From an uncultured Bacteroidales bacterium (lineage in GTDB: Bacteria > Bacteroidota > Bacteroidia > Bacteroidales > WCHB1-69), in the NCBI GenBank assembly GCA_900315705.1, contig ONAB01000030.1, forward strand, positions 1 to 32,021: a stretch of DNA of 32,021 nt. Direction: 5' to 3'. Below the pieces are notes generated by a model that worked only from the letters and a program-made list of their open reading frames with translations, had not been told where the DNA came from and did no database searches. Below, one piece after another: positions 1 through 32,021 of the stretch; the first letter of the stretch is position 1, and each line of letters begins with the position of its first letter. The position numbers and the translations under genes were made by a program.

Positions 1-3000
1 TCGGTCACGGCGTTGTGGGTGCCGTGGTTGATGGTCAGATGCAAAGTATCAACGCTGGCGCAGCCGTCGGCGTTGGTGTAGTCGTGGGTGTAGGTTCCCG
101 AGGTGGTGTAGGTCTGGCCGTTGCCGTTCGTCCAGGTGAAGCTCTCGCAGGCGGTCTCGGTCACGGCGTTGTGCGTGCCGTGGTTGATGGTCAGATGCAG
201 GGTGTCAACGCTGGCGCAACCGTCGGCATTGGTGTAGTCGTGGGTGTAGGTTCCCGAGGTGGTGTAGGTCTGGCCGTTGCCGTTTGTCCAGGTGAAACTT
301 TCGCAGGCGGTCTCGGTCACAGCGTTGTGGGTGCCGTGGTTGATGGTCAGATGCAAAGTATCAACGCTGGCGCAGCCGTCGGCGTTGGTGTAGTCGTGGG
401 TGTAGGTGCCCGAGGTGGTGTAGGTTTGGCCGTCACCGTTCGTCCAGGTGAAGCTCTCGCAGGCGGTCTCAGTCACGGCGTTGTGCGTGCCGTGGTTGAT
501 GGTCAGATGCAAGGTGTCAACGCTGGCGCAACCGTCGGCGTTGGTGTAGTCGTGGGTGTAGGTGCCCGAGGTGGTGTAGGTCTGGCCGTCACCGTTCGTC
601 CAGGTGAAGCTCTCGCAGGCGGTCTCGGTCACGGCGTTGTGTGTGCCGTGGTAGATGGTCAGATGCAGGGTGTCCACGCTGGCGCAGCCGTCGGCGTTGT
701 TGTAGTCGTGAGTGTAGGTTCCCGAGGCGGTGTAGGTCTGGCCGTTGCCGTTCGTCCAGGTGAAGCTCTCGCAGGCGGTCTCGGTCACGGCGTTGTGCGT
801 GCCGTGGTAGATGGTCAGATGCAGGGTGTCCACGCTGGCGCAACCGTCGGCGTTGGTGTAGTCGTGAGTGTAGGTGCCCGAGGTGGTGTAGGTCTGGCCG
901 TCACCGTTCGTCCAGGTGAAGCTTTCGCAGGCGGTCTCGGTCACGGTGTTGTGGGTGCCGTGGTAGATGGTCAGATGCAGGGTATCCACACTGGCGCAAC
1001 CGTCGGCGTTGGTGTAGTCGTGGGTGTAGGTTCCCGAGGCGGTGTAGGTCTGGCCGTTGCCGTTCGTCCAGGTGAAGCTTTCGCAGGCAGTCTCGGTCAC
1101 GGCGTTGTGTGTGCCGTGGTTGATGGTCAGGTGCAGGGTGACTGTAGAGTCTGCACCGTGGATGTCCTGATATTGGCGCGGGTAGTCGCCGGATGCCGTA
1201 TATACGACGCCGTCCCACTCGTAAGATTCGCAGGCGGTGACTGCAAATTCATTCGAGGAGGAGTGGAACACCGTCAGATGCAAAGTGTCAATCTGCGTAC
1301 AGCCGTTGTTGTCGAGATGACTGTACTGATAGTCGCCGCTCGTGGTGTAGGTCAGTCCGTTGCCGTTTGCCCAAGTGTAGGTGTCGTAAGCAGTGACGGT
1401 GTAAGCCTGATGTTGCGGCTGGTTGATGGTGAGGTGCAGGGTGACTGTAGAGTCTGCACCGTGGATGTCCTGATATTGACGCGGGTAGTCGCCGGATGCC
1501 GTATATACGATGCCGTCCCACTCGTAGGATTCGCAGGCGGTGACTGCAAATTCATTCGAAGAGGAGTGGAACACCGTCAGATGCAAAGTGTCAACCTGCG
1601 TGCAGCCGTTGCCGTCGAGGTGGCTGTACTGATAGTTGCCGCTCGTGGTGTAGGTCTGTCCGTTACCGTTCGCCCAAGTGTAGGTGTCGTAAGCAGTGAC
1701 GGTGTAAGCCTGATGTTGCGGCTGGTTGATGGTCAGATGCAGGGTCACAAGAGAGTCTGCACCGTGGATGTCCTGATATTGACGCGGGTAGTCGCCGGAT
1801 GCCGTGTACACGATGCCGTCCCACTCGTAGGATTCGCAGGCGGTGACTGCAAATTCATTTGAGGAGGAGTGGAACACCGTCAGATGCAAGGTGTCAACCT
1901 GCGTGCAGCCGTTGTTGTCGGTATGACTGTACTGATAGTCGCCGCTTGTGGTGTAAGTCTGGCCGTCGCCGTTCGCCCAAGTGTAGGTGTCGTAAGCAGT
2001 GACGGTGTAAGCCGTGTGTGCCGGGTTGTTGACCGTCAGGACTAATGTGACCGTGGAGTCGCAGCCGTTGGCCGCGGTGAAGGTCTTAGAATAGCTGCCG
2101 GAGGCATTGTATGGGTCGCCGTTCCAAACGTAAGGCAGTTGGGAGGCGCACACGGCCTCGCTGACCGTGATATTGTAGCTCTGTTTTCCTTTCACCTCGA
2201 AGCTGCCGTATGCTACCACATTGCCGTTTTTAGACACTGACACAGAGTAGGTACCAACGGGAACAGTGATAGATTGGCTCGTCTCGCCAGTGTTCCATAA
2301 GTAGTTGGTTCCCATATTGGTATTGACATACAAAGTGGTAGTCTGGTTCGGACAGATGCTGTCGGCGCCATCGATGAAGAAGTAGGGCGGGACATCAACG
2401 GTGGTGAAGCTCACCTCGTTGCTCCAGTCGCTGTAGCCGTTCGCACCGCAGTTGGCGCGGATCTTGACCGTATAGTTCGTTCCCGGTTCGAGTCCGCCCA
2501 GCAGGTAGGGGTTCTCAGGAACGAGGACGGGGTTGGTTTCGTCGCCGTCGATGCAGACCTGCCATTCGGTGGCGCTGCCGTTCTCGGTCCACGTTAACGT
2601 GGCATTCTCATCGGTGATGTTGCTCGCGGTCAAGTTCGTGGGCGCGGGACAAGTCACAACCGGGGTACTTCCGCTGACCATAAACAGACTGGAGATGGTG
2701 GCACCCGTGCCGCCGCCGATGTAGCCGATAAGCTGTTTCTCGGCGGTAGCAGGGTTGACCAAGTAAATTCCGTTATCACCTGAGGATTCCAACTGTCCCA
2801 TAAGCAATTCGCCAGTATTCATATCAAAGGCTATAACGGGCATAGTGGAGGAAAATCCCAGGTCTCCAACGGGAGTGGTGGTAGCGTTGGTCAGATTCAC
2901 CTGACAGAGATTTCCTGTCATCACATCCGTACAATAGGCGTTGCCATTGTTATCAATGGCAATAGAGAACGCATAATTGTTGAATGTGCCAATCTCTGTG

Positions 3001-6000
3001 ACATCGTTGATACTTGACGGGGCAAAACTCTTCAATTTCACAGTTTGGCTGGGGGTATAAAGAATATAGTAGATACGTCCGTCAACAGGATTGTATGACA
3101 TAGAGGCGATGTTGTTGTTGCCATCAAAATTGGTTGCCACCGTCTCATAAGCACCCATTGTCTTGGTGTTGTTGTCAAGCGGGGCTTTGTATAGGTTGGT
3201 GTTGTCATCGTCGAAGAACCATACTTCGCCGTTGGCGTAAGTGGCAGCCAATACATTCGGGATAACGTTTGAGGCTGCTGACGCATTGGCGGGATCTTGT
3301 GCCGAGAAACTGACAAATTTATTCCGTAAATCGGTGTTGTTAGGACAAGATTGTACGTGTGCGTACCAATTGCCAGTGGATTGGACTTGGGCGAAAGAGG
3401 CGGGAGTGCTCCAGAAACTGTAGTCGCTGCCGCAGTTGGCACGCACCTTTACGTTGTGGAAAACAGTGGAATCAAGTCCTGATAGGGTATAGGGATTCGT
3501 GTTAACACTGATGGGATTGGCTTCGTTGCCGTCAAGGCAAATCTGCCAAGATGTGGCGCTGCCATTCTCCGTCCAACTCACCGTAACCGTTCCTCCGCTA
3601 AAGTTGGAGACGGCAATGTTGCCGGGGGTGGGGCAGGGACTGCTGGCGCAGTTCACCATATATGTGACGGGGGTGAGGAAAGCACCCACACCATTGAGAA
3701 TCTGTAGCCCGTTAGCGTCATATACTCTGTAGGAGATTTCATTAGGATCGTAACCGCTCACCCATTCAAACCTGATTTCGCGGCCGTCGCACACGAAGAG
3801 AGAACCGGAGGCGGAGTCCCCGTATTGGATAGTCCAGGTGTCCAGAACTATATTGCTGGTGACATCCACCACGTTGATGGCGTTGCCGGTCCAGCCGTTA
3901 CCGTAAGAGTCTCCTAACTTATAGGTGATTTCGCACTGGTTTTCAATTGGGCAGGAATTAGTGAAGAAGCTGATGACGTTCCAGTAGCTTTCGCCGTCAG
4001 CACCGCAGTCGGCTTTTACCCGAACGTGGTATTCGGTTTCAGGGGTGAGTCCGGTGAGGAGGTAACTGTTCGTGGTGACGGTCGTGGTAGTGGATCCGGA
4101 GAAGTCAGCAGCAGAGCTGTATTCCACAATCCAGGTATTGGCGTTGTTACTGTTGTCCCAGACGATCTTCGCTTGGTTCATTCCATTTTCGGAAACAGTC
4201 AGATTGGCGGGTTTCGTGCAGTTTGTGCCAAAGTTCAGACGGACACAGTTCTTTTCGTGATTGTAGTCGCCTAAGATACTGTGCGGGAACATCGGGTCGA
4301 AACTGGAACCATCCCGGTAGCCGTATATGGCTTCTATTGCTGAAGTTTGGAAAGTGTAACAGCTCATACCGGTTGCACTGTTGCCCGTTTTGTCATTCAT
4401 AACGAGCAGGAGGTTGTCGGTGCCATTATAGGCGAACGGGACATCGAGCGCAATCTCGGTCCAGGCGCCGGCTGTCAGCTCAATGGGACCGCTAAAGACA
4501 AGGTCGGCGGGGGTCGTGGAAATCCAGTCGAGGTTGTGGTCGAATGCTGATTTGTTCGTGTGTACGATGTACATATCGAAGTTGCGGCTTTGCGTTGTTC
4601 CCGCATTGTAGAAGGAGATGCCGGAAATGGTACCGGTCCGGTTGATTTCCGAAGCCGTATAGATTTGTTGAGAGAAGGAGTAATTGGAACTTGAGTGGCT
4701 CGGCAGGTAGTCACTGCCTCCATTGCAAGTGCCGATTTTAACGATGTTGGGGTTTGCAGGGCAGTTAACCGTGTAAGTGACAGGAGCGATTAAAGTGTCG
4801 CTGCCGCTGAAAAGCGTATCCCCTAAAGCGGAGAAAATCGTGTAAGATGTCTCTTCTGCATAGTAGCCCTTCACCCATTCGAAGCGGATGTCGCGCCCGT
4901 CGCACACGGGCAGAGTACCCAAGAGGGTGTCCCCATCGTTTGTGGTCATAGTCAATGTGCCGATGACGATGTCGGTAGCGACATCCACCACGTTGATGGC
5001 ACAGCCGTTCCAGCCGTCTCCGTAGGTGTCTCCCAACTTGTAGGTGATGGCACATTGGTCGGCGGTGGGACATATCTCGGTATGGAAGCTGCCTTTGGTC
5101 CAGTTACTTTCGCTGTTGGAGCTGCAGACCACTTTTACCCGTACATAGTATAAGGTCTCGGAATTCAGACCGGAGAGCTGGCAGCTGTTTGTGCTGACAT
5201 TTACAGAGGTGGCGCCGCTGAAGTCAGGAACGGTGGCGTATTCCACAACCCAACTGCTGGCATTGCTATCGGCATCCCATTGAAGCGTTGCGCCGTGCAT
5301 TCCGATGGAGGAGATGGTGAGGTTTTCAGGTGCGTAACAAATGTTTGCCGTGCTGCCGACCATAAACATCGCGTGGAACATCGCCGTGGTGTCATCGCCA
5401 ATAAAGCCGATTTCCATTGTTTGCGCTGTGGCGGTATCCATCCAATAAAGCATTTCGCCGGTATTGGCGTATTTGGTGCAGAAAAGCTCGTTAGTGGCTT
5501 GGTCGAAAGCGATGTTTAAGATTTCAGGTGTGTTCCCCACAAGGGTGGTGGTGGCGTCAGTCAGACTGATACGGTATAGATCTTCTGTGTAGGAGTCAAA
5601 GCAGAAGGCCTCGCCTGAACCGTTGATGGTGATTTTTTCGAAATCCTGGGTGTAGTTGCCGATTTCCGTGACCACCTCCGGATTTGACGGGTCGAAACCG
5701 AAGAGTTTGTAATCACCCCTCAAGTAGTATATTTTGCCATCAACAGGATTGTAGGCCATACTGGGTATGTAATCGTTCTCAAAGTTCTCCTTTACGGTTG
5801 CAAAATTGCCGATGGTCTTGGTGTCGTTGTGGAGTTGTGCCCGGTAAAGATTGATATAGGAACTGTTATAGTCGTAGAAACAGCCCCACACGTATCCGTT
5901 GGCGTATGTGAGTGCGACGGGATAGTCGTAGAGGGTCTCCGATGCGGTGTCCGCCGTGTTAAGATTTGGGATGGAGAAACTGATGAATTTCCGTTCCCAT

Positions 6001-7747
6001 TCGGGATGATCCATAATTCCTTGGACGTAGGCGTACCAGTTGGCGTTGGATTGGATGTCAAGAATAGAGAATGTGACGGTGTCCCACACACTTTCGGAAA
6101 CACCGGGGTCGCAGACAGCCTTTACTCGCGCCTCGTAATTTGCATTGCCCAACCCGCTGAGCGTGATGGTGTTGGTTGAGGTGCTGGTCTGCTGCCATAT
6201 TGTGTCGGTAGTCTTCTTGTACTCAACGTTGAAATTCGTGGCACTGCTAGTCCAAGTCAGGGTGACTTCATTATGGTTGGTGGAGGCAGTGAGATTCTTG
6301 GGCTTCGGACAAACGGTGCCGAAGTTCAATTGGATGCAGTTTTTAATGTTCCATAGACTGCCGCCGTATCCGTTTGGTGAAGATGGGTCGAAGTTGACCC
6401 AGCCCATAAGAGAGAGGGCTTGGCTCTCCGTGGTGGGGAAAGTAAAACAGTCCATACCGCTTGACCAGGAGTCGGTGTTGTCGTCCACAACGAGTAGGAG
6501 GTTATCCGTGCCATTGTATTGGAAAGGAACATCGAATTCGATGGAAGTCCATTCTCCAGCCTTCATCTCCACGTTGTCGCTGAACACCCAGTCGGAGGCG
6601 GTAACCGAAACCCAGTCATCATAGCTGAGGAATGACGACTTTGTGGTATGGGCGAGATAGATGTCGAGGGTGCGGGTTTTGGTATCGCCGTTATTGAAGA
6701 ATGAGATGCCGGAGATGTTGCCGCCCGGCCGGCCGATTTCCGCTGCCGTATAGATTTGCTCCGACAGGGAATAATTGTCATCGGAGCTGCTCGGAAGAAG
6801 GCCGTGACTAGTACCTGTGCAGAAACCGATTTCCACAAGGTCGGGGTAGCTTGGCACAGTGTTGACGATCACCTCATTGCACCACTGACTGGTGTCATTG
6901 GCGCCGCAGATGGAACGGACTTTGACCGGATAGTCTGTCCCGGGAGTGAGCCCGTTCAGCGTATAGGAGTTCGTGGTGACAGTGATCGGGTTGGTCTCGT
7001 CGCCGTTGACGCAGACCTGCCATTGGGTGGCGCTACCGCTTTCGGTCCAACTCAGCATGGCGGAAGTCTGGCTGATAATGGAATCGGTAGGGTTGGAGGG
7101 TGGTGGACACGTTGACGTAAAGCCTAACCAAACTTGGTTTTTGTAATAGTCTAAGTCGCCTGTGAGGCTCAAAGAATATATTCGAGAAGTCGGGTCATAG
7201 TCCACGTCGTTACCATAAATTTGAAGGACTTGTGGGTACGAGTAGGAGAAGAAACTTTCGATATTTATCATTGGACCGAAATAATTTCCGGTATTACTGG
7301 CAGGACTTCCAGTATTGTCGTCCACCACAAGCACTAGGTTGTCGATGCCGTTGTACTGGAACGGAACTTGAAGGTCTATCGTTAATTCCCCTCCCGGAAA
7401 AGCGAAAATCCCGCTGTACACACGATCGGCGGTAGTGACAGGCTCCCAGTCTTTGGAATTTTGAAAGGAGGTCTTGTTGGTGTGCACCATATATATATCA
7501 ACATTGCGGGTCGCAGAATACCACGAGCCTTTGAACGTGATACTGTAGATAGTCCCCGCCCGGCCAATTTCCGCTGCCGTGTAGATTTGCTCCGACAAGG
7601 AATAGTTTGCCGCGGTGTATGTCGGCAATGCATTATTAAATTGATTATGGTTGCCGTTGCTGATTTCCACGATGTCTTGCGCCTTGAGCGCGACCGGCAG
7701 AAGTAACAGCACGGCCATTACAAATAAAAGTAGATGTCTTTTCATAA
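1..7747 (-). CDS. Giant secreted modular repeat protein (FN3 and Ig-like repeats), 3' end outside window, start codon region frameshifted
   Basis: An uninterrupted minus-strand frame runs from about 7742 to the left edge (about 2,580 codons) with no stop. The N terminus reads KRHLLLFVMAVLLLLPVALKAQ, a Sec signal peptide. Modules follow in order: a domain with the signature SLSEQIYTAAEIGR (three copies, near 7690, 6850 and 4750); FN3-like units (signature ATxWQVCxDGxETNP) between them; two long domains starting NWYAxVQ (near 6070-5345 and 3380-2670) that look like a propeller-type fold; two domains with GDxYGxGWxGxAINVVDV (near 5085 and 3960); an Ig-like unit near 2395-2190; then 101-aa and 52-aa tandem repeats. 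This fits T9SS-exported adhesin-like surface proteins of Bacteroidota; the sorting domain would lie beyond the window. The plausible ATG at 7745-7747 is followed by six A, which is out of frame with the protein; the next in-frame ATG is 7716-7718. Exact function is unknown. Confidence 0.85.
4..1095 (-). repeat. Seven tandem 156-bp units encoding a 52-aa Ig-like repeat
   Basis: Units begin at 4, 160, 316, 472, 628, 784 and 940, exactly 156 bp apart, and the array continues beyond the left edge. Each encodes 52 residues of the type GTHNAVTETACESFTWTNG followed by QTYTxSGTYTHDY and NADGCASVDTLHLTI. Two conserved Cys per unit (ACES, DGCAS) could form a disulphide. Copies differ mostly by synonymous or conservative changes, suggesting recent expansion or gene conversion. 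Confidence 0.93.
1138..2035 (-). repeat. Three tandem ~303-bp units encoding a 101-aa double repeat
   Basis: The DNA string starting gtgactgtagagtctgcacc recurs at 1138 and 1441, and a diverged copy starts near 1744: a 303-bp period. Each unit carries two related half-units, one with FAVTACESYEWDGIVYTASG and one with YTVTAYDTYTWANG and GCTQVDTLHLTVF. Both half-units are clearly related to the 52-aa repeats next to them, so the whole array evolved from one Ig-like unit. Confidence 0.88.
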
Positions 7748-7782
7748 TTATATTTTTTTTACTAATTTCACAAAAGATTATG

Positions 7783-7814
7783 CAAAAGTAAAAAAAATAA
7801 CAGTGCAAGCCAAA
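7783..7814 (-). promoter_or_regulatory. Bacteroidota-type promoter of the giant surface protein
   Basis: On the minus strand TTTG (7814-7811) is followed after exactly 20 bp by TACTTTTG (7790-7783), matching the Bacteroidota housekeeping consensus TTTG-N19-21-TAnnTTTG. Transcription would start near 7779, leaving a leader of about 32 nt before the ATG at 7747. Confidence 0.75.
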
Positions 7815-7860
7815 ATGATTTATCAATAGTTATAAACAGGAGCGCAAAGGGGGGATTTTG

Positions 7861-7868
7861 TATTTTTG
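7861..7868 (+). promoter_or_regulatory. -7 box of the transposase gene
   Basis: TATTTTTG matches TAnnTTTG and lies 25 bp before the ATG at 7894. No clear TTTG is seen at the -33 position, so the call rests on the -7 box alone. Confidence 0.5.
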
Positions 7869-7893
7869 CGGTTTGAATTAGACGATAGTAAAT

Positions 7894-9048
7894 ATGGTGA
7901 TGACTAACAGATCATATCGCCCTAGAAATCCTGGCCACGACTACTATGGCACAGGCACCTATCTTATCACGTTGGTGGTAAGCGGACGGGAACCTTTGTT
8001 AGGTTGCTTGGGCAATGATGCGACCAATCCCGAAGTGCAGTTGTCGCCTTTGGGCAAAGCGGTGCAACAAGTGTGGAAGCAGACACCTGAGAAACAGGCA
8101 GAACATGGCAACCACGTGGTAGTACACGCCTGTATCTGTATGCCTGACCATTTCCACGGTGTGTTAGAAGTGCTGGAACCGATGCGGTGGAGTTTGGGCG
8201 ACATTGTGCAGGCATTCAAAGCGGCATGCACAAGCCAGTGGCAGTATGCGCAAGGCCTCCTTAATTCCACCAATCGACCGATATCGGTCGATTGGAAAAG
8301 CCCAAGAGTCCCGGATTGGTTGCGGGAGAAAGCCCGGAACCACTATAACGAAGGAACTTTGGTCCGGAGCCTCTCAAAAAAGCAGCGGCAGGAATACTAC
8401 GCCCTTCTAGGCCGTGAACGCCGCCCGCTTTTCGATGACAACTATGACGACACCGTGTGCCTAGATAACCGCCAGCGCGAGGCAATGATCGCTTATGTGC
8501 AAGACAACCCGCGCCGTGCCATTTTGCGACGAACCCTGCCCGATGTGATGCAACGTTGCCTTCACGTGCAGATAGGCGGCCATAGCTACGGCACTTTTGG
8601 TAACCTTTTTCTGTTGCGATGGGCAAACAAGGTGCAGGTGCAGTGCCATCGCAAGCACCCGATTAGCGGCCTGCCATATGAGGAAACTGCCGACTACGCA
8701 AGTCAGCACGCGCAATGGGAAACCGCCATTCTTGATGGCGCCACGGTAATTGTCACCCCCGGTATCTCACGGGGCGAACTGTTAATGAAAAATGAATGCT
8801 TGGAGAAAGGATATCCACTCATCCACATACAGAAAGACCCCATTGGTCCCTATTGGAAACCCGAGCGGCAGCGTTTCGACGCCTGCGCCAACGGAAGTCT
8901 GCTAGTCCTTGCCCCGTGGGAACTAGATAGGATGGATGCCGTGGCCGGAGTGCCTTCCGACACAGACTACAGCCGGTTCCACAATCTGAATCACCTCGCA
9001 GCCGAAATATGCAATTTTTCCGGAAATGCTAAAATAATCAGGAATTAA
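7894..9048 (+). CDS. REP-associated tyrosine transposase (RAYT, Y1/HUH family) with extra C-terminal Rossmann-like domain
   Basis: 384 aa. Residues about 5-220 match the Y1 transposase (TnpA_REP) family: the N-terminal GHDYYGTGTYLITLVV strand, the metal-binding HUH motif HFH at 86-88 within ACICMPDHFHGVL, a helix around IVQAFKAACTSQWQY where the nucleophilic Tyr is expected (Y118 is the candidate), and NYDDTVCLDNRQREAMIAYV with NPRRA at 184-208. Such enzymes cut and join single-stranded DNA at palindromic hairpins. Typical RAYTs are 150-220 aa; here about 160 more residues follow, with ATVIVTPGISRGE, CLEKGYPLIHIQ and GSLLVLAPWE (283-343), which resembles the nucleotide-binding Rossmann fold of DprA/SLOG proteins. 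That assignment is by eye. The gene stands alone, with no flanking inverted-repeat insertion-sequence ends seen. Confidence 0.82.
   Translation: MVMTNRSYRPRNPGHDYYGTGTYLITLVVSGREPLLGCLGNDATNPEVQLSPLGKAVQQVWKQTPEKQAEHGNHVVVHACICMPDHFHGVLEVLEPMRWSLGDIVQAFKAACTSQWQYAQGLLNSTNRPISVDWKSPRVPDWLREKARNHYNEGTLVRSLSKKQRQEYYALLGRERRPLFDDNYDDTVCLDNRQREAMIAYVQDNPRRAILRRTLPDVMQRCLHVQIGGHSYGTFGNLFLLRWANKVQVQCHRKHPISGLPYEETADYASQHAQWETAILDGATVIVTPGISRGELLMKNECLEKGYPLIHIQKDPIGPYWKPERQRFDACANGSLLVLAPWELDRMDAVAGVPSDTDYSRFHNLNHLAAEICNFSGNAKIIRN
8270..8295 (+). repeat. Perfect 26-bp palindrome inside the transposase gene
   Basis: The arm CCAATCGACCGAT (8270-8282) is followed directly by its exact reverse complement (8283-8295). 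It encodes residues TNRPISVDW (126-134), and the reverse strand also encodes NRPISVDW. It sits between the Y1 catalytic helix and the following conserved block, so it may be tolerated as a surface loop. Confidence 0.9.
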
Positions 9049-9384
9049 TATTCTATGTACTATTGCGTGATATTTCAATCGTCTAGAAAATGAGCAGAGA
9101 CTGTTTTTTTTGGATAAACAGATACAGATTGGGACTGTCAGATTTGTGATTGCCGTTCAAGGTTAACAAAAAGAGGGGGGAAAGTGAGACTGCAAATATT
9201 TATTTTAAGTAACATTGTGGTATAGGCGCGTTTTAATGTCGGATGGTTATCCGAGGTGTTTTTCTACAAGTACGGCATATACCATAGCCATCTGAACTGT
9301 AATACTGAATATAAAATTCACAACCAGGGCCGCCACTTCCGTGACAGCCCTGGTTTCATTTACGATTTACGAAGTCGCAAATCG
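9049..9384. other. Intergenic region between convergent transposase gene and gatD
   Basis: 336 bp, AT-rich, without a plausible gene. The only structure seen is the hairpin at 9322-9355. Confidence 0.6.
9322..9355 (-). terminator. Hairpin downstream of gatD, likely terminator
   Basis: AACCAGGGC (9322-9330) pairs perfectly with GCCCTGGTT (9347-9355) across a 16-nt loop. On the minus strand it lies about 30 bp after the gatD stop. The following stretch is only weakly U-rich (TTTTATATT), so termination strength is uncertain. Confidence 0.55.
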
Positions 9385-10860
9385 CTATTTTCTCACCTTC
9401 TTCACGAACTCCTCCACTTCCGGCACACCGCCTTGATAGACGAGGTAGCCGTCGTAGGGCTCGCGCTTGGTGATTTCGTCGTTGATGGGGGTGAGCATCA
9501 GCTTCTTCACATCCTCGCGCTTTTGGCCGCTCTCCTTGGTGAGGCCGAGCGCCCAGCCGAGCTTGATGTAGGAGCTCTCTGCCAGCATATTGTCGGCGGG
9601 GATGATGCCGCGGGCCATCATATCACGGCCCGTGTCATAGACGAACATATGGGTGTAGCCCCAGATGGTCTGCACGCTCATATACTGGTGCACGCCCGCG
9701 TCGGTGGCGCGCTGGATGGCGTCGAACATACCCTTGTTGACGTGCCCGAGGCCGGTGCCGTCCCACACAATGCCCTTGTAACCGTTGTCGATCAGCGCAT
9801 CCAGCACGTCGGGTTTCATACCCGGGTAGTAGTAGAGGATGGCCACGCGGTCGTCGAACGTCGGCACGATGCGGGTGACGTTCGGGTCGTTCTTGGCGAT
9901 GCTGCGCTTGTAGTCCTCGTAGTTGGTGATGACCTCCACCTGGCGGTGCTGCTCACCGTGGCGGCGGTGGTTATAGACCTCCTTGATGGGCTGCACACCC
10001 TCCTTGCGGTTCACCGTGGCCAACGGCGTGTCGCCGATGGTGCGGAACGTGGAGCGGTAGGAGCTGTGCATCTTGCGCACGCGCGTGCCGCGGTGCAGGA
10101 AACCGTAGTCGTCGCTGGTGGGACCGAACATACAGACCATCACCTCGGCGATGTCACCGTGACCGGCAGCGGTCATTGCGTGCATCAGGTTCAGGGCGGC
10201 GTCGGAGCTCGGACGGTCGGAGGAACGCTGGGAACCCACCAACACCACAGGCATCGGGAGGTTCTGGCACATATAGGTCAACGCGGTGGCGGTGTGCGCC
10301 AACGTGTCGGTGCCGTGACCGATCACGATACCCTCGATGCCCTTCTTGATTTCGTCGCCAATCTTGTTGGCCAGGGCCTTGTACTCCACAGGCGACATAT
10401 TCTCGGAGAAGACGGCGAACACCTTCTCGGTCTCCAGGTTGCAGATGTCGGCCAGCTCGGGTACGGCGCCATACAGTTCGCCGGGCGAGAAGGCGGGAAT
10501 CACGGCGCCGGTGCGGTAGTCAAGGCGCGAGGCGATGGTGCCGCCGGTGCCGAGCAGCTTCACGTGCGGCAGACCGGGCGTGTAGGGGAACTCTTTCTCC
10601 GGAATCTTGAAGACGGGCTGCGGGTCGCGCTCGCCCTTCATATCGGTCACCGTCTCAATGTCGATGCCAATGTTGTAGCCCGTGGCCACCTTCATCACGA
10701 TGTGGATGTCGTCGGTGTTTTCGGCGCGCGGAAGAATCTTGCCGGAGAAGTGTCCGCGAGTGGTCTCCACCTCGGCCTTGTCCCACACGTGCACGTCGTA
10801 TTTCTTGAGCATCTCCAATGCTCTGCCTTTATATCCTTGGAATGTTTTTTTGTCGTCCAT
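9385..10860 (-). CDS. gatD: Archaeal-type glutamyl-tRNA(Gln) amidotransferase subunit D
   Basis: 491 aa from the ATG at 10860. GatD is the asparaginase-like subunit that releases ammonia from glutamine (or asparagine) for GatE. The N-terminal region (about 1-90) contains the GatD-specific domain, with the family signature IHIVMKVATGYNIGIDI (52-68), which plain asparaginases lack. The asparaginase fold follows, with the catalytic set intact: TGGTIAS (T105, T108), HGTDT (T184, D185) and RVRKMHSS (K263); SQRSSDRPSSDA (210-221) is also typical. Later blocks GIVWDGTGLGHVN and NMLAESSYIKLGWALG match the archaeal family. It is longer than archaeal GatD (about 435 aa), mainly through an insert near 297-330 and a C-terminal tail. 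It follows gatE at 63 bp, so the two form one operon. A longer frame starting at 10908 is rejected because its extra residues come from a palindromic repeat. Confidence 0.93.
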   Translation of the reverse strand: MDDKKTFQGYKGRALEMLKKYDVHVWDKAEVETTRGHFSGKILPRAENTDDIHIVMKVATGYNIGIDIETVTDMKGERDPQPVFKIPEKEFPYTPGLPHVKLLGTGGTIASRLDYRTGAVIPAFSPGELYGAVPELADICNLETEKVFAVFSENMSPVEYKALANKIGDEIKKGIEGIVIGHGTDTLAHTATALTYMCQNLPMPVVLVGSQRSSDRPSSDAALNLMHAMTAAGHGDIAEVMVCMFGPTSDDYGFLHRGTRVRKMHSSYRSTFRTIGDTPLATVNRKEGVQPIKEVYNHRRHGEQHRQVEVITNYEDYKRSIAKNDPNVTRIVPTFDDRVAILYYYPGMKPDVLDALIDNGYKGIVWDGTGLGHVNKGMFDAIQRATDAGVHQYMSVQTIWGYTHMFVYDTGRDMMARGIIPADNMLAESSYIKLGWALGLTKESGQKREDVKKLMLTPINDEITKREPYDGYLVYQGGVPEVEEFVKKVRK

Positions 10861-10877
10861 ATATATTATTGTTTGTT

Positions 10878-10905
10878 GTAGAGACGCGGCGCGCCGCGTC
10901 TCTAC
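10878..10905. repeat. 28-bp perfect palindrome (REP-like) between gatE and gatD
   Basis: The arm GTAGAGACGCGGCG (10878-10891) is followed immediately by its exact reverse complement. It is much more GC-rich than the flanking AT-rich spacer. The layout is that of a repetitive extragenic palindrome. In RNA it would form a very stable hairpin in the gatE-gatD spacer. Confidence 0.9.
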
Positions 10906-10923
10906 CATATTAATATTATCGGT

Positions 10924-12891
10924 TTATAAGGTTTTTATCTCGCTGGCCAGTTCGGTGAATGAGACATTGCCCACAGCCAACGGGCGGATGGCGCCGAGCA
11001 TTGTGTTTCTGAGGTCGGAGCCATCTTCTATCATACGGTTGCGACGTTGCTCGAACGTGTCGACCACTTCGAACATACGGGCCATAAGCTCCTGTTTGGA
11101 CGCTTTGGTGTATCCCGTGAGTTTCAGAAGCTCCTCCATCGTGGCCGTCGGATGCTCGAACATCAGTTTCAGCATATCGAGGGCGATGGCCTTGTCGAGG
11201 TTCTCCTTCTTCAGGAAAGCGAAAAGGTCGTAGAGTTTGCAGGTGCAGAACGGAATCTTACCGTACTGGCCGTGCAGGTGCTTGAGGCGCTGGCCGAAGA
11301 GGGTGCTGATGTATTTGGGACAATAGCCAAGTTCGTCGGCAATCTTCTTGATGAGCGGGAAGAGGTTGTGCGTGAAGATGTACTTGAAGCAGTCCTGCGG
11401 CACGCCCCACTCGACCATCTGTGCGTAGCGGTCGGCGACGGCGTCGGGGATGTTCTTGCGCAGCTCCTCGATGTAGTCGTTGGTGAGCGGGATGGGGGCC
11501 GAGTCGGTGTCGGGGTACATACGGTCGGCGCCGGGCAGCACGCGCTCGAAGATGGTGGTGCCGTCGGTCAGGGCCTTGCGGGTCTCTTGCGGCACGCCGT
11601 CGAAGGCCATCAGGGCGCGTTCCTCAATCACTTCCAGGGCGGTCTTCACATCGTCTTCGGGTGCCCAGAAGATGATCTGTGCGTCGTTGTCGCCGGCATT
11701 CATCGCCTTGGCGGCCTTCTCGAAGACGCTGCGGCTCACCACATCTTCCAGATCCTCGCTGGTGGCCATATTGGGGCGCTCGAGGCAGGCGATGACCTTA
11801 AGCCGGTCGGCGAACTCGCTGTAGAAGGGGTGGCCGGGCTGGGTGAAGTGCGACAACAGGCCAGCGAATTGCGGCAGGTTGACGGCATACACCTTGGCGC
11901 CGCCCTTGATAGCGTCGGTGATGGGGTCGAAGTAGAAATGGAACTGCTTGGGATCCAGTTCTATATAGTTCATTTTCCAATTCTCTTTGGAGATGCGTGC
12001 TTTCAGCTGGTCGCGGATGGCGAGCAGGGCCCATTGGCGGAAGCACTCCACGTGGGTCACTTCGGGAATCCATTTGGTGTGGGCCACGCCCTTGACCTCG
12101 ATGCGGGTGCCGCCGGTGCAGCTCACGTTCACGTCCTCGCGGCCGGCGCCGATGCCGGTGCGCACGCGGCCGGTGCTGCGGTTCAGGAAGCGGATGTAGT
12201 TGCAGGCCTCCTCCACCTCGTCAGGGTTGACCATCTCGGGATAGGTCACCGTCTCGATGAGGGGCATACCCAGACGGTCGGTGCGGTAGATGCGCGTGTG
12301 GCCAATGTCGGACACCTCGCGGCAGGCATCCTCCTCCACGCTCAGCTGGATGAGGCGCACCTTCTTGTGCTTGAGCTGGATTTCGCCGTCGATGCCGAGG
12401 ATGGCGGTGCGCTGGAATCCCGTGGGGATGGAACCGTCGAGGTACTGCTTGCGGGTGATGTGCACCTCGCCCACGATTTTCAGTTTCGAGGCGAGGGCAA
12501 TCTCGAGTGCATATTGCAGGGCCTCAGGATTGATGGGGAACGGGGGGGTGTCATCGACTTCGTAGGTGCACGCTGTGCGGTGTGCGATGCGATAGACGAT
12601 GTTCTTGCGGGTCTTGAACTCCATCAGCGCGGTGCCGTCGTACTCGCCCATCTCGGAGAGGGTGGGGCGCATATGGCGCAACAGCTCCGCGTCGTATTCG
12701 TCTGGTTTCTGGAAGATGCCGGCGGGACAGCGGCAGAAGAGTTTCTCTTTGGTGGCCAGTTGCTGGTGTACCTCCAGCCCGGACATAAAGCCGATGCGGT
12801 CGTAGTCAGCCTGCGTGGCCTCCTTGCGGTCCACATAGCCGATGGCCTTGCGGCTTTTCTCGTAATTTTCCTGAGGATTGATGGTTTGCAT
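10924..12891 (-). CDS. gatE: Archaeal-type glutamyl-tRNA(Gln) amidotransferase subunit E
   Basis: 655 aa. GatE activates misacylated Glu-tRNA(Gln) with ATP and transfers ammonia supplied by GatD, giving Gln-tRNA(Gln). Visible GatB/GatE-family motifs are GLEVHQQL (38-45), LFCRCPA (51-57), DDTPPFPIN (111-119), DGSIPTGFQRT (150-160), SVEEDACRE (182-190), DRLGMPLIE (203-211) and REDVNVS with GGTRIEVKGV (249-267). Two things make it GatE rather than bacterial GatB: a middle insertion (about 300-480) in the position of the AspRS-like domain of GatE, and its pairing with gatD. The C-terminal part (about 500-655) corresponds to the helical/YqeY-like tRNA-binding tail. It is longer than bacterial GatB (about 475 aa) and close to archaeal GatE (about 620-635), with about 35 extra N-terminal residues. 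GC and codon choice resemble lepA and topB nearby, so any transfer is old. Confidence 0.94.
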   Translation of the reverse strand: MQTINPQENYEKSRKAIGYVDRKEATQADYDRIGFMSGLEVHQQLATKEKLFCRCPAGIFQKPDEYDAELLRHMRPTLSEMGEYDGTALMEFKTRKNIVYRIAHRTACTYEVDDTPPFPINPEALQYALEIALASKLKIVGEVHITRKQYLDGSIPTGFQRTAILGIDGEIQLKHKKVRLIQLSVEEDACREVSDIGHTRIYRTDRLGMPLIETVTYPEMVNPDEVEEACNYIRFLNRSTGRVRTGIGAGREDVNVSCTGGTRIEVKGVAHTKWIPEVTHVECFRQWALLAIRDQLKARISKENWKMNYIELDPKQFHFYFDPITDAIKGGAKVYAVNLPQFAGLLSHFTQPGHPFYSEFADRLKVIACLERPNMATSEDLEDVVSRSVFEKAAKAMNAGDNDAQIIFWAPEDDVKTALEVIEERALMAFDGVPQETRKALTDGTTIFERVLPGADRMYPDTDSAPIPLTNDYIEELRKNIPDAVADRYAQMVEWGVPQDCFKYIFTHNLFPLIKKIADELGYCPKYISTLFGQRLKHLHGQYGKIPFCTCKLYDLFAFLKKENLDKAIALDMLKLMFEHPTATMEELLKLTGYTKASKQELMARMFEVVDTFEQRRNRMIEDGSDLRNTMLGAIRPLAVGNVSFTELASEIKTL

Positions 12892-12957
12892 ATATCGGTG
12901 GTTTGTTAGTAAATATGCGGTTCAACGGGGAACGCGCCCCGGAAATTTTTGAAGCGG

Positions 12958-12965
12958 CAAATATA
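12958..12965 (-). promoter_or_regulatory. -7 box of the gatE-gatD operon
   Basis: TATATTTG on the minus strand fits TAnnTTTG and lies 66 bp upstream of the gatE ATG. No convincing -33 TTTG is present at the expected distance. Confidence 0.45.
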
Positions 12966-13034
12966 AAAAAATATTTTTTTGATGCGTGATTTTTTTGCGG
13001 AATGGCTCAAAAGCGTACCATATGTTATTTTTTA

Positions 13035-13042
13035 TATTTTTG
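13035..13042 (+). promoter_or_regulatory. -7 box upstream of the small lipoprotein gene
   Basis: TATTTTTG matches TAnnTTTG. It is followed by about 105 nt before the ATG at 13151, an unusually long leader for this window, and that leader contains a hairpin followed by eight T. Confidence 0.5.
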
Positions 13043-13045
13043 CAC

Positions 13046-13119
13046 CGCCATTCTTCGCTTGTGAAAGTAGGGCCTTTGATCAGGATTATGCAGGCTAGTC
13101 TCTTGTCAAAGTTTTTTTT
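13046..13119 (+). ncRNA. Candidate small RNA or leader attenuator
   Basis: CTTTGA (13074-13079) can pair with TCAAAG (13106-13111), directly followed by a run of eight T (13112-13119), the form of an intrinsic terminator. With the -7 box at 13035-13042 this would give a transcript of about 70 nt ending before the lipoprotein ATG. The stem is short with a large loop, so it could also be chance. No known RNA family is recognised. Confidence 0.3.
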
Positions 13120-13150
13120 ATAGTCTGCAAAAGTAAAACATCTAATAATT

Positions 13151-13378
13151 ATGAAGAAAGTTCTTTTTGTGGCAGCTGTGGCTTGCGCTTTTATGTTCGC
13201 TGGATGCAAGAAAACCTGTAATTGCACCACCACACAACAATTCCCGGACGAGGCTCCGATGGTAACGCACACCACCGTCACGATTGAGAAGGGTAAGTGT
13301 ACGGATATGAACACTACTCAAACCACTAGTTTCGACGGGGAAACCTTTACGCAAAGCGTTGAGTGCGTGCGCGAGTAA
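13151..13378 (+). CDS. Small cysteine-rich lipoprotein, function unknown
   Basis: 75 aa. The N terminus MKKVLFVAAVACAFMFAGC is a lipoprotein signal peptide with the lipobox cysteine at C19, so the mature protein would be about 57 residues anchored to a membrane. Further cysteines occur at C23 and C25 (KKTCNC), in GKCTDM and in VECVRE. Short lipoproteins of this kind are common in Bacteroidota and have no assigned role. It is transcribed alone, divergently from gatE and convergently with the FISUMP gene. Confidence 0.75.
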   Translation: MKKVLFVAAVACAFMFAGCKKTCNCTTTQQFPDEAPMVTHTTVTIEKGKCTDMNTTQTTSFDGETFTQSVECVRE

Positions 13379-13406
13379 TCTTGCCCTGTTCTGAATGTTG
13401 AAAACC

Positions 13407-13439
13407 AAAAAAAGGATCGGTAAAGCCGGTCCTTTTTTT
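13407..13439. terminator. Bidirectional intrinsic terminator
   Basis: AAAAAAAGGATCGG (13407-13420) pairs with CCGGTCCTTTTTTT (13426-13439) with one wobble and a 5-nt loop. The seven A before and seven T after make it a terminator in both directions, for the lipoprotein gene (plus) and the FISUMP gene (minus). Confidence 0.85.
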
Positions 13440-13464
13440 GTTAGTGTTTCAAGTTTACGGGAAT

Positions 13465-14868
13465 TCAGTTGCGCACGCAACGGACGGAGAGTCCGCAGTG
13501 CTTGTCCTGGATGGCTTCCTGCCAATGTTTCCCGTAATGGTAGATGTGGCGCATATAGATGCGGTCATTGCAGCCACCGTCTGTGGTAGTCCAGAAAGTG
13601 GCCACGCCGCCAAAAGCGTAGAAATAATGGTTAGTGGTCCCGAGGTTGCTGTAATGTCCTGCGGCTTTGGCTGAAAAGCCGGTGGCGTTGTTGGTGGAAG
13701 GGTTGCAGCCAGGAGAGCATTGATCGTAATAAGACTGCCAGCCAGTCTGTGCCGCGAATGCTTTTGCGGTGAAGAAGCTGTTGTTGTTGCATTGATATGT
13801 GCTCATACTACCGGCATAGTAGATTAGTTGCCCAAATTCGGCGTTGCTGGGTACGTGCCAGCCTTTAGGACAGATGCCCTGCACGCCCGACGGGTTGTCG
13901 CTGCTGCAAGGAGCCCCGTGCATCACCGCAGGCCAATTGTACAGGTAACCGTGGGAGGCTACATTGGCGGTGTCGTTGTCGGGGCAATAGCGATAGGGTA
14001 GGGTGAGGCTGGTGCTGTCGCCCATCGGAATCGCCTCCCCGTTCGAGTAGTGGGTCACACGGAGGTTCTCCTTCATCCAGCACTGGTTGCCGATTTGCAC
14101 CGTATTGTACACATTGCCGTCTTGGTCGGTCACGGTAGGTGAACTCGGGCAGGGCAACCCGTCGTTCATCCCTTGCGCTGTGGCGAACTGCAGTGTCAGC
14201 GATTCGGAGGCGTTTTGGTTCTGCACGATGTGCGAACTCTCGACGGTGGCGCCGTTGAAGGTGCTGTAGCCGATGTATTCCATCGGATCGCCCAAATGGA
14301 AGGCGTTGTTGGTGGAGCCTTTGGACGTCGTGAAGGTCGGGACGAATCCGGTGTGTTCAATGGCGTTCAGCCCCCCCTCGCTGGAGTTTACCAGTCTCAG
14401 GGATGCGGATGCGCTTTGCATCCGGGCGGTAAGGAAATATATGCCGGTGGCGGAGAGTGTGATGCGCAAATGGTGAGTGCCCGGTTGCAGCGAAGTTTCG
14501 CGGAGCGATGCCACGGTGCGGCCGGAGATGTCGGTGATATCCATTGTCACCTCACCAGCCTCCTTGACGACCAGGTCTGCAGTGGTGGTGCCGTGGAACG
14601 GGTTGGCGCTGCTTGCCGACAGCTGCAGGGCGGATGAGGCCAGTGCCCCGGCGTCATCAATGCTCGTGCCCACGTGCATCGTCAGCACGGTGTCGGGCCA
14701 TACCAGGGTCTCCTGCCAACCCTCGGCCAGGTTCTTCACATCCACACGGTCGAGCCGCAAGTAGTGGTTGTTGGTGTCGCGCCCGGTGAAAGTGATGGTC
14801 ACGGTTTGCGCGTGCAGCAAGGAGCCCAAAGACAGTAATAATAAGGATAATAGTAAATGCTTCTTCAT
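13465..14868 (-). CDS. Secreted FISUMP-domain protein with internal T9SS-like sorting module
   Basis: 467 aa. Signal peptide MKKHLLLSLLLLSLGSLLHA (1-20). Residues about 85-162 (NPF at 89-91, ITDISGRTVA, LQPGTHHLRI, GIYFLTARM) closely resemble a type A T9SS C-terminal sorting domain but lie in the middle of the protein. From about 245 to the end is a FISUMP (Fibrobacter succinogenes major paralogous) domain: VTDQDGNVYNTVQIGNQCWM, GYLYNWPAVM, ICPKGWHVPSNAEF, TGFSAKAAGHY, FWTTT and GLSVRCVRN. FISUMP proteins are abundant on the surface of gut Bacteroidota and Fibrobacter; their ligand is unknown. The gene is monocistronic and ends at a bidirectional terminator. Confidence 0.85.
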   Translation of the reverse strand: MKKHLLLSLLLLSLGSLLHAQTVTITFTGRDTNNHYLRLDRVDVKNLAEGWQETLVWPDTVLTMHVGTSIDDAGALASSALQLSASSANPFHGTTTADLVVKEAGEVTMDITDISGRTVASLRETSLQPGTHHLRITLSATGIYFLTARMQSASASLRLVNSSEGGLNAIEHTGFVPTFTTSKGSTNNAFHLGDPMEYIGYSTFNGATVESSHIVQNQNASESLTLQFATAQGMNDGLPCPSSPTVTDQDGNVYNTVQIGNQCWMKENLRVTHYSNGEAIPMGDSTSLTLPYRYCPDNDTANVASHGYLYNWPAVMHGAPCSSDNPSGVQGICPKGWHVPSNAEFGQLIYYAGSMSTYQCNNNSFFTAKAFAAQTGWQSYYDQCSPGCNPSTNNATGFSAKAAGHYSNLGTTNHYFYAFGGVATFWTTTDGGCNDRIYMRHIYHYGKHWQEAIQDKHCGLSVRCVRN

Positions 14869-15033
14869 ATTTTTTTCTTCTTGAATGAAAATGTCGTCAC
14901 ATCAAAAAATGGTGGCATACATTATGTCAAGATGCGTTTTTAATATGAAATGTTACAAAAAAATGTATTGTTTCCAACAAATTGATTTTAAATGATATAT
15001 AACATTAGAAATGCGTTGTCAATGAGAGTGGTG

Positions 15034-15435
15034 TTAAGCGAGACTGACGTGCTTGAGCATCTCGGCAAAACGGGTGATGCCGTCCTGAATGCGGGAAACC
15101 GTCTTGGGCGAAGGCTTCCTGTAGCCGGTGGCATAGTGGCTGAGTTGTTTGCTGTTGATGCCAGTGATTCTCTGCAAGCCTGTGAGGGTCAGAATGTCAC
15201 CGTAATATTGGAGGAAACTCTCGGTGTCGAACTTCCATACAAGTTCGTATTCGCCTCTTAATGCGGACGGCCATTGGTCTTGTGGCAACTCGTTTTTTAT
15301 CAACTCTATGGCCTGTTCGGTGTCGGCCTGCACCTCCTCGATGGTGTTGCCGGCCGCGTAGATGCCGTCACCATTTTCGGCGTATGCGCCGTAATGATTC
15401 CGCGATTTTTCAATAATCATCACTATTTTTTCCAT
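15034..15435 (-). CDS. hicB: HicB-family antitoxin
   Basis: 133 aa. The N-terminal half has the HicB partial RNase H-like fold (YGAYAENGDGIYAAGNTIEEV, about 15-36, then an acidic helix). The C-terminal half (about 78-130, ILTLTGLQRITGINSKQLSHY) looks like an Xre-type helix-turn-helix, as in HicB proteins that repress their own promoter. It should neutralise HicA by direct binding. It lies 8 bp downstream of hicA in the same operon. Confidence 0.88.
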   Translation of the reverse strand: MEKIVMIIEKSRNHYGAYAENGDGIYAAGNTIEEVQADTEQAIELIKNELPQDQWPSALRGEYELVWKFDTESFLQYYGDILTLTGLQRITGINSKQLSHYATGYRKPSPKTVSRIQDGITRFAEMLKHVSLA

Positions 15436-15443
15436 ATTGCCTC

Positions 15444-15623
15444 CTATAAATTGTATTTCTTTATCAAATTAATAGCCAAACCTTTGGGGATTTCCTTGGA
15501 TCCGTGAAAAGGAATAGGACCGGATTTAATACCGTCCTTTGTATAGAAATAGTGACTCCCCACCGCGTGGTCGAATATCCACCCGGACCTGATGAATCGT
15601 TTATGAAGTTCACTGTATTTCAT
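15444..15623 (-). CDS. hicA: HicA-family mRNA interferase toxin
   Basis: 59 aa starting [15 protein letters not shown]. This is the small double-stranded-RNA-binding-like toxin of HicAB systems, which cleaves mRNA. The HicA core [10 protein letters not shown] (22-31) carries the predicted catalytic His (H24), and [20 protein letters not shown] is the conserved C-terminal block. Length is normal for the family (50-80 aa). An in-frame upstream extension to 15827 is not used, because it would cross the -7 box at 15651-15658. Confidence 0.9.
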
Positions 15624-15650
15624 TGAAAGATCCAAAATATTACCAGGCTG

Positions 15651-15658
15651 CAAAGATA
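15651..15658 (-). promoter_or_regulatory. -7 box of hicAB
   Basis: TATCTTTG on the minus strand matches TAnnTTTG and ends 27 bp before the hicA ATG. Just upstream, TCTAT (15667-15671) and ATAGA (15680-15684), both flanked by A/T runs, form an inverted repeat where a HicB operator would be expected; this second point is speculative. Confidence 0.5.
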
Positions 15659-15726
15659 TATTTTTTTCTATTAAATCTGATAGAGAAAAATATATTTTCT
15701 TGTTTTTTTGCAACGGATTTTTTTCG

Positions 15727-15734
15727 TATTTTTG
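15727..15734 (+). promoter_or_regulatory. -7 box of lepA
   Basis: TATTTTTG followed by CGGCC lies only 7 bp before the lepA ATG (15742), so the transcript would start almost at the start codon. The same TTTGCGGCC string follows the -7 box of the GTPase gene at 22267. Confidence 0.55.
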
Positions 15735-15741
15735 CGGCCTT

Positions 15742-17529
15742 ATGAAAAATATTAGAAATTTCTGCATAATTGCGCATATCGACCACGGAAAGAGCACGTT
15801 GGCCGACCGTCTTCTCCAATATACCAAAACCGTAAACGACCGCGAGTTCCAGAATCAGGTGCTCGACGATATGGATTTGGAGCGTGAGCGTGGCATCACC
15901 ATCAAGAGCCACGCCATCCAGATGGAGTACAACTATAACGGCGAGACTTATGTCCTGAACCTCATCGACACGCCGGGCCACGTGGACTTCTCCTACGAGG
16001 TGTCGCGTTCCATCGCCGCCTGCGAGGGCGCCCTGCTGCTGGTGGACGCCACCCAGGGCGTGCAGGCCCAGACCATCTCCAACCTCTACCAGGCCATCGA
16101 CAATGACCTGGAGATTATCCCGGTGCTCAACAAGATGGATATGCCCGCCGCAATGCCCCTGGAGGTCAAGGACCAGATCATCGACCTGCTCGGCTGCGAC
16201 GAGTCCGACATCATCGAGGCCTCCGGCAAGACCGGCCAGGGCGTGGAGGAGGTGCTCAAGGCCATCATCGAGCGCATTCCCGCCCCCAAGGGCGACCCGA
16301 ATGCCCCGCTGCAGGCCCTCATCTTCGACTCCGTGTTCAACTCCTTCCGCGGCATCATCGCCTATTTCCGCATCTTCAACGGCACCATCAAGACCCACGA
16401 GATGGTGAAGTTCTTCTCCACGAACCACGAGTACGATGCCGACGAGATTGGCATCCTCAAGATGGACCGCGTGCCCAAGGACACGCTCTCGGCCGGCGAC
16501 GTGGGCTATCTGATTACCGGCATCAAGACCTCCACGGAGGTGCGTGTGGGTGACACCATCACCCACGTGGCGCGCCCCTGCGAGGCCGCCATCGAGGGCT
16601 TCCAGGAGGTGAAACCGATGCTCTTCGCGGGCATCTACCCCACAGAGGCCGACCAGTACGAGGAACTGCGCGCCTCGCTGGAGAAGCTGAAACTCAACGA
16701 CGCATCCCTCACTTTCGAGCCCGAATCTTCCGCCGCCCTCGGCTTCGGCTTCCGCTGCGGCTTCCTCGGCCTGCTCCATATGGAGATCATCGAGGAGCGC
16801 CTCGACCGCGAGTTCGACCAGGATGTCATCGCCACCGTGCCCAATGTCTCCTACAAGGTGATGACCACCAAGAAACAGTGGCTCGATGTCTATAACCCCT
16901 CCGGAATGCCCGCCCCCACGGAAATCGACCACGTGGAGGAACCCTATATCCGCGCCCAGATTATCTCCAAAGATGACTATATCGGCGCGATTATGAAACT
17001 CTGTATTGACAAGCGCGGCTCGTTGGTGAACCAGATGTACGTGGCCGCCAACCGCGTGGAGCTGACCTTCGATATGCCGCTGGGCGAAATCGTCTTCGAC
17101 TTCTACGACAAGCTGAAGAGCATCTCCAAGGGCTATGCCTCCTTCGACTACCATATCACCGAGTTCCGGCCCGCCAGTCTGGTGAAACTGGACATTCTCC
17201 TGAACGGCGATTCCGTGGATGCGCTCTCCTCGCTGATTCACTCCGACAATGCCTACGCCTTCGGTCGCAGAATCTGCGAGAAGCTGAAAGAACTCATTCC
17301 GCGCCAGCAGTTCGAGATTGCCATCCAGGCCGCCATCGGCTCCAAGATCATCGCCCGCGAGACGGTGAAGGCCGTGCGCAAGGATGTGACCGCCAAGTGC
17401 TACGGCGGCGACATTACCCGTAAGCGCAAACTGCTGGAGAAGCAGAAACGAGGCAAGAAGCGTATGCGACAGATCGGCAATGTGGAGGTGCCGCAGTCGG
17501 CCTTCCTCGCCGTGCTCAAACTTGATTGA
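15742..17529 (+). CDS. lepA: Elongation factor 4 (ribosomal back-translocase, LepA)
   Basis: 595 aa, full length for the family. This translational GTPase acts on stalled or mispositioned ribosomes. GTP-binding motifs: AHIDHGKS (11-18), ERGITIK (49-55), DTPGH (76-80) and NKMD (130-133). The EF-G-like domains follow, and the LepA-specific C-terminal domain ends with [20 protein letters not shown], a family hallmark. The start [10 protein letters not shown] is chosen over an in-frame start at 15700, which would lie upstream of the promoter box and add a non-conserved tail. It heads a plus-strand run with the addB-like gene 24 bp downstream. Confidence 0.97.
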
Positions 17530-17553
17530 CAACCCACCTTCCGACCATAACCT

Positions 17554-20430
17554 ATGCAACCTACTTTCTTGTCACAATTGGCCGAGCAAATCACCGCTCT
17601 TCACCTGCCTATGGAGAAGAGTGTGGTGGTGCTGCCCAACCGCCGTGCCCGGCGTATGCTGTTCCAGGCTCTCGCCGCCCGCGCCGAAGGCCCCATCTTC
17701 GCCCCCGCCGTTTTCACTATCAACGACTTTATTGATAAACTCTCCCCTTTGGAATGTCAGGACAAGTTTGCTTTGCTCGTCCATTTGTATCGTACCTACA
17801 AGGAACTGGCCGGTGATGAGGCCGACGATTTTAGCACGGCCCTGTCGTGGATGCCGGCTTTTGTGGACGATATGTCGGAGGTGGACAAGCAGCTGGACAA
17901 TGCGGAGCGCATTCTGAGTGACCTTGCCAGTGCCAAGCAGTTTGAGATTGGTTTCGGGCAAGATGAGGTGAGCGCGGAGCAGGCCCGCAAGGTCGCTTTC
18001 TTCAATATGTTGTCGCAGTTGTATGTCTCCTTCAAGGAGATGCTGTCCCGGCAGGGCTACGCCTACGACGGGATGTTGTACCGCGATTGCGCCGAGCACG
18101 CGGAGCAGTATGTCGGTCAACTGCCTTACGAACACTATATCTTCGCAGGTTTCCACGTGCAGAACCCGGCGGAATTGACGGTGGTGAAGGCCATCCAGGA
18201 TCGTTTCGACACCCATTTCTTTTTCGATATTGATCCTTTCTACTGTGATTTTCAGAAGGAAGACCGTTTCACGACGGCACATTTCCTCTCCAAAATCTGC
18301 CAAAAGCTCAATCTTGACGAAAAGAGCGTGCAGTTCCGTTCCGACAGCTATTCCACTGTCCAGAAGGAGATCCGTATTGTGGGCACGTCGAAGCAAATGA
18401 ACCAGATATACTATGCCATCCAGTGCATAGAGGAGATTAAGAAGCGGCAGGGCAACTTGGACGACACGGCGCTGGTGCTGGCCGACGAGAGTCTGCTGGT
18501 GCCGTTGCTGGCCGCCTACGACACCCGCGACGCCAATGTGACGATGGGGTATCCCTTGACGGCCACGCCGGCCTACTCGCTGCTGGCCACCTTGCTGGAT
18601 ATCTATGAGCGTGGGCAGAGTTACGGTATCGCTGGCACAGCGATGCGTTTCCATCGTCGCGATGTGATTGCTATTCTGCAAAGCCCTATCATACAGAATC
18701 TCTGCTTTGAAACGCCCAAACAGTATCACGAGGCGGTGGAGAAGATTCGTTCCGAGCAGCATTTCTTCTATGAGATGAGTGAGCTGGCCGATGTGCCGGT
18801 GCCCGCTTTCGGCGAGGTGTCGGGTCTGGTGCCCGCCTTGTTGGAGTATATGCGTGGGTTGTTGGCGCGTGTCGTATCCCAAATGGATGTGGCGATGCTG
18901 CAACCGCTCATCGAGCAGTTGGAGCAGGTGCAAGGGCAATTGCAGTTGCTGGTCGAGGCGGGTGTCCCGTTGACCCTCTCCATCGTCAAGTTCGCCATAC
19001 GGCAGCAGATGGGTGGCATCACGCTCTCCCTCAAGGGCGACGCCACCCACGGCCTGCAGATAATGGGCCTGTTGGAGACGCGCACCCTTGACTTCCGGAA
19101 CGTCATAATGCTCTCTGTCAACGAAGGCACGCTCCCGGCGGGCATCACCTATAACTCCATCATTCCCTTCGACTTCAAGTTCCAGGGCGAGACGTTGGAA
19201 AACTATCTGTACAAGGACCAGGTGTATGCCTACCACTTTTTCCGCCTGTTGCAGCGGGCCGAGCAGGTGGTGCTGATATATGACAACGACACTTCCAGCG
19301 GCAATCTCGCGGAAAAGAGCCGCTTTATCTCGCAACTCGAATTTGAGGTGCGGGAGCGCGGCCTTGACAACATACACCTCACCTATCCCACGGTGGCGTT
19401 TCCTTACATTGCCGCCACGAGTGATGGCATTGAGGTGCACAAAAATGACGAGATTCTGGAAAAAATCTATGAATACAGTTTTTCCGCCACTGCCCTAAAA
19501 ACCTACATTTCCTGCCCTTTGCAGTTTTACCTGAAACATATCTGCGGCATCCACACTTCCGAGAAAGTGACCGACCACGTGGAAGCCAACGCCGTGGGTT
19601 CGGTGGTACACGCTGTCTTTGAAAAGGTGTTTGATGTGACCGATGGCCCTAAATCGGAATTTTCCCACCGTATAGATGACTATCTGGCCCATCTTGACGA
19701 TAATCTCCGCCAACTGGTGTTGACGGATGAAGAATTGCGCGAAAGTGTTTGCTGGGAGGAAAAAGACCTCTCCGAGGGGAGAGTCTATCTCGCAATGGCG
19801 ATGATTCGCAATGATGTGAAAAACTATCTTGAAAAATCCAAGGACGAGTTTCGGGAAAGAGGCGTCACGATAGTGGGCAATGAATTGAAACTGAGTTGTA
19901 AACTTCCGGTTGACGGCCACCCGCTGACCCTTTACGGCGTTATTGACCGGCTGGAAACTGAAGTGGACCCGGCTACAAGGGAACGGCACCTCTCCGTGGT
20001 GGATTATAAGACGGGCAGGGTGAACAGTGATAACCTGTCCGTGGAGAAAGGCGGCGTCGGTAATATTTTCACCGACCCTGGGTACAAGGAGTTTCTGCAA
20101 CTGCTGTTCTATGCATTGCTTTGCAAGTACACGGATAACAGGGCTGTAAAACAGTGTCTTGATGACAATCCGATACGCTGTTCCATTCTCAGCATTATGG
20201 ATGTCAATATGGGCAAGAAAGATTATCTCCATCGCGCGCTTTTTGTGGAAAAGGTTGAAAAGAAAAAAGTGGTGACGCCCGATTTTACAAATGAGGCATT
20301 ATCCACATTGGAGGATGGCTTGAAAAAATTGTTGTCGGAAATTATCAACAAGGACAAGCCCTTCTCCCCAACGCAGGATCCCAAGCGTTGCATTTATTGC
20401 GATTTCAAGCATCTCTGTGGGAGAAATTAA
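17554..20430 (+). CDS. addB: AddB-like helicase/nuclease subunit with C-terminal PD-(D/E)XK nuclease and Fe-S cysteines
   Basis: 958 aa. AddAB complexes resect double-strand breaks for RecA-dependent repair. The N-terminal part (VVVLPNRRARRMLFQAL) is a UvrD-like fold without a recognisable Walker A, as expected for a non-motor subunit. The C-terminal nuclease begins with FSATALKTYISCPLQFYL (about 640-660) and contains LYGVIDRLE (about 796), VVDYKTGR (about 815, the D-x-K catalytic pair) and a helix with FLQLLFYALL. C654 plus C946, C949 and C955 (C-x2-C-x5-C at the very end, RCIYCDFKHLCG) match the four-cysteine iron-sulphur staple of AddB. AddA is not in the window. topB follows 21 bp downstream. 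Confidence 0.85.
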   Translation: MQPTFLSQLAEQITALHLPMEKSVVVLPNRRARRMLFQALAARAEGPIFAPAVFTINDFIDKLSPLECQDKFALLVHLYRTYKELAGDEADDFSTALSWMPAFVDDMSEVDKQLDNAERILSDLASAKQFEIGFGQDEVSAEQARKVAFFNMLSQLYVSFKEMLSRQGYAYDGMLYRDCAEHAEQYVGQLPYEHYIFAGFHVQNPAELTVVKAIQDRFDTHFFFDIDPFYCDFQKEDRFTTAHFLSKICQKLNLDEKSVQFRSDSYSTVQKEIRIVGTSKQMNQIYYAIQCIEEIKKRQGNLDDTALVLADESLLVPLLAAYDTRDANVTMGYPLTATPAYSLLATLLDIYERGQSYGIAGTAMRFHRRDVIAILQSPIIQNLCFETPKQYHEAVEKIRSEQHFFYEMSELADVPVPAFGEVSGLVPALLEYMRGLLARVVSQMDVAMLQPLIEQLEQVQGQLQLLVEAGVPLTLSIVKFAIRQQMGGITLSLKGDATHGLQIMGLLETRTLDFRNVIMLSVNEGTLPAGITYNSIIPFDFKFQGETLENYLYKDQVYAYHFFRLLQRAEQVVLIYDNDTSSGNLAEKSRFISQLEFEVRERGLDNIHLTYPTVAFPYIAATSDGIEVHKNDEILEKIYEYSFSATALKTYISCPLQFYLKHICGIHTSEKVTDHVEANAVGSVVHAVFEKVFDVTDGPKSEFSHRIDDYLAHLDDNLRQLVLTDEELRESVCWEEKDLSEGRVYLAMAMIRNDVKNYLEKSKDEFRERGVTIVGNELKLSCKLPVDGHPLTLYGVIDRLETEVDPATRERHLSVVDYKTGRVNSDNLSVEKGGVGNIFTDPGYKEFLQLLFYALLCKYTDNRAVKQCLDDNPIRCSILSIMDVNMGKKDYLHRALFVEKVEKKKVVTPDFTNEALSTLEDGLKKLLSEIINKDKPFSPTQDPKRCIYCDFKHLCGRN

Positions 20431-20451
20431 AAATAGACATTATACAATAAT

Positions 20452-22260
20452 ATGATAGTATGCATAGCGGAGAAACCCAGCGTGGCGCGTGACATTGCGC
20501 GGGTGCTTGGCGCCAACCAGGCACACGATGGTTATATGGAGGGCAATGGCTACCAGGTGACCTGGACGTTCGGGCATCTCTGCACGCTCAAGGAGCCCCA
20601 CGACTACACCCCGATGTGGAAGGCGTGGGCGTTGAGCCGCTTGCCGATGATCCCGCCCCGTTTCGGCATCAAGCTGATCGACGACAAGGGCGTGGCCAAG
20701 CAGTTCCACATTATCGAGACGCTGATGCAGAAAGCCGACCGCATCGTCAACTGCGGCGATGCCGGCCAGGAGGGCGAGCTTATCCAGCGGTGGGTGATGC
20801 AGTTGGCCCGGGCCAAGTGTCCCGTGTCGCGCCTCTGGATCTCCTCGCTGACGGAAGAGTCCATCAAGGAGGGCTTCTCCACCCTCAAGGACCAGTCCGA
20901 GTACCAGTCGCTGTACGAGGCCGGACTGTCGCGGGCCATCGGCGACTGGCTGCTGGGGATGAACGCCACGCGCCTCTACACGCTCAAGTATGGCCAAAAC
21001 CGGCAGGTGCTTTCCATCGGGCGGGTGCAGACTCCCACGCTGGCCCTCATCGTGAACCGCTACTGGGAAATCCAGAACTTCAAGCCCGAGGCCTATTGGG
21101 TGCTCTCCACCATCTATCGCGGCACCACTTTCACGGCCACCAAGGGCAAGTACGGCACTGTGCTTGAAGGCGAACAGGATCTACAAAAAATCGTAGGAAA
21201 AGAGTTTACCGTCACCGATATCTCTGAAAAGAAGGGTAAGGAGGCGCCGCCGCGCCTGTTCGACCTCACCTCCTTGCAGGTGGAGTGCAACCGCAAGTAC
21301 GGCTTTTCCGCCGACCTGACCCTCAAACTCATCCAGACTCTGTACGAGAAGAAACTGACCACATACCCCCGTGTGGACACCACTTACCTGAGTGACGACA
21401 TTTACCCCAAGTGTCCCAAAATACTGCAAGGGCTACCGGCGTATGCTGCGCTGACGACCCCGTTGCTGGGCGCCAAACTGCCCAAGAGCAAGCGCGTGTT
21501 CGACAGCAGCAAGGTGACCGACCACCACGCCATCATCCCCACGGGAGTGGTGGCGGGTGCGCTTCCCCCGCAGGAGGCCGCCGTCTATGACGAGGTGTGC
21601 CGCCACTTTATCGCGGCGTTTTATCCCGACTGCCAAATCTCCACCACCACGGTGTTGGGCAAAGTGGAGGAGGTGGAGTTCAAGGCCACCGGCAAGCAGA
21701 TTCTGCAGCCGGGTTGGCGCGTGGTCATCAAGCCTGCCAAGAACGAGGACGAGAAGAAGGAGTCCGACAAGGAGCGCGACGAGGAACGGGTGCTGCCCCA
21801 TTTCGTCAAGGGCGAGCACGGTCCCCACGAGCCGTCGCTGGCGGAAAAGTGGACCTCGCCCCCAAAACCCTACACGGAGGCCACGCTGCTGCGGGCAATG
21901 GAGACCGCCGGCAAGGGCGTGGAGGACGAGAGTCTGCGCGAAGCCCTGAAGGAGAACGGCATCGGGCGCCCCTCCACTCGCGCTGCCATCATCGAGACAC
22001 TCTTCAAACGGCACTACATTGTCAAGCAACGCAAGAGCCTTGCCCCCACCGAGACCGGCATCGAGCTGATAGGTCTCATCCACGAGGAACTGCTCAAGAG
22101 TGCCGAGCTGACAGGCATTTGGGAGAAGAAACTGCGCGAGATAGAACAACATAAGTATGACGCCGCCCAGTTTATCGCGGAACTGAAACAGATGGTGGCC
22201 GACATCGTGCGCGAGGTGATGAACGACAGCAGCAACCGCCGCGTCCCCGCGACCCGCTAA
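20452..22260 (+). CDS. topB: DNA topoisomerase III (type IA), short form
   Basis: 602 aa. It relaxes or decatenates DNA by passing strands through a transient single-strand break. Toprim motifs: IAEKPSVARDIARVLG (5-20) and NCGDAGQEGELIQRW (near 100). Other type IA signatures are LSIGRVQTPTLALI and the active-site segment LTTYPRVDTTYL, where Y305 is the predicted nucleophile. A late block, ENGIGRPSTRAAIIETL, is typical of TopB. The protein ends shortly after the core with ATR, with no cysteine-rich zinc-ribbon tail; many Bacteroidota TopB proteins are about 690 aa. An Asp/Glu/Lys-rich insertion (ENEDEKKESDKERDEER type, around 430-450) is unusual. It is in line with the addB-like gene and probably cotranscribed. 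Confidence 0.93.
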   Translation: MIVCIAEKPSVARDIARVLGANQAHDGYMEGNGYQVTWTFGHLCTLKEPHDYTPMWKAWALSRLPMIPPRFGIKLIDDKGVAKQFHIIETLMQKADRIVNCGDAGQEGELIQRWVMQLARAKCPVSRLWISSLTEESIKEGFSTLKDQSEYQSLYEAGLSRAIGDWLLGMNATRLYTLKYGQNRQVLSIGRVQTPTLALIVNRYWEIQNFKPEAYWVLSTIYRGTTFTATKGKYGTVLEGEQDLQKIVGKEFTVTDISEKKGKEAPPRLFDLTSLQVECNRKYGFSADLTLKLIQTLYEKKLTTYPRVDTTYLSDDIYPKCPKILQGLPAYAALTTPLLGAKLPKSKRVFDSSKVTDHHAIIPTGVVAGALPPQEAAVYDEVCRHFIAAFYPDCQISTTTVLGKVEEVEFKATGKQILQPGWRVVIKPAKNEDEKKESDKERDEERVLPHFVKGEHGPHEPSLAEKWTSPPKPYTEATLLRAMETAGKGVEDESLREALKENGIGRPSTRAAIIETLFKRHYIVKQRKSLAPTETGIELIGLIHEELLKSAELTGIWEKKLREIEQHKYDAAQFIAELKQMVADIVREVMNDSSNRRVPATR

Positions 22261-22266
22261 TTTTTG

Positions 22267-22274
22267 TACTTTTG
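22267..22274 (+). promoter_or_regulatory. -7 box of the COG0523 GTPase gene
   Basis: TACTTTTG followed by CGGCC, 25 bp before the ATG at 22300 and starting 6 bp after the topB stop. It suggests the GTPase gene has its own promoter. No -33 box is evident. Confidence 0.5.
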
Positions 22275-22299
22275 CGGCCCTTTAAAAATTTGAACTGAA

Positions 22300-23562
22300 A
22301 TGAAACCTGAAACTCCCGTATTGCTGCTGACTGGTTATCTCGGCAGCGGAAAAACCACTTTGGTGAACCGGATACTCTCCAACCGTCGCGGCATCAAATT
22401 CGCCGTCATCGTCAATGACATCGGAGAGGTGAACATAGACGCCGACCTTATACAGAAAGGCGGTGTGGTGGGGCAGAACGACGACAGTCTGGTGGCCCTC
22501 CAGAACGGCTGCATTTGCTGCACCCTGAAGATGGATCTTGTCAAGCAGATCGCTGAAATCATCAGCCAGAAGCGCTTCGATTACATCGTCATCGAGGCCA
22601 GCGGCATCTGCGAGCCCGACCCGATTGCCCAGACCATCAGCTCCATTCCCTCGATGGGCGGCCCTTACACCCTCGATGGCGTGCCCCGCCTCGACTGTGT
22701 GGTTACCGTGGTGGACGCCCTCCGTATGCAGGACGAGTTTGCCTGCGGCGACAAGCTGCTGAGCGACAATATCGCCGAAGATGATATCGAGAACTTGGTC
22801 ATCCAGCAAATCGAGTTCTGCAACATAGTGTTGCTCAACAAGTCAGCTGCCGTGTCGCGCAAAGAGCTGAACCGCCTGCACGAGATTGTCAAGGCTCTGC
22901 AGCCCTCTGCCGAAATCATCGAATGCGATTATGGCGATGTGGACCTTGACAAGATTTTGAATACCAATATGTTCGATTTTGACAAGGTGGCTACATCCGC
23001 CACGTGGATCCGCGAGATTGAAGGCCCTTCCGAAGAAGAATACGAACATCACGACGAGGAGGAACACCATCACCACGAAGATGAACACGACGAACATCAT
23101 CACCATCACGACGATGATGATGACGATGATGAGCACGAACACGGTCATCATCACCACCACCATCACCACGACCACGAAGGCGGCGAGGTGGAGGAGTATG
23201 GCATCGGCACTTTCGTCTATTACCGCCGCCGTCCTTTCAACTTGGGCCGTTTTGACGAGTTTGTGGCCAGAAAACTGCCGAAGAATGTCATTCGTGCCAA
23301 GGGAATCTGCTATTTCAAGGGAGAGTATGACAAATGCTATCTTTTTGAGCAGGCCGGCAAACAGTTGTCGTTGAAAGATGTGGGCTTGTGGTTCGCCACG
23401 ATGCCGCCTGATGAACTGGCTGAGGTGATGGCCCGCGAGCCGGGCTTGCGCCACGACTGGGACGAGCGCTATGGCGACCGAATGCAGAAGATTGTCTTCA
23501 TCGGTCAGCGCCTCGACAAGGAGGCCCTTGCCCGTGACCTGGACGCTTGCTTAACCGACTAA
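22300..23562 (+). CDS. COG0523 (CobW/ZNG1-type) metallochaperone GTPase with His-rich loop
   Basis: 420 aa. Members of this family insert metals (zinc, cobalt, nickel) into client proteins using GTP. Walker A GYLGSGKT (12-19), the family metal motif CICC (71-74) and IVIEASGICEP mark it clearly. The guanine-specificity motif NKxD reads NKSA (180-183), so its Asp is missing. Between the GTPase and C-terminal domains, residues 250-292 hold 23 histidines among Asp/Glu, including a run of eight, a strong candidate zinc or nickel reservoir. The C-terminal CobW_C domain follows (RRRPFNLGRFDEFV to the end). Which metal and client are involved cannot be told from the sequence. It is convergent with the efflux operon. 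Confidence 0.9.
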   Translation: MKPETPVLLLTGYLGSGKTTLVNRILSNRRGIKFAVIVNDIGEVNIDADLIQKGGVVGQNDDSLVALQNGCICCTLKMDLVKQIAEIISQKRFDYIVIEASGICEPDPIAQTISSIPSMGGPYTLDGVPRLDCVVTVVDALRMQDEFACGDKLLSDNIAEDDIENLVIQQIEFCNIVLLNKSAAVSRKELNRLHEIVKALQPSAEIIECDYGDVDLDKILNTNMFDFDKVATSATWIREIEGPSEEEYEHHDEEEHHHHEDEHDEHHHHHDDDDDDDEHEHGHHHHHHHHDHEGGEVEEYGIGTFVYYRRRPFNLGRFDEFVARKLPKNVIRAKGICYFKGEYDKCYLFEQAGKQLSLKDVGLWFATMPPDELAEVMAREPGLRHDWDERYGDRMQKIVFIGQRLDKEALARDLDACLTD

Positions 23563-23565
23563 TCG

Positions 23566-23598
23566 GTTGTTCTCCCACAACAATTTGAATTTTTTTTT
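23566..23598 (+). terminator. Probable terminator between the GTPase gene and the efflux operon
   Basis: GTTGT (23566-23570) pairs with ACAAC (23577-23581), followed after 8 bp by a nine-T run (23590-23598). A second small stem, AACCGA (23553-23558) with TCGGTT (23563-23568), overlaps the GTPase stop codon. The stems are short. Confidence 0.5.
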
Positions 23599-24955
23599 AT
23601 TGGATGTTTTTCAGCCGAGCGCACTTGAGACGATAGTCGATGCGTGCCTCGGTACGGCGGTCTTGCGCCGACTGGTACAGCGTTTGGGCTTCGAGCACTT
23701 CAGAGATGGGGACCAGTCCGGCAGCATAGTGGGTTTGTATGTCCTCCAGATTGCTGGCGGCATCCTGCAGGGTGGAGTCGGCCAAGGCCACCAGAGCGTA
23801 CGCCTCGTGCACGTTGAGCAAGGCTTGTTCCGTTTCCAATATCATTTTTTCGTTGAGGTCGCGGCTGTTGTTCTCGGCCTGCTGGATGCGCAATTCCTGT
23901 TCGCGTGCCTTGTGGGCGGTGGTCCACCAGTCGGTGAGGGGCACCTGCAGGGTGGCAAAGGCCAGCCCGTTGGCGCTGTAGCGGTCCACGATGAGGTTGC
24001 CGTACGCTGCGCCCACGCCCACGGCCAGTTGGGGCAGCGCCTCGCCCACGATCATCCGTTTTTTCAGTTGCTCGGCGCGCACGCTGAGGTTCAGCAACTG
24101 GTGCTCCTTGCGGCCGGCGACCGCATTGCCGATCTGCACCTGGAAGTCGTCGGGCTCAATCACCACGGTGTCGCTCAGCGTCAGGGTAGGGGAGTACTTG
24201 ATGCCGGTCTGCTGGCAGAGTGCCATCGTGGCAAGCTGGATGCCGTTGTCCACTTTCAGGAGGTTGGTGCGCATCTCGTCGCGCTTGAGACTCACTTTGA
24301 GCCGGTCGTTGCGTGTGACCAGCCCGGCCTGTTCGGCCGTGCGGGCGTCGCGCTCCAGCGTGTCGAGGAAGTCGATGGCTTGCAGGATGGTGCGCCGTTT
24401 TTCATAGAGCGAGACGATGAGCCAGTAGTTCTCCTCCACGCTCAGCAGCGTCTTCTCGCGGGCCAGTTCCTGCTGCAGTCGGGCGGCTTCCACCCCGACG
24501 GCTGCCAGGCGGTTGCCGTTGACGATGCGCCCGCCCGCAAAGAGGGGCTGCACCGCCGTGGCGCCCACGGTGGTGCCCTTCTGGGCCAGCGACAGGGATG
24601 GGGGAATGCCCAGCGCACCTCCGTATTCGGCCCATAAGTTGTAGAGGTCCTGGCGCAGCTGCGCATTGCCAATGTCGCCGATGCCGTACTCAAACAGCGG
24701 GTTCAGAGCCTGATATCCCAAGGCGGTGCCACTGACGGAGGGGAAATATTTGGTGAAGGCCTGCTTCTTGACCTGCTCGGCGGCGAGCACGTCCAGCTGG
24801 GCGTTTTGCACCGTGGCGTTGTTCGACAGGGCCGCCGACAGGCACGAGTCCAGCGTCAGCGACTGCCCGGTTGCCAGAAGGGTGGCCGCCGTCAGCGCTG
24901 CCAGCAAGAGGGTGCGCCTACGATGGGATGCTATGATGTGGAATCGGAATCTCAT
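23597..24955 (-). CDS. TolC-family outer-membrane efflux protein
   Basis: 452 aa from the ATG at 24955. Signal peptide RFRFHIIASHRRR followed by a hydrophobic core to about residue 30, then QSLTLDSCLSAALSNNATVQ, the classic start of an OEP domain. Two alanine- and glutamine-rich helical repeats (AAEQVKKQAFTKYFPSVSG and EALPQLAVGVGAAYGN regions) are typical of TolC channels. It forms the outer-membrane exit duct for the RND pump just upstream. Its ATG overlaps the pump stop codon as ATGA, so translation is probably coupled. A much longer in-frame start (25324) is rejected because it would run through the pump gene. Confidence 0.9.
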   Translation of the reverse strand: MRFRFHIIASHRRRTLLLAALTAATLLATGQSLTLDSCLSAALSNNATVQNAQLDVLAAEQVKKQAFTKYFPSVSGTALGYQALNPLFEYGIGDIGNAQLRQDLYNLWAEYGGALGIPPSLSLAQKGTTVGATAVQPLFAGGRIVNGNRLAAVGVEAARLQQELAREKTLLSVEENYWLIVSLYEKRRTILQAIDFLDTLERDARTAEQAGLVTRNDRLKVSLKRDEMRTNLLKVDNGIQLATMALCQQTGIKYSPTLTLSDTVVIEPDDFQVQIGNAVAGRKEHQLLNLSVRAEQLKKRMIVGEALPQLAVGVGAAYGNLIVDRYSANGLAFATLQVPLTDWWTTAHKAREQELRIQQAENNSRDLNEKMILETEQALLNVHEAYALVALADSTLQDAASNLEDIQTHYAAGLVPISEVLEAQTLYQSAQDRRTEARIDYRLKCARLKNIQ

Positions 24956-27900
24956 TGGAGCTGTTTTTTCGATTGTTTTTTGTCGTTTTTGAAGATTTGC
25001 CAATAGGCGACGGGCAGCACGGTGACCACCAGCGGGAGAGAGAAGAGGGTGCCGAAGCAGATGACCACGCCCATCGGCATCCAAAGGCCGGTGTGGGCAA
25101 TGATCATCGGACATACGCCCAGGGCGGTGGTGGCGGAGGTGAGGAAGATGGGACGCATACGGCGGCAGCCCGCATCGAAGGCCGCACTCTTCGCGTCCAT
25201 ACGCTGCTCCCTGCGGAGCATCTCCGCGTGCTCGAACATTATGATGGCGTTGCGCACGATGATGCCGATGAGGCTTACCACCCCCAATACGGCGGTGATG
25301 CTGAAGTCGAGTCCGAAAATCCACAGTCCAAGGCAGGCCCCGAAGATGCAGATCAGGGAGGAAGAGAGCGTGAGCATCACGATGTCGATGCGTGCGAAAT
25401 GATATAGCAAGAAGGTGAATATCACCAAGATGGCGGCCACGAAGCTGAGCGCGATTTCGGGAATGACCGAGCCGTTGATGCTGGTGAGGCCCCCGTAAGC
25501 AATGGACACCCCGTCGGGCAACGAGGGCTTGACCTCTTTTTCAATATATTGGTCAATGCGCTTCATTACCCCTGGTTGGCTGTAGCCGAACTTCAAGTCG
25601 GCCCCCACCGTGATGGCGCGCATACTGTTGCGGCGGTTGATGACGGCGTCTTGCCATTCGGGCGAAACCGTGGCCACCTGCCGCAAAGGCACCCACACCG
25701 ACGGGATGGAGGTGGGTATCTGGAAGTCCTCCAGCTCCTGATAGTTCATTACCCGTCCCTCCTTCTGGGTGTAGAGCATTACGGGCACTTTATAGTCCTT
25801 CTCCCAGACATTGGTCAGCGACTGCCCGCTGAGGGCCGAGGAGAGGTAAAGGGAGAGCATACTCTGTGTCACGCCCAGACGGGTGGCCTCGTCGGTCTTG
25901 AGCTCCACCTTGATATTTTGCGAGGTATTGTCCATATCGGAATGCACCCACGTGAGCTCGGGCATTTCGTTCATAAAGGCTTTGAGCGTGTCGGCGATGG
26001 CTTTCGTCTGGGCAAAATCTTCGCCGATGATGCGCACCTCCACGGGGTTCTTCACCGCTTGATAGTCCATCTGCTTGAAGCGGATGTAGGCGTTGGGGAA
26101 GAGGTTTTCATATTTTGGGGCGTACTCCTTGAGGATGTTGCGGGTGGCCAGCTCGCTGGTGGTGTTGACGATGAACTGGGCATAATTCTTATGGGCCATC
26201 TGCGGGGCGTAGGTGGCGTGGAAACGGGGCGAGGAGCATCCGATGAAGGAGGTGACGCCCGTCACCCTTTTGTCGGCCCGCAGGATGTGCTCGATGCTGT
26301 CGGCCACGGCTTCCGTTTGCGCCAAGGTGCTGCCCTGAGAGAGATGGATCTCCACGGCAAAACAGTTGCGGTCGGCCTTGGGCAGCATCTGGATGTTGAG
26401 CCGTGTGAAGAGGAATCCGCCCAACGTGACGGCGGCCAAGGCCGTGACAATGACAAGGGCGGGGCGTTGGAAACAGCGGTTGAGCACTTTTTCGTAGCCG
26501 TTTTGCAGCATCGTGAAGAAGCGGTTCTGGGCGGCCTCGAACCTGTTAGCAGGTGCCGTGCGTTTGGAACTGTGGATGAACTGGGTAGCCAGATAGGGGA
26601 TGACCCACACGGCGTAGAAGATGGAACACACCAATGCGAAAGATACCGTCCAGGGGAAAAGCTGCACGAAGTCGCCCAACGGGCCGGTGATGATGCGCGT
26701 CATCGGGAAGAACATCCCGGAAATGGCCAAAGTGGCCAGCGACATCGGCACGAAGAGCTGCTTGGTGCTGTTCACGGCCGAGTACCAGCGCGAATGGCCG
26801 CTGTTCAGCATATCCACATAACCGTCAATGACAATCACAGAGTCGTCCACAATCATACCGAGCACCACGATGAGGGCGGCCAACGTCACTGTGTTGAGCT
26901 CGATGCCGCAGATGTACATCAGCCCGATGGTGATGGCCGTGCACACCGGCACGGAAGAGCCCGACACCAGCGCCGTGCGCAACGGGAACAGCAGCAGCAT
27001 CACAGCGATGACCACCAAAATGGAGAAGAGCAGGTCGCGAAGGAACGAATAGACCGACTTGCTGACCACCTTGGGCTGGTTGGTGATCTTGTGCATCTGC
27101 ACGTCCGGTGGCAGCAGCTTCTGGGCCAGGTCCATCTGTTTGCCCACCTCCTTGCCGAAGGCGACGATGTTGTTGCCAGGGCTCATCTCCATAGAAATCA
27201 GTACAGTGGACTTGCCGTTGTATTTGATGAAGTTGTCGGGTTCCTGATAGCGGCGGCGTATCTGGGCGATGTCCTTCAGCCGGATGATGTCGCCACTGGG
27301 GTCGGTGTAGATGATTTGTTCGCCGATTTCGTATTCCGACTGATAGGGGATGGCGATGTGGATGGGGGCGTCGCCGGCCTCGTTGCTGACGCTGCCGCCC
27401 ATAGTGCGCAGTCCCTGCACCGCCAGCTCGGCCAGCAGCGATCGCTGGCTGATGCCGTAGGCGGCCAGCCGTTCCTGGTCCACCAGCACGGCAATCTCCT
27501 CGTGGCGCTGGCCTACAATCTTGAGGTTGCCCATCTCGGGGATGGTGCGCAGGTGGTCGCACACCGTCTCGGCGAAGTGCTCCAGCTCGCGCGGGGTGCG
27601 CTGGTCAGACTCCACGGCGAGCAGCATCGAGGAGGTGTTGCCGAAATCATCGACCACCACCACCTCCAGCACGCCCGCGGGCAGCGAGGTTTTCTTGAAA
27701 AGCTGCAGCCCGTGGCGGATCTTGGACCACACCTCGTCCTTGTCGCGTACCGAGGTGCGCAACTCCACGAACACATAGACAATCCCGTTCTCGGTGACCG
27801 AGTAGGTGAGGTTCTTGTTGACTTCCTGATAGGTGAAGAGAAAATGCTCCAGGGGCTTGGTTACCTGCTCTTCAATCTCCTCCGCTGAAGCGCCGGGATA

Positions 27901-28065
27901 CACGGCGGCCACCACGCCCTGGCGGATGGTGAATTGGGGGAACTCATCCTTGTTGAGCCGGGTGAGCGCAAAGATGCCGAACAGCACCAGCGCCCCTCCG
28001 ATGAAGTGGATGAGGCCGTGCGAACGCATCGCGGATAATATGTGGTTGCCTTTTCTTTTGGACAC
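24952..28065 (-). CDS. RND efflux pump, inner-membrane permease (AcrB-type)
   Basis: 1037 aa, the usual RND length. It is a proton-driven exporter of drugs, bile salts or other amphiphiles from the inner membrane/periplasm. N-terminal TM1 (about 18-36), the porter domain (about 38-335, with AVYPGASAEEIEEQVTKPLE), a TM bundle from about 343 (FLRDLLFSILVVIAVMLLLF), the proton-relay motif VLGMIVDDSVIVIDG with D407 and D408 in TM4, a second porter half, and a final TM bundle (GVVSLIGIIVRNAIIMFEHA). The 12-TM internally duplicated architecture is intact. Substrate is not predictable. It sits 33 bp after the membrane-fusion protein gene. Confidence 0.95.
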   Translation of the reverse strand: MSKRKGNHILSAMRSHGLIHFIGGALVLFGIFALTRLNKDEFPQFTIRQGVVAAVYPGASAEEIEEQVTKPLEHFLFTYQEVNKNLTYSVTENGIVYVFVELRTSVRDKDEVWSKIRHGLQLFKKTSLPAGVLEVVVVDDFGNTSSMLLAVESDQRTPRELEHFAETVCDHLRTIPEMGNLKIVGQRHEEIAVLVDQERLAAYGISQRSLLAELAVQGLRTMGGSVSNEAGDAPIHIAIPYQSEYEIGEQIIYTDPSGDIIRLKDIAQIRRRYQEPDNFIKYNGKSTVLISMEMSPGNNIVAFGKEVGKQMDLAQKLLPPDVQMHKITNQPKVVSKSVYSFLRDLLFSILVVIAVMLLLFPLRTALVSGSSVPVCTAITIGLMYICGIELNTVTLAALIVVLGMIVDDSVIVIDGYVDMLNSGHSRWYSAVNSTKQLFVPMSLATLAISGMFFPMTRIITGPLGDFVQLFPWTVSFALVCSIFYAVWVIPYLATQFIHSSKRTAPANRFEAAQNRFFTMLQNGYEKVLNRCFQRPALVIVTALAAVTLGGFLFTRLNIQMLPKADRNCFAVEIHLSQGSTLAQTEAVADSIEHILRADKRVTGVTSFIGCSSPRFHATYAPQMAHKNYAQFIVNTTSELATRNILKEYAPKYENLFPNAYIRFKQMDYQAVKNPVEVRIIGEDFAQTKAIADTLKAFMNEMPELTWVHSDMDNTSQNIKVELKTDEATRLGVTQSMLSLYLSSALSGQSLTNVWEKDYKVPVMLYTQKEGRVMNYQELEDFQIPTSIPSVWVPLRQVATVSPEWQDAVINRRNSMRAITVGADLKFGYSQPGVMKRIDQYIEKEVKPSLPDGVSIAYGGLTSINGSVIPEIALSFVAAILVIFTFLLYHFARIDIVMLTLSSSLICIFGACLGLWIFGLDFSITAVLGVVSLIGIIVRNAIIMFEHAEMLRREQRMDAKSAAFDAGCRRMRPIFLTSATTALGVCPMIIAHTGLWMPMGVVICFGTLFSLPLVVTVLPVAYWQIFKNDKKQSKKQLQ

Positions 28066-28098
28066 GTTGGGTTTGGCTTTATGGATGAGACGATAGGG

Positions 28099-29130
28099 TT
28101 AGGGTAGGGTGTAGGCGACTTTGGCGTTGAGGTAGAGCTTCTCCATTCCGGCGGTGATGAGCGTGTCGCCGGCCTGCAGCCCGTGGGTGACGAGCACCCC
28201 GTTGGCCACAAATTCGTCGGCCTGCACGAAGCGCTGCTCCGCCTGTCCGTTGCGGACAACCCAGACGCTTTGTCCCTCCAGGCGGGTTTGCACGCATTTG
28301 GCGGGGATGACAATGCCCCGGCTGTCGGGCTCGTGGATGTGGACTTTGCAGACCATCCCCGGCAGCAGCCGCCGGTCGGGGTTGGGCAGCTCCACTTTGA
28401 CAATGTAGCTGTGCGAGACGCGGCTGGCGTTCATCCCGCGTTCGCAAATCCGGCCGGTCAGACGGAGATCGTCGAGGGCGGGCACCACGATGTGCACCTC
28501 ATCGCCCTCCTTGACGGTGGCGACTTCGCTCTCTGGTACGGAGAAGTTCACGGTCACATAGTGGATGTCAAGCAGAGTGACGGCGCTCTCGCCCGGCAGC
28601 AGTGAGGCCCCGGCACGGGCGCGGCACTCGCCCACCACCCCTGACGCAGGGGCGATGAGGGCGCAGTCCTCCAGCTGCTTGCGGGCTATCTGCTCCATCG
28701 CGCGGGCCTGCTCCAGCGTGGTGAGCATCTCCACCCACTTCACCTCGGCCAGCGACCCTTGGTCGTGGACCTGCTTGAGGCGGGCGTAGGCGTCTTCCGC
28801 CCGGTCGAGGGAGGCCTTCGCGGAGTTGTAGGCGTTTTGGGCGGTGCTCTTGCTGATGGTGACTAGCCTTTGCCCTGCCGCCACGCGGTCGCCCGGCCGC
28901 ACCAGCACCTTCTCCACCTTGCCGCCAGTGGCAAAACTCAACCCGATGCTCTCCTTGGCCTCCACCTCTCCCACGTAGGTGCGCGTCAGACCGCCGCCCG
29001 TGGTGTCGATGGCCATCACCGCCACAGCCACGGGTGTGCGCTCGGTTTCGGCGGCCCTGTGTTTGCACGCCGCCGCCAATCCTGCCGCTATGATGATGAA
29101 TAAGACTGTTTTTAATTTCTTCATTTTCAT
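28099..29130 (-). CDS. RND efflux periplasmic adaptor (membrane-fusion protein), lipoprotein
   Basis: 343 aa. Lipoprotein signal peptide with the lipobox cysteine C22 (GLAAACK), as in AcrA-type adaptors. The biotinyl-lipoyl-like domain is visible at ESIGLSFATGGKVEKVLVRPGDRVAAGQRLVTI and again at ALIAPASGVVGECRARAG, separated by the coiled-coil hairpin (AYNSAKASLDRAEDAYARLK). A beta-barrel follows (VTVNFSVPESEVATVKEGD) and the membrane-proximal domain ends the protein. It links the RND pump to the outer-membrane channel. It lies 6 bp after the preceding lipoprotein gene. Confidence 0.93.
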   Translation of the reverse strand: MKMKKLKTVLFIIIAAGLAAACKHRAAETERTPVAVAVMAIDTTGGGLTRTYVGEVEAKESIGLSFATGGKVEKVLVRPGDRVAAGQRLVTISKSTAQNAYNSAKASLDRAEDAYARLKQVHDQGSLAEVKWVEMLTTLEQARAMEQIARKQLEDCALIAPASGVVGECRARAGASLLPGESAVTLLDIHYVTVNFSVPESEVATVKEGDEVHIVVPALDDLRLTGRICERGMNASRVSHSYIVKVELPNPDRRLLPGMVCKVHIHEPDSRGIVIPAKCVQTRLEGQSVWVVRNGQAEQRFVQADEFVANGVLVTHGLQAGDTLITAGMEKLYLNAKVAYTLP

Positions 29131-29136
29131 ACGGTT

Positions 29137-29646
29137 TTATTCGTTTTTCTCCGCCAGAAGCAGCATCTTGCCGCCCTCCAGCCGTTGTGCGTCATTACTG
29201 CTCTGCGTCCCGCTCCATTGTTCTTCTATCAGGATGATTTCCCCGTTGTGAACACCTTTGCCGGAGGCGGCAATGCTGAACACGTAGGAATGGTCCTCTT
29301 CCAGGGGATTGATGTTCTCACCCGTGATGATGTTCGTGGAGAAGGAGTGGGGTTCCACAATGAGGGAGTCGCCTTTGACGAGAGCGGAACAATAGTAGGC
29401 TCCGCCGGTGCTTTCGTTCAATGTGATGGTGACGTGGCCGTCGGAGATATGGTCGCGGAGGATGTTCATCTGGCCGCGTTTGTTGACCATCAGATGAGTA
29501 ACCTCCCCGTTGTCGGAGGTGATGGTCACCTCGCCGGAGATTTTGTAGCTGTAATCGCCCAACAGCGACCGTGTTCCCCGCTGGCAGGAGATGTTGCCCA
29601 ATAGGATAATCGTGGCTAAAAAGAGGGTTAAAAGTTTTTTCTTCAT
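29137..29646 (-). CDS. Putative lipoprotein of the efflux operon, function unknown
   Basis: 169 aa. Lipoprotein signal MKKKLLTLFLATIILLGNISC with C21 as the lipidation site. The mature part is rich in beta-forming segments (YSYKISGEVTITSDNGEV, GHVTITLNESTGGAYYC), suggesting a small beta-sandwich or barrel. No family is recognised. Its position between tetR (8 bp) and the adaptor gene (6 bp) ties it to the efflux system, perhaps as an accessory or envelope-stress component; that is inferred from context only. Confidence 0.75.
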   Translation of the reverse strand: MKKKLLTLFLATIILLGNISCQRGTRSLLGDYSYKISGEVTITSDNGEVTHLMVNKRGQMNILRDHISDGHVTITLNESTGGAYYCSALVKGDSLIVEPHSFSTNIITGENINPLEEDHSYVFSIAASGKGVHNGEIILIEEQWSGTQSSNDAQRLEGGKMLLLAEKNE

Positions 29647-29654
29647 AAGGATTG

Positions 29655-30311
29655 TTATTTCAGATTGGATGGAAAAATGTCAGAATGGGTTGCCTCTCCC
29701 GAATGGGAGGCGAACTGGGTGAAGATACTGCTGATGATCAGGTCGATCAGCATCTCGTAGGAGGATTTGTATTGCTCGTATTTGTCTTCCACGAAGAAAG
29801 TGTGGCTCAATCCGTTGAGGGTGACCTGCAGCATATCGGCAAAGGCGACGGCCTGTTGTTCGATGACCTCCGGAGTACATTGGGTGGGTTTGGCGTACCA
29901 GACCTTTTTGAAGCAGTTGTGCTCCCATCCGTAGAAATCGTTCATCGTCTGTTGCAACCGTTCGAAGCGGTAGTCGCCGGAGGTGAGCATCTTGTCCTTG
30001 ATGGCCACCTGCAGGGTGCTGGCCTTGGCGAGGAGTTCCATACGAAGCAGCAGGTATTGCCGGAGGCGGGGCAGCACCAGCTGGCTGTCGTCCGCCATCA
30101 CCTCCGTCAGGCGTTGCTGGATGTGGTCGGTTTCGGAGATGACAGAGGCACAGAACAGTTCCTCCTTGTTGCTGAAGTGGTTGTAGATGGAGCGCTTGGC
30201 CTTGTGGGCTTTGCTGGCGATGTCGTCCATAGAAGTCTTCTCGAAGCCGAACTTCCGGAACAGCTCCGCGGCCACCCGCTGAATCACCTCCTTGGTCATT
30301 AGTTTTTTCAT
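29655..30311 (-). CDS. TetR/AcrR-family transcriptional regulator of the efflux operon
   Basis: 218 aa from the ATG at 30311. The N-terminal TetR helix-turn-helix is clear: VIQRVAAELFRKFGFEKTSMDDIASKAHKAKRSIYNHFSNKEELF (broken here only for reading: AAELF, GFEKTSMDDIA, IYNHFSNKEELF; about 8-52). The C-terminal part is a ligand-sensing helical domain. It is the first gene of the operon and should repress its own promoter until an inducer binds. A start at 30341 (TTG) is rejected because it lies inside the -7 box; the ATG at 30311 leaves a leader of about 24 nt, matching hicA. Confidence 0.9.
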   Translation of the reverse strand: MKKLMTKEVIQRVAAELFRKFGFEKTSMDDIASKAHKAKRSIYNHFSNKEELFCASVISETDHIQQRLTEVMADDSQLVLPRLRQYLLLRMELLAKASTLQVAIKDKMLTSGDYRFERLQQTMNDFYGWEHNCFKKVWYAKPTQCTPEVIEQQAVAFADMLQVTLNGLSHTFFVEDKYEQYKSSYEMLIDLIISSIFTQFASHSGEATHSDIFPSNLK

Positions 30312-30312
30312 C

Positions 30313-30343
30313 TTTTGCACTATTTTCGTTTTGGCGTGCAAAA
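30313..30343. promoter_or_regulatory. Inverted repeat, candidate TetR operator
   Basis: TTTTGCAC (30313-30320) and GTGCAAAA (30336-30343) are perfect 8-bp inverted arms with a 15-bp spacer. One arm overlaps the -7 box, the other lies next to the tetR start codon, so a bound dimer would block transcription. Confidence 0.5.
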
Positions 30344-30346
30344 ATA
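30339..30346 (-). promoter_or_regulatory. -7 box of the efflux operon
   Basis: TATTTTTG on the minus strand matches TAnnTTTG; transcription would start near 30335. No clear TTTG at -33, which suits a promoter of low basal strength. Confidence 0.55.
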
Positions 30347-30447
30347 CACTTTTTTCGATTCATCGCATCACTTTGAATTTGGTGTTTATCCTTTTTCCCG
30401 TCTGCACGGCGCAACGCCGTTTGGCGGGGCTGAAAATAAGCGAAATA

Positions 30448-30487
30448 TTTGTAGATGGCTGAGATTCAATTTATTTTTGTATTTTTG
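30448..30487 (+). promoter_or_regulatory. Strong Bacteroidota-type promoter before the decayed ATPase gene
   Basis: TTTG (30448-30451), 20 bp, then TATTTTTG (30472-30479), a full consensus match; a second TATTTTTG follows at 30480-30487. The leader holds a small hairpin, ATTCCCA (30489-30495) with TGGGAAT (30520-30526). Confidence 0.75.
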
Positions 30488-30563
30488 CATTCCCAAAAAG
30501 TGGAAAGATTGCCATAAATTGGGAATAAAAATGACTTAAAACAAATATAAGTATCTGTATAAG

Positions 30564-31549
30564 ATGAAGATAAAAAGACCAACATATATGCAACAGCTCA
30601 TTGACTCAAAAGACAATGGACTGATCAAGATTGTGACCGGACTGCGACGCGTAGGAAAGTCATATCTGCTGAAAACACTGTTCAAAGAGTACTTGTTGGA
30701 AACAGGAATTGCAAAGGGCCATATCCTCATCATCGATTTGGAAGACAGGCGGAAAAAAGCATTCCGTGATCCTGACTACCTGCTGAGTTGGGTGACGGCG
30801 GGCTACCAAAAATCCTCTCCATCAAAGGCGACGACAAAAAGGCGGCCTATCTCAGAAACCTTTACCGCACGGTTTATCTGAGCGACATCTACGAACGATA
30901 CGAGATTGAAAACAAGGCTGAATTCGAAGAACTGGTTCGCATATTGGCATCAAGTGTGGGCAGTCCTGTCAACCCCGCCAATCTGGCTAACACCTTTAAA
31001 AGCGTGAAACGGCTGAACAACATCACCAACAAAACCGTCGAGACCTACATCGGTTATCTCGAAAACGCCTATATGATTGAAAAGGCCGACCGTTACGACA
31101 TCAAAGGACGGAAATATATCGGCACCACGCCCAAATACTACTTTAAGGATCTGGGATTGCGAAATGCCATTCTTTCATTCCGCCAAACCGAAGAAAACCA
31201 CCTGATGGAGAATGTGGTTTATAACGAGATGCGTTACCGTGGATTTCTTGTGGATGTGGGTAACGTTAATATCCGTGTCAAGACCGAGGACGGCAAATGG
31301 CAGCGGGTGACCTTGGAGGTGGATTTCGTCTGCAATCTCGGCTCACGCCGCTACTACCTGCAATCGGCCTACCGACTGCCCGATGAAGAGAAGATGCAAC
31401 AGGAGAAACGCTCGCTTCAGCAAATCGGCGACTCGTTCAAAAAGATTGTGATTGTGGGCGAGCGTATGAAACTGCGTCGCGACGACAACGGCATCGTCCA
31501 AATGGGCATCTACGAGTTTTTGATATATTCAGAACTAATTGATGCATAG
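30564..31549 (+). pseudogene. AAA ATPase of the AAA_14/DUF4143 type, internally deleted and frameshifted
   Basis: The 5' frame (30564-30881) encodes MKIKRPTYMQQLIDSKDNG, Walker A GLRRVGKS (26-33) and LIIDLEDRRKKAFRDPDYLL, the normal first 70-75 residues of this family, then runs into unrelated sequence. A second frame, shifted by two, resumes at about 30788 with GDGGLPKILSIKGDDKKAAYL, the segment that normally follows the Walker B and sensor region, and continues through the DUF4143 domain (LEVDFVCNLGSRRYYLQSAY, a PD-(D/E)XK-like core) to the stop at 31549. Thus roughly 100-150 residues, including Walker B, are missing at a join near 30775-30795, and the frame is broken there. Family members are usually about 400 aa, of unknown function and present in many copies per genome. 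Confidence 0.85.
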
Positions 31550-31609
31550 AAAGATAATGCATATATGAATAAAAATGTCCTTGGTTCCTAAAATTTTTGA
31601 GGTTTAGGG

Positions 31610-31635
31610 TGTAGTTTTTTACCACCTTCGTAGTC
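31610..31635 (+). promoter_or_regulatory. Possible ECF-type promoter of the sigma factor gene
   Basis: TGTAGTTTTTT (31610-31620) and TCGTAGTC (31628-31635) loosely resemble the -35 and -10 elements of autoregulated ECF promoters. No TAnnTTTG box is seen before this gene. The match is weak. Confidence 0.25.
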
Positions 31636-31658
31636 AAAAGGGAAACAACGTCTGACAG

Positions 31659-32021
31659 ATGAAGCAGAAAAAAGACAAAGAACAGAAAGAGCGCGACTTC
31701 GAGCGGTTGGTGCAGGAGCAGCGGCAGACCATCTACTCGGTGTGCTACCTCTTCGCCGACGACCGCCAGCAGGCGGACGACCTGGTGCAGGAGGTGCTGA
31801 TACGCCTCTGGCAGGGCATCGACAGCTTTGAGGGGCGCAGCTCGGCCAAGACGTGGGTCTATCGCGTGGCGCTGAACACCTGTGTGACTCTCGACAAGCG
31901 CCACCGTCGCCGTCCCGACTGTATGCCGTTGGAAATGGACATCGACCTCTTCGCCGACGAAGAGGCCTGTCCCGCCGCCAGCCGCCTGCACAAGCGCATC
32001 GCGAAATTACATCCCTTCGAC
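31659..32021 (+). CDS. ECF sigma-70 family factor, 3' end outside window
   Basis: 121 codons are in view, open to the right edge. MKQKKDKEQKERDFERLVQE is followed by region 2: QTIYSVCYLFADDRQQADDLVQEVLIRLW (shown here in part: YLFADDRQQADDLVQEV), then FEGRSSAKTWVYRVALNTC, which covers the core-binding helix and the -10 recognition helix. The visible end, RIAKLHPFD, is where region 4 begins. Such factors usually have an anti-sigma gene next door and control an envelope or surface-related regulon; neither can be seen here. Confidence 0.9.
   Translation, partial: MKQKKDKEQKERDFERLVQEQRQTIYSVCYLFADDRQQADDLVQEVLIRLWQGIDSFEGRSSAKTWVYRVALNTCVTLDKRHRRRPDCMPLEMDIDLFADEEACPAASRLHKRIAKLHPFD

Follow-up and report, generated by a model that had tools for sequence, protein, structure and literature searches.

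An uncultured Bacteroidales bacterium carries what is, judged from its sequence, a complete and conserved GatDE amidotransferase, an enzyme described as exclusively archaeal in three reviews. Both genes are intact open reading frames on the minus strand of contig ONAB01000030.1, where they span positions 9385-12891 of the window (the whole 32,021-nt stretch of DNA that was analysed), with gatE upstream and gatD downstream. The same genome also contains GlnRS. We consider this GatDE most likely, with about evenly balanced confidence, to be a variant that would act beside GlnRS and amidate Glu-tRNA(Gln) in an auxiliary or repair capacity.

According to passages of a 2022 review (PMC9499178), GatDE is today restricted to archaea, none of which has GlnRS. 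Co-evolution of GatDE with archaeal tRNA-Gln is suggested there as a possible reason why GlnRS was not adopted, and the archaeal enzyme is said to recognise tRNA-Gln by A1:U72 and the D-loop (PMC9499178). GatDE is likewise called an archaeal signature protein in a passage of PMC8762117. The coexistence of GatDE and GlnRS in many bacterial families removes the strict exclusion of the two, offers the named strains as natural systems for comparing the two Gln-tRNA routes, and raises the question of which job GatDE performs when it is not needed for Gln-tRNA. The features discussed below are as follows, whereby the limits within GatE are approximate and hand-drawn.

10924..12891, minus strand: gatE, Glu-tRNA(Gln) amidotransferase subunit E (655 aa; NCBIfam, PDB and AlphaFold2 matches)
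9385..10908, minus strand: gatD, amidotransferase subunit D, asparaginase fold plus GatD_N (507 aa as opened; NCBIfam, Pfam and PDB matches)
12892..12991, minus strand: gatE upstream region, with TATATTTG at 12965-12958 (sequence inspection)
GatE residues 1-28: N-terminal extension
GatE residues ~29-285 and ~431-470: kinase/cradle core
GatE residues ~286-430: AspRS-like insert
GatE residues ~471-655: helical and tail domains

Both proteins exceed the NCBIfam equivalog cut-offs, with GatE scoring 410.9 bits against TIGR00134 (cut-off 319.55) and GatD 458.9 bits against TIGR02153 (cut-off 324); GatE also reaches 469.2 bits against NF003107 (cut-off 456). The PDB matches are 2d6f_C for GatE (E 2e-87) and 1zq1_A for GatD (E 3.3e-101). 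When GatE was modelled with AlphaFold2 (mean pLDDT 86.8), the three PDB entries ranking highest by E-value were 1zq1_C, 2d6f_D and 2d6f_C, all solved archaeal GatE, with TM values (by target) of 0.82 for P. abyssi 1zq1_C and of 0.78 and 0.76 for M. thermautotrophicus 2d6f_C and 2d6f_D, respectively. Intact reading frames, equivalog scores and a GatE-type fold thus confirm the complete, adjacent GatD and GatE proposed in the preliminary description. GatD contains the Pfam domains PF00710, PF17763 and PF18195 (GatD_N; 39.6 over 25.7). It has its catalytic fold in common with type I L-asparaginase and passes the corresponding model TIGR00519 (334.7 bits over 260.5), but differs by the presence of GatD_N, the higher score against GatD models and the adjacent gatE. 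The Thr/Thr/Asp/Lys residues which we take to be catalytic are all kept as T121, T200, D201 and K279 in the 507-aa numbering, and correspond to T105, T184, D185 and K263, which had been read correctly as intact. The true start of gatD is probably Met17 at position 10860, giving 491 aa, since most relatives align only from residue 17-23.

In comparison with archaeal GatDE (M. thermautotrophicus 2d6f and P. abyssi 1zq1), the bacterial pair agrees in its two subunits and their domains, in catalytic residues, in passing the equivalog models and in fold, but is 32-33% (GatE) and 42-44% (GatD) identical to these two homologues. Moreover, the bacterial host has GlnRS and U1:A72 tRNA-Gln, whereas the described archaeal hosts are without GlnRS; an archaeal host lacking GlnRS is a feature of the described distribution, not of the protein family. 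An alignment of 43 GatE (41 bacterial and 2 archaeal) and 2 GatB sequences revealed 77 residues invariant across all GatE and 37 invariant across GatE and GatB together, including the GLE-H, EED, G-Q and R-D-N-S positions. At 26 fixed or nearly fixed GatE sites, several of them within or adjoining the CTYE-DDTPP stretch, 39-41 of the 41 bacterial sequences agree on a residue that differs from both archaeal GatE. The main core is 39-41% identical to archaeal GatE, while the helical and tail regions, which face the tRNA in archaeal GatE, have diverged to 13-20% (13-31% with the insert included). Between the two archaeal GatE, the helical and tail regions are also the least conserved (34-36%).

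GatB of bacterial GatCAB shares the kinase core and motifs with GatE. In the 45-row tree, however, the 43 GatE split from the 2 GatB with 100/100, which places GatE outside the ordinary GatB clade in this tree, which covered GatE. The archaeal GatE fall on the GatE side, represented by two PDB sequences, too few to tell how often or in which direction the genes passed between archaea and bacteria; the placement of one bacterial sequence, L030 (G357), is weak (84/31). The tree and the shared bacterial GatE residues support membership of a bacterial subfamily, as had been suggested. The insert near GatD residues 297-330, proposed earlier as a mark of this subfamily, is real but local to a few relatives and therefore does not define it: L142, L145 and L146 have it, L150 lacks most of it, and L035, L030, L004, L022 and the two archaea show none of it in the alignment.

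The base use of gatED (GC 0.60, GC3 0.83-0.85) and their codon adaptation to the seven other window genes tested (0.76 for gatE and 0.74 for gatD, just below 0.79 for lepA, with 0.54-0.71 for the other six) resemble those of their neighbours, among which are genes for LepA, for a topoisomerase and for a Fib_succ_major protein. Against four close relatives, dN/dS was 0.06-0.10 for gatE (at most 0.104) and 0.02-0.045 for gatD, the more conserved subunit, indicating purifying selection; six relatives had been tried, but for L146 and L148 no value was obtained. Across the 30 loci compared from the same order, identity is 56-62% for GatE and 66-72% for GatD (matches >300 aa). The pair also occurs in named Marinifilum and Perlabentimonas strains, and genome G605, assembled as a single contig, has it on that contig together with GlnRS. 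Archaeal contamination or misassembly would account for the resemblance to archaeal GatDE, but is contradicted by the far lower identity to archaea than within the order, by codon use, by the neighbouring genes and by these strains and the single-contig genome, leaving it a negligible probability; the earlier view of resident genes holds.

A match to GatE was found in 124 of the 295 sampled genomes of the order and in 3 of the 4 sampled from the genus; the other 171 genomes of the order gave none, which a repair role does not account for. This patchiness would suit a relic that was acquired long ago and persists without a function, but the low dN/dS and the intact reading frames and residues contradict such a reading, which we regard as very improbable. 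In 70 of 81 loci the two genes lie together on the same strand, and GatE and GatD distances correlate (r 0.88 for 33 taxa, 0.69 for 24 taxa of the own clade). Besides gatD there is no conserved neighbour: once families overlapping the two genes are set aside, the most frequent one occurs in 13/81 loci; other frequent neighbour families, considered as an operon clue, are opposite-strand ORFs overlying gatE or gatD. Linkage, correlated distances and the lack of another conserved neighbour suit a self-contained housekeeping pair. The sequence evidence supports the assignment as genuine GatD and GatE that are resident, look functional and belong to a bacterial subfamily. That gatED form a two-gene unit passed on in Bacteroidales, a genuine bacterial GatDE branch working beside GlnRS, is, together with the repair reading, a proposition that we hold at roughly even strength.

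The GlnRS of this genome scores 784.9 bits against TIGR00440 (cut-off 425.8), can be aligned from residue 3 to 545 of 546 with the E. coli enzyme and looks complete and ordinary. It keeps Cys229 of the Gln pocket, as do all 35 sequences compared (16 from GatE-positive and 19 from GatE-negative genomes), and no alignment column separates the two groups; position 235 varies between V, I, N, D and P across the two groups. An altered GlnRS was rejected as an explanation. Within the order, GlnRS was found in 113/124 GatE-positive and 155/171 GatE-negative genomes, the latter including G395 from the same genus, without association (113/11/155/16, p 1.0). In other classes, 26 of 29 GatE-positive genomes have GlnRS, and here the two are associated (26/3/77/191, Fisher p 1.5e-10, kinship ignored and many of the 191 from few families); the three without a GlnRS match (G251, G287 and G314) all have GatB. 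GlnRS was also present in 6/6 further genomes reached via named loci, 6 being tried of 80 such loci, which are the ones most like the window and reveal little on carriers far from it. Among the 11 GatE-positive genomes of the order without a GlnRS match, six (G428, G468, G522, G571, G637 and G644) are read as assembly gaps because each has a sampled congener with GlnRS. In the other five (G403, G519, G533, G593 and G641) the lack may be real; G403 and G519, 88 and 82% complete, are both sampled genomes of genus g179.

GluRS carries Arg at the Arg358-type position in 31/31 sequences from hand-picked genomes (this one, 16 GatE-positive and 14 GatE-negative), and a non-discriminating GluRS was rejected as an explanation; this Arg marks a discriminating GluRS but is not a full predictor. 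An extra or odd tRNA-Gln was considered as well, but the only tRNA-Gln among 41 tRNA hits are UUG and CUG, both U1:A72; the assembly lacks some tRNA genes, since no tRNA-Ile was found, and a further tRNA-Gln is thus possible. Among the tRNAs found, A1:U72 occurs in tRNA-Trp only. In this assembly (97.62% complete), PF01425 gave no match for GatA, and PF02934 for GatB matched only GatE itself. With GlnRS, no GatA/GatB match and a discriminating GluRS, the suggestion that glutamine charging runs on GatDE is not supported, while the identity, residency and bacterial subfamily proposed with it stand, and the alternative suggested there, another job for the pair, may hold.

A role in Asn-tRNA formation is disfavoured by the G1:C72 of the genome's own tRNA-Asn and by AsnRS, found in this genome and in 33/33 GatE-positive and 33/33 GatE-negative genomes of the order (hand-picked from 124 and 171, mostly 97% complete or more). 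In total, 78/80 genomes tested have AsnRS; G180 and G251, from other classes, miss it. As described in passages of PMC4206432, Bdellovibrio, Deinococcus and Thermus likewise keep an amidotransferase beside direct charging, having GlnRS, AsnRS and GatCAB together, and their GatCAB may serve to form Asn on a tRNA-Asn that has U1-A72. In contrast, the present genome combines AsnRS and a G1:C72 tRNA-Asn with GatDE instead of GatCAB.

By analogy with the archaeal homologues, GatD would free ammonia from glutamine or asparagine, and GatE would phosphorylate the Glu carboxylate of Glu-tRNA(Gln) and then amidate it. We infer that the substrate would be a minor Glu-tRNA(Gln) pool, arising from attachment of Glu to tRNA-Gln by GluRS (or by GlnRS), and that the pair would repair mischarged tRNA-Gln and supply a second source of Gln-tRNA(Gln). 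Equivalog scores, fold, kept residues, low dN/dS, gatED linkage, codon adaptation, GlnRS co-occurrence and the missing GatCAB matches point to this auxiliary or repair reading. Against it stand the discriminating Arg of GluRS everywhere looked at, the lack of a GatE-linked GlnRS column, the U1:A72 of both tRNA-Gln and the distance of the helical and tail regions from archaeal GatE.

The latter two observations, along with the other Gln-tRNA route in nearly every carrier looked at, the diverged insert and the 26 bacteria-specific sites, would also suit an enzyme that has kept its chemistry, left decoding altogether and amidates a Glu or Asp attached to a carrier that is not tRNA-Gln. We find this doubtful, though worth considering, given that the core residues common to GatE and GatB remain, the helical and tail regions vary between archaea too, and no conserved neighbour points to another pathway. 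The broader idea that the subfamily, freed by GlnRS, left glutamine decoding and keeps its chemistry for another substrate or for mischarged-tRNA surveillance is possible but tentative; we know of no such job for any GatDE. That GatDE is instead the main or co-equal route, with GlnRS secondary or conditional, could draw on the strong codon adaptation and conservation of gatED and the missing GatA/GatB matches, and elsewhere, as in the 11/124 genomes including both of g179, it could be the sole route. The ordinary GlnRS, its presence in GatE-negative relatives and the discriminating GluRS nevertheless make this unlikely here. GatD has an asparaginase fold and is the better conserved subunit, but a main function as asparaginase or glutaminase, with a GatE partner of little tRNA activity, is decidedly unlikely, because GatE is under strong selection as well with intact kinase-site residues, and GatD retains GatD_N and its pairing with GatE. 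Upstream of gatE, the motif at 12965-12958 resembles the -7 element of Bacteroidota promoters and is a candidate for this element.

The gene pair lies on the minus strand, with 15 bases between gatE and gatD in the window:

10924–12891, minus strand: gatE, 655 aa
9385–10908, minus strand: gatD, 507 aa as opened

The start of gatD is more likely Met17, at 10860, since the alignments of most relatives begin near there. Both proteins score above the curated equivalog cut-offs of their respective models, GatD is composed of the asparaginase N, asparaginase C and GatD_N domains, and the residues named in the preliminary description are all there in the window protein. Among solved structures, the archaeal 1zq1 and 2d6f come closest, through their GatD and GatE chains. 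In a structure search with a predicted GatE fold, modelled from 41 aligned sequences (mean pLDDT of 86.8), 1zq1 and 2d6f also headed the E-value ranking, ahead of GatB structures. About 70 bases upstream of gatE, at 12958–12965, stands TATATTTG, which we take to resemble the Bacteroidota -7 promoter element.

gatE and gatD are resident genes of this genome, as the first reading of the sequence had suggested. Their codon adaptation to the other tested window genes (0.76 and 0.74) is second only to that of lepA, just above at 0.79, and the 3.0 Mb assembly, of which the window is contig C28, is 97.62% complete with 0.19% contamination. The neighbours of the pair in the window are LepA, a PD-(D/E)XK protein, a topoisomerase, CobW and an efflux set. 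The window also contains a 384-aa ORF (7894–9048) whose MPDHFHG stretch is reminiscent of REP-associated HUH transposases, although Pfam gave no hit at E 0.001, and a long, highly repetitive plus-strand open frame at 15–1862 (GGVGLAVAVRPGEA...), which is perhaps a repeat array and not a gene.

In a phylum-wide draw of 395 genomes, 30 had GatE above the cut-off, namely the window's own and 29 of other classes; there was none in the 97 other genomes of its class in this draw, just 5 of which belong to its order. When the order itself was sampled, 124 of 295 genomes carried GatE at E up to 1e-60 (122 of them above the cut-off), spread over 81 of 183 genera and including three of the four sampled genomes of the window's genus. 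The fourth, G395, with a smaller genome (1.8 Mb) containing GlnRS, AsnRS and GluRS but no GatE match, is a natural loss of GatE and usable for comparison; G592 (with GatE) and G494 (without) form a comparable pair inside one genus. A scan of named genomes confirmed at least 562 of 583 stretches as GatE, and the best 80 of these, those most like the window, were used further. Nearly all come from records labelled as Bacteroidales, Bacteroidetes or one of their families, and two cultured names, Marinifilum flexuosum DSM 21950 and Perlabentimonas gracilis M08_MB, are among them; the exceptions are two records of Candidatus Aminicenantes, one of Cloacimonadota and one of an unnamed bacterium. These names of the nearest relatives suggest that the window's order is Bacteroidales. 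Among the matches listed, the closest four (84–90% to the window) appear to be ruminant-derived, judging from isolate names.

The two genes behave as a unit. In a set of 81 loci (the best 80 and the window), gatD follows gatE on the same strand in 70, and the most frequent other family not overlying either gene occurs at only 13. Seven of the 11 loci without a linked gatD reach the contig end (1–1258 bases remaining), while four have more than 4 kb but no gatD. GatD and GatE distances are correlated (r of 0.88 for 33 taxa and 0.69 for 24 own-clade taxa). Compared with four close relatives, dN/dS is 0.06–0.10 for gatE and 0.02–0.045 for gatD; for two more relatives, either the comparison was saturated or the patterns used showed a gene to be missing.

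The GatE tree (41 bacterial GatE, two archaeal GatE and two GatB) separates GatE from GatB at 100/100, and 31 rows form an own-order clade at the same support. A bacterial subfamily, suspected earlier, is supported by the trees and by 26 GatE sites at which 39–41 of the 41 bacterial sequences share a residue differing from both archaeal ones; the GatD insert offered as one possible mark of it turned out to be a local trait of near relatives. All 43 GatE share 77 invariant residues, 37 of them also present in the two GatB. The Cloacimonadota row (L218) is at the base of the own-order clade, and nested within it are both Aminicenantes rows together with G156, a genome of another class, which points to transfers or binning errors. 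In the GatD tree, where the bootstrap had not settled, bacterial and archaeal rows separate at 100/100 and the Aminicenantes rows fall close to the clade base. The two Candidatus Aminicenantes loci (L193, L213) and L218 have Bacteroidales-type GatE and GatD, with GlnRS in all three genomes. The locus L030, from genome G357 of a different class in the phylum, carries a strongly diverged GatDE alongside GlnRS in that genome; its GatE is 35–36% identical to that of the window and its position in the GatE tree is unsure.

The proposal that GatDE runs glutamine charging in this lineage was not borne out. The checks suggested for glnS, gatCAB and GluRS gave a GlnRS match (784.9 bits) in the window's own genome, which aligns with E. 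coli GlnRS over almost its entire length and keeps Cys229 of the Gln pocket. GatA and GatB had no match in this 97.62% complete assembly, and AsnRS was found. In the single GluRS match, as in all 31 GluRS examined (this one included), the position aligned with Arg358 of T. thermophilus, the discriminating arginine, is Arg (counted on the alignment). Across the order, GlnRS is present in 268 of 295 genomes, 113/124 with GatE versus 155/171 without, and in other classes it accompanies GatE in 26 of 29, the remaining three carrying GatB. GatB occurred in 14 of 80 genomes tested: 2/33 with GatE and 0/33 without in the order, and 12/14 with GatE in other classes. From these counts, GatDE is seldom the sole route found in these samples, and reliance on it alone is shown for no genome in them. 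G403 and G519, the two sampled genomes of genus g179 of the same order, have GatE without a GlnRS match and are the best candidates for such dependence, though only 88 and 82% complete. In G478 and G482, the only GatB-positive genomes among the 33 of the order tested with GatE, GlnRS is also present, and three glutamine routes may coexist. Several GlnRS matches in families f31, f37, f41, f43, f46 and f53 lie in open frames of ~760–845 aa versus 560–600 for most others, which suggests an extension in these cases.

By analogy with its homologues, the window GatDE would be an amidotransferase. Our preferred reading, given about an even chance, is that it would serve as an auxiliary Glu-tRNA(Gln) amidotransferase alongside GlnRS, rescuing mischarged tRNA-Gln. 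The main rival, a changed substrate, seems rather unlikely. According to the review PMC9499178, archaeal GatDE reads the D-loop and A1:U72 of tRNA-Gln. Among the 41 Rfam tRNA hits of this genome, U1:A72 is found in the two tRNA-Gln only and A1:U72 in tRNA-Trp only, while tRNA-Asn has G1:C72; no tRNA-Ile is among these hits, so the set is incomplete. The bacterial enzyme would therefore read tRNA-Gln otherwise or act elsewhere. Identity to archaeal GatE is 39–55% in the core and 13–31% outside it, and the helical and tail parts are the most variable between the two archaea as well.

PMC9499178, PMC8007984 and PMC8762117 place GatDE in archaea only, and the first states that no archaeon has GlnRS. 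Titles and abstract openings of the mainly open GatDE literature, including Bacteroidetes, horizontal transfer, bacterial GlnRS and metagenomes, contained no report of bacterial GatDE, nor do the passages on it in two papers that mention both GatDE and Bacteroidetes report it there. Where the KEGG numbers appear in the excerpts, the gene is merely tabulated in metagenome tables. Since NCBIfam models would name these proteins GatD and GatE, the bacterial genes are probably already annotated in databases, even if their biology is unstudied. PMC6167468 includes GatD (K09482) in its rumen microbiome marker genes; because ruminant Bacteroidales carry gatD (loci L142–L145), rumen GatD counts need not be purely archaeal.
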